Below, in pieces: positions 1 through 46,764 of a DNA stretch of 46,764 nucleotides (position 1 is its first letter; every line of letters begins with the position of its first letter). Under the pieces are notes generated by a model. That model searched no databases, was not told the origin of the DNA, and saw only the letters and a list, made by a program, of their open reading frames with translations. This DNA is from an uncultured Bacteroidales bacterium. Its GTDB lineage: Bacteria > Bacteroidota > Bacteroidia > Bacteroidales > UBA4417. The stretch is from contig CAIRMR010000138.1 of assembly GCA_903879715.1 (NCBI GenBank), forward strand, positions 1-46,764, read 5' to 3'. Made by a program: the position numbers and the translations under genes.

Positions 1-607
1 CAACCGGCTTTTGACCCGATGCAGCTTCGCCTGTTGTAATTATTTTATCTCCGTCAAATACCAGCATTATAATGCCTCTTTTTGTTGAAAGTTGATTGGT
101 AAAAACTACAGTTTCATCAAAAATAAAATCATCGCCGGCCCGGCCACCCCAAACGGTCGTTTCTTTTCCGGCAACCGATTCAATTATTCTGATAAGCTGA
201 TCTCCCAGCAAAGATTCTGATTCACCACGAGCATAAAAACTGGCTGACAGAATTATAGAAGGATTTTTAAATCTCTCTTTTGCTAAAGCCGCCATTTCTC
301 TAACTACCACTTCAGGTTCTTTATCGCGGTAATCGAGCAACAGTAATTTGAAGTTTGCCGGATTAATATCCATCAACAAAACCGCGATACCCCCGTTGCT
401 GATATCTCCATCAATAAATTCTCCCGAACTTGTTGCTCCAAATATCTCGATTCCAAGTGAGTCGAGGAGATTACTCACAGCATCAACGTCTTGTTTGATG
501 GAAATAAAAACAAAGGCCAGGGTTGGCTGAAAACCGTTTACCATGCTTTGCTGCAGGGCGATTTTAATTTCTTCGGGCGAATTCCCTCTTAGTGATTTTG
601 CTTTCAT
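1..607 (-). CDS. FIST-domain sensory protein, N-terminal part (cut by window start)
   Basis: Translating the minus strand from the ATG at 607 gives 202 uninterrupted residues running off the window at base 1, so the C-terminus is missing. The pattern fits the FIST N domain, a ligand-sensing module of signal-transduction proteins: an early FGATSSGEF-like strand-turn, then GGRAGDDF, a VFTN strand, GIIMLVFDG and finally GEAASGQKP. FIST proteins are thought to bind small ligands, perhaps amino acids, and often act with histidine kinases or methyl-accepting proteins; no such partner lies inside the window. No signal peptide or membrane helix is visible, so a cytoplasmic location is inferred. The start is the first ATG after the AT-rich spacer. 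Family call by motif pattern only. Confidence 0.72.
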   Translation of the reverse strand, partial: MKAKSLRGNSPEEIKIALQQSMVNGFQPTLAFVFISIKQDVDAVSNLLDSLGIEIFGATSSGEFIDGDISNGGIAVLLMDINPANFKLLLLDYRDKEPEVVVREMAALAKERFKNPSIILSASFYARGESESLLGDQLIRIIESVAGKETTVWGGRAGDDFIFDETVVFTNQLSTKRGIIMLVFDGDKIITTGEAASGQKPV

Positions 608-841
608 AATGCATTTTTTAGTTTATCGGATTAACCAAAAATTGGATACGAGAAGGAGATATGCCCGGAAGATTTCTTGAGGAATGAAATTTGTGTTTAC
701 AATGCTTTCATTAAAATCAGTTTTAATGACGGATTATGCAGGGAAAGTTTACTCTGGAGTATTGGAGTAAAAAATGGATGCCAAGTTGACTTTTAATGCA
801 TGAATTTCAAGTAAATAATAGTAAAACAAGGGTTGCAATGC

Positions 842-1423
842 CTATCTCAAACTATGTGTAAGCTTTAATAAATGCTTCATTTTTACCGGCTCTTTGATTT
901 CCTGGCAATACCGGGTGAAGTAATGATGATTAGTTATAAATGATACCTGAGCCTGGTTCCACTCTGCTTCGGTGTAAGCAGGTTTAACAAACTGAAGTTC
1001 CTTAAACAAACAATCTGATTTTTGTTCAAATTCTTCTGTTCCAAGGTATTCCAGGTCGGCATCAGCAAGTATTTCCTCTGATTTGTTTTTTGGTAACTGG
1101 GGAATTTTTGTGACCATTATCATGCCACAAATTCTTTCAATATAATCATCTGTAAAACCGTATTCCGGCAAATAGTGGCGTGCTAATATGCAACTCTGTT
1201 CCTCATGATTGGTATATGTTTTAGTGTAGCCTGTATCATGCCAAAGTGCTGCAACGCTTATAAATTCAAGTTCCTCATCAGTACATTTTTCCTGGCGGCC
1301 TATTTCCATGGCTTTTCCAATAACATACAAGGTATGCTCAGGATTATGATACAAATAATTTTCAGGGAGATTGGCTCTCAACAGGCCCATTACAAAATCT
1401 GTCATATTTTGATTATTTTGCAT
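842..1423 (-). CDS. HD-domain metal-dependent phosphohydrolase
   Basis: A 193-residue soluble protein with the HD signature: H26/H30 in a YHNPEH motif, the H62-D63 doublet in AALWHDTGY, HEE at 73-75 and an acidic DAD at 121-123 that would complete the metal site. Such proteins hydrolyse phosphomonoesters, nucleotides or cyclic nucleotides; the substrate here cannot be read from sequence. Its ATG lies inside the end of the upstream yitT-like gene (11-base overlap, 1413-1423), which argues for co-transcription and translational coupling. An alternative start (M7, base 1405) would remove the overlap but also the first six residues. Confident about the fold, not the substrate. Confidence 0.85.
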   Translation of the reverse strand: MQNNQNMTDFVMGLLRANLPENYLYHNPEHTLYVIGKAMEIGRQEKCTDEELEFISVAALWHDTGYTKTYTNHEEQSCILARHYLPEYGFTDDYIERICGMIMVTKIPQLPKNKSEEILADADLEYLGTEEFEQKSDCLFKELQFVKPAYTEAEWNQAQVSFITNHHYFTRYCQEIKEPVKMKHLLKLTHSLR

Positions 1424-2309
1424 GGCCTTTAGCTTTTAAAATTCCACCTGTTGCTTCATTTATATTTTGAATAAATACAAAAGCTTTTGGATCTATTTCT
1501 ATTACAGACGCCTCTATCTGGTTTATTTCCAGTCGGGTAACAATGGTTACTATAATTTCGCAATCGGTCTTCACATCGAAACTGCCGGGCAGATATCCTC
1601 TTTCACCTTTATACACAGTAATGCCTTTACCTAAATCATTTACCAGCATAGCTTTAACCTTTTCGTGTTGCGATGAAATAATATTTACAGCTGTATATTG
1701 TTCAATACCATCCACAATATAATTTGTGGCCCTGGTGGCTGCGAAATACGTTATAAGCGAATACATAGCCGTTTCCAGTCCGAAATGGAATGCTGCACCT
1801 GCAAAAATGAACGTGTTGAATATCATAACGATTTCGCTGTTGGAAAAGCCTATTCTCCTCCTTGTGAATACGGCAATTACCTCAGCACCATCCAGCACAC
1901 CTCCGCTCCGTATAACCAAGCCAACGCCGGTGCCAATCAGTATGCCTCCAAAAATCGCTATCAGTAATTTATCGTCGGTAACTGACTTTAGATCAACAAA
2001 TATCAAACCTATTGTAAGCAGGATAACTGCGATGGAAGTTTGAACAGCAAAGGTTTTTCCTATCCTTTTATAACCTAAATAAATAAAGGGCAGGTTAAAT
2101 ACAAAAATAAAAACACTTACCGGAATGTGTGAAATTTCGTGCAACAGGATTGAAATACCGGTAACACCACCATCCATAAACTGGTTAGGAATCATAAATC
2201 CTTTCATTGCAAATACTGCCATACCGCTGCCAATAAAAATCTGGAGCAGGCTTTTTGGATTCAGAACATTATCCCAATTAACAAAGTCACTTTTGTACTT
2301 TTTCCCCAT
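1413..2309 (-). CDS. YitT family membrane protein (DUF161 + DUF2179)
   Basis: 298 residues. The first two thirds hold about five or six hydrophobic segments (residues about 22-40, 62-82, 90-108, 115-135 and 160-190) with the GGVTGISILLHEIS and GLVIRSGGVLDGAEV motifs typical of the YitT family. The last about 85 residues form a soluble domain of DUF2179 type (VVDGIEQYTAVNIIS to the FVFIQNINEATGG end). Family members are inner-membrane proteins of unknown transport or regulatory role. It is the first gene of a two-gene minus-strand unit with the HD phosphohydrolase and is divergent from the efflux operon. Confidence 0.88.
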   Translation of the reverse strand: MGKKYKSDFVNWDNVLNPKSLLQIFIGSGMAVFAMKGFMIPNQFMDGGVTGISILLHEISHIPVSVFIFVFNLPFIYLGYKRIGKTFAVQTSIAVILLTIGLIFVDLKSVTDDKLLIAIFGGILIGTGVGLVIRSGGVLDGAEVIAVFTRRRIGFSNSEIVMIFNTFIFAGAAFHFGLETAMYSLITYFAATRATNYIVDGIEQYTAVNIISSQHEKVKAMLVNDLGKGITVYKGERGYLPGSFDVKTDCEIIVTIVTRLEINQIEASVIEIDPKAFVFIQNINEATGGILKAKGHAK

Positions 2310-2626
2310 AATTACACCCTTGATTTGCAGTAATAGTAAATACTTTCAAATTTGATCCCGCTTTCCTCGCCAAACAATCAAACATATTTCAATATGTGAT
2401 TATGATTATTAAGATAAACTAACAAGAAAGGTTCAACAAAGTTTGAACGGATGTATATTTATAAATGGACGATATTATTTTCGTAAAACCGCCGGAGGAT
2501 TTAAACTAATTAATGGTTCAGAAGTCATACCATTTCGAAAAGTAAATTTGTTAAAATATAGTTAACAGTGTAAACTATTTACATTTTAACTACTTTTGCA
2601 TACATCAATATTTCCTCCATATCTTT
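2310..2626. other. Divergent intergenic region yitT-like / marR
   Basis: No gene is visible here. The spacer holds the marR promoter (separate entry) and two further short palindromes nearer the yitT-like side: CATATT-tc-AATATG at 2383-2396 and GTTCAA-(6 nt)-TTGAAC at 2431-2448. Either could be a regulator site or chance in AT-rich DNA. I found no clear -7 element facing the yitT-like gene. Confidence 0.5.
2561..2598 (+). promoter_or_regulatory. marR operon promoter with palindromic operator candidate
   Basis: A Bacteroidota -7 element TACTTTTG lies at 2591-2598, about 28 bases before the marR ATG. Directly upstream is a perfect inverted repeat TGTAAA-cta-TTTACA (2569-2583), nested in GTTAA (2561-2565) and TTAAC (2586-2590). 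A palindrome filling the promoter spacer in front of an autoregulating MarR gene is the usual arrangement for a MarR operator; binding by this MarR is inference. No clear TTG -33 box is seen, which may suggest a weak basal promoter. Confidence 0.6.
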
Positions 2627-3067
2627 ATGACTCAGATTGAACAACCTTTAGGTAGAATGCTATCCGGCCTCGCGAAAGGCTATCTGCATCTGCTGAGGGC
2701 TAAACTTCAACATCTGGATATTGACAGGAACTATCATGCTCTGGTTTTGATTGAAAGTAAAGATGGAATCATTACACAACAGGAACTAGCGGTATTACTT
2801 GATACCGATAAAGTTAGCATCGTTCGTGTTATTGATTACCTTTCTGAAAAAGGGTATGTACAACGTATCCCAAATACAGAAGACCGTCGAAAACATAGCC
2901 TGTTACTTACAACCAAAGCGAAACTTGCGTTACCAGAAATTAAACAATCATTTACTGAAATAAATGCAACTGTACTGAAAGGGCTGACAAGCTCGCAGGT
3001 TTCGGAATTAGCTGAAACCATCAAAATAATTAAAAGCAACTTAAAAGAAAATATACAAGCCTTATGA
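2627..3067 (+). CDS. MarR family transcriptional regulator
   Basis: 146 residues, the normal MarR length, with a central winged helix-turn-helix: LAVLLDTDKVSIVRVIDYL is the HTH and the wing carries the family signature NTEDRRKHSLLLT. MarR proteins are dimeric, usually ligand-released repressors of adjacent efflux or stress genes. It is the first gene of a marR-MFP-RND-OMF operon; its TGA overlaps the next ATG in an ATGA motif (3064-3067), so the adaptor is translationally coupled to it. A palindrome on its promoter (2569-2583) suggests autorepression. The inducing compound is unknown. Confidence 0.92.
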   Translation: MTQIEQPLGRMLSGLAKGYLHLLRAKLQHLDIDRNYHALVLIESKDGIITQQELAVLLDTDKVSIVRVIDYLSEKGYVQRIPNTEDRRKHSLLLTTKAKLALPEIKQSFTEINATVLKGLTSSQVSELAETIKIIKSNLKENIQAL

Positions 3068-4095
3068 AGTTAATGTTAATAATCGGATTGCCGATGATGC
3101 TGGCAGCGATGGGTTCGTGTAAAAGCGAAGCAAAGGATAAAAACGAAAGTAAAGAGAAACCGCCTGTAGCAGTTGATGTTATTATTGCTGGTAACAGTGA
3201 TTTCGCTTCCGACATCGAAGTTAATGGAACTGTTTTATCCGAAGAAATGGTAGAACTGCATCCCGAAGTTGGAGGTCGTCTCATTTACCTGAATATTCCT
3301 GACGGAGCTTCAGTAAAAAAAGGTACAATTCTCGCCAGGATCAACGATGCTGACCTACAGGCACAATTGCAACAGCAGAAAGTACAGCTCGAATTGGCTG
3401 AGAAAACTGAACAAAGGCTCAGCAAACTTCTGGCTGTTAATGGTGTAGATCAGGCTTCGTATGATGCCGCGCTCAGCCAGGTAAATTTATTTAACGCAAA
3501 TATTAATGTATTGCACGCCCAGATTGACAAAACAGTCATCAAAGCACCTTTTGACGGACGTTTGGGATTGAGGCTTGTAAGCGAAGGGGCATATGTTTCT
3601 ACTTCAACTGTAATTGGTACATTGCAGGAAACGAATAAAATCAAGATCGACTTTTCGGTTCCTGAGTCTTATGCGAACCTGGTAAAAATCGGGAAAAGCA
3701 TTAACATCCGGACTAATGCGTCGAACGAAGATTTTACGGCAACCATCAGTGCTATTGAACCACAGATCAATACAGCCACCCGTAATATTAAAGTACGAGC
3801 CCGGTTGAATAAAGGAAATATTAATCCTGGAGCCTTTGTAAAAGTACTTCTGAACGAAAAATTAAAAGGTATAGTTGTTCCAACAAATTCCATTATTCCC
3901 GATGCACTTTCGAACCAGGTAGTGCTGGTGAAAGGCGGCAAAGCTGCTTTCCAGAATGTTGAAACCGGAATCAGGAACAGTGATGTGGTAGAAATAACTG
4001 ATGGAATAAAAATTGGTGATACAATAGTTGTAAGCGGCGTTTTATATGTAAGACCAAATGGAGCAGTAAAAATTAAAAGGGTCAGGAAAAGCTGA
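3064..4095 (+). CDS. RND efflux periplasmic adaptor (membrane fusion protein), lipoprotein
   Basis: 343 residues. The N-terminus is a short signal with a plausible lipobox ending at C19 (AMGSC), so the protein is probably lipid-anchored in the periplasm. Domains in order: lipoyl-like half (HPEVGGRLIYLNIPDGASVKKG, about 68-90), a helical hairpin rich in Q and L (about 97-150), the second lipoyl half (IKAPFDGRLGLRLVSEGAYV, about 160-180), a beta-barrel (about 190-265) and a membrane-proximal domain. It bridges the RND pump and the outer-membrane channel. It overlaps marR by 4 bases and is followed after 85 bases by the pump gene. Confidence 0.94.
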   Translation: MKLMLIIGLPMMLAAMGSCKSEAKDKNESKEKPPVAVDVIIAGNSDFASDIEVNGTVLSEEMVELHPEVGGRLIYLNIPDGASVKKGTILARINDADLQAQLQQQKVQLELAEKTEQRLSKLLAVNGVDQASYDAALSQVNLFNANINVLHAQIDKTVIKAPFDGRLGLRLVSEGAYVSTSTVIGTLQETNKIKIDFSVPESYANLVKIGKSINIRTNASNEDFTATISAIEPQINTATRNIKVRARLNKGNINPGAFVKVLLNEKLKGIVVPTNSIIPDALSNQVVLVKGGKAAFQNVETGIRNSDVVEITDGIKIGDTIVVSGVLYVRPNGAVKIKRVRKS

Positions 4096-4180
4096 TTCCA
4101 TTGAACGGCCATTATTCCCCTGAAATTTTTACTACCATATAATTCAACGATAACAATTTTACGCTGACCAATTTATTCCA

Positions 4181-7100
4181 ATGAACATATCCGAATTATC
4201 CATAAAAAGACCCATACTTGCGACAGTCATGAACCTGTTCCTGATCCTGTTCGGAATTATTGGCTATACTTATCTTGGAGTGAGGGAGTACCCTGCTATC
4301 GACCCGCCGATGATCACTGTAAGCACTTCATATACAGGTGCAAACTCTGATATCATTGAAAGCCAGATAACTGAACCCCTCGAAAAATCCATTAACGGGA
4401 TTCCCGGAATCCGGACCATTACTTCAACAAGCGCGGTGGGGCGCAGCAATATAAATGTTGAATTTAATATTGAAGCCAACCTCGAAGCGGCTGCCAATGA
4501 TGTTCGTGACAAAGTCAGCCAGGCAGTCAGGAATTTGCCGCAGGATATAGATGCGCCTCCGGTTGTTACAAAATCGGATGCCAACAGTGACTTCATTGTA
4601 TTACTGGCAGTTCAGAGTCCAACCAAAGGACTGCTCGAATTAAGTGATTTTGCTGAAAATGTGCTTCAGAATAAATTCCAGACTATCCCTGAAGTAAGTG
4701 CTGTAAATATTATCGGTCAGAAACGTCCTGCTATGCGCATATGGGTTGACCCGGATAAAATGAATGCTTATGGCCTGGCATTTAATGATATTACTACAGT
4801 TCTTAATAAGGAAAATGTTGAAATTCCTTCCGGAAAAATCTATGGCAATAAAACTGAACTCACTATCAGGGCTTTGGGATTACTCAAAACTGAAAAGGAT
4901 TTCCGGGACCTGATCATCCGCGGTGATGAAGCTGGTATTATCCGGCTTGGAGATATTGCAACAGTTGAACTTGGTCCTGACACTTACGAAAGAAGCTGGA
5001 AACTGAATGGTGTAAACGCCGTTGGTATTGCCCTCACACCACAACCCGGGGCCAATTATGTTAATATTTCAGACGAATTTAATAAGAGGCTCGAAGAAAT
5101 CAAGAAATCGCAGAAAGGTGATTTAACTTTCACTACCTTGATTGATAATACGGTTAACGTCCGTCGTTCGCTCAAAGAAGTTGGAGAAACACTGGCTATT
5201 GCCATTATACTGGTGATCCTTGTTATATTTTTCTTTTTCCGAAACTGGCTCATTGCATTACGTCCGCTTATCGATATTCCTATTTCGCTGATATTCACAT
5301 TCTTTATTATGTATGCGTTTGGATTTTCAATAAATATCCTTACGCTTTTAGCCATCATCCTTGCAACCGGGCTGGTTGTGGACGATGGGATTGTAGTTAC
5401 CGAAAATATCTTTCGTAAGATTGAAAAAGGAATTCCTGTAAGGAAAGCCGCCATTGATGGCAGCAAGGAAATTTTCTTTGTCGTACTCGCTACTTCAATT
5501 ACACTGGCAATTGTTTTCCTGCCGGTACTTTTTCTCCAGGGATTTGTGGGTAGCCTGTTCCGTGAATTCGGGGTTGTGCTTGCCACGGCAGTATTGGTAT
5601 CGGCCTTTGTTTCACTTACTATTACCCCGGTACTAAATATTATACTAAACCGCAGAGGAGCCCAGCATGGTAATTTCTACAACAAAACAGAACCGTTTTT
5701 TGCAGGAATGGAGAGTGGCTATAAAAACCTTCTTACACGATTCATTAAATACAGATGGATGGCCTGGGCAATTGTTATTGCGTGTTTTGCTATTGTTTTT
5801 CTTGTTGGCCGAAACCTTCAAAGTGAAATTGCCCCACTCGAAGATAAAGGAAGTGTGCGTTTGCAAATTTCAGGGCCTGAAGGCGCAAGTTATCCTTATA
5901 TGATGGAAACAGGCAACAAACTGGCTGATTACCTTACTGATTCAATTCCTGAAGCTGAATTTTCATTTGTTTCGATTCCCGGATTTGGTGGATCGGGTGT
6001 AAACAGCGGCAGCGGACGTATAGGGCTTGCACCCAGGAATGAAAGACAACGTTCGCAAAGCGATATCGCTAAAGACCTGTCGAAGAAAATGAATCGCTTT
6101 AACGATGTTAAGATATTTGCTGTTGAGGAACAAACTATCTCTGTGGGTCTTGGTTCAAGAGGTTCACTTCCGGTACAATTCGTGCTTCAGAATCTTGATT
6201 TTGAAAAACTGAGGACAGTTGTACCAAAATTCATGGACCTGGCCAGGGACGATAAGACTTTTCAGAACGTGGATGTTAACCTTAAATTCAACAAACCTGA
6301 AGTTGATATTACTATCGACAGGATTAAAGCCCGCGAATTCGGTCTTACGGTAACTGATATTGCCAGTGTGCTTCAAAGCGCATTCAGCGGTCAGCGTATG
6401 GCTTATTTTATTATGAATGGAAAGCAGTACCAGGTTATAAGCCAGGTCGGGCTGAAAAACAGGCAGGCACCTGCCGATATTTCGAACCTTTATGTCCGCA
6501 ACAATAAAGGCGAAAATATTTCACTGGCATCGGTTACCAAAATAGAGCCAAACGCTATGCCACCGTCGTTATACCATTTTAACCGGTATAAAGCAGCAAC
6601 TATTTCGGCTTCCCTTGCCGAAGGAAAGACAATTGGTGACGGAGTGAAAGCCATGCAGGCAATTTCTGACAGATTGCTGGATGAAAGCTTTCAGACAGCG
6701 CTGAGTGGTCCTTCGCGTGACTACGCCGAGAGCTCATCTAATACGGCATTTGCATTTATGCTGGCGTTGGTACTTATTTTCCTTGTGCTTGCCGCACAGT
6801 TCGAAAGTTTCAGGGACCCTCTCATTATCATGATTACAGTTCCGTTGGCCATTGCAGGAGCAGTTCTCAGCTTATGGGTTTTCAAGCAAACACTCAATAT
6901 TTTTTCCGAAATCGGAATGATCATGCTTATTGGACTGGTAACCAAAAACGGGATTCTGATAGTAGAATTCGCAAATAAGCAACGGGAAGCCGGTTTGTCA
7001 AAACACCAGGCTGTTATTGAAGGAGCTACTTTAAGGCTAAGACCAATTTTAATGACCAGCCTTGCCACATCCCTGGGCGCTTTGCCAATTGCCTTAAGTT

Positions 7101-7258
7101 TAGGCGCAGCTGCAACCAGCCGTATTCCTTTAGGTATTGTGGTGGTAGGCGGAATTATGTTTTCACTGGTACTTACTTTATTTGTTATTCCGGCAGTTTA
7201 TACCTATATTTCAGGGAAACACGTTGCAGAAGAAAAAGTTGAGGATGAAGTGATTTAA
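4181..7258 (+). CDS. RND (AcrB/HAE1-type) multidrug efflux permease
   Basis: 1025 residues, the size of the AcrB family: an inner-membrane, proton-driven drug exporter acting as a trimer. Visible features: TM1 right after the start (RPILATVMNLFLILFGIIG), a large porter loop, TM2 onwards from about 335, the TM4 proton-relay aspartates D401 and D402 in GLVVDDGIVVTENI, a second porter loop (about 555-850), and the TM10 motif GLVTKNGILIVEF with the conserved lysine. The second half repeats the fold of the first, as usual. The adaptor lies upstream and the TolC-type channel downstream, a complete tripartite pump. Substrate range cannot be predicted. Several long open frames on the opposite strand here are shadows. 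Confidence 0.97.
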   Translation: MNISELSIKRPILATVMNLFLILFGIIGYTYLGVREYPAIDPPMITVSTSYTGANSDIIESQITEPLEKSINGIPGIRTITSTSAVGRSNINVEFNIEANLEAAANDVRDKVSQAVRNLPQDIDAPPVVTKSDANSDFIVLLAVQSPTKGLLELSDFAENVLQNKFQTIPEVSAVNIIGQKRPAMRIWVDPDKMNAYGLAFNDITTVLNKENVEIPSGKIYGNKTELTIRALGLLKTEKDFRDLIIRGDEAGIIRLGDIATVELGPDTYERSWKLNGVNAVGIALTPQPGANYVNISDEFNKRLEEIKKSQKGDLTFTTLIDNTVNVRRSLKEVGETLAIAIILVILVIFFFFRNWLIALRPLIDIPISLIFTFFIMYAFGFSINILTLLAIILATGLVVDDGIVVTENIFRKIEKGIPVRKAAIDGSKEIFFVVLATSITLAIVFLPVLFLQGFVGSLFREFGVVLATAVLVSAFVSLTITPVLNIILNRRGAQHGNFYNKTEPFFAGMESGYKNLLTRFIKYRWMAWAIVIACFAIVFLVGRNLQSEIAPLEDKGSVRLQISGPEGASYPYMMETGNKLADYLTDSIPEAEFSFVSIPGFGGSGVNSGSGRIGLAPRNERQRSQSDIAKDLSKKMNRFNDVKIFAVEEQTISVGLGSRGSLPVQFVLQNLDFEKLRTVVPKFMDLARDDKTFQNVDVNLKFNKPEVDITIDRIKAREFGLTVTDIASVLQSAFSGQRMAYFIMNGKQYQVISQVGLKNRQAPADISNLYVRNNKGENISLASVTKIEPNAMPPSLYHFNRYKAATISASLAEGKTIGDGVKAMQAISDRLLDESFQTALSGPSRDYAESSSNTAFAFMLALVLIFLVLAAQFESFRDPLIIMITVPLAIAGAVLSLWVFKQTLNIFSEIGMIMLIGLVTKNGILIVEFANKQREAGLSKHQAVIEGATLRLRPILMTSLATSLGALPIALSLGAAATSRIPLGIVVVGGIMFSLVLTLFVIPAVYTYISGKHVAEEKVEDEVI

Positions 7259-7344
7259 TTCCAAATTTCACAGATATCAATTAACCGATAACGATTAACG
7301 TAATAACGATCAACCATTAACGATTAACCAATCACCCAAAAACA
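7259..7344. repeat. AACGATTAAC-rich low-complexity spacer
   Basis: The spacer between the RND and TolC genes is built from imperfect copies of a short word: ATTAACCG, ATAACGATTAACG, ATAACGATCAACC, ATTAACGATTAACC (about 7278-7330). It lies inside an operon, so it is presumably transcribed. A related CCATTAACTATTAAC word occurs at 24445-24459. Function unknown; it resembles a micro-expanded spacer and no stable GC-rich hairpin is visible. Confidence 0.6.
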
Positions 7345-8655
7345 ATGAATTTCAATATAAAATCCATATCCCTGATAATGCTTTTAAGCCTTCCGTTTAT
7401 TTCAGAGGCTCAGCAGCAAATCACATTAAGGAATGCAATTGATACAGCTCTCAGGAACAATTATGACATACAGATTTCAAAAAACTATGTCGAAATTGCT
7501 AAAATGAATAATACATATGGTGTTGCCGGAGGATTGCCTTATGTATCTGCCAATGCCGGCAATAACGCTTCCGCAACAACTAGTAAACAAATATTTAATG
7601 ACGCCACACCGGATTACAACCTCTCCAACAAAGGCGAAAATGTAGTAAATGCAGGTGTTTCGGCAGGAATAGTATTGTTTAACGGTTTCAAAATAACGGC
7701 AACCAAGGAAAGACTGAGCCGCCTGCAAAACCTGAGTGAAATCCAGCTCAATCAACAGATTCAAAACATTATTGCTGATATCATGATTACTTATTATGAT
7801 ATTATCAGGCAGCAGAATTACCTTAAAATTATTCAGAATTCACTCGATGTTTCCAGGCAGAAAATGGATATTATTAATGTAAAAAAAAATGTCGGAATGG
7901 CTGATGCTGTTGAAACATTGCAGGCTCAGAGTGATGTGAATTCAGCCTGGCAATTGTTGGAAACACAAAAGCTCGTGATCGAGCAAAATAAATCCGACCT
8001 TTTACTGCTTATCAGTGCGAAAAAGCAAATGGAGTTTTTGGTTACCGACACTATAATTATTGATCAAACCCTTCAGCTGGATTCAATTATAAATTATCTG
8101 AACCGGAATCCGCAATACCTGAGTGCTGAGCAACAGATATTGATTAATGAGCAAATTGTTAAAGAAGTTTCGGCACAACGCTATCCTTCTGTTAAACTGA
8201 ATGCAGGTTACGATTTCTACCAGGCAAACCTGAACAAGGGCGCAATGACAATGAATAAGAATTATGGCCCTACGGCTGGTATCAACATGCAAATACCCAT
8301 TTTCAACGGGAATATTTATAAAACACAGAAGGATGTTGCAAAAATCAATGTCAATAACTCGAAACTGGAAATGGAAAGCTTGCAAAATTCACTCACAACC
8401 CAGGCTATCAAAACATACAGATCATATTCCACAACGCTGCAGCAGATAGAAGCGCAGCGAAAGAACTTCGAAATGACCAGGCAACTGGTTGAGGTAGTTA
8501 TGCAGCAATTTCACGTTAGCCAGGCAACCATACTTGATGTGAAAGCAGCCCAGACAAGTTTCGAAAACGCTGCCTATCTTCTGGTTAATCTTCAATATTC
8601 GGCAAAAGTAGCAGAAATTGAATTAAAGCACTTAACCTACAGCCTGGGAATTTAA
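7345..8655 (+). CDS. TolC family outer-membrane efflux channel
   Basis: 436 residues with a cleavable signal peptide (hydrophobic core about 8-20, cleavage near SEA-QQQ at 22-23). After that comes the two-repeat, Q/N-rich helical pattern of TolC/OprM channels: ITLRNAIDTALRNNYDIQISKN near the N-terminus and again long heptad-like helices at about 120-230 and 330-430. It forms the outer-membrane duct for the upstream adaptor and RND pump and ends the operon. Only 5 bases separate its stop from the convergent gene at 8661, and I see no terminator hairpin between them. Confidence 0.93.
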   Translation: MNFNIKSISLIMLLSLPFISEAQQQITLRNAIDTALRNNYDIQISKNYVEIAKMNNTYGVAGGLPYVSANAGNNASATTSKQIFNDATPDYNLSNKGENVVNAGVSAGIVLFNGFKITATKERLSRLQNLSEIQLNQQIQNIIADIMITYYDIIRQQNYLKIIQNSLDVSRQKMDIINVKKNVGMADAVETLQAQSDVNSAWQLLETQKLVIEQNKSDLLLLISAKKQMEFLVTDTIIIDQTLQLDSIINYLNRNPQYLSAEQQILINEQIVKEVSAQRYPSVKLNAGYDFYQANLNKGAMTMNKNYGPTAGINMQIPIFNGNIYKTQKDVAKINVNNSKLEMESLQNSLTTQAIKTYRSYSTTLQQIEAQRKNFEMTRQLVEVVMQQFHVSQATILDVKAAQTSFENAAYLLVNLQYSAKVAEIELKHLTYSLGI

Positions 8656-8660
8656 AACCA

Positions 8661-9059
8661 TTACTTTCTATTAAATTCTGTTTGGATTCTTTTCTTCTTA
8701 TAAAAGCTTATAATAAACAGAATTCCCACGCAAAAAAACGGAAACGTGATCAACGCAATTATGCCAAGACTCATCCCAACGGAATGGTTCATCTGATAAT
8801 TATGAAAGAATATAAACGGACTCAAGCCAAGTCCTAACAAAGCAAATAGTATCCCACCAACAAGTTCCCATTTCCATGCAACAATAAGTAATGCCAGCAG
8901 GATAAATGACGGAATAAGATGCATAGCGAATGCCCCAAGTTGCTGCCATATCGTAAGTCCAGGCTCAAAAGCATCAGCTGCGAACATACTTATAAAAAGG
9001 ATTGCAATTATGCAAATTATCCTTGGTAACCAATGAAAAACGGCAATTGAAGTTTTCAT
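8661..9059 (-). CDS. Small four-helix membrane protein of unknown function
   Basis: 132 residues with four hydrophobic stretches (about 10-28, 40-62, 66-88 and 92-118) and a basic C-terminal tail (KKKRIQTEFNRK). The pattern of an Arg-Ile start helix, an HLIPSFILL segment and an AWKWELVGGILF segment resembles a small Bacteroidota membrane family (I think DUF7670), but I cannot verify this. Probably inner-membrane. Convergent with the efflux operon and monocistronic as far as can be seen. No catalytic residues are recognisable. Confidence 0.72.
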   Translation of the reverse strand: MKTSIAVFHWLPRIICIIAILFISMFAADAFEPGLTIWQQLGAFAMHLIPSFILLALLIVAWKWELVGGILFALLGLGLSPFIFFHNYQMNHSVGMSLGIIALITFPFFCVGILFIISFYKKKRIQTEFNRK

Positions 9060-9321
9060 AACGGTCAGTTTTAAATTATGTTTATCTGATTTCTCCTACA
9101 GTATGCTAAATTTACAAATAATGTATTAAATATGAATAATTTAAGGCAAGTATTATTGTTTAAATCTCCGAAATTCATCCTTCAATACTCATTACTGCAC
9201 TGAATAAGTCCTCCTGCAAATACAAGAATCAATCATGTATAATGGCCAGGAAGTTTTAGAAGCTTGAGATTTAGATACGATAGAATAGAATTGCAGAACA
9301 AAGAAGTTGTAAAAATCCGCT

Positions 9322-10059
9322 TTATCGTTTTGGCTGGTTGTAGATAGTATGAATTGAATCAGAGGTTTTTACCAGTTCTTTATACATAATAAAGTTCATT
9401 TTCTCTTTATCGAAAGCTTCATTTACCTGCTTCTCAATAAGCAGTTCAAAATATTTGTCCCTGTAATCATTTACAGGCTGGTTGATTTCGGCAGGCTGAT
9501 TTTTCGACAGGTACCAAATAAGGCCTAAAGCCAGTGAAAAAAGCAAAGCAACTGACGCCAGAATTAATGGAAGAAAATCATGCTGTAGCCTGGGCTTGAA
9601 GTGATTTAAGTCGTGGGTACCCGGAATTTCATATAATTCATTATCGACAGAATGAACAGAAACACTTACAGGCAGATGCCTTTCAAGCAATTCTTCAAAG
9701 TAAGTACCAATGGTGTCTTTGATCAGGTAGTCGAGCGCCTGGCGGGTAGTACCGTAATTAATATACCTGCTAAGTACTAGCAAAGTGAACTGAATGGTAA
9801 AAGAATCATGTTCCTTGTAATTTAAAAAGTAAACTTTTGTGCTGTCGCGAATAACAATACTTCGATCGATATTTGTTTTAAGAAAATCATGAATCGGATT
9901 CTCCGAATTGGTACTTTTATTACGCCTGTCTTCAAAACGTGTAATTTCCGAACGCAATATATCACCTAGTTCATGAAATCCCTTTTCCTTATCCTTTATC
10001 AGGATAGAATATTCGATTTCGCGAATTGTTAAAGCATCGTTATGTTTGCTGTTGGTCAT
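9322..10059 (-). CDS. Unknown protein with one C-terminal-third membrane helix
   Basis: 245 residues, family not recognised. Residues 1-165 are charged and soluble; one strong membrane helix follows (about 167-190, LPLILASVALLFSLALGLIWYL), then a charged, helical tail of about 50 residues (RDKYFELLIEKQVNEAFDKEKMNF). No signal peptide, so the N-terminal domain is probably cytoplasmic and the tail periplasmic. On the same strand as the unknown gene at 10164-10856 and 104 bases downstream of it; a shared transcript is possible. Base composition is like the neighbours. It could be a membrane-tethered adaptor or sensor, but nothing in the sequence decides this. Confidence 0.65.
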   Translation of the reverse strand: MTNSKHNDALTIREIEYSILIKDKEKGFHELGDILRSEITRFEDRRNKSTNSENPIHDFLKTNIDRSIVIRDSTKVYFLNYKEHDSFTIQFTLLVLSRYINYGTTRQALDYLIKDTIGTYFEELLERHLPVSVSVHSVDNELYEIPGTHDLNHFKPRLQHDFLPLILASVALLFSLALGLIWYLSKNQPAEINQPVNDYRDKYFELLIEKQVNEAFDKEKMNFIMYKELVKTSDSIHTIYNQPKR

Positions 10060-10163
10060 ATATTCGGCAATCGGATAATAATTAACTCTGATTCAAATAA
10101 TTGCAATTTAAAAAAGTATTGATATTTTGTCAGAATTCAGTTTTATTTGAAATAATAATTCAC

Positions 10164-10856
10164 CTATCTTAATTCCTCATGATCGCCCTGGAAACGAAAA
10201 CCAAGTCTTTTACCGGTTGTCATTTTCATATTATCAAGGGTACTCTGAATATCGGCAACCGTTATCATTTTCATTGCATCGTAAGGAGGTGTCAGCAAAT
10301 CGAAGTTACAGGTATACCTGATGGCTGATTCAAGAATAAGTCTGACAGTTTCACGGGTTATAACTGACGATTGAAAATTATTGTATAACTGTCCTACTTC
10401 CCGCTTCCCTTCAACAAAATAATGATTCTCACCATTAACGAAGATCCTGCCGATCATATACCCGAGATCATTCATACGGTTATACTTGAATGAATCAGCC
10501 AGGAAATTGAAGATCATAATCACTCCGCAATACGAACGACTTGTATTTTCATGAATATAACTGGTTTTCATGACCTCATGGTCGCGCGAAAACTCAAAAA
10601 CATTGGTATGCATGGTAAATATCAGTACATCACCGCCAAACCTGAGTTCGGCTTCAAATTCCCCTTTGTCGTGGTATTCAAAAGGAATCTGTAAAGGCTC
10701 ATTCCTGTATTGCTGCCTGTATTCTTCAGCCATTTCAGTAAGTACAGATTTGAATAACCTGAAAGATTCAAGAGTCTTTCGGTAAACCTCCTGTTTGAAT
10801 GATGCTTTCTTCCTGAGTCCTGGAAAAAGTTCATCATTAGGTAAAATATCCATCAT
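10164..10856 (-). CDS. Conserved-looking soluble protein of unknown function
   Basis: 230 residues, no signal peptide or membrane helix. The N-terminal quarter is helical and charged (FKQEVYRKTLESFRLFKSVLTEMAEEYRQ); the middle is strand-rich (FEAELRFGGDVLIFTMHTNVFEF) and is followed by a region rich in aromatic residues (YMIGRIFVNGENHYFVEGKREVG). The family is not recognised. It starts with MM, so either methionine could be used. It lies 57 bases downstream of the COG2509 flavoprotein gene and upstream of another unknown gene, all on one strand, so a three-gene unit is possible. The coding call rests on length, composition and the absence of a better frame. Confidence 0.7.
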   Translation of the reverse strand: MMDILPNDELFPGLRKKASFKQEVYRKTLESFRLFKSVLTEMAEEYRQQYRNEPLQIPFEYHDKGEFEAELRFGGDVLIFTMHTNVFEFSRDHEVMKTSYIHENTSRSYCGVIMIFNFLADSFKYNRMNDLGYMIGRIFVNGENHYFVEGKREVGQLYNNFQSSVITRETVRLILESAIRYTCNFDLLTPPYDAMKMITVADIQSTLDNMKMTTGKRLGFRFQGDHEELR

Positions 10857-10913
10857 CAGTTCCGCAATTGTTGAGGATATAAATATACGCCAATATCTAA
10901 ATCAAGATACAAC

Positions 10914-12476
10914 TTACTTTCGGTATTTTCGCACAACAGCCTGTGCACAACTCACGCCATCCATTGCTGAAGAAACAATGCCACCTGAATATCCTGCTCC
11001 TTCGCCGCAAGGATATAATCCGGCCAGATTAATGTGTTCCAAAGTCTCAGCATTTCGTGGAATCCTGATAGGTGACGAAGTACGTGATTCCGTTCCCAAT
11101 ATCACGGCTTCGGAAGTGTGATACCCATTCATCATTTTATCGAACTGAAGGAATGCTTCCTGTAATCTGCCAGCCACAAATGGTGGAAGAATTTCATGTA
11201 AAGGGGCAGAAACAATGCCGGGATTATATGAACAACCTGGCAATGAAGACGATACAATGCCTTTGGTAAAATCCGTAATCCGCTGTGCGGGTGCCGATTG
11301 ATTCATCCCGGCTGCGCGCCAGCAGGCATCCTCTACCCTGCGTTGCAATTCCAAGCCGGCAAAAGGTCCGTACTCCGAAAGGTAAGCAATATCCGATGGA
11401 TCGATTTGTACTACAATCCCTGAATTGGCATAAGGAGAATTTCTGCGGCTGTTCGACATTCCGTTGACTACAACCTGCCCGGTTTCAGTGGCTGCCGGAA
11501 CAATAATCCCGCCGGGGCACATACAGAATGAAAACACACCACGCCCTTCAACTTGTTTCACAAGGCTATAGGGAGCTGCCGGCAAATATTGATCTCTGGG
11601 TGATTGATGGTATTGAATGCTGTCGATAAGTGCCTGCGGATGCTCGGCCCGAACACCCAATGCGAAGCTTTTTGCTTCAAGAGCGAGACCTTTTTTATGT
11701 AATAATTCGTAAATATCGCGTGCGGAGTGGCCGGTTGCAAGTATTACTGCCTGGGCTTCGAAACGCTCACCGTTTTTATCTTCAACACCTTTAATTTTAC
11801 CATTTTGAATACTAATATCTGAAATACGCCTGTTAAAATAAATTTCGCCTCCGGCATCAACTATGGTCTGGCGCATGGCAGCAATAATTGCCGGAAGTTT
11901 ATCCGTTCCTATATGCGCATGGCTGTCGATCAGAATATCTTCGTCAGCACCATGCGACACAAGCATGGCCAGAATTTCGTTGACATTTCCACGTTTTGTT
12001 GAGCGGGTATACAGTTTACCATCGCTGTACGTACCTGCTCCTCCTTCGCCAAAACAATAATTTGAATCCGGATTAACAATATGTTCGCGGTTAATCTGGG
12101 CTATGTCGAACTTACGGGCTTTCACATCTTTCCCCCGTTCAATTATAATAGGCTTCATGCCGTTTTCGATCAATGTGAGCGCGGCAAAAAGTCCCGCAGG
12201 ACCAGCACCGACAACTATCACAGGAATCTTCCGGCTAACATCAGTATAACTTTTTCGTATAAACTTACGAACCTCCGCTGGCTGCTCATCAATAAAAAGT
12301 TCAGCTTTCATACGGACTTTGACCTTCGAAGAGCGGGCATCAACCGATCGTTGCAGCGGATTGAGATGCTTAATCCGGCCCGGTTGAATGCGAAGTACAT
12401 GAGCAAAGGCAGTTTTCCATCCCGAAGGGTCGGCAGCCTGTTTCGGGGTCATGGCGATTTCAAATTCTTTGCGCAT
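10914..12476 (-). CDS. NAD(P)/FAD-dependent oxidoreductase, COG2509 type
   Basis: 520 residues. An N-terminal extension of about 80 residues is followed by the Rossmann dinucleotide motif VVGAGPAG (88-95), an ERGKDV acidic strand end, the CFGEGGAGTYSDGKLYTR block (about 147-164), an ATGHSARDIYELL segment and a C-terminal FAD-binding GLYPCGEGAGYSGGI block (about 487-501). This arrangement matches the uncharacterised COG2509 flavoprotein dehydrogenases. Cytoplasmic; substrate unknown. It heads a run of minus-strand genes and has no functional link I can see to its neighbours. Confidence 0.88.
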   Translation of the reverse strand: MRKEFEIAMTPKQAADPSGWKTAFAHVLRIQPGRIKHLNPLQRSVDARSSKVKVRMKAELFIDEQPAEVRKFIRKSYTDVSRKIPVIVVGAGPAGLFAALTLIENGMKPIIIERGKDVKARKFDIAQINREHIVNPDSNYCFGEGGAGTYSDGKLYTRSTKRGNVNEILAMLVSHGADEDILIDSHAHIGTDKLPAIIAAMRQTIVDAGGEIYFNRRISDISIQNGKIKGVEDKNGERFEAQAVILATGHSARDIYELLHKKGLALEAKSFALGVRAEHPQALIDSIQYHQSPRDQYLPAAPYSLVKQVEGRGVFSFCMCPGGIIVPAATETGQVVVNGMSNSRRNSPYANSGIVVQIDPSDIAYLSEYGPFAGLELQRRVEDACWRAAGMNQSAPAQRITDFTKGIVSSSLPGCSYNPGIVSAPLHEILPPFVAGRLQEAFLQFDKMMNGYHTSEAVILGTESRTSSPIRIPRNAETLEHINLAGLYPCGEGAGYSGGIVSSAMDGVSCAQAVVRKYRK

Positions 12477-12592
12477 GTATTATATTGAAAGTGATTTTAA
12501 GACGAGAATTCCAGCACAAAGTTATTGAAAACCGGGCATTGCTTTTACAAACAGATTGATTGAAGGAATGTTTAAGCCGGAATAGCAATAAA

Positions 12593-13378
12593 TTATTCGA
12601 AAGTGAATGAAATCTGGAAAATTTTGGAACTCATGCGATCAATAGCACCGGTATAAATAGTATTATCCCCTCTCAGAATATCAAACAATCCGTACGACAT
12701 GGATATTTCAGTTCCAAATTTGAAATAAGCTGTGTAAAAATCAAATCCAACTCCTCCCAAGGCATAAATATCTTTTCGGTTTATAAAGACATTAGCATCT
12801 GCGTTTTCAGTCTTTTTCTTGGAATTTGACGCAAGGTCCAGCGAATATTTTCCACCAGCCAATATATATGGCCTCACATTGTGAATTCTCTTTGCTTTAA
12901 ACCTGACCCATAGAGGGAATTCAACAAATGTTGACTGTATATTTTTACTCACATTTAGCATCTCCGGCGTACTGCTCCTGTAATAATTTTTTATTGTATA
13001 ATCCAGGTTTCTTTCACCAAATGTAAGCGAAGGCGTAAATCTTAAATCAAAATACTCCCCCAACCTAAGGTTCCCGATTATCCCAATTACAAACCCAATG
13101 GTTGGCGCAGCCTCAACATTAAAAAGATTGGCGGAGTCACTATTCTGATCGGGCATAGAATGCTCCAGATCATTGGTGTAATAAAATTTATTCTGATAGC
13201 CAGGAGTCGTTTTTAGGGTGAACAGCATTTCATTTATGCCAAGCAGAAACCCGAAATGATAAGGCGCGATATCATAATCAGGCTTGTTTGGAACTTGCTT
13301 TGATTGCGAAAAAACCTTGCCGGTAAAGCAAAGCAATAAAAAAAGAATAAAAAATTGAGAAGTACGGAACATGAACAT
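12593..13378 (-). CDS. porT: PorT-like outer-membrane beta-barrel protein
   Basis: 261 residues if started at the ATG at 13378. That start gives a clean signal peptide (MFMFRTSQFFILFLLLCFTGKVFSQ); a longer frame opens at 13507, but its first 43 residues look non-signal-like and overlap ubiE, so I rejected it. The mature protein begins PYHFGFLLGINEM and continues with alternating amphipathic strands, ending in an aromatic residue before a charged one (ISFTFE), as in outer-membrane barrels. A barrel of this type right downstream of ubiE is the usual place of porT, a component of the type IX secretion system. Other T9SS genes are not in the window, so the role is inferred from similarity and context. 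Confidence 0.75.
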   Translation of the reverse strand: MFMFRTSQFFILFLLLCFTGKVFSQSKQVPNKPDYDIAPYHFGFLLGINEMLFTLKTTPGYQNKFYYTNDLEHSMPDQNSDSANLFNVEAAPTIGFVIGIIGNLRLGEYFDLRFTPSLTFGERNLDYTIKNYYRSSTPEMLNVSKNIQSTFVEFPLWVRFKAKRIHNVRPYILAGGKYSLDLASNSKKKTENADANVFINRKDIYALGGVGFDFYTAYFKFGTEISMSYGLFDILRGDNTIYTGAIDRMSSKIFQISFTFE

Positions 13379-13472
13379 TTTAAAGTGGTGATAAAAAAAA
13401 CGGCACAAGTCCTTATTTAGTATGCATATCAGCTTTATTGGGCAACATTTGTGAAAAAAGCCATAATCCGCC

Positions 13473-14192
13473 CTATTTTTTCCCGATATAAAGATTGGTG
13501 ATCCCAAAGCTCAGACTGATAAATTCAGCCTGACTGAAACCGGCTTCCAGCAATATTTTAATAAACTGATCATCCTGTGGGAAGGCGGCTACCGATTCGG
13601 GAAGGTATGTATAAGCCGTCGAATCTTTGGATACCATCCGGCCTACAACGGGTAGGATAAAACGTGAATAAAACCCAAAAAGTTGTTTAACCGGGAATTG
13701 CTGTGGTTTTGAAAATTCAAGAATAAAGGCGCGGGAACCAGGTTTTAAAACCCTGCACATTTCACTCAATCCTTTGGGTAGATTTTCGTAGTTGCGAACT
13801 CCAAAAGCTACCATGGCCGCATCAAATTCAGCTTCTCGGAAAGGAAGATTTTCAGAATCAGCCTTGAGCAATGTAATCATGTTTCCCAGGCCAAGTTTAT
13901 TCACTTTCTCCTGCCCGATTGCCAGCATTTCCTCGGCAATATCAGTTCCAGTAATATTTACAGGATTAATTTTTGAAGCAGCTATGGCGAGATCAGCAGT
14001 GCCGGTGGCCATATCGAGAATCCGGTTGGGACTATCCTGTGCCATCAGTTTGACCAGTTTTTTTCTCCATCCCTTGTCAATTCCCATCGACAATAAATGG
14101 TTCAGTAAATCGTAGCGACCTGCAATGTTATTAAACATGACCTGAACCTGCTGCTTGCGGCCTGGAGTTTGTGTAATGGGAGGTTTGGACAT
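13473..14192 (-). CDS. ubiE: Demethylmenaquinone methyltransferase (UbiE/MenG)
   Basis: 239 residues with the class I SAM methyltransferase fold: motif I ILDMATGTADLAIA (about 59-72), an aspartate at the end of strand 2 (GTDIAEEML), and the family signatures MVAFGVRNYENLPKGLSEMCRVLKPG and ILEFSKPQ. The N-terminal FNNIAGRYDLLNHLLSMGIDKGWR is diagnostic for UbiE/MenG. It methylates demethylmenaquinone to menaquinone, the expected respiratory quinone in this phylum and the probable electron donor for the NapC/NirT-type cytochromes later in the window. porT follows on the same strand after 94 bases. Confidence 0.96.
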   Translation of the reverse strand: MSKPPITQTPGRKQQVQVMFNNIAGRYDLLNHLLSMGIDKGWRKKLVKLMAQDSPNRILDMATGTADLAIAASKINPVNITGTDIAEEMLAIGQEKVNKLGLGNMITLLKADSENLPFREAEFDAAMVAFGVRNYENLPKGLSEMCRVLKPGSRAFILEFSKPQQFPVKQLFGFYSRFILPVVGRMVSKDSTAYTYLPESVAAFPQDDQFIKILLEAGFSQAEFISLSFGITNLYIGKK

Positions 14193-14580
14193 GTTTTTGT
14201 AAGAATATTTTAGTTTTATTTTGCGGATATAAGAGTCTGATCTTTCAATTTATTCGCTCCTTGCTTATTTTAAATGAGCTCATGAGATCGCTGCACTAAG
14301 TTGAAGTATTTTCTGTCATAATATTTCTGTAAGGCATTAGTTAACAACTTACTATACCAAATTTGCAGTGATATTAACAATTTCCGAAATGAATTAAAAA
14401 ACATTAAACACAAAACACAAAATGTTAAAGTATCGCAAGCCCCCTTACTTTTTCATTCTTAATTTAATGTTAAGTGTTTTTCACTACTTTTTAGTTCAGG
14501 CTTGTTCAGGTTAGGTTTCTGGAAAATGGATTCGGACAACTGATACCATTTCCTATTTTCTATTTCCCTGAACCAAAAGT
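14193..14580. other. AT-rich intergenic region ubiE / rfaE1
   Basis: 388 bases without a supported gene. The part next to ubiE should hold its promoter, but I see no convincing TAnnTTTG element facing it. The end next to rfaE1 (downstream of that gene) contains the 19-base word CCTATTTTCTATTTCCCTG at 14552-14570, which recurs exactly at 24408-24426, so part of the spacer is dispersed repeat material. Confidence 0.5.
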
Positions 14581-15591
14581 CTACAACTCAACAGTTGCTT
14601 CAGCCATAAGCCTGAATTTATCTACAGGCACCACACCGGCCTGCTCGCAAACCAGTCCGCCGGCAAGGTTTGATAATGCAGCCATAGGAAAATGATCTGT
14701 TTTTGCTGCCAGGCAGAGCGCTGCAACGCTGATTACAGTATCGCCGGCACCGGAAACATCAGCAATACTCCGCATCTCTGCCGGAATAATTTTCGAACTG
14801 ATCCCGTTTGAGTCTTTAACACTGATAAAAATACCATGCTCGGATAATGTAATCATTACCAACTCTATATTCTGGCATTTATGTAAAGTTCCGGCAGCTT
14901 TGTCAAGGCTTTCAATTGACATAGGATCAACATCAATCTTCAGCCCTTCGACGATCTCTTTCAGGTTTGGTTTGAAAAGAGTGATGCCTTTGTAAGCGGT
15001 AAAGTTCTTCTTCTTGGGATCAACAGCGACAGGTATTCCATTTTGTGAAGCAATTTCAGCCACCCTTTCAATTACTTCGGGCGACAAAACACCTTTATTA
15101 TAATCCTGCAGAATAATAACATCCGGTTTTTGTTCCTTGATCAGGGCAGAAATACATTTTATAAGACTGGTAAAATCATTTTCATTGAGGTCAGTATCAA
15201 TTTCTTCGTCAACCCTCAGCATTTGCATACGATTACCGATAATCCTGAATTTAGTAGTTGTCATTCTTTCGCTGCTGCGGATAATCCCGTTGGTTTTCAG
15301 ACCCTCTTTTTTCAGCAGGCCTAGAAACACATCGCCTTGTTTATCATTGCCAATCACGGAACATAAAATAGCTTCAGCGCCGAGTGACCGGATATTTAAC
15401 GCTACATTGGCGGCTCCACCAAGCATATTATCCCTTTGCTTCAGAGTAACAACAGGTACAGGGGCTTCAGGTGAAATACGGTCAACGTTCCCAACCAGAT
15501 ACGAATCGATCATCACATCACCAATAACAAGCACCTTACATGTATTGAATTTGTTGAACAGATGCCTAATTTCTTCTTCTGTAAAGATCAT
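14581..15591 (-). CDS. rfaE1: D-glycero-beta-D-manno-heptose-7-phosphate kinase (PfkB family)
   Basis: 336 residues, a single-domain PfkB/ribokinase-fold kinase. Seen: VLVIGDVMIDSYLVGNVDRISPEAPVPVV (start and substrate loop, about 19-47), NMLGGAANVALNI (about 55-67), and the C-terminal catalytic signature DVSGAGDTVIS (about 278-288) with the base aspartate. The RISPEAPVPV and GGAANVA motifs are specific to the HldE/RfaE N-terminal kinase. It phosphorylates heptose-7-phosphate at C1 on the way to ADP-heptose for LPS core or surface glycans. The adenylyltransferase half (RfaE2) is not fused and is not in this window. The gene follows the aminotransferase gene on the same strand after 44 bases, probably co-transcribed. 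Confidence 0.92.
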   Translation of the reverse strand: MIFTEEEIRHLFNKFNTCKVLVIGDVMIDSYLVGNVDRISPEAPVPVVTLKQRDNMLGGAANVALNIRSLGAEAILCSVIGNDKQGDVFLGLLKKEGLKTNGIIRSSERMTTTKFRIIGNRMQMLRVDEEIDTDLNENDFTSLIKCISALIKEQKPDVIILQDYNKGVLSPEVIERVAEIASQNGIPVAVDPKKKNFTAYKGITLFKPNLKEIVEGLKIDVDPMSIESLDKAAGTLHKCQNIELVMITLSEHGIFISVKDSNGISSKIIPAEMRSIADVSGAGDTVISVAALCLAAKTDHFPMAALSNLAGGLVCEQAGVVPVDKFRLMAEATVEL

Positions 15592-15635
15592 ATTTTGGAA
15601 AAGTATTGATGCTATCAGTTAGAATTCAGAAAATA

Positions 15636-16838
15636 TTATTTCAGTTTCGCCAGTGCTTCTTTAATACGTTTGATGGCTTCCCGAAGATTGTCTTCAGACG
15701 TTGCATAGGAAATACGCACACAATCAGGAGATCCGAATGCCACTCCCGGAACGATCGCAACAAAAGCTGTATCAAGTAAATAATCGCATAAATCTGATCC
15801 TGAAAGAATTACTCTATCCCCAACCGATTTACCAAAGTAGGAAGTAACATCAGGGAAAAGATAAAAAGCTCCGTCGGGAACGTTTATTTTAATACCTGGC
15901 GTTTCGTGCAATAAGCTTATGGCCAGGTTGCGGCGATATTTAAACGCCTCAACCATCATTTTTATTTCAGGACTATCGGCAGGATTGGTATTCATTGCAA
16001 CAATAGCTGCCCGCTGGGTAATAGAGCAGGTAGCTGAAGTAATTTGTCCCTGGAGTTTTTCGCAGGCTTGCGAAATCTCTTTATTTGCAGCCATGTAACC
16101 AAGACGCCATCCAGTCATTGCAAAACCTTTGGAAAGTCCGTTAATCAAAATAACCCTATCGTGTATGTTTTCGAAAGAAGCAATGCTATGGTGCTTTCCG
16201 TTAAAATTTATGTTTTCATAAATTTCGTCCGAAATAATAAATACCTGGGGATGAAGCGCAAATACATCGGCGAAAGCTTTAAGTTCATCGTAAGTGTATA
16301 CGGTACCGGAAGGATTGCATGGACTGCTGAACAAAAACACCTTGGTAGAAGGTGTAATGGCCGACTCAATCTGCTCAGGCGTAACTTTAAAATCAGCCTG
16401 TATACTACCTTCGATGAAAACACCTTTGCCACCGGCCAGTTTAATAATCTCTTTATACGAAACCCAGTAAGGAGCCGGAATTAGAACTTCATCACCAGGA
16501 TTTACCAGGCTGAGTATGGCATTTGCCAGGCATTGCTTCGCCCCGGTTGAAACTACAATCTGTTCAGATGAATAATCCAGACCGTTGTCGCGTTTCAGCT
16601 TGCTGGCTATGGCCTGCCTGAGTTCGGGATAGCCCGGAACTGGCGTATAATGTGAATAATTCTGGTCAATTGCTTCTTTAGCAGCTTCCTTAACATGATC
16701 AGGAGTATCAAAATCGGGTTCCCCGATACTTAGATTGATGACATCAAAACCTTGAGCACGGAGCTCGCGGCTGCGACGGGTCATTGCCAGTGTTTCTGAT
16801 TCGGCAAGCAGGTTAATCCTGTCTGACAAGTAGTTCAT
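15636..16838 (-). CDS. aspC: Class I PLP-dependent aminotransferase (aspartate/aromatic type)
   Basis: 400 residues, standard for fold-type I aminotransferases of subgroup I-gamma. Visible PLP residues: N175 in SSPCNPSGTV, D204 and Y207 in ISDEIYENI, the Schiff-base lysine K237 in LSKGFAMTGWR and a phosphate-binding R245; a substrate-carboxylate arginine is in CVRISYATS near the C-terminus. It most likely transfers amino groups from aspartate to 2-oxoglutarate. Enzymes of this group often accept aromatic substrates, so it could supply 4-hydroxyphenylpyruvate for the tyrosine pathway encoded a few kb away (inference). A good promoter lies directly upstream (16868-16896). Confidence 0.92.
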   Translation of the reverse strand: MNYLSDRINLLAESETLAMTRRSRELRAQGFDVINLSIGEPDFDTPDHVKEAAKEAIDQNYSHYTPVPGYPELRQAIASKLKRDNGLDYSSEQIVVSTGAKQCLANAILSLVNPGDEVLIPAPYWVSYKEIIKLAGGKGVFIEGSIQADFKVTPEQIESAITPSTKVFLFSSPCNPSGTVYTYDELKAFADVFALHPQVFIISDEIYENINFNGKHHSIASFENIHDRVILINGLSKGFAMTGWRLGYMAANKEISQACEKLQGQITSATCSITQRAAIVAMNTNPADSPEIKMMVEAFKYRRNLAISLLHETPGIKINVPDGAFYLFPDVTSYFGKSVGDRVILSGSDLCDYLLDTAFVAIVPGVAFGSPDCVRISYATSEDNLREAIKRIKEALAKLK

Positions 16839-17276
16839 TGTTAATTTTATTTAGACAACATGACTGGCAAAAGTAGAAAAATTATTTACGTTACAATGTT
16901 TTTGGAGTATCTATTGTTAACTAAATAACATTAAGCGTATCTACCAAACTATATTACAGAATGTTGCATAACTATTTTCATCAAATGTCTTTACAAATAT
17001 TGAAACCATTATCAATCAAACACAGCATTTCTATTTAGTAAATCGGATACTGACTTTCACTAAAAAATATTCCAGATTCTTTCTTTTAAACACTGACAAA
17101 GTGTAACAAACATAAATACATAATGTTACCAGATTCTTTAGAATTAAGGAAATAATCATTCTGAAGCCAAATTGCTAATCATTTTGTTGTGAGAAGAAAT
17201 AGTTTTCCGGATTCCTGGTTATAAATTTAAATACAAAGGTAATTTTCACGAAATTTGTCCATATAAATTCTAAGTT
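16839..17276. other. Divergent AT-rich intergenic region
   Basis: 438 bases between the minus-strand aminotransferase gene and the plus-strand gene at 17277. Very AT-rich, with no supported gene or hairpin. It contains the aminotransferase promoter near 16868-16896 on the minus strand. On the plus strand only weak -7-like words occur before 17277, none matching TAnnTTTG exactly. Confidence 0.5.
16868..16896 (-). promoter_or_regulatory. Bacteroidota-type promoter for the aminotransferase gene
   Basis: Read on the minus strand, TTG at 16896-16894 is followed after 18 bases by TACTTTTG at 16875-16868, a match to the phylum's -33/-7 promoter. It ends about 30 bases before the ATG at 16838. Probably drives the aminotransferase gene and rfaE1. 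Confidence 0.65.
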
Positions 17277-17801
17277 ATGTCAGCATTATACGAGTTATTA
17301 AAATACACGGTTCCATCATTGGTTGTGCTTGCCACGGCGTATTACCTGTTAAAAATGTTTCTCGATAAGGAAACCGAAAAAACACAATTGCAAATGCGGC
17401 TCGAAGTTCAGAAGATAAGTCTGCCTATACGTATGCAGGCTTACGAAAGACTTGTGCTGCTGCTCGAACGAATAGAACCAGCCGGTTTACTCGTGAGAAC
17501 TAATTTGCCCGGCATGAATGCATCACAGCTTCAATCGGCATTGATTCAGACAATTCGTTCCGAATTTGAGCATAATCTTTCACAGCAATTGTATGTATCG
17601 ACCAAAGCCTGGGAAATGGTTCGTAATGCGCGTGAAGAAACTATCAAACGCATTAATACCTCCGCTATGAAGTTAACTCCCGAAGCAACCTCCACTGACC
17701 TGGCGAGCCTTATTCTAATCAATGACATTGACGCTGAGCAGTCAGCCGTAAAAGGCGCTCTTGACCTATTAAAATCTGAAGCCAGGAATAACTTCTTTTA
17801 A
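17277..17801 (+). CDS. Membrane-anchored protein, DUF7935-like
   Basis: 174 residues: one N-terminal membrane helix (about 9-28, VPSLVVLATAYYLLKMFL), then a charged helical soluble domain (EKTQLQMRLEVQKISLPIRMQAYERLVLLLERI) to the end. The LPIRMQAYERL segment and the overall layout match a small family restricted to Bacteroidota that I believe is DUF7935; function unknown. The soluble part is probably cytoplasmic. Monocistronic or paired with the SRPBCC gene 113 bases downstream. The ATG is well placed just before the helix. Confidence 0.8.
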   Translation: MSALYELLKYTVPSLVVLATAYYLLKMFLDKETEKTQLQMRLEVQKISLPIRMQAYERLVLLLERIEPAGLLVRTNLPGMNASQLQSALIQTIRSEFEHNLSQQLYVSTKAWEMVRNAREETIKRINTSAMKLTPEATSTDLASLILINDIDAEQSAVKGALDLLKSEARNNFF

Positions 17802-17914
17802 AATACTTTTTCTAAAATTTCATTCTTTATTTTATCTGCAAAGAAAGGATTCAATTTGCATTCGAACCATTATGCAATCTGTTTGTTTAACTATTTGAAA
17901 AAACAATTAAACAA

Positions 17915-18373
17915 ATGCAACGATTTGAATATTTTCAGTTTGTACCTGCCAGCCTTGATGTGGTTTGGGATTTCTTCTCATCACCTGCTAACCTTTCAAA
18001 AATTACTCCTCCCGAAATGGGATTCCTGATTACATCCCCAGAGCAACCTGAAATGTATGCCGGAATGTTTATTACCTACAAGGTTAGCCCGGCTCCCGGA
18101 ATTAAACTGGATTGGGTAACCGAAATCACCGAGATCAATCACCGGAAATTCTTTATTGATGAGCAGCGACGAGGACCTTACAACATCTGGCATCATGAGC
18201 ATCATTTTAAGGAAGTGGAGGGTGGAGTGGAGATGCATGATATTCTCTATTACGATGTTCCGTTTGGTTTTATTGGGTCAATTGCCAATATGGTTTTTGT
18301 AAGGAATAAAGTGAAACAGATTTTTGCTTTCAGAGAAAAGCGGATAGAAGAGCTGTTTCCTTCCGGTAAATAG
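17915..18373 (+). CDS. SRPBCC (START-like) ligand-binding protein
   Basis: 152 residues, the usual length. The N-terminal strand-helix FEYFQFVPASLDVVWDFFSSPANLSKITPP is the hallmark of polyketide-cyclase/START-like proteins of the CoxG-like or YndB-like type; the centre has a curved sheet (VTYKV, DWVTEITEI, FFIDEQRRGPYNIWHHEHHF) and the C-terminus a long helix closing the pocket. Such proteins bind hydrophobic ligands or aid lipid, polyketide or redox chemistry. No specific ligand can be named. A bidirectional hairpin terminator lies about 120 bases after the stop. Confidence 0.88.
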   Translation: MQRFEYFQFVPASLDVVWDFFSSPANLSKITPPEMGFLITSPEQPEMYAGMFITYKVSPAPGIKLDWVTEITEINHRKFFIDEQRRGPYNIWHHEHHFKEVEGGVEMHDILYYDVPFGFIGSIANMVFVRNKVKQIFAFREKRIEELFPSGK

Positions 18374-18495
18374 ATAATGATTTCATTACTTATAAATCGT
18401 TTAATGCCAGAACTTCAGAATTAAAACAGCATAATCGCAGAAAAGACTGGTAAATTCCAGTACAACTACCATATTTTTTTTTGCCTTTTAAACAA

Positions 18496-18520
18496 AAAAA
18501 AATGCCTTTCAGCATTTTTA
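18496..18520. terminator. Bidirectional hairpin terminator
   Basis: A stem AAAATGC / GCATTTT with a 6-base loop (ctttca) is flanked by an A-run on the left and a T-run on the right, so it can stop transcription from either side. It would end the SRPBCC transcript and, from the right, any minus-strand transcript carrying the small open frame at 18710-18850. Confidence 0.7.
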
Positions 18521-18709
18521 GTTCCAAATCGGGAAATTATTTTAAAATCGGGAAAGAAAATTATCTGTTTACAAGTTGTAATGCGTTTAAATCATGCATG
18601 TCTTATTTTTATATGATTCAGATCAATTCATAGTAATTCCAAGGCAAGTCAAAAAAGCATGCCTTAAGACCTATAAATTCCTGATATAGTGAATATTATT
18701 ATGCACAAC

Positions 18710-18850
18710 CTAGTTGAGCACAAAATCACTATCAGAAACTTCTATTTCCAGATCAGCGCCAACCAACTCAGCCAGCCATTTGCAATCACGTTTGATAATC
18801 AGCCGGATTTCGGTAAATCCTAAAACAGGGAATTTGAGTGTTGCCAGCAT
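18710..18850 (-). CDS. Possible small protein (46 aa)
   Basis: An ATG at 18850 opens 46 codons ending in TAG at 18712-18710. The peptide starts MLATLKFPVLGFTEIRLIIK, contains an RDCKWLAELVGADLEIE stretch and ends SDSDFVLN. The composition is protein-like: a strand, then an amphipathic helix, then an acidic tail. It is not recognised as a family. There is no clear ribosome site and no visible -7 element upstream, but the bidirectional terminator at 18496-18520 sits downstream on this strand. Could also be a chance frame in a spacer. Confidence 0.35.
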   Translation of the reverse strand: MLATLKFPVLGFTEIRLIIKRDCKWLAELVGADLEIEVSDSDFVLN

Positions 18851-19122
18851 AACTATAAATTTTAATGGTAAATACTTTATTTATGAAACATAAACGTAAA
18901 TCCGAACTACTTATTTATCAACATTTGCTTAAAAAGTAACTTTTCTCATATTTTGTGATTTAGCATTATAATTGAGTCAGGATTCTTTTCAATTTGTTAT
19001 CCATAAAATTGATAATACGAAAAGTATGCCACACTCATACGACTTCTGGTTTTGTCGCTTTGAATCAAATCTGGTTTTAATAAATATTAAACTGAACAAA
19101 CTTCTGATGTCCTTCGTTTTAT

Positions 19123-19130
19123 TATCTTTG
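19123..19130 (+). promoter_or_regulatory. -7 promoter element for hmgA
   Basis: TATCTTTG matches the TAnnTTTG -7 element, 45 bases before the hmgA ATG. No exact TTG is found at the expected -33 distance, so this is a moderate call. Confidence 0.45.
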
Positions 19131-19175
19131 AGTTAATTCTTACATACATATTATTTTGCTTCAAATGAAGTAATT

Positions 19176-20333
19176 ATGCCACATTATTTTACATTGGGTA
19201 GTATCCCTCACAAACGTCATACGCAATTCCGTAAACCTGATGGCAGTCTGTACTCCGAGCAACTGGTAAGTACCGAAGGTTTTTCGGATGCGTATTCAAT
19301 CACATACCATGTTCATCCGCCAACCATGGTTAAATCCATTGATGAGCCGTATAATGTTGCACCTGAAATTGCTGTAATAAACAATACCCAGCATCGCAGT
19401 CTGCAGGGGTTTTCAGTAAAACCTCAGGATGATTTTCTTCAAAGCAGGGTTCCGGTGCTGGTGAACGCCGATTTATATATTTCGCTGGCTGCTCCGCGAC
19501 AATCGATGACAGACTATTTTTATCGCAATGCATCAGCGGATGAACTGCTTTTTATACACGAAGGCGAAGGAATATTGCACACAATGTATGGCGAAATCCC
19601 TTTCCGCGACGGTGATCATGTTGTAATTCCAAGGGGTGTTACTTACCAGATTGAATTCGAAACAGAGCAAAACCGGCTGTTTATCGTTGAATCTTTTACG
19701 CCTTTCAGATTTCCGAAGCGGTATGTTAATCATTTTGGCCAGTTACTCGAACATTCACCTCTTTGCGAACGGGATATCCACACACCTCGCGCGTTGGTTA
19801 CCCATGATAAAAAAGGTGATTTCAAAGTACTGATTAAAAAGAATGATATGATTTTCCCTTACCATTTTGCTACGCATCCTTTTGACGTTATAGGCTGGGA
19901 CGGCTGTCATTATCCATGGTCATTCTCCATTCACGATTTTGAGCCTATAACGGGAAGGCTGCATCAACCACCGCCAGTGCATCAAACATTGGAAGCCAAT
20001 AACTTTGTGATGTGCGCTTTTGTGCCCAGGCTTTATGACTACCATCCTGCTTCTATTCCTGCTCCGTACAACCACAGCAATGTTGATTCGGACGAAGTGC
20101 TTTACTATGTTGACGGAGAATTTATGAGCCGCAAGCATGTGGATCGCGGACAAATTACTTTACATCCGATTGGCCTTGTTCATGGCCCTCATCCGGGCGC
20201 GGTTGAAAAGAGTATCGGCATGAAAGAAACTCATGAATTAGCCGTAATGGTTGATACATTTAAACCATTGAAACTTACCAGGCAGGCAATGGAAATAGAA
20301 GAGAAAGATTATTATAAATCGTGGATGGAATAA
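19176..20333 (+). CDS. hmgA: Homogentisate 1,2-dioxygenase
   Basis: 385 residues of the bicupin homogentisate dioxygenase family, here the shorter bacterial form. The C-terminal cupin carries the Fe(II) ligands: H300 in APYNHSNVDSDE, E307, and H336 in GLVHGPHPG. The GEGILHTMYGE and HVVIPRGVTYQIEF blocks (about 130-160) form the N-terminal barrel. It opens the homogentisate ring with O2 to maleylacetoacetate, the committed ring-cleavage step of tyrosine degradation. It is first in a plus-strand series with hppD and fahA. The esterase gene starts about 107 bases after its stop. Confidence 0.95.
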   Translation: MPHYFTLGSIPHKRHTQFRKPDGSLYSEQLVSTEGFSDAYSITYHVHPPTMVKSIDEPYNVAPEIAVINNTQHRSLQGFSVKPQDDFLQSRVPVLVNADLYISLAAPRQSMTDYFYRNASADELLFIHEGEGILHTMYGEIPFRDGDHVVIPRGVTYQIEFETEQNRLFIVESFTPFRFPKRYVNHFGQLLEHSPLCERDIHTPRALVTHDKKGDFKVLIKKNDMIFPYHFATHPFDVIGWDGCHYPWSFSIHDFEPITGRLHQPPPVHQTLEANNFVMCAFVPRLYDYHPASIPAPYNHSNVDSDEVLYYVDGEFMSRKHVDRGQITLHPIGLVHGPHPGAVEKSIGMKETHELAVMVDTFKPLKLTRQAMEIEEKDYYKSWME

Positions 20334-20440
20334 TTGGTGAGTTTTCTTGTTCCTGGTTTCTAAATATTCGTTCAGATTACCTGATTAATATGTTTACTCA
20401 AGAATTTGTCAAGGTGTTATTCATTAAAAAACAGAACTTT

Positions 20441-21676
20441 ATGAAAAAGCTTCTTTTCCTTTTTATTCTAGGTGCATCCGCTTTTATGGCAACAGCACAG
20501 TCAAGCAACCAAGTAATTATTGGCACTATTGATTCAATTAATTCAAAAATATTAGGTGAAGAAAGGAAAATCTGGATTTACATTCCTGAAGGCGGACCGG
20601 GAGGAATTTACGCAAAACAGCGATACCCGGTAGTTTACCTTTTAGACGGCGATGCCCATTTTTATTCCGTTGTCGGGATGATACAGCAATTGAGCCAGGT
20701 GAACGGGAACACAATCTGTCCTGAAATGATTGTTGTTGGAATTCCGAATACAGACAGAACAAGAGATTTAACACCAACTCATATCGTTTCAGACCTTCCG
20801 ATGATGGACAGTGCATCATCGGTCAATTCAGGAGGTGGTGAAAAATTTATTTCATTTATTGAAAAAGAATTAATTCCTCATGTTGATTCATTATACCCGA
20901 CTGAGCCTTACCGTATGTTAATCGGCCATTCTTTTGGTGGCCTCACAGTAATAAATTCGCTTGTTCATCACACCAATTTATTCAATTCATATGTAGCTAT
21001 TGATCCCAGCATGTGGTGGGACAATGGAATGTTTTTAAAGGAAACAAAATCTGCATTAACGACAAAAGATTACAAAGGCACTACATTATTCCTGGGAATA
21101 GCGAATACTATGCCCGACGGAATGGATACACTGACCGCTAAAACAGACACAACTCTTGACACAAAACACATCCGTTCAATTTTAGAGCTGAACTCATACT
21201 TAGGCAGAACCAAACAAAACTCACTAAAAAGCAAAACAAAATATTACAACGACGATAACCACGGTTCAGTACCCTTGATTGCCGAGTATGATGCACTTCA
21301 TTTTATTTTTGATTTCTATCCTCTGAAACTTACCAGGCCTGAATACATGAACATGAATAAAGACGTAATTTCAAAAATTGAAAAGCACTATGAAGATGTA
21401 TCCAAACACCTTGGGTATAAAGTTAAATTACCCGAAAGTATGGTTAATAGTATGGGATATCAAAATTTAAGCGCTAAAAACTATGAAATAGCAGAGTATT
21501 TGTTCAAGCTGAATATTGCAAATTATCCTGAAAGTGCTAATACATATGATTCGCTTGGAGATTTATATGATGCCAAAGGAGACAAAGATAATGCCATCAT
21601 AAACTATAAAAAAGCAATGTCAATAAAAGAAATGCCTGAAACTAAAATGAAACTTGAGAAACTTGAGAAGAAATAA
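20441..21676 (+). CDS. Secreted alpha/beta-hydrolase (esterase) with C-terminal TPR
   Basis: 411 residues from the ATG at 20441, chosen because it begins a clean signal peptide (MKKLLFLFILGASAFMATAQ); the frame is open further upstream, but that would overlap hmgA and bury the signal. An esterase-D/IroE-like domain follows: RYPVVYLLDGDAHF, nucleophile S164 in IGHSFGG and a probable catalytic H274 in DDNHGSVP. The C-terminus (about 355-405) is one or two TPR units (YDSLGDLYDAKGDKDNAIINYKKA). Periplasmic or secreted; it hydrolyses an ester of unknown type, and siderophore esters are one family precedent. It sits between hmgA and hppD without an obvious pathway role. Confidence 0.86.
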   Translation: MKKLLFLFILGASAFMATAQSSNQVIIGTIDSINSKILGEERKIWIYIPEGGPGGIYAKQRYPVVYLLDGDAHFYSVVGMIQQLSQVNGNTICPEMIVVGIPNTDRTRDLTPTHIVSDLPMMDSASSVNSGGGEKFISFIEKELIPHVDSLYPTEPYRMLIGHSFGGLTVINSLVHHTNLFNSYVAIDPSMWWDNGMFLKETKSALTTKDYKGTTLFLGIANTMPDGMDTLTAKTDTTLDTKHIRSILELNSYLGRTKQNSLKSKTKYYNDDNHGSVPLIAEYDALHFIFDFYPLKLTRPEYMNMNKDVISKIEKHYEDVSKHLGYKVKLPESMVNSMGYQNLSAKNYEIAEYLFKLNIANYPESANTYDSLGDLYDAKGDKDNAIINYKKAMSIKEMPETKMKLEKLEKK

Positions 21677-21704
21677 AAGTCATTATTAAAAATAAATTAA
21701 GAAA

Positions 21705-22802
21705 ATGACCAAGAGCGATTTTCTCCCTATCAATGGGACTGATTACGTTGAATTTTATGTTGGAAATGCCAAGCAGGCAGCTCATTATTATCAGACTGCC
21801 TTTGGATTTCAGCCATTGGCATACGCTGGTCTGGAAACCGGGCTAACGGATCGGACTTCGTATGTGTTGCAGCAAGGTAAAATCCGCTTTATTCTTACCA
21901 CAGCGCTTATCCCTGGTTCATCGATTGGTGAACATGTTAAACATCATGGTGATGGGGTTAAAGTTATTGCATTGTGGGTTGATGATGCACGAAAATCGTT
22001 TGAAGAAACAACAAAACGAGGAGCAAAACCTTATCAACATCCTACTACGGAAAAAGATGAGTTTGGCGAAGTTGTTTTGTCAGGGATCCATACTTATGGC
22101 GATACAGTACATATTTTCGTTGAACGGAAAAATTACAATGGGGTTTTCCTGCCAGGTTATATAAAATGGGAACCTGAATACCAGCCTTCGGATGTTGGAT
22201 TAAAATATGTGGATCATATGGTGGGCAATGTCGATTGGGGACAAATGAATACCTGGACTGAGTTTTACGCAAATGTTATGGGATTCAAGCAGTTGATATC
22301 CTTTGATGATAATGATATTTCGACCGAATATACCGCTTTGATGAGCAAAGTAATGTCAAATAACAACGGGTATATCAAGTTTCCTATCAATGAGCCGGCC
22401 AAAGGCAAGAAGAAATCCCAAATCGAAGAGTATATTGACTATTACCGAGGTTCAGGCGTTCAGCATGTAGCCATGGCAACAGAAAATATTATGAATACGG
22501 TTGGTGAATTGCGAAAAAGAGGCGTTGAGTTTCTTACTGTGCCGGATACATATTACGAAACAGTTTCGGAACGTGTCGGAATAATTGACGAGGATTTAAA
22601 AACACTGCAAAAACTTGGTGTTCTTATTGATCGTGATGAGGAAGGTTACCTGCTGCAACTATTCACAAAGCCTGTTGAAGACCGCCCAACCGTTTTTTAT
22701 GAAATTATCCAGCGGAAAGGAGCCAAATCTTTTGGAAAAGGGAATTTCAAAGCATTGTTCGAAAGTATTGAACGGGAACAGGCGAAGCGTGGAACTTTGT
22801 AG
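21705..22802 (+). CDS. hppD: 4-hydroxyphenylpyruvate dioxygenase
   Basis: 365 residues, two vicinal-oxygen-chelate modules. The C-terminal active-site half shows all three Fe(II) ligands: H171 in YVDHMVGNV, H254 in GVQHVAMAT and E333 in FYEIIQR. The N-terminal GTDYVEFYVGNAKQAAHYY is the usual first strand-helix. It converts 4-hydroxyphenylpyruvate plus O2 to homogentisate, the substrate of hmgA upstream. The 28-base gap to the esterase stop suggests co-transcription; a repetitive spacer of 301 bases separates it from fahA. Confidence 0.97.
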   Translation: MTKSDFLPINGTDYVEFYVGNAKQAAHYYQTAFGFQPLAYAGLETGLTDRTSYVLQQGKIRFILTTALIPGSSIGEHVKHHGDGVKVIALWVDDARKSFEETTKRGAKPYQHPTTEKDEFGEVVLSGIHTYGDTVHIFVERKNYNGVFLPGYIKWEPEYQPSDVGLKYVDHMVGNVDWGQMNTWTEFYANVMGFKQLISFDDNDISTEYTALMSKVMSNNNGYIKFPINEPAKGKKKSQIEEYIDYYRGSGVQHVAMATENIMNTVGELRKRGVEFLTVPDTYYETVSERVGIIDEDLKTLQKLGVLIDRDEEGYLLQLFTKPVEDRPTVFYEIIQRKGAKSFGKGNFKALFESIEREQAKRGTL

Positions 22803-22915
22803 ATGACGGGGATTTTGAGATGAAAGAGATTATGAGGAGAAAGGAGAGACGGCGAGATGGAGAGACGGAGAAACTGGGAGACTGGGAGAAAAAGGAGATG
22901 AGAGATGGATTATAG
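22803..22915. repeat. Purine-only GAGACGG-type tract after hppD
   Basis: Right after the hppD stop the plus strand is almost all purines for about 100 bases, made of near-copies of short words: GGAGAGACGGCGAGATGGA, GAGACGGAGAAACTGGGA, GACTGGGAGAAAAAGGAGA. It resembles the G-rich tract at 32160-32210. Not coding in a supported frame; the open frame on the other strand is just the pyrimidine complement. Confidence 0.6.
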
Positions 22916-22929
22916 GAAATCAATACAAT

Positions 22930-23045
22930 TGAACCTTGAACGCACTGCATTTGAACCTGTCACACTGAGCGAAGTCGAAGTGTTGAACGCGAAGCATTTG
23001 AACCTGTCACACTGAGCGAAGTATTGAACACGAAGCATTCGAACC
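22930..23045. repeat. Tandem repeat with CACACTGAGCGAAGT units before fahA
   Basis: Two copies of a unit starting TTGAACCTGT and continuing CACACTGAGCGAAGT, with an exactly shared 25-base core, begin at 22951 and 22998 (period 47). Degenerate thirds lie at both ends (TTGAACGC...GCATTTGAACC-like words). The core contains GAGCGAAGTCG, whose reverse complement occurs at 42111-42121. Together with the purine tract this fills the 301-base spacer between hppD and fahA, which has no gene. Confidence 0.7.
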
Positions 23046-23103
23046 TTTAACTTAGGCGCCGGAGAAATAAAACATTATTATAAAAAGTTAGCATCATTTC
23101 ATT

Positions 23104-24351
23104 ATGAAATCCTGGATTGAAATTAAAGCAGAAAGTGACTTTTCGCTGGAAAATATTCCTTTTGGAATAGGATTGATTCCGGGAAGCGGGAAGTGCATTT
23201 GTACACGTATCGGAAATACAATTGTCAATCTGGCCGGAATGGCAAGACTAGGCTATTTTGATCATATCGGTTTTAAAGTATCGGATTTTGAAAAACCTGT
23301 TCTGAACGATTTTATAGCGAAAGGTAAAAAGTCTGCATGCAAAATACGAACTATCATTCAGGATTTCTTTCTGGAAAACAGTTGCAGTGATTCAGAAATG
23401 GCCTTGATCAGGCAGATGGCTCTTCACGAATCTTCTGAAATTCAAATGCTGATGCCGCTGCAGGTTGGTGATTATACCGACTTTTATTCCAGCATCGAAC
23501 ATGCCACCAATGTTGGGATGATGTTCCGTGATCCGGCTAATGCATTGTTACCAAACTGGAGGCATATTCCTGTCGGATATCACGGAAGGGCTTCGAGTAT
23601 TGTAGTTTCAGGGACAGAAATTCACAGGCCAAAAGGCGAGATTAAACCAGCAAATACTGATTTACCTGTTTTCAGCCCAACAATGCAACTGGATTTTGAA
23701 CTGGAAACAGCTTTTGTTATTGGCAAAGAAAATACACTTGGCGACAGCATTTCTACAGCTGAAGCTGAGGACTATATTTTTGGGATGGTACTCTTCAATG
23801 ATCTTTCAGCCCGTGATATTCAAAGTTGGGAATATGTGCCACTCGGGCCTTTTCTTTCAAAAAATTTCGCTTCCGTAATTTCGCCCTGGATTGTAACTTT
23901 GGATGCTTTGGAACCCTTCAGGTGCAGTGGTCCCGAACAACTGCCGGAAGTACTTCCCTACCTGCAATTCAATGGTGAACGCAATTTTGATATCAATCTC
24001 CGGGTTCAAATCAAACCGGAAAACAGTGAGGAAACAATTGTAAGCAAATCGAATTTTAAATACATGTACTGGAATATGAGTCAGCAGCTTGCGCATCATA
24101 CCATTAATGGCTGCAATATGCGTGTCGGTGATCTCTGCGGAAGCGGAACCATCAGCGGACCGGATGCTGAAAGCTTTGGAAGCATGCTTGAACTCACATG
24201 GAAAGGAACAAAACCAATTATAATGCCCGATAGAAGTGAACGCAAGTTTATCAACGATAATGATACCGTTATTATGCATGGTTTTTGTGAAAAAGACGGA
24301 ATCAGGGTTGGTTTTGGCGAAGCAGCTGTCAAGATTTTGCCGGAAAAGTAG
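23104..24351 (+). CDS. fahA: Fumarylacetoacetase
   Basis: 415 residues, full-length FAH. Residues expected from the mammalian enzyme are present and fall at the same numbers: metal ligands D126, E199, E201 and D233, and the catalytic H133 in SSIEHATNVG. Other family blocks: PVGYHGRASSIVVSG (157-170), ETAFVIGKEN and GDLCGSGTISGP. It has the N-terminal SH3-like domain as well. It hydrolyses fumarylacetoacetate to fumarate and acetoacetate, the last step of tyrosine degradation. On the same strand as hppD; the next gene downstream is a flavin reductase. Confidence 0.97.
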   Translation: MKSWIEIKAESDFSLENIPFGIGLIPGSGKCICTRIGNTIVNLAGMARLGYFDHIGFKVSDFEKPVLNDFIAKGKKSACKIRTIIQDFFLENSCSDSEMALIRQMALHESSEIQMLMPLQVGDYTDFYSSIEHATNVGMMFRDPANALLPNWRHIPVGYHGRASSIVVSGTEIHRPKGEIKPANTDLPVFSPTMQLDFELETAFVIGKENTLGDSISTAEAEDYIFGMVLFNDLSARDIQSWEYVPLGPFLSKNFASVISPWIVTLDALEPFRCSGPEQLPEVLPYLQFNGERNFDINLRVQIKPENSEETIVSKSNFKYMYWNMSQQLAHHTINGCNMRVGDLCGSGTISGPDAESFGSMLELTWKGTKPIIMPDRSERKFINDNDTVIMHGFCEKDGIRVGFGEAAVKILPEK

Positions 24352-24468
24352 AAGAAAATAGAAAAATGGAAAATAGTTAATGGTTTATCATTCCCTTTTT
24401 TACTACACCTATTTTCTATTTCCCTGTTCCTATTTTCTATTTTCCATTAACTATTAACTAATAAACCA
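24352..24468. repeat. Inverted low-complexity spacer fahA / flavin reductase
   Basis: Left arm: GAAAATAGAAAAATGGAAAA then TAGTTAATGGTTTAT. Right arm: TATTTTCTATTTTCC then ATTAACTATTAACTAATAAACC. The arms are near reverse complements and could form a long A/T-rich hairpin. The right part also contains CCTATTTTCTATTTCCCTG (24408-24426), identical to 14552-14570. No gene. Confidence 0.6.
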
Positions 24469-25380
24469 ATGTCAATCATAGACCCCAACAATATCCCACC
24501 TCATATTTTACATCGCAACCTGCTGAGTGCAATAGCCCCGCGTCCGATTGCTTTTGCCAGCACCATTGATGGCATGGGAAAAGCAAACCTCTCCCCTTTC
24601 AGCTGCTTTAATGTTTTTGGAGTCAATCCAAGCACATTGATTTTTTCCCCATCCCGAAGTGGCCGCACCAATGAATTAAAGGATACCTACCTTAATGTGA
24701 AAGAAGTTCCTGAAGTGGTTATCAATATTGTAACTTATTCCATGGTTGAGCAGATGAACCTTGCCAGCACCGAATTCCCGCGAGGAGTAAATGAGTTCTT
24801 TAAGTCGGGCTTCACTCCTATTCCTTCTGAAAAGGTTAAGCCATTCAGGGTAAAGGAATCGCCGGTTCAGATTGAGTGTAAAGTCAGGCAGGTGATTGAA
24901 ACCGGCACTGGCGCCGGATCGGCTAATCTTATTATTTGTGAAGTCCTATTGATTCATGTAAATGATAATGTCCTGGATAAAACAGGAATGATTGATTCAC
25001 AAAAACTCGACTTAGTCGGACGATTGGGTTCAGACTATTATGTAAGAGCATCAGGCCGTGCACTTTTCACCCTTGAAAAACCGGGAAGTAAAAATGCCAT
25101 TGGCGTTGATTCACTTCCGGAAGATATACGGATGAGCAATGTTCTCACAGGAAATGATCTTGGTAGATTAGGCAGTTTGCAGTCGGCACCAACAGCACAT
25201 GAAACAGAAAAATTCAAAGGCTCGCCTGTTTTCAGAACAATAACGACAAAACACGTTGGAAATATTGATAAAATAACAGAAGAAGCACATAAGCTCGCCC
25301 ATGCCATGATCAGTGTCAATGAAATAAAGCAGGCTTTAGTACTTTTAATGGCAGCAAGCAGTATGCACGTCAGGGATTGA
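24469..25380 (+). CDS. Flavin reductase family protein (FMN-binding split barrel)
   Basis: 303 residues. The first about 200 form the FMN-binding split barrel seen in flavin reductases and flavoredoxins: HRNLLSAIAPRPIAFASTID, NLSPFSCFNVFGVNPSTLIFSP and a KDTYLNVKEVPEVVINIVT segment. The last about 90 residues are an extra helical tail. It probably reduces or uses FMN with NAD(P)H. Its place between fahA and the phenylalanine hydroxylase gene suggests a link to aromatic catabolism, but no known step of that pathway needs it. Its last 11 bases overlap the end of the convergent phhA gene (25370-25380). Confidence 0.88.
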   Translation: MSIIDPNNIPPHILHRNLLSAIAPRPIAFASTIDGMGKANLSPFSCFNVFGVNPSTLIFSPSRSGRTNELKDTYLNVKEVPEVVINIVTYSMVEQMNLASTEFPRGVNEFFKSGFTPIPSEKVKPFRVKESPVQIECKVRQVIETGTGAGSANLIICEVLLIHVNDNVLDKTGMIDSQKLDLVGRLGSDYYVRASGRALFTLEKPGSKNAIGVDSLPEDIRMSNVLTGNDLGRLGSLQSAPTAHETEKFKGSPVFRTITTKHVGNIDKITEEAHKLAHAMISVNEIKQALVLLMAASSMHVRD

Positions 25381-27100
25381 TAAATAAAGATAATCCATCA
25401 TTGATTAGGCTTTGCATTTCTTCGTTTTTCTTTGAAAGAGCTTTCAAAAAACTTTTTATTCCCTTAGTTAACTCATCATTCTCATCCTTTAGGAACTCAG
25501 CCATTTCAAGTGGTAATAACCATTCATCCGGATATTCAAGTTTCAGGATTTGCCAAATACCTTCCAGTGCAACACTATTTCCTCCGATTTCGCGCAATGA
25601 CCTCACTTCCCTATATAATTCGTGAAGCCGTAGTGTTTCAGTTGAATATTTAATGCGATGTGTTTTTTCCTTTGGTGCCTGATATTTTAATCCGAAGGCT
25701 TCAGGATCAGCAGGACCGGCAAAAGCGGAAATTATTTTCTCTCCTACAGCCATATCATAAATCCCCCATTCAGGCCTGAAAAGTTCAGAATCTTTATACC
25801 TAACCGTACAATTCCGGAAAGAAAAAACAAGATTCATTCCTTGGTTCCGGAAAATTTTTTCAAGATTTCCTTTTACCAGCACTCCGCTGTTGAATTCCAG
25901 AACAAGATTATCACCGGTTTTAATACCATTTGATGAAAGTTCGCCCTCACTCATAACCTCAATATTTCCGCTGATTCCCTTGATCTTCCCGACCGGAGAA
26001 CCGAATCCATCCTTATGATATTTTATTCCGTGGCCTTCAATCTGAAAGCCTTCATATGAAAGCATAGCAGGGCCATCGAATCCAAGATATACAGGTTCAT
26101 TATGATATTCATGTATTTTAGACAGCTTTCCCGATACCTGTAACCCGGAACTATATTCCACAGTGCATGTTTCGCCTGAATTCAACGCTTTTTTCAAGCT
26201 TTCAATTCCTCCTTTCCGAACAGCCATTGTTTCAAGATATTGTTCCAAAACCGAGTTAAGGTGATTGAAATCAGGAGTTACAAAAAGCTGTGGCTGCTGA
26301 GTTGTAATATCAAAAGAAAAGTATTGAGCATCAATGGAATAAGGGAGTTTTTTAACTTTTGGTTTCAGACAACTATGACTTTCGCCAATAGACGAGAGAA
26401 GTCCGGCTCCATAAATTTTGGGATTTTCAACGGTTCCTATAAGTCCGTATTCCACTGTCCACCAATGAAGGTTGCGAAGCAAAGCCATCTCAGACGGAGT
26501 TTTCTGTAATTTCGACAGATGATCCAGTTCGGCTTCTGCCTTTTCAATTGCAGCAGATGCTGTATTGGGATCCGCTTTAAGAATGGAAAGATGCCGGATT
26601 GCCTCATACATCTTTTGATCATATTTTGATGAGAAAGCCTTTGTTCCCGCCCGGCCGAAATCCCGTAGGTAATCTGAATACGCTTCATCAGCAATTATGG
26701 GAGCATGACCGGCTGCCTCATGGATAATATCGGGTGCGGGAGTATACAATACCTGGTCGACTGGCCTTATATCGGCTGCAATTACCAGCACATTATGAGC
26801 CTGGAATTCCATAAATGCAACCGGGGGTATAAATCCATCAACAGCAACTGCAGCCCAGCCGATTTTTTTTAGGATGCGGTTCATGCCATACATTTGCGGA
26901 ATGCTTTCGGTACTGATCCCGGTATGCTTAAGTCCATCCAGATAGGAAGAATGAGCAACAGCAGGAAGATACTTCACATTCTGCCTCATAATATAACGCC
27001 AGACTGCCTGATCCTGTGCCGTATAATTGTTGTACGGCTGGTCAATAATCAGGTTGAACAAATGATGTGGAAGCTTGTCAAGCACTTCATTACTTTCCAT
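25370..27100 (-). CDS. phhA: Phenylalanine 4-hydroxylase (aromatic amino acid hydroxylase) with extended C-terminus
   Basis: 576 residues, about twice the usual bacterial PhhA length. Residues about 1-245 are the catalytic domain: the iron ligands H127 and H132 in DIIHEAAGHAP and E217 in WWTVEYGL, plus the KIYGAGLLSSIGES block. This oxidises phenylalanine to tyrosine with O2 and tetrahydropterin. Residues about 290-430 are a glycine-rich, strand-rich region without a family I recognise (SGLQVSGKLSKIH, IEGHGIKYHKDGFGSPVGKI); residues about 480-576 are helical. It feeds the tyrosine pathway on the opposite strand. No pterin-4a-carbinolamine dehydratase is visible nearby. Confidence 0.9.
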   Translation of the reverse strand: MESNEVLDKLPHHLFNLIIDQPYNNYTAQDQAVWRYIMRQNVKYLPAVAHSSYLDGLKHTGISTESIPQMYGMNRILKKIGWAAVAVDGFIPPVAFMEFQAHNVLVIAADIRPVDQVLYTPAPDIIHEAAGHAPIIADEAYSDYLRDFGRAGTKAFSSKYDQKMYEAIRHLSILKADPNTASAAIEKAEAELDHLSKLQKTPSEMALLRNLHWWTVEYGLIGTVENPKIYGAGLLSSIGESHSCLKPKVKKLPYSIDAQYFSFDITTQQPQLFVTPDFNHLNSVLEQYLETMAVRKGGIESLKKALNSGETCTVEYSSGLQVSGKLSKIHEYHNEPVYLGFDGPAMLSYEGFQIEGHGIKYHKDGFGSPVGKIKGISGNIEVMSEGELSSNGIKTGDNLVLEFNSGVLVKGNLEKIFRNQGMNLVFSFRNCTVRYKDSELFRPEWGIYDMAVGEKIISAFAGPADPEAFGLKYQAPKEKTHRIKYSTETLRLHELYREVRSLREIGGNSVALEGIWQILKLEYPDEWLLPLEMAEFLKDENDELTKGIKSFLKALSKKNEEMQSLINDGLSLFINP

Positions 27101-27189
27101 AGAAGGATTTATTGTTCACACAAAACCAGTACTTTTGAAAATCATTAAAAAAATGATTTAACCAGACATTAAACACTTTTATAATACAA

Positions 27190-28437
27190 TTGATTTTGCC
27201 GACTTCAATTATTTATATTGCCCTTCCTGTAATGAATGAAATGGAATGCCTGCCATTGCTCATCAAGGCGATCATGGAACAGACTGAGCAAAATTTCCGG
27301 CTGGTTGTATGTATTAACCAACCGGATAGCTGGTGGAATGAACCTGAACATATACAAGTATGCGAAGAGAACCAGTTAACTAACAGCTACCTCGAATCGC
27401 TTGAGGACAAAAGAATTGAAATCATCGACAGATCATCACCAGGAAAGGGCTGGCAGCCCAAAGCGCATGGAATCGGAGTTGCCCGCAAACTCCTGATGGA
27501 CCATATTTCAAAGATCGCAAATGAAAATGACATCATTATCAGCATGGATGCGGATACCGTTTTTAACAAAGATTTTTTTGCTTCGGTTGCTGAAAATCTG
27601 CGGATTAATCCTGCAGCATCAGCTATCGCAATTCCATATTACCATAAACTCACATACACTAATGAACTGGATCGTGCCATGCTTCGGTACGAGATTTATA
27701 TGCGTGCCTTTGCCATCAATATGTGGCGTATCCGAAGCCCGTATTGCTTTTCAGCCCTGGGATCAGCAATTGCATTGCCGGTTTGGGCTTACAGGGCTGT
27801 TGGAGGAATGACACCAAAACTGAGTGGTGAAGATTTTTATTTCCTTCAGAAAATCGTAAAAACCGGGCGATTACTCCATTTTAACGGCGAAATTGTGTTC
27901 CCGGCTGCCCGCTTATCCGACAGGGTTTTCTTCGGTACCGGCCCTGCATTAATTAAAGGAATTGAAGGCGACTGGAGCAGTTACCCGATATACAGTTACC
28001 GGCTTTTTGATAAAATCGCTGAAACCTACAAATTATTCGGCTCTTTATATACTAAGGATGTGGCCACTCCTCTCGATAATTTTATGCTGAAAAGATTCGG
28101 GGAACTGCCCTGGACAGCATTACGGCTTAATTTTAAATCACAGGGACATTTTATCCGGGCCTGTCACGAAAAAATTGACGGACTTCGGATACTTCAGTTC
28201 CTGAAGGAAAGCCAGCTTCCGGATGAAAAAATCAGTGAAGAGGCGCTTTCAGAGCTTTTATTGCTCTACAAAAAACAGTTTCCTGAACTAGTTTCTGAAT
28301 TAAACACAAAAGTTGATTTTGCGCTAACCTCCATCGCCGAACTTGACCATATCCGTGACGTACTTTTCGAAATTGAGATGTCCTACCGAAAAATTCACTG
28401 GAATGATTTTACAGGGCTGACAACTATGTATAATTGA
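27190..28437 (+). CDS. Family 2 glycosyltransferase
   Basis: 415 residues, GT-A fold: strand-loop IYIALPVMNEMECLPLLIKAI at the start, an ISMDADTVFNKDFF metal-binding DXD-like motif (about 117-130) and a SGEDFYFLQKI motif (about 214-224) at the usual position of the acceptor-base aspartate. No membrane helix. The start is a TTG at 27190, because the first in-frame ATG would remove the first strand and an upstream in-frame stop lies at 27154-27156. Divergent from phhA with only 89 bases between them. Sugar and acceptor are unknown. Confidence 0.85.
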   Translation: MILPTSIIYIALPVMNEMECLPLLIKAIMEQTEQNFRLVVCINQPDSWWNEPEHIQVCEENQLTNSYLESLEDKRIEIIDRSSPGKGWQPKAHGIGVARKLLMDHISKIANENDIIISMDADTVFNKDFFASVAENLRINPAASAIAIPYYHKLTYTNELDRAMLRYEIYMRAFAINMWRIRSPYCFSALGSAIALPVWAYRAVGGMTPKLSGEDFYFLQKIVKTGRLLHFNGEIVFPAARLSDRVFFGTGPALIKGIEGDWSSYPIYSYRLFDKIAETYKLFGSLYTKDVATPLDNFMLKRFGELPWTALRLNFKSQGHFIRACHEKIDGLRILQFLKESQLPDEKISEEALSELLLLYKKQFPELVSELNTKVDFALTSIAELDHIRDVLFEIEMSYRKIHWNDFTGLTTMYN

Positions 28438-28451
28438 ACTGTTCGTTGCAT

Positions 28452-28459
28452 TAACTTTG
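28452..28459 (+). promoter_or_regulatory. -7 promoter element for the LUD gene
   Basis: TAACTTTG (TAnnTTTG type) lies 18 bases before the ATG at 28478, with a TTG 15 bases further upstream (28434-28436), a slightly short spacing. Confidence 0.45.
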
Positions 28460-28477
28460 CCTAAATAAAAACTACTG

Positions 28478-29152
28478 ATGAACTCTACAAACAACCCAAC
28501 CGACATATTTGTCAACGAAATGAACACCTGGCATGGCCAAACACTCGGCATGAAAACCGTGGAAGCCCTGCGGAAAAATCGTTTTGATGCTACGTTTTTC
28601 GAAACACGCGACGAAACTGCCAAGGCAGTACTGCAAGTGATTTCGCCTGGCATGGAAGTAGCTTTCGGTGGTTCTCAAACAGCAAAACAACTTAATCTGC
28701 AGCAGTTGGCTGTTGATAAAGGAGCTACGATTCTCGATCATAATGAAGCCGGACTCAGTGATGAACAGAAAATGGAAGTAATGCGCCGCCAGCAGATTTG
28801 CGATGTTTTCATCTGCAGCAGCAATGCTATTTCCATTCAGGGAGAGTTGTTCAATATTGACGGACATGGAAACAGGGTTGCAGCCATGGCCTTTGGCCCA
28901 CGCCGGGTAATTGTGATAGCAGGAGTCAATAAACTGGTAGCTGACGAAGAAGCAGCCTGGCAACGCATCCGGACTATTGCTGCTCCGATCAATTTTAAAC
29001 GCCTTAACCGGCCTAATCCCTGCACAAAACAAGGTGTTTGCATGAATTGCAACCTGCCAACACGCGGATGCAATATTTATGTTGCAACCCGTCGTAAACC
29101 ACCTTTGATGGATTTTTCCGTTTTTATTGTGAATGAATCGTTGGGTTTCTGA
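28478..29152 (+). CDS. LUD-domain protein (LutC/YkgG-like, DUF162)
   Basis: 224 residues. The LUD core shows MKTVEALRKNRFDATFFETRDEAAK-like helices followed by VAFGGSQTAKQL, ILDHNEAGLS and IDGHGNRVAAMAFGPRRVIVIAGVNK. Near the C-terminus is a cysteine cluster (C182, C188, C191, C198 in PCTKQGVCMNCNLPTRGCN) that may bind metal. LutC-type proteins act with iron-sulfur partners in lactate oxidation, but lutA and lutB are absent here, so this is probably the stand-alone subfamily of unknown substrate. Start by context with the upstream -7 element. Confidence 0.86.
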   Translation: MNSTNNPTDIFVNEMNTWHGQTLGMKTVEALRKNRFDATFFETRDETAKAVLQVISPGMEVAFGGSQTAKQLNLQQLAVDKGATILDHNEAGLSDEQKMEVMRRQQICDVFICSSNAISIQGELFNIDGHGNRVAAMAFGPRRVIVIAGVNKLVADEEAAWQRIRTIAAPINFKRLNRPNPCTKQGVCMNCNLPTRGCNIYVATRRKPPLMDFSVFIVNESLGF

Positions 29153-29183
29153 GCTTAAAGTATAAATCGACAGTTAGCAGCTC

Positions 29184-29231
29184 AGCGGGATTTGAAATCC
29201 CGCTGGATTGAGTTCCGGATTTGGAATCCGG
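29184..29231. repeat. Pair of REP-like hairpins
   Basis: Two adjacent perfect palindromes: AGCGGGATTT-G-AAATCCCGCT (29184-29204, 10-bp stem with a one-base centre) and CCGGATT-tgg-AATCCGG (29215-29231, 7-bp stem). Both share the GGATT/AATCC core and are 10 bases apart. There is no T-run, so they are not a classic terminator. The layout is like REP/BIME elements between genes. Confidence 0.7.
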
Positions 29232-29350
29232 TTAAATTACGTATTGTATTATTTTAATGATTATTGATGTAATTTTTCATACTACCGACTTCACAAATCC
29301 GCCTCAATTTTACGTGATAAACGTAAAATAAAATTAATTTTTCATAAAAC

Positions 29351-29382
29351 TTGCAATTCATTCAAAGGCTTTCATACTTTTG
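29351..29382 (+). promoter_or_regulatory. Promoter for purB
   Basis: TTG at 29351-29353 and TACTTTTG at 29375-29382, with 21 bases between, match the Bacteroidota -33/-7 promoter. It ends 26 bases before the purB ATG. Confidence 0.7.
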
Positions 29383-29408
29383 ACCACTGAACCTATATAC
29401 TATTTGCC

Positions 29409-30761
29409 ATGGATCTGACTATGATTAATGCCATTTCCCCTGTTGACGGACGCTACCGCAAACAGGTTGAAAGTCTTTCTTATTATTTCAGTGAAGCCGC
29501 ACTCATCAATTACCGGGTGTTTGTTGAAGTTGAGTATTTTATTACTTTGTGCGAACTACCGCTTCCTCAGCTTAAAGAGATTGACCGCAAAAAGATAGCA
29601 GAACTCCGATCCTTGTGCCGTGATTTTACTTTTACCGATGCCCAGGAAATTAAAGAAATTGAAGTAACAACCAATCATGATGTTAAGGCTGTTGAATATT
29701 ATCTCAAGAAGAGATTCGACAAAATGGGCCTTGCAAAATACAAGGAGTTCATACATTTTGGCCTCACATCGCAGGATATTAATAATACCGCCGGACCTTA
29801 TGCGCTGAAACTGGCCATGGATGAGGTAATTGTACCTTTGTATGAGGACTTGCTTCAAAAAATCACCAAGCGTGCTAAAGAATGGAAAAAAGTTCCAATG
29901 CTTGCCCGTACTCATGGTCAGCCTGCTTCTCCGACAATTCTGGGAAAAGAAGTATATGTTTTTGCGGAAAGATTGAAACAGCAGCTCAAATTACTGAAAA
30001 CCATTCCGTTTTCGGCCAAATTCGGTGGCGCTACCGGTAACTTTAACGCGCATTATGTTGCTTACCCTGATATTGACTGGTTTGAATTCGGTGATAATTT
30101 TGTAAAAAACAAACTTTCGCTCGAACGCTTGCGCTATACCACCCAGATTGAACATTACGATAACCAGGCAGCGCTTTTCGACAATATGAAGCGCATCAAC
30201 ACAATACTCATTGATTTGAGCCGCGATATGTGGAGTTACATCTCAATGGAGTATTTCAAGCAAAAAATAAAAGCCGGTGAAATTGGCTCCTCAGCTATGC
30301 CTCACAAGGTAAACCCGATTGATTTCGAGAATGCTGAAGGCAATTTTGGATTTGCAAACGCCCTGTTTGAGCACCTTTCGGGAAAACTTCCTATTTCGCG
30401 GCTACAGCGTGATTTGACTGATTCAACCGTGAGCCGTAATATCGGAGTTCCTATTTCTCATACTTTGATAGCTATTAAATCCCTGATAAAAGGACTTGAT
30501 AAATTGATCCTCAATGAAGATAAAATTCAGGCTGATCTTGAAAATAACTGGGCTGTTGTTGCCGAAGCAATTCAGACCATATTGCGCCGCGAAGGTTTCC
30601 CAAAACCTTACGAAACTCTGAAAGAACTTACACGCATCAATACACATATCGACCACAAGGCCATCAGTGCATTTATCGAAACACTTAATGTGTCGGCAAA
30701 AGTAAAAGCCGAATTAGGGAAGATCACGCCTTCCAATTATACAGGCCGTTTTGAAATATAA
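29409..30761 (+). CDS. purB: Adenylosuccinate lyase
   Basis: 450 residues of the fumarase/aspartase fold. Visible: the N-terminal ISPVDGRYRKQV, TNHDVKAVEYYLK (88-100), HFGLTSQDINNTA (116-128), catalytic H169 in ARTHGQPASP and the signature loop GSSAMPHKVNP (293-303) with the flexible catalytic serine. It removes fumarate from SAICAR and adenylosuccinate in purine synthesis. purD is about 2.5 kb downstream, with pyrimidine genes between, so nucleotide genes cluster here. Strong promoter upstream. Confidence 0.97.
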   Translation: MDLTMINAISPVDGRYRKQVESLSYYFSEAALINYRVFVEVEYFITLCELPLPQLKEIDRKKIAELRSLCRDFTFTDAQEIKEIEVTTNHDVKAVEYYLKKRFDKMGLAKYKEFIHFGLTSQDINNTAGPYALKLAMDEVIVPLYEDLLQKITKRAKEWKKVPMLARTHGQPASPTILGKEVYVFAERLKQQLKLLKTIPFSAKFGGATGNFNAHYVAYPDIDWFEFGDNFVKNKLSLERLRYTTQIEHYDNQAALFDNMKRINTILIDLSRDMWSYISMEYFKQKIKAGEIGSSAMPHKVNPIDFENAEGNFGFANALFEHLSGKLPISRLQRDLTDSTVSRNIGVPISHTLIAIKSLIKGLDKLILNEDKIQADLENNWAVVAEAIQTILRREGFPKPYETLKELTRINTHIDHKAISAFIETLNVSAKVKAELGKITPSNYTGRFEI

Positions 30762-30818
30762 GAAGTGTTAAATTTTGTGCAAAAGCATAACATAGTAGTA
30801 TAAACAGATTGTTTTGAG

Positions 30819-30826
30819 TAATTTTG
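30819..30826 (+). promoter_or_regulatory. -7 promoter element for the DUF5606-like gene
   Basis: TAATTTTG (TAnnTTTG type) lies 21 bases before the ATG at 30848, suggesting the gene has its own promoter after purB. No TTG at the right distance was seen. Confidence 0.4.
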
Positions 30827-30847
30827 CATAAAAATTAAGAACATTTT

Positions 30848-31303
30848 ATGGATTTGAAAGAGATTTTATCCGTTTCGGGCAAGCCAGGGCTTTTCAAAAC
30901 AATTGCTCAGACTAAAACCGGCGTTATTATTGAATCGCTCATTGATGGCAAACGCATACAGGCATTTGCAAGCGACAAAATAAGCTCATTGGGAGAAATA
31001 AGTATTTTTACAACCACCGAAGATATGCCTCTCCGGGAAGTATTCAGGCTTATACTTGAGAAAACCGGCGATCAGCCGGCACCAGATTCAAAAGCTGACG
31101 ACAAAACATTAAAAGCATATTTTGAGACGGTTATTCCTGATTATGATCGTGAGCGTGTATATACTTCACATATACGTAAACTTATACAGTGGTATAATTT
31201 ATTGATCGCCAATGGAATAAATGATTTTTCAGCTCCTGCTGAAGAAGCTGAAGGAGAAACTGATTCTCCGGGCGACACCGGCGAGGCCGCTGAAGAAAAA
31301 TAA
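30848..31303 (+). CDS. DUF5606-like protein of unknown function
   Basis: 151 residues. The first about 50 (MDLKEILSVSGKPGLFKTIA, then TGVIIES and RIQAFASDKISSL) match a small Bacteroidota domain I know as DUF5606; the centre continues LKAYFETVIPDYDRERVYTSHIRKLIQWYNLL and the tail is acidic and probably disordered (EEAEGETDSPGDTGEAAEEK). Cytoplasmic, no catalytic motif. The DRERVYTSHIRKL stretch is basic and could contact nucleic acid or another protein (speculation). It has its own -7 element and a strong terminator right after it, so it is probably one transcription unit. Confidence 0.85.
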   Translation: MDLKEILSVSGKPGLFKTIAQTKTGVIIESLIDGKRIQAFASDKISSLGEISIFTTTEDMPLREVFRLILEKTGDQPAPDSKADDKTLKAYFETVIPDYDRERVYTSHIRKLIQWYNLLIANGINDFSAPAEEAEGETDSPGDTGEAAEEK

Positions 31304-31309
31304 GCATTG

Positions 31310-31341
31310 AGTCCGTCGTTTAACCATGGCGGACTTTTTTT
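31310..31341 (+). terminator. Rho-independent terminator after the DUF5606-like gene
   Basis: Stem AGTCCG / CGGACT, extended inwards by wobble pairs, loop of about 8 bases, followed by a seven-T run (31335-31341). It lies 6 bases after the stop codon and separates this gene from pyrK. Confidence 0.85.
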
Positions 31342-31370
31342 AAGTATTTTCGCCTGTAATATTGCCCCTG

Positions 31371-32141
31371 ATGAAGAAATTTATCCACGATTTTGAGGTT
31401 ACTCATAACCACCATATCACCGACGACTACTTTGCCATTTATCTCAAATGCCCGGTTAGTCTGCCACAGATATTACCAGGGCAGTTTGCCGAAGTTCTTG
31501 TAAGCAACTCTACCACAACATACCTGCGCAGGCCTTTCTCTATATACGATGTTGATTATGAAAAAAATGTGCTTTCCCTGCTGATTAAAAAAGTAGGCGA
31601 TGGCACAGTTGCCCTTTCAAAACTTAAAGAAGGAGATGCGTTAAACCTAATTTACCCGCTTGGCAATTCCTTTAGTATGCCCGGAGGCAAAAAAGCACTA
31701 TTAATCGGTGGCGGAGTCGGAATTGCCCCAATGCTACTCTTAGCAAAACTATTGCAGGAGAAAGGATTCAAGCCGGATATACTTATTGGTGGACGTACTT
31801 CCAATGACATTATAGAACCTGAGAAATATAAACCCTTTGGTGAAGTATTTATTACTACCGATGACGGATCATCCGGTGAAAAAGGAATGGTAACTCAGCA
31901 TTCGTTGTTTTCCGGAAAAGTTAAAGAATACTCCGCAATTTATGCCTGCGGTCCCGACCCGATGATGAAAGCCGTTGCCAGGGTAGCTGCTGAACATACT
32001 ATTCCCTGCGAGATTTCACTCGAAAACACCATGGCCTGCGGAATCGGAGCCTGTTTGTGCTGTGTGGTCGAAACCATTGACGGAAATAAAACCACTTGCA
32101 TCGAAGGACCTGTTTTTGATACGCGAAAGCTTAAGTTGTAG
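31371..32141 (+). CDS. pyrK: Dihydroorotate dehydrogenase B, electron-transfer subunit
   Basis: 256 residues from the ATG at 31371; a TTG nine bases upstream is possible but not needed. FAD-binding RRPFSIYD (53-60), NAD-binding GGGVGIAPMLLLAK (113-126), YACGPDPMM (191-199), and a C-terminal [2Fe-2S] site with C223, C228, C231 and C243 in ACGIGACLCCVVE and TTCIEGP. It passes electrons from PyrD's FMN to NAD+. pyrD follows on the same strand after a 178-base repetitive spacer. Confidence 0.95.
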   Translation: MKKFIHDFEVTHNHHITDDYFAIYLKCPVSLPQILPGQFAEVLVSNSTTTYLRRPFSIYDVDYEKNVLSLLIKKVGDGTVALSKLKEGDALNLIYPLGNSFSMPGGKKALLIGGGVGIAPMLLLAKLLQEKGFKPDILIGGRTSNDIIEPEKYKPFGEVFITTDDGSSGEKGMVTQHSLFSGKVKEYSAIYACGPDPMMKAVARVAAEHTIPCEISLENTMACGIGACLCCVVETIDGNKTTCIEGPVFDTRKLKL

Positions 32142-32319
32142 GGAGTTGACAAGATTATTGAAACAGACAAGTTGAGGGGCGAAAAGGCGAGGGGCGACTG
32201 GGCGAGGGGTGAAATCTAATTCAATCAGTAAATACATTTAAATCAGACATCCAACATTAATATCAGACAACCAACATCCGACATCAAACATCTGACATCC
32301 GACATCAAACACAACAAAA
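32142..32319. repeat. Repetitive spacer pyrK / pyrD
   Basis: Two unlike low-complexity blocks. At about 32160-32212: GTTGAGGGGCGAAAAGGCGA, GGGGCGACTGGGCGAGGGG. At about 32245-32310: copies of (C)ATC(C/T)GACATC(AA)ACA, for example ATCCGACATCAAACATCTG and ACATCCGACATCAAACAC. No gene. The spacer lies between two subunits of one enzyme, so it is probably transcribed and may form part of the pyrD leader. Confidence 0.65.
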
Positions 32320-33231
32320 ATGCATGATTTATCCGTAAACGTACATAATCTACTGCTCAAAAACCCGGTTATGTCAGCTTCGGGAACTTTTGGCTATGGA
32401 ATCGAATTTGATGACTTTATTGATGTCAACAGGTTGGGAGGAATACTTACCAAAGCCTGTACTTCGAAAAACCGTGATGGGAACCGCTATCCCCGTATGG
32501 CCGAAACGCCATCCGGGATGTTGAATTCCGTTGGCCTTCAGAATAAAGGTGTAGACTATTTTATAAATACTATTTATCCGAAAATTGAACATTACGATAC
32601 TCATATTATTGTAAATGTTTCAGATTCAACTGTTGAAGGTTACATGGAAGTGGCTGAGAAACTGAATTCTCTCGAAAAAATTACCGGAATTGAATTAAAC
32701 ATTTCCTGTCCCAACGTAAAAGAAGGCGGAATGGCTTTTGGCACTTCATGCCCTATGGCTGGCGCTGTTACCAAAGCAGTTCGTGAAGTTTACGATAAAA
32801 CAATGATCGTGAAACTCTCACCTAACGTTACCAATATAGCCGAAATAGCCAAAGCTGTTGAAGATGAAGGAGCTGATTCAGTTTCTGTTATAAATACGTT
32901 GCTTGGAATGGCTATAGATGCAGAAAAGCGCAGACCCATACTTTCAACCATCACCGGAGGGCTTTCAGGTCCGGCCGTAAAACCCATTGCACTTCGCATG
33001 GTGTGGCAGGTTTCGAAAGCCATAAAAATACCTGTTATCGGATTAGGAGGAATCAGCAATGCAACGGATGCAATTGAATTCCTGCTTGCAGGGGCAACTG
33101 CCATACAGGTTGGAACCGCCAATTTCGTTGACCCTCAGGTATGTATAAAAATACTGGATGGAATTGAGGAATACTGTGACCGGCATGGAGTAAAAGATGT
33201 GAAGGAACTAATCGGAGCACTTGATTGCTGA
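32320..33231 (+). CDS. pyrD: Dihydroorotate dehydrogenase B, catalytic subunit
   Basis: 303 residues, TIM barrel with FMN. The class 1 catalytic cysteine is C130 in [13 protein letters not shown]; other blocks are [10 protein letters not shown] (18-27), NSVGLQNKG (69-77), [35 protein letters not shown] and IPVIGLGGI. The C (not S) base and the presence of PyrK define class 1B, which uses NAD+ rather than fumarate or quinone. It makes orotate in pyrimidine synthesis. Confidence 0.96.
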
Positions 33232-33286
33232 AAGTAAAGGCGTTGCATGCTGCGTCTCAATAATAAAAAAACACCCTTTACCCTAA

Positions 33287-34570
33287 ATGAAAAAAACAAA
33301 CGTCCTTCTTATCGGCAGCGGTGGCCGCGAGCATGCCATAGCATGGAAACTTGCACAAAGTCCCCTGCTGGATCAGCTATTTATCGCTCCCGGTAATGCT
33401 GGTACAAATTCTGCAGGCAAAAATGTTCCGATAAGTGGAACTGACTTCGAAGGTATAAAACAGTTTGTTTTGGAAAACCAGGTTGATTTGGTGATAGTCG
33501 GCCCGGAAGATCCTTTGGTTCGTGGAATTCACGATTTTTTTCTTACTGATGCCTTATTGAAAAATATACCGGTAATCGGTCCTCAGAAAGCAGGAGCCGA
33601 ACTGGAAGGAAGCAAGGATTTCGCCAAGCAGTTTATGATCAGGCACGGCATTCCGACAGGTGCTTATAAAACATTCACAAACAATACGCTTGCCGAAGGA
33701 ATAGAATTTCTGAAAACATTAAATCCGCCCTATGTGCTTAAGGCAGATGGCCTTGCCGCAGGAAAAGGGGTATTGATCTGCAAAACCTTACACGAAGCAG
33801 AAAAGGAGCTTACCGATATGCTTGCCAACCAGAGATTCGGAAAAGCATCGGAAATGGTTGTTATTGAAGAGTTTCTGGATGGGATAGAACTTTCGGCTTT
33901 TGCCATAACCAACGGACGTGAGTACCTTGTTTTGCCCGAAGCAAAAGATTACAAACGTATTGGCGTTGGCGATTCCGGTCCGAATACAGGTGGAATGGGC
34001 TCCATATCACCCGTGCCATTTGCCGGCAAGGAATTTATGCAGAAAGTGGAAGATCGTGTGATCAGACCAACTGTTGAGGGATTGCAGAAAGATGGGATTC
34101 CTTACCAGGGATTCCTTTTTTTCGGATTGATGAATGTGAAAGGATATCCATTTGTGATTGAATACAACGTTCGACTGGGCGACCCCGAAACGGAATCGCT
34201 TTTACCCCGAATTAAGAACGACTTATTAGAAATTTTTCTGGCGACAGCAAATGGAAGTCTTTCTGAAATAAAACTTGAAACAGATGATCGCACAGCAGCA
34301 TGTGTAATGATTGTTTCGGGTGGTTATCCGGGAGATTATGTAAAAGGCAAGGTAATTACCGGATTGGAAACAGTTGATAAAAGCCTGGTATTTCATGCTG
34401 GTACAAGTTCTGATAATGAAAATATTATCAGTTCCGGGGGCCGGGTTATAGCCGTTACTACACTTGCTGATGATTTAACCTCCGCCATTGCCCTATCTTT
34501 AGAATCAGCTTCCCGGATTAAATTCGAAAATTCATATTTCCGCAACGATATCGGGAAAGACCTGATGTAA
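33287..34570 (+). CDS. purD: Phosphoribosylamine-glycine ligase (GAR synthetase)
   Basis: 427 residues, ATP-grasp enzyme. N-domain: VLLIGSGGREHAIAWKLAQSP (phosphate loop), APGNAGT; ATP-grasp: VLKADGLAAGKGVLI (about 152-166) and VVIEEFLDGIELSAFAI; metal/ATP region: GPNTGGMGSISP and EYNVRLGDPETESLLPR (about 291-307). It joins phosphoribosylamine and glycine in purine synthesis. 55 bases after pyrD and 26 bases before the next membrane protein gene, so an operon is likely. Confidence 0.97.
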   Translation: MKKTNVLLIGSGGREHAIAWKLAQSPLLDQLFIAPGNAGTNSAGKNVPISGTDFEGIKQFVLENQVDLVIVGPEDPLVRGIHDFFLTDALLKNIPVIGPQKAGAELEGSKDFAKQFMIRHGIPTGAYKTFTNNTLAEGIEFLKTLNPPYVLKADGLAAGKGVLICKTLHEAEKELTDMLANQRFGKASEMVVIEEFLDGIELSAFAITNGREYLVLPEAKDYKRIGVGDSGPNTGGMGSISPVPFAGKEFMQKVEDRVIRPTVEGLQKDGIPYQGFLFFGLMNVKGYPFVIEYNVRLGDPETESLLPRIKNDLLEIFLATANGSLSEIKLETDDRTAACVMIVSGGYPGDYVKGKVITGLETVDKSLVFHAGTSSDNENIISSGGRVIAVTTLADDLTSAIALSLESASRIKFENSYFRNDIGKDLM

Positions 34571-34596
34571 TTTGTTTTATAAAAAATGCTCATCTG

Positions 34597-35583
34597 ATGC
34601 TCAAGTGGATTTCTAAATCAGGAACATTTATACAGTTTACAATTTTTACTGTAATACTTGTTTTAACGTGGTTTCCGGCCTTCGTAAATCCTGTACTTCC
34701 GGTTATAACACCTTCTGATGGTCCTTTATATCTGCTTCTGGTTAGCTGGATACAGCACTTCCCGTCTTTAACAGTTTCAATTGCACTAATCCTGGTAGTT
34801 ATACAGGCTTTAGTCTTGTTCTACGTATACCAGTCAAATAGTTTTTTTAAGAGGAGTAATTTCCTACCTGCGATTATTATCTTACTGGCTTACAGCTGGA
34901 GTAGTAAATATCAGACTATGCACGCCATTCTTCCTGCAGCAATATTCATTGTTATAGCATTATATTCCATTATGGGAATGTACGGACGGCAAGCTGCCTA
35001 CCACCAGGTATTTACTGCAGCATTTTCCATCGGAATTGCTTCACTTTTCTATATCCCGCTGGCTTTTCTGCTGCTTATGATTTGGTTCACATTCATAACA
35101 TACCGTATTTCATCCTGGCGCGAATATGCTGTTTCAGTTATAGGCTTTATTTTGCCTTTTCTGTATTACATAAGCGGACTATTCTGGTATGATAATCTCC
35201 CAAAAGGTTTGTACAGGTTATCGGCTAGTATGTTCAATTTCATGTTACCGCCAAGGCTTTCAGCAGTTAACACAATATGGCTTTATGTTTCTGGTTTTGT
35301 AATGGTAGTTACTATGGTTGCTGTTTTAAATCTGATGAATGATAAGCTGATCAGCCTGCGACGCAGATCCTGGATATTGTTCAACTTCAGTTTTGCAGTG
35401 CTTATCATTATGCTTCTTCCCGGATGGCCTATACTTTCAATCAATTATCTGTTTGCTATCCCGATGTCGTTTTTTATTACCGGGAGTGTGACTCTGATAA
35501 AGCGTAAATTCTGGTTTGAGATGCTTGCTTTAGGCTATTTCCTGGCCTTTGTTGCGGTGCGGGTTTATTGGGTCATTAGTTGA
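34597..35583 (+). CDS. Polytopic membrane protein (DUF6427-like)
   Basis: 328 residues with about nine or ten hydrophobic segments distributed along the whole length and short charged loops; no soluble domain. The YSWSSKYQTMHAILPA and TYRISSWREYAVSVIGFILPF regions are the most characteristic. I believe it belongs to a Bacteroidota membrane family labelled DUF6427, function unknown. It lies 26 bases after purD and 79 bases before rnhB, on the same strand. No residues pointing to transport or catalysis are evident. Confidence 0.78.
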   Translation: MLKWISKSGTFIQFTIFTVILVLTWFPAFVNPVLPVITPSDGPLYLLLVSWIQHFPSLTVSIALILVVIQALVLFYVYQSNSFFKRSNFLPAIIILLAYSWSSKYQTMHAILPAAIFIVIALYSIMGMYGRQAAYHQVFTAAFSIGIASLFYIPLAFLLLMIWFTFITYRISSWREYAVSVIGFILPFLYYISGLFWYDNLPKGLYRLSASMFNFMLPPRLSAVNTIWLYVSGFVMVVTMVAVLNLMNDKLISLRRRSWILFNFSFAVLIIMLLPGWPILSINYLFAIPMSFFITGSVTLIKRKFWFEMLALGYFLAFVAVRVYWVIS

Positions 35584-35662
35584 TTTTTAAATTACTGAAA
35601 ATTATAATTGCGTAAATTCCAGTTAATGAAGACTTTTGATTGGATTCACAAAATGAAGCAGA

Positions 35663-36253
35663 ATGTTAAAATCTTCTTTTACGAATAATCTGATTGAAGC
35701 CGGATGCGACGAAGCAGGTCGTGGATGCCTTGCAGGTCCGGTTTTTGCAGCCGCAGTAATTTTGCCGATTGATTATCTAAATCCACTTTTAAATGATTCC
35801 AAAAAACTTACTCCGGCGCAACGTGATAAATTACGCTTAGTAATTGAAGCCGAAGCGTTAGCCTGGGCTGTTGATATGGTTGATAATATAGCAATAGATC
35901 AGATCAATATTCTGAATGCTTCCATATTGGCAATGCATAAGTCACTGGCTAAGCTTTCAATTTTACCTGAGTTTATACTCGTTGACGGCAATCGGTTTAA
36001 ACCCTTTCATGAGATTCCGCATCAGTGCATTATAAAAGGCGATGGACTATTTCTATCGATTGCAGCGGCATCTGTTTTGGCAAAAACATACCGTGATGAT
36101 TATATGATGAAATTGAACGAAATGCACCCCGAATATGGATGGAGCAGGAACAAAGGCTATCCAACGCTTGAACATCGTAAAACTATTCTGAGAATAGGTA
36201 GTACTCCTTTTCACCGTGAAACATTTACCGTACAAATAAAAGACGGGGAATAA
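35663..36253 (+). CDS. rnhB: Ribonuclease HII
   Basis: 196 residues, normal length. The catalytic carboxylates are visible: D16 and E17 in AGCDEAGRGCLAGP and D108 in FILVDGN; a further aspartate is in AKTYRDDYM. The DSKKLTPAQRD loop (45-55) is the usual substrate-binding region. It cuts the RNA strand of RNA-DNA hybrids and removes single ribonucleotides from DNA. The ATG at 35663 places the first motif at the expected distance. Confidence 0.96.
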   Translation: MLKSSFTNNLIEAGCDEAGRGCLAGPVFAAAVILPIDYLNPLLNDSKKLTPAQRDKLRLVIEAEALAWAVDMVDNIAIDQINILNASILAMHKSLAKLSILPEFILVDGNRFKPFHEIPHQCIIKGDGLFLSIAAASVLAKTYRDDYMMKLNEMHPEYGWSRNKGYPTLEHRKTILRIGSTPFHRETFTVQIKDGE

Positions 36254-36550
36254 AAGTTCTCCAAATCAAAAATCCCCATTTCCCAACTGGCACTTCTGAA
36301 CCAAATTATCAAACAGAAAACCAAACCTCTTTGTCCTTACGATCAAAGCGTTAAATATAAACCCAAATGCTTGTAATTATTTTTACTATTAACTTATTCA
36401 TTCTTCATATTTATACTATGTACGAACATGTTTGATCTTTATTTTAAAGTATTTTTTTAATTAACATATAAGACTATATAGCTGTTGATATCTCACTTCT
36501 AAAAAAGCATAAGAAAAGCATGCATTTTGTATTTTAGCCATTAATTTGAA

Positions 36551-37627
36551 ATGTTTATGAGGATGCGAATTACCTTTTTCTCTTTTTTTCTGCTCTTAAC
36601 TTATTTTTTAACAGCGCAGCCGCTTGTTAATTCGGACTACGCCGCTTATATAAAAAAGTATAAATCCATTGCAATCAGGGAAATGGAACTTTATAAAATT
36701 CCTGCAAGTATAACCCTCGCGCAGGGCATGATTGAGAGTGGATGCGGGAAAAGCATACTTGCCCTGGACACAAAAAACCATTTTGGTATAAAGTGTCAGC
36801 AGGATTGGCGTGGGGATACATATCTCTATGATGATGATAAGGAGAAAGAATGTTTCAGGAAATACAAAAGCGTTGACGAATCATTCCGCGATCATTCTAT
36901 TTTTCTCACAACACGAAAAAGATATTCCGCACTGTTTACCCTCCAGATCAACGATTATAAAGGATGGGCAAGAGGATTGAAACAAGCCGGATACGCCACC
37001 AATCCTGATTATCCCAATATATTAATCCGGTTAATAGAAGCCAACAAACTTTACCTTCTGGATGGGCCTTCTGGCAATTCAGAAGAGATCGCTATAAACG
37101 GTCCTGAAACTGAAATAGACCAGGCCACAACAACACAGGATAAAAAAAGCCAGGACAAAAAAAGCCAGGATAAAAAAAGACCAGTAAAAACAGATGACAG
37201 GCTGGTAATTAAAGAAGACCGGGTTTTTTTTCGCAAGAATTACACTATGCCTGCTCCATCCGAATATAAGACTTTATATGCGTCTAATTCGGGCCGAAAG
37301 GTATACACTAATTGCAATGTGCCTTTCATTTTTGCTAAAAAAGATGACACCTGGTATAGCATTGCAAAAGAATTTCATATGTTTATTTTCCATGTTTACA
37401 GGCAAAACGACCTTAGGGAAAGTGATCAGATCACACCGGGGCAGATGCTGTATCTTAAAGCTAAAAAGAAATCAAATCCAGACAGAACATACAAAGTAAA
37501 AAAAGGAGACAGTATGTATTCCATTTCCCAGGAAAAATGCATAAAACTTAAGTTCCTTCTTAAATATAATAATTTAGAGCAATTCGACGAACCCCGGCCG
37601 GGAGTTGAACTTAAGTTGGAAGAATAA
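36551..37627 (+). CDS. Exported glucosaminidase (GH73-type) with LysM repeats
   Basis: 358 residues. Signal peptide 1-22 (hydrophobic FFSFFLLLTYFL, cleavage near TAQ). Residues about 28-175 are the glucosaminidase domain with the catalytic E62 in ITLAQGMIESGCGKS, then NHFGIKC and FRDHSIFLTTRKRY. A charged linker follows at about 190-212 with three near-copies of KKSQD/DKK. C-terminal LysM-like modules: about 255-310 (DDTWYSIAKEF, degenerate) and about 315-357 (YKVKKGDSMYSIS). It cuts peptidoglycan and is probably periplasmic or surface-bound. No clear partner gene; the cytochrome genes begin 196 bases further on. Confidence 0.92.
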   Translation: MFMRMRITFFSFFLLLTYFLTAQPLVNSDYAAYIKKYKSIAIREMELYKIPASITLAQGMIESGCGKSILALDTKNHFGIKCQQDWRGDTYLYDDDKEKECFRKYKSVDESFRDHSIFLTTRKRYSALFTLQINDYKGWARGLKQAGYATNPDYPNILIRLIEANKLYLLDGPSGNSEEIAINGPETEIDQATTTQDKKSQDKKSQDKKRPVKTDDRLVIKEDRVFFRKNYTMPAPSEYKTLYASNSGRKVYTNCNVPFIFAKKDDTWYSIAKEFHMFIFHVYRQNDLRESDQITPGQMLYLKAKKKSNPDRTYKVKKGDSMYSISQEKCIKLKFLLKYNNLEQFDEPRPGVELKLEE

Positions 37628-37730
37628 CACATTCTGCTTTCTACACCAATCTAGCCTTTCTGACCATAACTGATAGAAAAGCATATATTAAATTTGGGAT
37701 TTATGACTTTAATACAACAACGGGACAACA

Positions 37731-37798
37731 ATCAATAAAATATTGATATAAATCAGTTTCCAATTATTCATATATTTAAAATATTAAATATATCTTTA
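37731..37798 (+). promoter_or_regulatory. FNR/CRP-like box and -7-like element before cytochrome gene
   Basis: TTGAT-ATAA-ATCAG at 37743-37756 differs from the FNR/CRP-type palindrome TTGAT-N4-ATCAA at one position. A second overlapping palindrome ATCAAT-(5)-ATTGAT covers 37731-37747. A -7-like TATCTTTA is at 37791-37798, 25 bases before the GTG start. Binding by a CRP/FNR-family regulator is inference. Confidence 0.5.
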
Positions 37799-37823
37799 CC
37801 AATACATAATAACCGGAATCCAG

Positions 37824-39326
37824 GTGGCTGATAAAAATATCAAAGCATTTTACAATTGGCTTAGCCTTACAGGCTTTATTGTTACAGCCAATAGCTTGAT
37901 TTTAATCCTGGTGCTTTATCTTTATTCAGTTTTTTCAACACAAACCAGTACTTCCCTGGGTCTCTACATTTATATTGTATTACCGGCATTTTTGGTTTTA
38001 GGGTTGATTCTGATTCCTGTTGGAGTTGTTATCAATATCCGTAAAAGAAAAGCAGCGCAGCTACGAAATGAATCATGGCCGGTAATTGATCTTAATAAAA
38101 GGGAGGATTGGGGCACTGTTGTGAAGATTTTTCTTATCACTACGATTTTTCTGATAGCATCAGTCATGGGTACTTTTAGGGCTTATCAATATACCGAATC
38201 AAATGAATTCTGTGGTAAGCTTTGTCACCAGGTGGAAGAACCTGAGTACGTAACTTATCAGCATTCGTCCCATGCCAGGGTTACCTGTGTCGAATGTCAT
38301 GTTGGGCAGGGAGCCGACTGGTATGTCAAATCAAAACTATCGGGACTATACCAGGTGTATTCTACCCTTTTCAAAAAATACCCAAGACCTGTACCCACTC
38401 CTATTCATAGCATGCGGCCTGAACGCGAAACGTGTGAACGCTGCCACTGGCCCGAAAAATTTTATTCCAGGAAACTACGTGTACAACGCTCATACCTGGC
38501 TGATTCAGCCAATACCGAATGGAATTTGTCCCTTGTCATGAAAATAGGTCCGGAATTTAAATCAATGGGTAATTCGGAAGGCATACATTGGCATATTAAT
38601 AAAAACTTCAGGATTGACTATATTTCTGATACACGCGACCGGGAAAGCATACCTTGGGTAAAGCTTACTAACCTTAAAACAGGAGAAGTTAAGATTTTCG
38701 AGGATGAAGAAAATCTACTTGAGAAGAAAACTCTTGATAAACTGGAAGTACGCACAATGGATTGCATGGATTGTCACAACCGCGCATCCCATCTCTTTAA
38801 ATCCGCGCCCGATTATCTTGATAATGCTTTCGTTACAGGCCTGATTCCAAAGAATCTGACTTATTTCAAGGAAGCAGCCATGGAGGCATTAAAAATACCT
38901 TTTCAGGATAAAGAGGTTGCCATGCGTGAGATAAGCGAAACCATTATAAAATACTACAAGGACAAACATCCGGAAGTGCTGAAATCGGAGGAACAACTTA
39001 TTACAAAGGCGATTGCAGCTATCCAGGCAGAATACAACCTGAATGCATTTCCCTATATGAGGGCTGATGCAAGTCAATACCCCAATCACATTGGGCATTT
39101 GGAATCGGAAGGTTGTTTCCGATGCCACTCCGACAGGCATAAGACGGCAAAAGGGGAAACCATTTCAAGAAATTGTGAAACCTGTCACACCATTATTGCG
39201 CAAGGTCCAACCGGAAATATCTCCAACGCCTATATTAATTCGACACTTCCGTTTGAACATCCAACTCAGATAAAAGAGAAGTGGAAAACTAAGTTCTGTT
39301 CAGAATGCCACAAGGAATTATATTAA
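37824..39326 (+). CDS. Seven-haem NapC/NirT-type membrane cytochrome c (copy 1)
   Basis: 500 residues, starting at GTG 37824 (consistent with alignment to copy 2). Three N-terminal membrane helices (about 16-37, 46-70 and 98-119), the third leading into the haem domain. Haem sites: an unusual CX3CH (C130-C134-H135), then CXXCH at C155, C204, C314, C431, C451 and C492. The block from NEFCGKLCH through CVECHVG to the CERCHWPEKFY segment is the NapC/NirT signature, here longer than tetrahaem NapC/NrfH. Such proteins take electrons from menaquinol to periplasmic partners. A downstream oxidoreductase is not visible, so the acceptor is unknown. It is clearly paralogous to 42360-43859. Confidence 0.93.
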   Translation: MADKNIKAFYNWLSLTGFIVTANSLILILVLYLYSVFSTQTSTSLGLYIYIVLPAFLVLGLILIPVGVVINIRKRKAAQLRNESWPVIDLNKREDWGTVVKIFLITTIFLIASVMGTFRAYQYTESNEFCGKLCHQVEEPEYVTYQHSSHARVTCVECHVGQGADWYVKSKLSGLYQVYSTLFKKYPRPVPTPIHSMRPERETCERCHWPEKFYSRKLRVQRSYLADSANTEWNLSLVMKIGPEFKSMGNSEGIHWHINKNFRIDYISDTRDRESIPWVKLTNLKTGEVKIFEDEENLLEKKTLDKLEVRTMDCMDCHNRASHLFKSAPDYLDNAFVTGLIPKNLTYFKEAAMEALKIPFQDKEVAMREISETIIKYYKDKHPEVLKSEEQLITKAIAAIQAEYNLNAFPYMRADASQYPNHIGHLESEGCFRCHSDRHKTAKGETISRNCETCHTIIAQGPTGNISNAYINSTLPFEHPTQIKEKWKTKFCSECHKELY

Positions 39327-39402
39327 TTTGTTGGTTTTCATAAGTTAAATGAGAAATTCAAGTTTTACACGGTCTGATATCATACAAATCCGAAATACAT
39401 AC

Positions 39403-40833
39403 ATGAAAATACTGCTTACCGGTAGTACTGGTTACATTGGAAAAAGGTTGTTGCAACAATTGCGGGAAGAAGGTCATGAAGTAATCTGTCTTGTCAGGAA
39501 CCTGGAACGCTTAATGACTTCCGAACAATCGATGGAAGGAATCCGTGGGATTGAAGCCGATCTTCTGAAACCTGTCCCTGCTTCACTTTATATTTTGGAT
39601 ATTGATGTAGCATTCTACTTGATCCATTCCATGTCAACATCCATTTCGGAGTTCATGAATGAAGAAGCTTTGTCGGCCGGTAATTTCGCAGAATTTATTA
39701 AAAACACAAATTGCCGGCAAATTATCTACCTGAGCGGGATTTCCAATTCAAAAAAGCTTTCCAGGCATTTGCAATCCAGGAGGAATGTCGAAGATATTCT
39801 GCAGAAATCAGAAAAACATGTCACTGTTCTCCGGGCCGGAATCATTGTAGGAAGCGGAAGCGCTTCATTCGAGATTATCAGGGACCTGATGGAAAAAATG
39901 CCGGTGATCGTTGCCCCGACCTGGGTAAAAACGCTTTGCCAGCCGATAGCTGTGGGAAATGTTCCAAAATACCTTTTAGGATGCATGCTCAATCCGGCAA
40001 CTTACGATCAAACGTTTGATATAGGAGGAGCAGAGATACTTTCATATAAACAAATGATGCTGCAATATGCCGAAGTCAGGGGATTGAAACGGCACATATT
40101 TGTAGTACCGTTTATAAGTCCAAGGATTTCTTCATACTGGCTTTACTTCGTAACTTCTACCTCGTATTACCTGGCAGTTAACCTGGTTGACAGCATGAAA
40201 GTAGAAGTAGTTTGCAAGGATACGAGGCTTAAAGATATATTGGGAATCACTCCGCTAACTTATAAGGAAGCCTGCAAAAGGGCGTTGGAGAGAATTAACC
40301 TGGATACAGTTCAGTCGAGCTGGACTGACGCTGTTTCTTTTAAAAAACCCGGGCAGCTGTTTCAACGCCTGGAAGTTCCGACCTACGGAGTGATGCACGA
40401 CAGGCGGATTTTACATATCGATGGCGATCCGCAACGTGTTTTGAACAAAGTATTTTCAATTGGCGGTGATACAGGCTGGTATTATGCGGACTGGATCTGG
40501 AAAGTGAGAGGTCTGATAGATAAAATGGTCGGTGGCGTTGGACTAAGAAGAGGAAGGCGAAGTGTAGCTGACCTGAATCCGGGCGATTCGTTGGATTTCT
40601 GGCGGGTACTGATTGCCGACAGGGATAAAATGCGATTGTTATTGTTTGCCGAAATGAAAGTTCCCGGCGAGGCATGGCTCGAATTCAAGATCGTAAAAAA
40701 AACGGATGGATATTACCTTTACCAGACTGCCACATTTATGCCTCATGGATTAAGCGGAAGGATGTACTGGTACCTGTTATTACCAATACATTTGCAGATG
40801 TTCAAAGAAATGATCAGGGCAATTGTTAAATAA
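39403..40833 (+). CDS. SDR family NAD(P)-binding protein with DUF2867 C-terminus
   Basis: 476 residues from the ATG at 39403, chosen because it directly precedes the Rossmann motif MKILLTGSTGYIGKRLLQ; the frame is open 18 codons further upstream. Residues 1 to about 290 are an atypical (COG0702-type) NAD(P)-binding domain with TGSTGYIG, YLIHSM and IYLSGIS. Residues about 320-476 are of the DUF2867 type (VFSIGGDTGWYYADWIWKVRG, LNPGDSLDFWRVL, WYLLLPIHL). The role is probably modification or quality control of a hydrophobic substrate, but it is not known. It lies between the two NapC-like paralogues. Confidence 0.85.
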   Translation: MKILLTGSTGYIGKRLLQQLREEGHEVICLVRNLERLMTSEQSMEGIRGIEADLLKPVPASLYILDIDVAFYLIHSMSTSISEFMNEEALSAGNFAEFIKNTNCRQIIYLSGISNSKKLSRHLQSRRNVEDILQKSEKHVTVLRAGIIVGSGSASFEIIRDLMEKMPVIVAPTWVKTLCQPIAVGNVPKYLLGCMLNPATYDQTFDIGGAEILSYKQMMLQYAEVRGLKRHIFVVPFISPRISSYWLYFVTSTSYYLAVNLVDSMKVEVVCKDTRLKDILGITPLTYKEACKRALERINLDTVQSSWTDAVSFKKPGQLFQRLEVPTYGVMHDRRILHIDGDPQRVLNKVFSIGGDTGWYYADWIWKVRGLIDKMVGGVGLRRGRRSVADLNPGDSLDFWRVLIADRDKMRLLLFAEMKVPGEAWLEFKIVKKTDGYYLYQTATFMPHGLSGRMYWYLLLPIHLQMFKEMIRAIVK

Positions 40834-40905
40834 TGTCAGAAAAATATAACAGAAGCACATTTCGTTTTGTCATTGCTAAAAAATAAGTACTAAAAGAATT
40901 ACAAT

Positions 40906-41280
40906 ATGGAAACTGCCTTTCGGATAGGTGATGCAAGCCCATGGGTACTTATTCCCATCCTGCTTTTCATTGTGCTGATCCTTTATTTTCTGCTCAAATT
41001 TTTCTCGGTACTCTTCGATTTCATACAAGCCAAAGGCTGTCTCACAGTCGGACTTATTGCCCTTGTTGGATTGCCAGGAATAGTAGTCCTTAGTCTTATT
41101 TCCGGGTCAACAATTGCAGCTACACTATTAATCATCTTTGCTGTTGTTGGTGTAATTACAGGTTACATAGCCCGTGATTCGGAAGGGAATGTTGGTAAAT
41201 TCGGGCTTTTCATAATGATTGTTTCAGCCATAACCTTGATTACCGCTCTCCTGATTAAACTTATTCTGGTATTTTTTTAG
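40906..41280 (+). CDS. Small membrane protein of unknown function
   Basis: 124 residues, about three or four hydrophobic segments (about 12-35, 43-68, 70-88 and 97-124), with one charged loop (ARDSEGNVGKFG). Not recognised. It starts 72 bases after the SDR-type gene on the same strand and may be co-transcribed. No cysteines suggestive of haem or iron-sulfur binding (a single C46). The next gene, a cytochrome c, appears to have its own promoter. Confidence 0.7.
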   Translation: METAFRIGDASPWVLIPILLFIVLILYFLLKFFSVLFDFIQAKGCLTVGLIALVGLPGIVVLSLISGSTIAATLLIIFAVVGVITGYIARDSEGNVGKFGLFIMIVSAITLITALLIKLILVFF

Positions 41281-41328
41281 GACGAATAAGAACATCACAT
41301 GCACTTATTTATATATTTTTATACGAAT

Positions 41329-41361
41329 GACCAACTGGTCTGATATTTCTTTTTACCTTTG
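41329..41361 (+). promoter_or_regulatory. Cytochrome c promoter with palindrome
   Basis: TACCTTTG (-7, TAnnTTTG) lies at 41354-41361, 47 bases before the ATG. An inverted repeat GACCA-ac-TGGTC sits at 41329-41340, ending 13 bases upstream of it, at the position of an activator or repressor site. No TTG -33 is present, which fits a regulated promoter. Confidence 0.55.
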
Positions 41362-41407
41362 GAATAAATATTGCAATACAACTTAAAATAACTTAAATCT
41401 ACCAATC

Positions 41408-41815
41408 ATGAAAAATTCAAAACTTGCTGCATTACTTTTTACAGCAATCCTTTTTATCGCAGCAAATGTTGCTATGGCACAAAAAGCTGGTGGTCCCTGG
41501 ACTATTCCTGCTAAGTACAAATCAATGAAGAGCACTGTTAAAGCCGGTGATCCGTCAATTGCTACTGTTGGAAAAGACCTATACCTGAAGAATTGCAAAT
41601 CCTGTCATGGTGCAAAAGGTTTGGGCGATGGTACAAAATCAGCCAGCTTGAAAACATTGATTCCTTCATTTGCTGATGCTAAATTTAAAGGTCAAGGTTT
41701 AGGTGATGTTTACTTCCAGTCTTTTGTTGGTCGTGACGAAATGCCTAATTTTGAAAAGAAAGTTACTGACGAAGCCGACAGGTGGGCACTCGTGGCCTAT
41801 ATCAAAAGCTTGTAA
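41408..41815 (+). CDS. Exported monohaem cytochrome c
   Basis: 135 residues: signal peptide (hydrophobic 8-20, cleavage near AMA-QKA at 24-25), then a short class I cytochrome c domain. The haem site is CKSCH (C61 and C64, H65); the likely axial methionine is in RDEMPNFEKKV and the C-terminal helix (ADRWALVAYIKSL) is typical. A small soluble periplasmic electron carrier, possibly accepting from or giving to the multihaem NapC-like proteins on either side. A strong terminator follows within 20 bases, so it is a separate transcript. Confidence 0.93.
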   Translation: MKNSKLAALLFTAILFIAANVAMAQKAGGPWTIPAKYKSMKSTVKAGDPSIATVGKDLYLKNCKSCHGAKGLGDGTKSASLKTLIPSFADAKFKGQGLGDVYFQSFVGRDEMPNFEKKVTDEADRWALVAYIKSL

Positions 41816-41834
41816 TAATTTTTCAGCTTAACTT

Positions 41835-41867
41835 AAAAAGGTGTCCTATTCAGGTCACCTTTTTTTT
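41835..41867 (+). terminator. Rho-independent terminator after cytochrome c
   Basis: A-run, stem AAAAAGGTG-t-CC, loop TATTCA, then GG-t-CACCTTTTT and an eight-T run. The only mismatch in the stem is T-T. A strong, probably bidirectional terminator. Confidence 0.9.
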
Positions 41868-42359
41868 GTCCATAATTTTCCATAAACATAAAAACTGATT
41901 GTGCCAGAAGTGGCTTTTGCTGATACAATTTCGCCTGTAACAAGATTATATTCCAACATTTCTTTCCTTACATTCCAAGCACTTGTTACGTGGAATGCAA
42001 TAATTATTAATTGATAATAAACTACCTCGCCGCAAGCGGCCGAGGTATCAGCAAAGGATTTCTTTTCCATTTCGCCCATAGGGGCTAGGAATAAGACCTG
42101 GGAGATCCCTCGACTTCGCTCGGGATCAGTTCGACTAGATAATTTCAGTTCACTACCGTTCCTGAAATTATAGTCTCACTGATTCAACTTAGTTTTGAGG
42201 ATATTGGAAAAGATTCAAACGCTGTTCTCCACTGCTATTAAGACTACTTATAAATAGCACAAGCCGTAATAAATTTTAGTATTATTACTTACTTTTGTTC
42301 AAACAATATATCTAGATATCTAACTACCTGCATAAACACAATTTAAATTCCGCATCATC
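41868..42359. repeat. Hairpin-rich, repeat-bearing spacer before cytochrome copy 2
   Basis: About 490 bases without a supported gene. It holds TACCTCGCCGC-aa-GCGG(C)CGAGGTA at 42023-42047; GATCCC...GGGATC at 42104-42127 around CGACTTCGCTC; and ATAATTTCAG-(13)-CTGAAATTAT at 42139-42171, extendable outwards with GACT/AGTC. The CGACTTCGCTC word is the reverse complement of part of the repeat at 22951-23022. An open frame of 74 codons on the minus strand (41855-42079) crosses the first hairpin and is probably not a gene. A -7 element is at 42290-42297. Confidence 0.6.
42290..42297 (+). promoter_or_regulatory. -7 promoter element for cytochrome copy 2
   Basis: TACTTTTG (TAnnTTTG) lies 62 bases before the ATG. 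The short repeat TTGTT-ca-AACAA overlaps its end (42295-42306). No -33 TTG was seen. Confidence 0.5.
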
Positions 42360-43859
42360 ATGAAAATGCCTAGAAATGCGTATAACTGGATAACCATTAC
42401 AGGTTTTCTGCTGGCAGTTAATAGCCTGATAGTAATTATTTTACTTTTTCTGTTTACCATGCTCCAGAGTGAAAGTAATCCCTATATGGGATTATTCACT
42501 TTCATCGTTTCGCCGGCGTTTTTGGTATTGGGGCTTCTGTTGATCCCTATAGGAATGTTGAATAAGAGGAGGAAAATGAAAGGTCAGGAATATGCTACGC
42601 AAAAATGGCCTGTTTTAGATATGAACAACAAAATTAACCGGACGGCTGTAGTAAGAATTTCAATAATCACCCTTGTTTTACTCGTAGCAACAGCAATGGG
42701 AAGTTACCAGGCTTTCCATTATACTGAGTCAGTAAAATTTTGCGGTGAACTTTGTCACAAGGTGATGGAACCGGAGTATACTGCTTACCAAAATTCGTCG
42801 CATGCCAACGTAAGATGTGTTGAATGCCATGTAGGCGAAGGAGCAGGCTGGTATGTTAAATCCAAATTATCAGGGCTTTACCAGGTTTATTCAGTAATCT
42901 TCAAGAAATATTCAACTCCGATTGAAACACCTCTTCGTAACCTTCGTCCGGCCAGTGAAACCTGCGAAAGATGCCACTGGCCTGAAAAGTTTTATTCCCA
43001 GAAGCTCAGAAACCTGCGCTCGTATATTGCTGATTCAGGTAATACAGAATGGAATACATCACTATTGATGAAAATCGGTCCGCAGTATAGCGCCAAAGGT
43101 CTTTCGGAAGGGATACACTGGCACATTAATAAAGGGATTAAGATTGAGTATGCCGCAGGCACTAATGACAGGGAAAGCATTCCATGGGTGAAATATACGG
43201 ATTTAAAATCCGGTAAAGTCAAGATATTTATGGACGAAGAAAATCCGGTTGACAACAAAGCACTTGATTCCCTCGAAAAAAGAACTATGGATTGTATGGA
43301 CTGCCATAACCGTCCGTCGCACAAATATTTATCGGCCCCTAACTTTATTGATAATGCAATGGTTTCCGGTAAAATTCCAGCTGATATCCCTTTCATTAAA
43401 ATGGCAGCCATGGAAGCACTGAAAGTCACTTATAATACCAAAGACAGTGCTCATATGGCAATTAAAGATGTAATAGTAACGTATTATAAAGACGAACAGC
43501 CCGAAGCTTATGCCAAAAACACACAGCGTATAAACAAAGCTATACTTGCTATTATTGGCGAGTATGATAAAAATGTTTTCCCTTTTATGAAAGTTGATGC
43601 AACCAGGTACCTCGATCATATCGGTCACCTGGAATCGGATGGTTGTTTCCGCTGCCATTCCGACAGGCATAAAACAGCTTCCGGAGAAACTATATCCAGG
43701 AATTGTGATATGTGTCATAGTTTCCTTGCTCAGGGTCCTACAGGAAAAGTTCAGACAGTTGCTTTAGGAAATTCGATGGAATTTGTTCACCCTACCGAAA
43801 TCCGGGGTAAATGGAAAACAGCTCTTTGTTCCGAATGCCACAAAGTTCTTTATGAATAA
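42360..43859 (+). CDS. Seven-haem NapC/NirT-type membrane cytochrome c (copy 2)
   Basis: 499 residues, collinear with copy 1 at 37824 and identical at well over half of positions by eye. Three N-terminal membrane helices (about 11-34, 43-66 and 96-119). Haem sites: CX3CH at C128-C132-H133, then CXXCH at C153, C202, C312, C429, C449 and C490; the spacing matches copy 1. The same DRESIPWVK and GIHWHINK blocks are present, with His residues that may be distal haem ligands. Probably takes electrons from menaquinol. Divergence is concentrated in the membrane helices and in the region about 355-400. A terminator follows at 43953. Confidence 0.93.
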   Translation: MKMPRNAYNWITITGFLLAVNSLIVIILLFLFTMLQSESNPYMGLFTFIVSPAFLVLGLLLIPIGMLNKRRKMKGQEYATQKWPVLDMNNKINRTAVVRISIITLVLLVATAMGSYQAFHYTESVKFCGELCHKVMEPEYTAYQNSSHANVRCVECHVGEGAGWYVKSKLSGLYQVYSVIFKKYSTPIETPLRNLRPASETCERCHWPEKFYSQKLRNLRSYIADSGNTEWNTSLLMKIGPQYSAKGLSEGIHWHINKGIKIEYAAGTNDRESIPWVKYTDLKSGKVKIFMDEENPVDNKALDSLEKRTMDCMDCHNRPSHKYLSAPNFIDNAMVSGKIPADIPFIKMAAMEALKVTYNTKDSAHMAIKDVIVTYYKDEQPEAYAKNTQRINKAILAIIGEYDKNVFPFMKVDATRYLDHIGHLESDGCFRCHSDRHKTASGETISRNCDMCHSFLAQGPTGKVQTVALGNSMEFVHPTEIRGKWKTALCSECHKVLYE

Positions 43860-43952
43860 ATGACAATCTGCTTCTCAAATCTTATTAAAATCAATAGGAT
43901 TTGAGTTTTTTATCATCCAGATTGTATCTGTATGCATAAGTAATAACAATTT

Positions 43953-43980
43953 AAAAGCCATCTGCTTTCGGGTGGCTTTT
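43953..43980 (+). terminator. Hairpin terminator after cytochrome copy 2
   Basis: AAAAGCCA / TGGCTTTT stem, 8 bp, loop of about 12 bases, with flanking A- and T-rich ends; about 95 bases after the stop. Could work in both directions. Confidence 0.75.
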
Positions 43981-44025
43981 GCTTTTCGAACCTGTTGACG
44001 CATTTTTACGTTAAAATTGAGATTT

Positions 44026-44033
44026 TATCTTTG
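44026..44033 (+). promoter_or_regulatory. -7 promoter element for the outer-membrane barrel gene
   Basis: TATCTTTG at 44026-44033, 41 bases before the ATG at 44075; a second match TACTTTTG lies at 44046-44053. Either could be the -7 element. Confidence 0.5.
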
Positions 44034-44074
44034 TCAGCATTTTAGTACTTTTGGATTTAAATTAATATTCTCAC

Positions 44075-44773
44075 ATGCCAAAGAACTCCCACCTCATTAT
44101 CATACTCATTGTAAGTAGTTTATGCATTAAATCCATTTCGGCTCAGAAATACAATTCATTTGTTGGAATAAGGTTTGGCGGTGCTTTACCCATGGGGCAA
44201 TTTGCATCCCACGAATTTGGAAAAGGCGGGTATGCTTTGTTAGGAAAGAGTTTTGGAGGAGAAGCTGCCTGGTTTGTTTCACCAAAACTGGGATTCGGAG
44301 TTGATATTTCCATGAACTCATTTGATTTTGCATCAGGCTATTATGCAGAGGATTACCTGCAGAATGCACCGGAGTATAAAAGTGTTGACTTGCTTTCCGG
44401 GCCTTACAAACTTTCAACTTATATGGCTGGTGCATATTATAAAATAGCCTTAAGCCCGAAACTTCACACAAGTTTTAAACTAATGGGAGGAATATTCAAA
44501 ACAAGAACACCAGATCAATTTTATGGGGTTAACACTTTCCTGGTGGGTAGAATGAACTTCTGGAAAACGAGTTCTCAATCATTAAAATTCGCTTTTCTCA
44601 CAGGGGCATCATTTGAGTACAAGTTATATGAACAGGTAAGCATTATGTTGCAAGCTGACTTTACATTCGCCCAGGCGGACTTTACATTTAATGCAGGTAC
44701 AACTTCCAGTTACACTGAACATCTTAATATGCCTGTTTTTAGGTTGCAGCCTGGAATAAATATCCATTTTTAG
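44075..44773 (+). CDS. Outer-membrane beta-barrel protein
   Basis: 232 residues: signal peptide (hydrophobic 7-20, cleavage near ISA-QKY at 23-24), then alternating strands rich in aromatic residues and glycine (FVGIRFGGALPMGQF, AAWFVSPKLGFGVDISMNSF, YMAGAYYKIALSPKLHTSFKLMGGI) and a terminal phenylalanine (GINIHF) as expected for barrels. Size suggests 8-10 strands, too small for the large porins of known porin-cytochrome conduits. Near the C-terminus ADFTF occurs twice in a row, perhaps a micro-duplication. It lies between the two groups of cytochrome genes; a role in electron transfer is only suggested by this position. Confidence 0.83.
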   Translation: MPKNSHLIIILIVSSLCIKSISAQKYNSFVGIRFGGALPMGQFASHEFGKGGYALLGKSFGGEAAWFVSPKLGFGVDISMNSFDFASGYYAEDYLQNAPEYKSVDLLSGPYKLSTYMAGAYYKIALSPKLHTSFKLMGGIFKTRTPDQFYGVNTFLVGRMNFWKTSSQSLKFAFLTGASFEYKLYEQVSIMLQADFTFAQADFTFNAGTTSSYTEHLNMPVFRLQPGINIHF

Positions 44774-45485
44774 GGCTGCAAAAAATATATTTTGAGATTT
44801 ATTTTTACTGTTTAATCCTATCTTCTTTAGACTTTTTAATAAGACTTAAAGTTAAGTTAACCACTTTTCTTAACAGCTTTTAATTAAAAAGACGGGAACT
44901 GAGTGTCTTTCTGTAAGTATTCCTATAAACCAATATAAATTATTCGGGCATAATATCCTAAAAATCTCACCTGGCAAAATATTTACAGGTTTAAGACAAA
45001 CAATAGTCCGTTAATAAATTTCAAACGATAAATTATCAGCAAGATACGAAATTTAGTCTTTATGCATTAAAGTGTTGACATTCTGCGTTTTAACACTTTG
45101 TGTCCAGTTCGGCTGGCTCACTGCATCGCTTTGCGGTTAAAAAAAATTACCGGAGTATTGGACAAAAACAACAGCGTTAAAAATTAAAAACACATTTAGA
45201 ATAATCATTATCAATTGTTAACCGATTAAGAGTATAATTTAAAGTAGCCATTACAGTATAATAACCAACCTCATTACATATATATAAATATTGCATTATT
45301 GACATATATCAATAAGAAACAGGAATATTTCCTTTGATACGGATAAATATATCATCGGCTTTTTTACCAACGCTAAAATATAATATCACAATTTTGCTTT
45401 GTTAATTTTATAACATTATATAAAAGCCTACACATAACAACGAAACCCTAATAATCAAACATAAACAAAACAAAACCAGTAAATT
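44774..45485. other. Long AT-rich spacer before the collagen-like cytochrome
   Basis: 712 bases without a supported gene, with many stops in all frames. It contains an FNR/CRP-like palindrome and a -7-like element (45299-45336, separate entry). The remaining sequence shows no tRNA, clear terminator or long repeat. The start of translation is about 140 bases beyond the probable promoter, so the mRNA leader may be long. Confidence 0.5.
45299..45336 (+). promoter_or_regulatory. FNR/CRP-like box and -7-like element before multihaem lipoprotein gene
   Basis: TTGAC-ATAT-ATCAA at 45299-45312 differs from TTGAT-N4-ATCAA at one position. 16 bases downstream lies TTCCTTTG (45329-45336), one base off TAnnTTTG. 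The box would be centred near -38 from the expected start site, where class II activators sit. Confidence 0.5.
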
Positions 45486-46764
45486 ATGAAAAAAAATTTC
45501 TTAGTGATCGGTGTTGGATTCCTATTTATCGGAGCCAGTATCTTCTCTGCTTGTACTAAAGAAGGGCCAATGGGCAAGACCGGCCCGGCTGGAGCTGATG
45601 GAAAAGATGGTGTTGATGCTTCAACAACATGTACCGAATGTCACAATCCTGCAACAGTTGAATTAGCTGCTACAGAATTCGAGTTTTCGAAACACAGCTA
45701 CGGTGAAGCCGCATTTGAAGAATCAGGCAATGTAGGATGTTCACCTTGCCATGCATCAGAAGCGTTCCAGTATGTTTGTAAAAACAATGTACCAGCAACT
45801 TTTACAATGGGTACTGATAACAGATGGACAAATAACTATAATACAATCGCTACTGCAGCTATTGGCGAAATTACCTGTGTAACCTGTCATAGCAGTCTTC
45901 ATACTACCTACACTTCGGCTGACATTCCTGCTTTGACAACTGTTGCTCCTGTTTCATTGACATTTTATGGTGGTGCAAAAGAAATCAACCTCACCCAGGA
46001 TGGCGGAATAAGCAATTTATGCGTTAAATGCCATCAGCCACGTCCTTTCACCAATTCGAATACAAACAAAAACGTACTTAATTATGACAGTTTGAAGAAT
46101 TTCCCAACTGTTGTATTTTATGATGCAGCTCAGGCTAATGGTTTGAACAAAATTAAACCTAGTTACAGAACACATACCCACTACGGAACAGCTGGTGCAG
46201 TATACGCTGGTAAAGGTGGTATTGAATTCGGAACCGGTTACACCAATTCACCACACACAACAGTTGCTTCATGCCAGGATTGCCATATGGCTACCCAAAC
46301 AGGCAGAGCAGGTGGGCACACATTTGTAGCTAAAGGAAACTTTAGTGGATGTAATGTAACAGGTTGTCATTCAGGAACAGGAACTGATTCACCCAAAATC
46401 ACCTCAGCAACTACCACAAAATACTGGAAACAAACCAGGGATAATGTAAAATCATTACTCGATCAACTTGCAGCAAAACTCACTATCGGTGGTGTTGATA
46501 TTCTGAACAGGAATAAAGATGCGGAATCAAACATGTGGGCTGCATTAACAACAAACAGCTATGATGGATATTTGAATATTTATGATCCTATTACCAACCC
46601 ATCAGTTCAAACATACAACGCTAGCAGTTTCCAATATATTGGAACACCTCCTTCCACCTGGTCACAGGCTCAGAAAGACTATAACGCAACATTGCCAAAA
46701 ATCACCTTGACAAACGCTCAAATGGGAGCTCTCATCAACTTCCAGTTATGTTTAAGGGATTATA
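45486..46764 (+). CDS. Multihaem c-type cytochrome lipoprotein with collagen-like stretch (partial)
   Basis: Open from the ATG at 45486 to the window end, 426 residues; the C-terminus is missing. Signal with lipobox ending at C23 (FSAC), so it is probably lipid-anchored at an outer-membrane surface. Residues 27-44 are six Gly-X-Y triplets (GPM GKT GPA GAD GKD GVD). Haem sites: CXXCH at C49, C85, C131, C179 and C263, and CX4CH at C289-C294. Further His residues (H70, H139, H230, H232, H257, H278) may be distal ligands. The sequence beyond 300 has no haem motif and is rich in N, T and Y. Probably an electron-transfer lipoprotein; the redox partner is unknown. Confidence 0.88.
   Translation, partial: MKKNFLVIGVGFLFIGASIFSACTKEGPMGKTGPAGADGKDGVDASTTCTECHNPATVELAATEFEFSKHSYGEAAFEESGNVGCSPCHASEAFQYVCKNNVPATFTMGTDNRWTNNYNTIATAAIGEITCVTCHSSLHTTYTSADIPALTTVAPVSLTFYGGAKEINLTQDGGISNLCVKCHQPRPFTNSNTNKNVLNYDSLKNFPTVVFYDAAQANGLNKIKPSYRTHTHYGTAGAVYAGKGGIEFGTGYTNSPHTTVASCQDCHMATQTGRAGGHTFVAKGNFSGCNVTGCHSGTGTDSPKITSATTTKYWKQTRDNVKSLLDQLAAKLTIGGVDILNRNKDAESNMWAALTTNSYDGYLNIYDPITNPSVQTYNASSFQYIGTPPSTWSQAQKDYNATLPKITLTNAQMGALINFQLCLRDY

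Follow-up and report, generated by a model that had tools for sequence, protein, structure and literature searches.

The published signature of the ImcH family comprises a length of about 500 aa, three N-terminal helices, one CX3CH motif and six CX2CH motifs, with lengths of about 495-519 aa in the Geobacter group (PMC6295460). In that survey, ImcH homologues are given only for Fe(III) reducers and are implicated only in quinol oxidation, and Melioribacter roseus is named too. A surface terminal reductase, OcwA, is described as reducing nitrite and hydroxylamine as well (PMC6703420). Within Bacteroidota, Labilibaculum reduces Fe(III) and Mn(IV), and the only candidates that its authors could name for this were cytochromes of the NrfHA type and a gene product predicted to be a ferric reductase (PMC5760507); other Bacteroidota were enriched on an anode (PMC8258643). 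In the literature that we searched, the only imcH seen for ImcH combined with Bacteroidales belongs to a Pelobacteraceae genome, and the listed matches for ImcH combined with Bacteroidota were, judged by their titles, mostly accidental strings.

Results

A haem gene cluster at the end of a contig

The 46.8-kb window, that is, the whole stretch of DNA analysed here, is one entire contig (C138) of an uncultured Bacteroidales genome. In a six-frame count of the window, the plus strand has 20 CXXCH strings, 18 of them inside the haem genes of positions 37824-46764, and the minus strand has a single one; the haem cluster is thus not due to chance. All genes of the region lie on the plus strand. It opens with g1 (37824..39326; 500 aa, GTG start), which encodes a predicted ImcH-type seven-haem quinol oxidase, followed by g2 (39349..40833; 494 aa), an NAD(P)-binding SDR fused to DUF2867 with no haem motif, g3 (40906..41280; 124 aa), a small membrane protein without a Pfam match, g4 (41408..41815; 135 aa), a monohaem cytochrome c with one CXXCH, and g5 (42360..43859; 499 aa), a second predicted ImcH-type seven-haem protein of a clade different from that of g1. 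The terminator-like hairpin 3' of g5 (43874..43905, plus strand) is a consensus match only, in a region where 13 such sites were found and 7.3 expected. Beyond it lie g6 (44075..44773; 232 aa), a predicted secreted and possibly barrel-like protein with neither a haem motif nor a Pfam match, and g7 (45486..46764), a predicted six-haem lipoprotein gene cut by the contig end after 426 aa.

The earlier note described this region as a five-gene electron-transfer locus with 7 + 7 + 1 + at least 6 haem sites. All five genes (g1, g4, g5, g6 and g7) are there, although its title passed over g2 and g3 lying between them, and the motifs are present in these numbers, the last figure being exactly 6. Overlaps with two other contigs add 24 codons to g7 past the break and no further haem motif, the full protein measuring 450 aa when extended into contig C97. 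Next comes a C1 peptidase gene and, farther to the right, genes for another multihaem protein and for a protein with a T9SS tail, and Bat-type genes. This gene content agrees with the reported absence of a terminal reductase and rules out a reductase operon directly 3' of the locus; NrfHA is present in the source genome on a separate contig. A foreign island was rejected on composition (GC 0.390, compared with 0.399 in the remaining window). An Rfam search of the window gave no match, and promoter-like sites showed no excess over shuffled sequences (30 found, 27.2 expected).

Two ImcH-type proteins

The products of g1 and g5 are 58% identical, and each carries one CX3CH and six CXXCH motifs. 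Hydropathy peaks point to three N-terminal helices in both; in g1 these lie near residues 13-31, 51-69 and 97-115, with the CX3CH next and then the six CXXCH. Both lengths (500 and 499 aa) fall within the Geobacter-group range. Among 81 full-length relatives, hydropathy gave three such helices in 77 and two in 4, and 80 shared the CX3CH plus CX2CH pattern. In ImcH proteins, helix 3 and the first three haems resemble NapC/NirT, and g1 shows this trait: PF03264 matches at 99-186 and the NrfH model at 104-208, a region spanning the haems at 130, 155 and 204. A NapC/NrfH/CymA tetrahaem quinol dehydrogenase was rejected for g1, which scored 61.2 bits against an NrfH cut-off of 134.2 and 18.7 bits against a NapC/NirT cut-off of 310.6. 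The label "NapC-type" used before is corrected here: the known family whose published signature both proteins show is ImcH. Placed by published family features, both g1 and g5 agree with the signature as putative ImcH-type proteins. The quinol-to-periplasm route proposed in the earlier note is supported.

A recent tandem duplication was rejected as the origin of the pair, since the tree resolves two sister clades, each with loci from outside the genus. Melioribacter relatives also fall within this tree. A plasmid search returned a single NapC-type match, at 34% over 21% of g5.

A predicted six-haem lipoprotein of the NrfA/OcwA superfamily

The haem motifs of g7 are five CXXCH and one CX4CH, and the protein has a lipobox-like cysteine at position 23 and a Gly-X-Y stretch. 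The best PDB match of its profile was 6i5b (E 2e-19), which we take to be OcwA because its code is mentioned in the paper on that protein; the profile also matched NrfA at E 7e-13 and octahaem nitrite reductase at E 9e-8. With PF02335, the window g7 scored 32.0 bits (cut-off 24.1), and 14 of 19 family members matched an MtrC/MtrF domain at E 0.001. The translation contains no CXXCK, the active-site haem motif of NrfA, and its six haems compare with nine in OcwA, a kinship at the superfamily level only. Six histidines outside the motifs are conserved in at least 17 of the 19 sequences and could cap all six haems, so that g7 would have no open site. These features place g7 in the NrfA/OcwA superfamily, as a predicted lipoprotein-like protein with six haems. 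Its structural model reached a pLDDT of only 57, and for this reason the fold search (best match NrfA, E 1.5) was left unused. In Bacteroidota, the residues that follow a lipobox may direct a lipoprotein to the cell surface.

A recurrent module split between two contigs

Relatives carry a recurrent module comprising a Crp/Fnr regulator, a hexahaem lipoprotein, a monohaem lipoprotein (mhLP), a DUF5777 barrel, a monohaem c, a heptahaem c (HEPT) and a cytochrome b561, to which some loci add genes for 4Fe-4S (FeS) and NrfD subunits before ImcH; gene labels in these relatives derive from longest-frame calling and BLAST, not from annotation. In the source genome the two halves are split between the window contig and contig C32, which holds the DUF5777 barrel gene with a second quinol-facing gene set. 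The module is contiguous in a sister species (G003), and other families carry other arrangements.

We compared 80 loci, the best of 527 confirmed stretches in a contig scan and as such the nearest rather than a fair sample. Among these best 80, mhLP, DUF5777 and the seven-haem HEPT all lie near ImcH in 17 and any g7-like protein does so in 23 (5 of them the longer, 9-haem form); ImcH thus often stands apart, some of the contigs being short. A g2-type SDR/DUF2867 gene follows ImcH in 12 of the same 80. Cytochromes with 12-19 haems adjoin ImcH in some relatives; a 19-haem relative of L177 gave no match in the source genome, in a search run without a positive control.

Co-occurrence was assessed in 247 genomes drawn evenly from the order, with cut-offs of E 1e-60 for ImcH, 1e-40 for HEPT, 1e-25 for g7 and 1e-60 for NrfA and with statistics that ignore relatedness. 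On this basis, ImcH was present in 48 genomes, accompanied by g7 in 44 (12.2 expected) and by HEPT in 37 (10.7 expected). The comparison gene NrfA accompanied ImcH in 29 of the 48 (20.4 expected, p 0.006) and was positively associated with HEPT and g7 too, so that part of the co-occurrence may reflect a general respiratory lifestyle. The pairing of ImcH with g7 and the contiguous module of G003 bear out the conserved co-occurrence that had been proposed as a check on the locus.

HEPT ends in a C-terminal hydrophobic anchor. In G004, HEPT and b561 are fused into one protein of 526 aa with 7 haems; in the source genome they are two genes (L119, contig C32), as in most loci seen, and the single protein of CbcL, MtrH and MtoC, which joins a multihaem part to a HydC/FdnI-like cytochrome b, is absent there. 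By analogy, the pair may work like a CbcL-type oxidase, and we call it CbcL-like without classing it as one.

Searches of g6 against Pfam (E 0.01) and NCBIfam gave no match. Its relatives are 90% and 65% identical in two species of the genus and 22-24% in three outside loci. From its sequence a barrel is plausible; its close relatives are confined to the genus, and the barrel that recurs is the DUF5777 protein. The DUF5777 barrel of the module has about 300 aa and 12 strands in a predicted model. The source genome copy (317 aa) and g6 (232 aa) are the only barrel candidates in the two loci of that genome, and the neighbours of both are monohaem or are seven-haem proteins with an anchor. A large porin encoded with a multihaem plug, as in Mtr/Pcc, is absent from these two loci; sets of a barrel-like protein with 12-14-haem and 7-10-haem cytochromes were found only in other relatives (L186, L217 and L219). 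DUF5777 is not named in the literature that we searched.

Discussion

We consider it somewhat better than an even chance (about 0.55) that the locus represents one half of a module for electron export in Bacteroidota, with ImcH-type and CbcL-like components, from which electrons leave to an acceptor outside the cell. Low oxygen would turn the module on through the Crp/Fnr-type regulator. The ImcH-type proteins would then oxidise menaquinol at the inner membrane, as would the heptahaem/b561 pair, acting as a split CbcL-like oxidase. Monohaem cytochromes would take the electrons through the periplasm; the DUF5777 barrel, paired with its monohaem lipoprotein, would be the passage through the outer membrane, and the hexahaem lipoprotein would be the exit to an acceptor outside, for example Fe(III) or Mn(IV) oxide, the quinones of humic matter or another cell as partner. 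The earlier note had left a choice between a terminal enzyme to the right and a little-described export system in Bacteroidota; with no reductase to the right, the latter survives, and systems of this type are hardly described in the phylum. Against export, the module is without any known porin-cytochrome conduit. The match of g7 to nitrite reductases and the separation of the two halves in the source genome also speak against it.

The same match, with PF02335 above its cut-off and the reduction of nitrite and hydroxylamine reported for OcwA (PMC6703420), would suit a soluble-acceptor respiration in which the ImcH-type proteins supply g7, itself the terminal reductase for nitrite, hydroxylamine, a sulfur oxyanion or a similar compound, and no electrons pass to solids. 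We regard this as unlikely, though deserving serious weight: the conserved histidines can cap all six haems of g7, which lacks CXXCK, and the source genome already has NrfHA elsewhere. Less probable still is that the cytochromes maintain periplasmic redox poise by passing electrons to a periplasmic peroxidase, to a terminal oxidase or into a common cytochrome pool, with g7 as a buffer rather than an exit. Monohaem class I cytochromes, which commonly serve oxidases and peroxidases, do recur in the module, but its lipoproteins, its outer-membrane-type barrel and the OcwA-like match of g7 all point to the outer membrane. Electron uptake, from Fe(II), a cathode or a partner into the quinone pool, appears very improbable, given that ImcH homologues are described in Fe(III) reducers only and for quinol oxidation only (PMC6295460, as cited above). 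Inward flow would nevertheless be compatible with the quinone-linked FeS/NrfD complexes that relatives encode next to ImcH or in its vicinity and that could work in either direction, with the occurrence of CbcL-type proteins in Fe(II) oxidisers (PMC6295460) and with a monohaem protein plus barrel that recalls Cyc2 as described in PMC6344600.

Within the export reading, we tentatively put forward, as an unlikely refinement, an outer-membrane gate peculiar to Bacteroidota, in which a 12-strand DUF5777 barrel and a separate monohaem lipoprotein would form a split, Cyc2-like single-haem passage. Fed by the ImcH-type and split CbcL-like oxidases, it would pass electrons to a stalked, hexahaem OcwA-like surface lipoprotein without a multihaem plug in a large porin. 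Export would make the module a testable candidate for metal or humic matter reduction in Bacteroidota, and a single module with ImcH-type and CbcL-like oxidases would add many uncultured members of the phylum as candidate electron exporters. The DUF5777 family gains a conserved gene context. The module was found in two genomes of Marinifilum, of the family of Labilibaculum, and in the cultured Sunxiuqinia dokdonensis, which makes the question directly testable.

Comparison with known systems

With ImcH of Geobacter sulfurreducens, g1 and g5 share the length, the three helices, the CX3CH beside them and the six CX2CH, and with the family at large a NapC likeness in helix 3 and the first haems only. 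In contrast to Geobacter, two copies of different clades, assigned by published features, are adjacent here, in the fixed company of HEPT, b561, DUF5777 and g7. OcwA of Thermincola potens is the best solved relative of g7, with the NrfA/MccA superfamily and the C-terminal region in common, over a one-stretch alignment covering only part of the length; it has nine haems and a Gram-positive host, whereas g7 has six haems, a lipobox and a Gly-X-Y stretch (PMC6703420). HEPT-b561 resembles CbcL, MtrH and MtoC, as outlined in PMC6295460, in combining a multihaem c part with a HydC/FdnI-like cytochrome b, a likeness of layout, as CbcL is one polypeptide and the source genome has separate proteins. 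Suspected extracellular electron transfer gene sets in Bacteroidetes, to which the module is alike by description, are outlined as multihaem clusters with a barrel or as Phs/NrfD/4Fe-4S/MHC genes (PMC8258643, PMC10504345 and PMC6344600). Mtr/Pcc conduits (PMC6344600 and PMC6295460) share with the proposed module a general plan in which a quinol oxidase sits in the inner membrane, cytochromes in the periplasm, a barrel in the outer membrane and a lipoprotein cytochrome outside it. They differ from it in that the module has a small barrel, DUF5777, with monohaem partners.

Two ImcH-type heptahaem proteins at the right end of the window

Seven plus-strand genes (g1-g7) are packed into the last 9 kb of the window, which is all of contig C138 of a 6.07-Mb genome (G000) in 223 contigs. 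The set contains 18 of the 20 CXXCH motifs of the plus strand, and the minus strand has 1 (six-frame count). Both g1 (37824-39326) and g5 (42360-43859) carry one CX3CH followed by six CXXCH; between them lie g2, g3 (40906-41280) and monohaem g4 (41408-41815, one CXXCH), and beyond them g6 (44075-44773) and the hexahaem lipoprotein g7 (45486 to the window end), with five CXXCH and one CX4CH. A terminator-like hairpin is located 3' of g5 (43874-43905), such sites numbering 13 in the region versus 7.3 expected. Counterparts of g2 (39349-40833), a haem-free SDR-DUF2867 protein, come next after ImcH in 12 of 80 named loci, spread over several families.

Pfam and NCBIfam recognise a NapC/NrfH-like stretch in g1 and g5, well under the NrfH cut-off (for g1, 61.2 bits versus 134.2). 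ImcH, the Geobacter sulfurreducens inner-membrane quinol oxidase for extracellular electron transfer (EET), is described for the Geobacter group as a protein of 495-519 aa with three N-terminal helices, an adjoining atypical CX3CH and six CX2CH, resembling NapC only in helix 3 and in the first three haems (PMC6295460). Judging from their sequences, g1 and g5 fit this description, through which they are compared with Geobacter ImcH. That survey records one Bacteroidetes homologue (PMC6295460). A single contig scan confirmed at least 527 relatives, the best 80 of which are mostly titled Bacteroidota, plus Melioribacteraceae, Calditrichota and single others; at these 80 named loci, 80 of 81 full-length relatives agree with the description in motif and 77 of 81 in helix count. 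At E <= 1e-60, such a relative is present in 51 of the 345 genomes sampled from the phylum. Within the genus, matches extend beyond the NrfH-like stretch in 13 of 16 genomes, including G000, and are whole in 11; the incomplete ones are a frame broken by TAG (G015) and a fragment lying at the edge of a contig (G005). Among the same 16, G006 has a weak NrfH-like match only, and G010 and G013 have no ImcH-type match. The single TAG in G015 (L130, contig C241) denotes either a pseudogene or a sequence error. A 94-row tree assigns g1 and g5 to separate clades that are sisters: g1 groups with loci in which g2 or g2-g3 come next after ImcH, g5 with L157 and L158.

A recurrent gene module

In sister genome G003, g1 is 95% identical to that of the window. 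Contig C89 of G003 has, in order, a divergent Crp/Fnr regulator, a monohaem lipoprotein (mhLP), a DUF5777 barrel, monohaem cytochrome c (cB), 7-haem cytochrome c (HEPT) and cytochrome b561, and continues with a 4Fe-4S protein, NrfD, the gene labelled X300 and g1-g6; contig C58 opens with g7 and a C1 peptidase (L042, L133). G000 has the first half, from Crp to X300, on another contig, C32 (L119), a split that is not unusual, because the g1 and HEPT loci are also apart in G012, G002 and G001. The order varies: G009 proceeds from Crp to b561 and then g1-g5, without the FeS protein, NrfD and X300; in G001, g7 follows X300; G015 has DUF5777, cB, HEPT, b561, g4, the broken g5 and g7; and in G020, from another family, b561 is followed by g7, g6, monohaem c and g5. 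Among the best 80 of at least 527 relatives, 17 named loci have mhLP, DUF5777 and 7-haem HEPT around ImcH, including that of Sunxiuqinia dokdonensis, in which the next gene is one for cytochrome c maturation, of the ResB/CcsA type. In two Marinifilum genomes (L244, L245), three small to mid-size genes separate g7 from b561-HEPT-cB-DUF5777-mhLP-Crp, and ImcH is located elsewhere. A second FeS/NrfD set (L043, 15045-19459: 553-aa protein, NrfD, 4Fe-4S protein, tetrahaem c) is also present in L045, L051, L053 and L177, convergent with ImcH or adjoining it.

The conserved co-occurrence on which the earlier note's electron-transfer locus (37824-46764) depended is borne out for ImcH and g7: among 247 genomes drawn from the order, with kinship ignored in all counts, ImcH is carried by 48, HEPT by 55 and g7 by 63, and g7 is present in 44 of the 48 ImcH genomes (12.2 expected), HEPT in 37 of these 48 (10.7) and g7 in 48 of the 55 HEPT genomes (14.0). 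Genes of a pair lie within 10 kb on the same contig in 38/48 (HEPT-g7), 16/37 (HEPT-ImcH) and 16/44 (ImcH-g7) cases, and all three share one contig in 15/34. The comparison gene NrfA, found in 105 of the 247 genomes, shows positive links that are weaker than those within the module (29/48 ImcH genomes, 20.4 expected; 38/55 HEPT, 23.4; 39/63 g7, 26.8). Since NrfA is also linked, part of the co-occurrence may reflect a shared respiratory lifestyle.

g7 and the sequence beyond the window

At its right end the window has 63 bp in common with the start of reversed C139 and 141 bp with that of reversed C97, and the end of reversed C139 also shares a 141-bp overlap with C97. The contig breaks at a repeat: the haem region of g7 recurs on C139, with 82% identity over 1.07 kb, inside an open frame of 532 aa that has 5 haems but lacks the lipobox, Gly-rich stretch and first haem. 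This g7-like protein (L006, C139, 2-1597) has another N-terminal domain in place of the lipobox and first haem, and its neighbours are a truncated C1 peptidase and a protein of 161 aa (1603-2088) that carries a type IX secretion tail. On both paths g7 stops 24 codons beyond the window without an added haem, which turns the earlier count of at least 6 into exactly 6. The C1 peptidase comes next, whole on C97 and truncated on C139; further on, C139 encodes a protein whose tail is of the type IX secretion kind (PF18962), and C97 has genes that look, by sequence, to be of MoxR/Bat type. No reductase was found downstream of g7 among the genes on the two paths, which argues against a terminal enzyme directly to the right of the window. 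NrfHA is present in G000, on contig C34.

Profile comparison with the PDB places g7 in the NrfA/OcwA superfamily (6i5b, E 2e-19; NrfA, 7e-13; octahaem nitrite reductase, 9e-8; MtrC, 1e-6). The OcwA paper mentions the code 6I5B once and describes OcwA as a terminal reductase of the cell surface, able to act on soluble substrates as well (PMC6703420). Six non-motif His, conserved in at least 17 of 19 g7 sequences, would be enough to cap its six haems. The N-terminus has a lipobox-like Cys 23 and Gly-X-Y repeats, and 6 of the 19 members match Collagen.

A proposed electron route and its relation to known systems

Most likely, the module oxidises menaquinol and sends electrons out of the cell via g7. 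Judging from family features, menaquinol would be oxidised by the ImcH-type proteins and by proteins resembling CbcL, another such oxidase, with multihaem and cytochrome b parts; monohaem cytochromes could carry the electrons to the outer membrane, which they would cross before leaving through g7. In this scheme g7 would sit at the cell surface, control would be anaerobic and the electrons would go to an acceptor outside the cell. Because the module contains no known porin-cytochrome conduit, the outer-membrane crossing is the least secure step and also the one of greatest interest. The DUF5777 protein (L152 copy) is predicted to form a 12-strand barrel (pLDDT 82), whose best PDB neighbours include OmpG and FapF.

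The earlier note's notion of a little-described Bacteroidota electron-export system stands for the module, no description of which was found in the literature searched, where most matches were screened superficially. EET has been suspected in the phylum before, since published accounts already report putative EET genes in humic-lake Bacteroidetes genomes (PMC6344600), six multihaem genes and a barrel in an anode-enriched Bacteroidetes genome (PMC8258643) and several possible EET pathways in a Prolixibacteraceae genome (PMC10504345).

Other large cytochromes also occur near ImcH: a 931-aa, 19-haem protein adjoins it at L177 and L218, the L177 version with its own b561 domain, and L186, L217 and L219 combine a haem-free barrel-like protein of 388-425 aa with 12-14-haem and 7-10-haem proteins. 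Elsewhere in G000, a 905-aa protein combines a cytochrome b domain with 12 haem motifs and is preceded by a 143-aa gene (L121, C56, 5608-8759); L149 (C24, 5126-9389) encodes a 769-aa protein with TPR repeats and 8 haem motifs, together with a 420-aa membrane protein and a 176-aa protein that, judged by eye, resemble cytochrome b and Rieske proteins, respectively. In nearly all copies compared, HEPT has N-terminal and C-terminal hydrophobic segments; b561 has four. CbcL, MtrH and MtoC join a multihaem part to a HydC/FdnI-like b part (PMC6295460), and because HEPT-b561 has this layout, it looks, by sequence, like a split CbcL: the two parts are encoded by two genes, and in G004 they are naturally fused into one 526-aa protein (L122, C24, 7149-8729).
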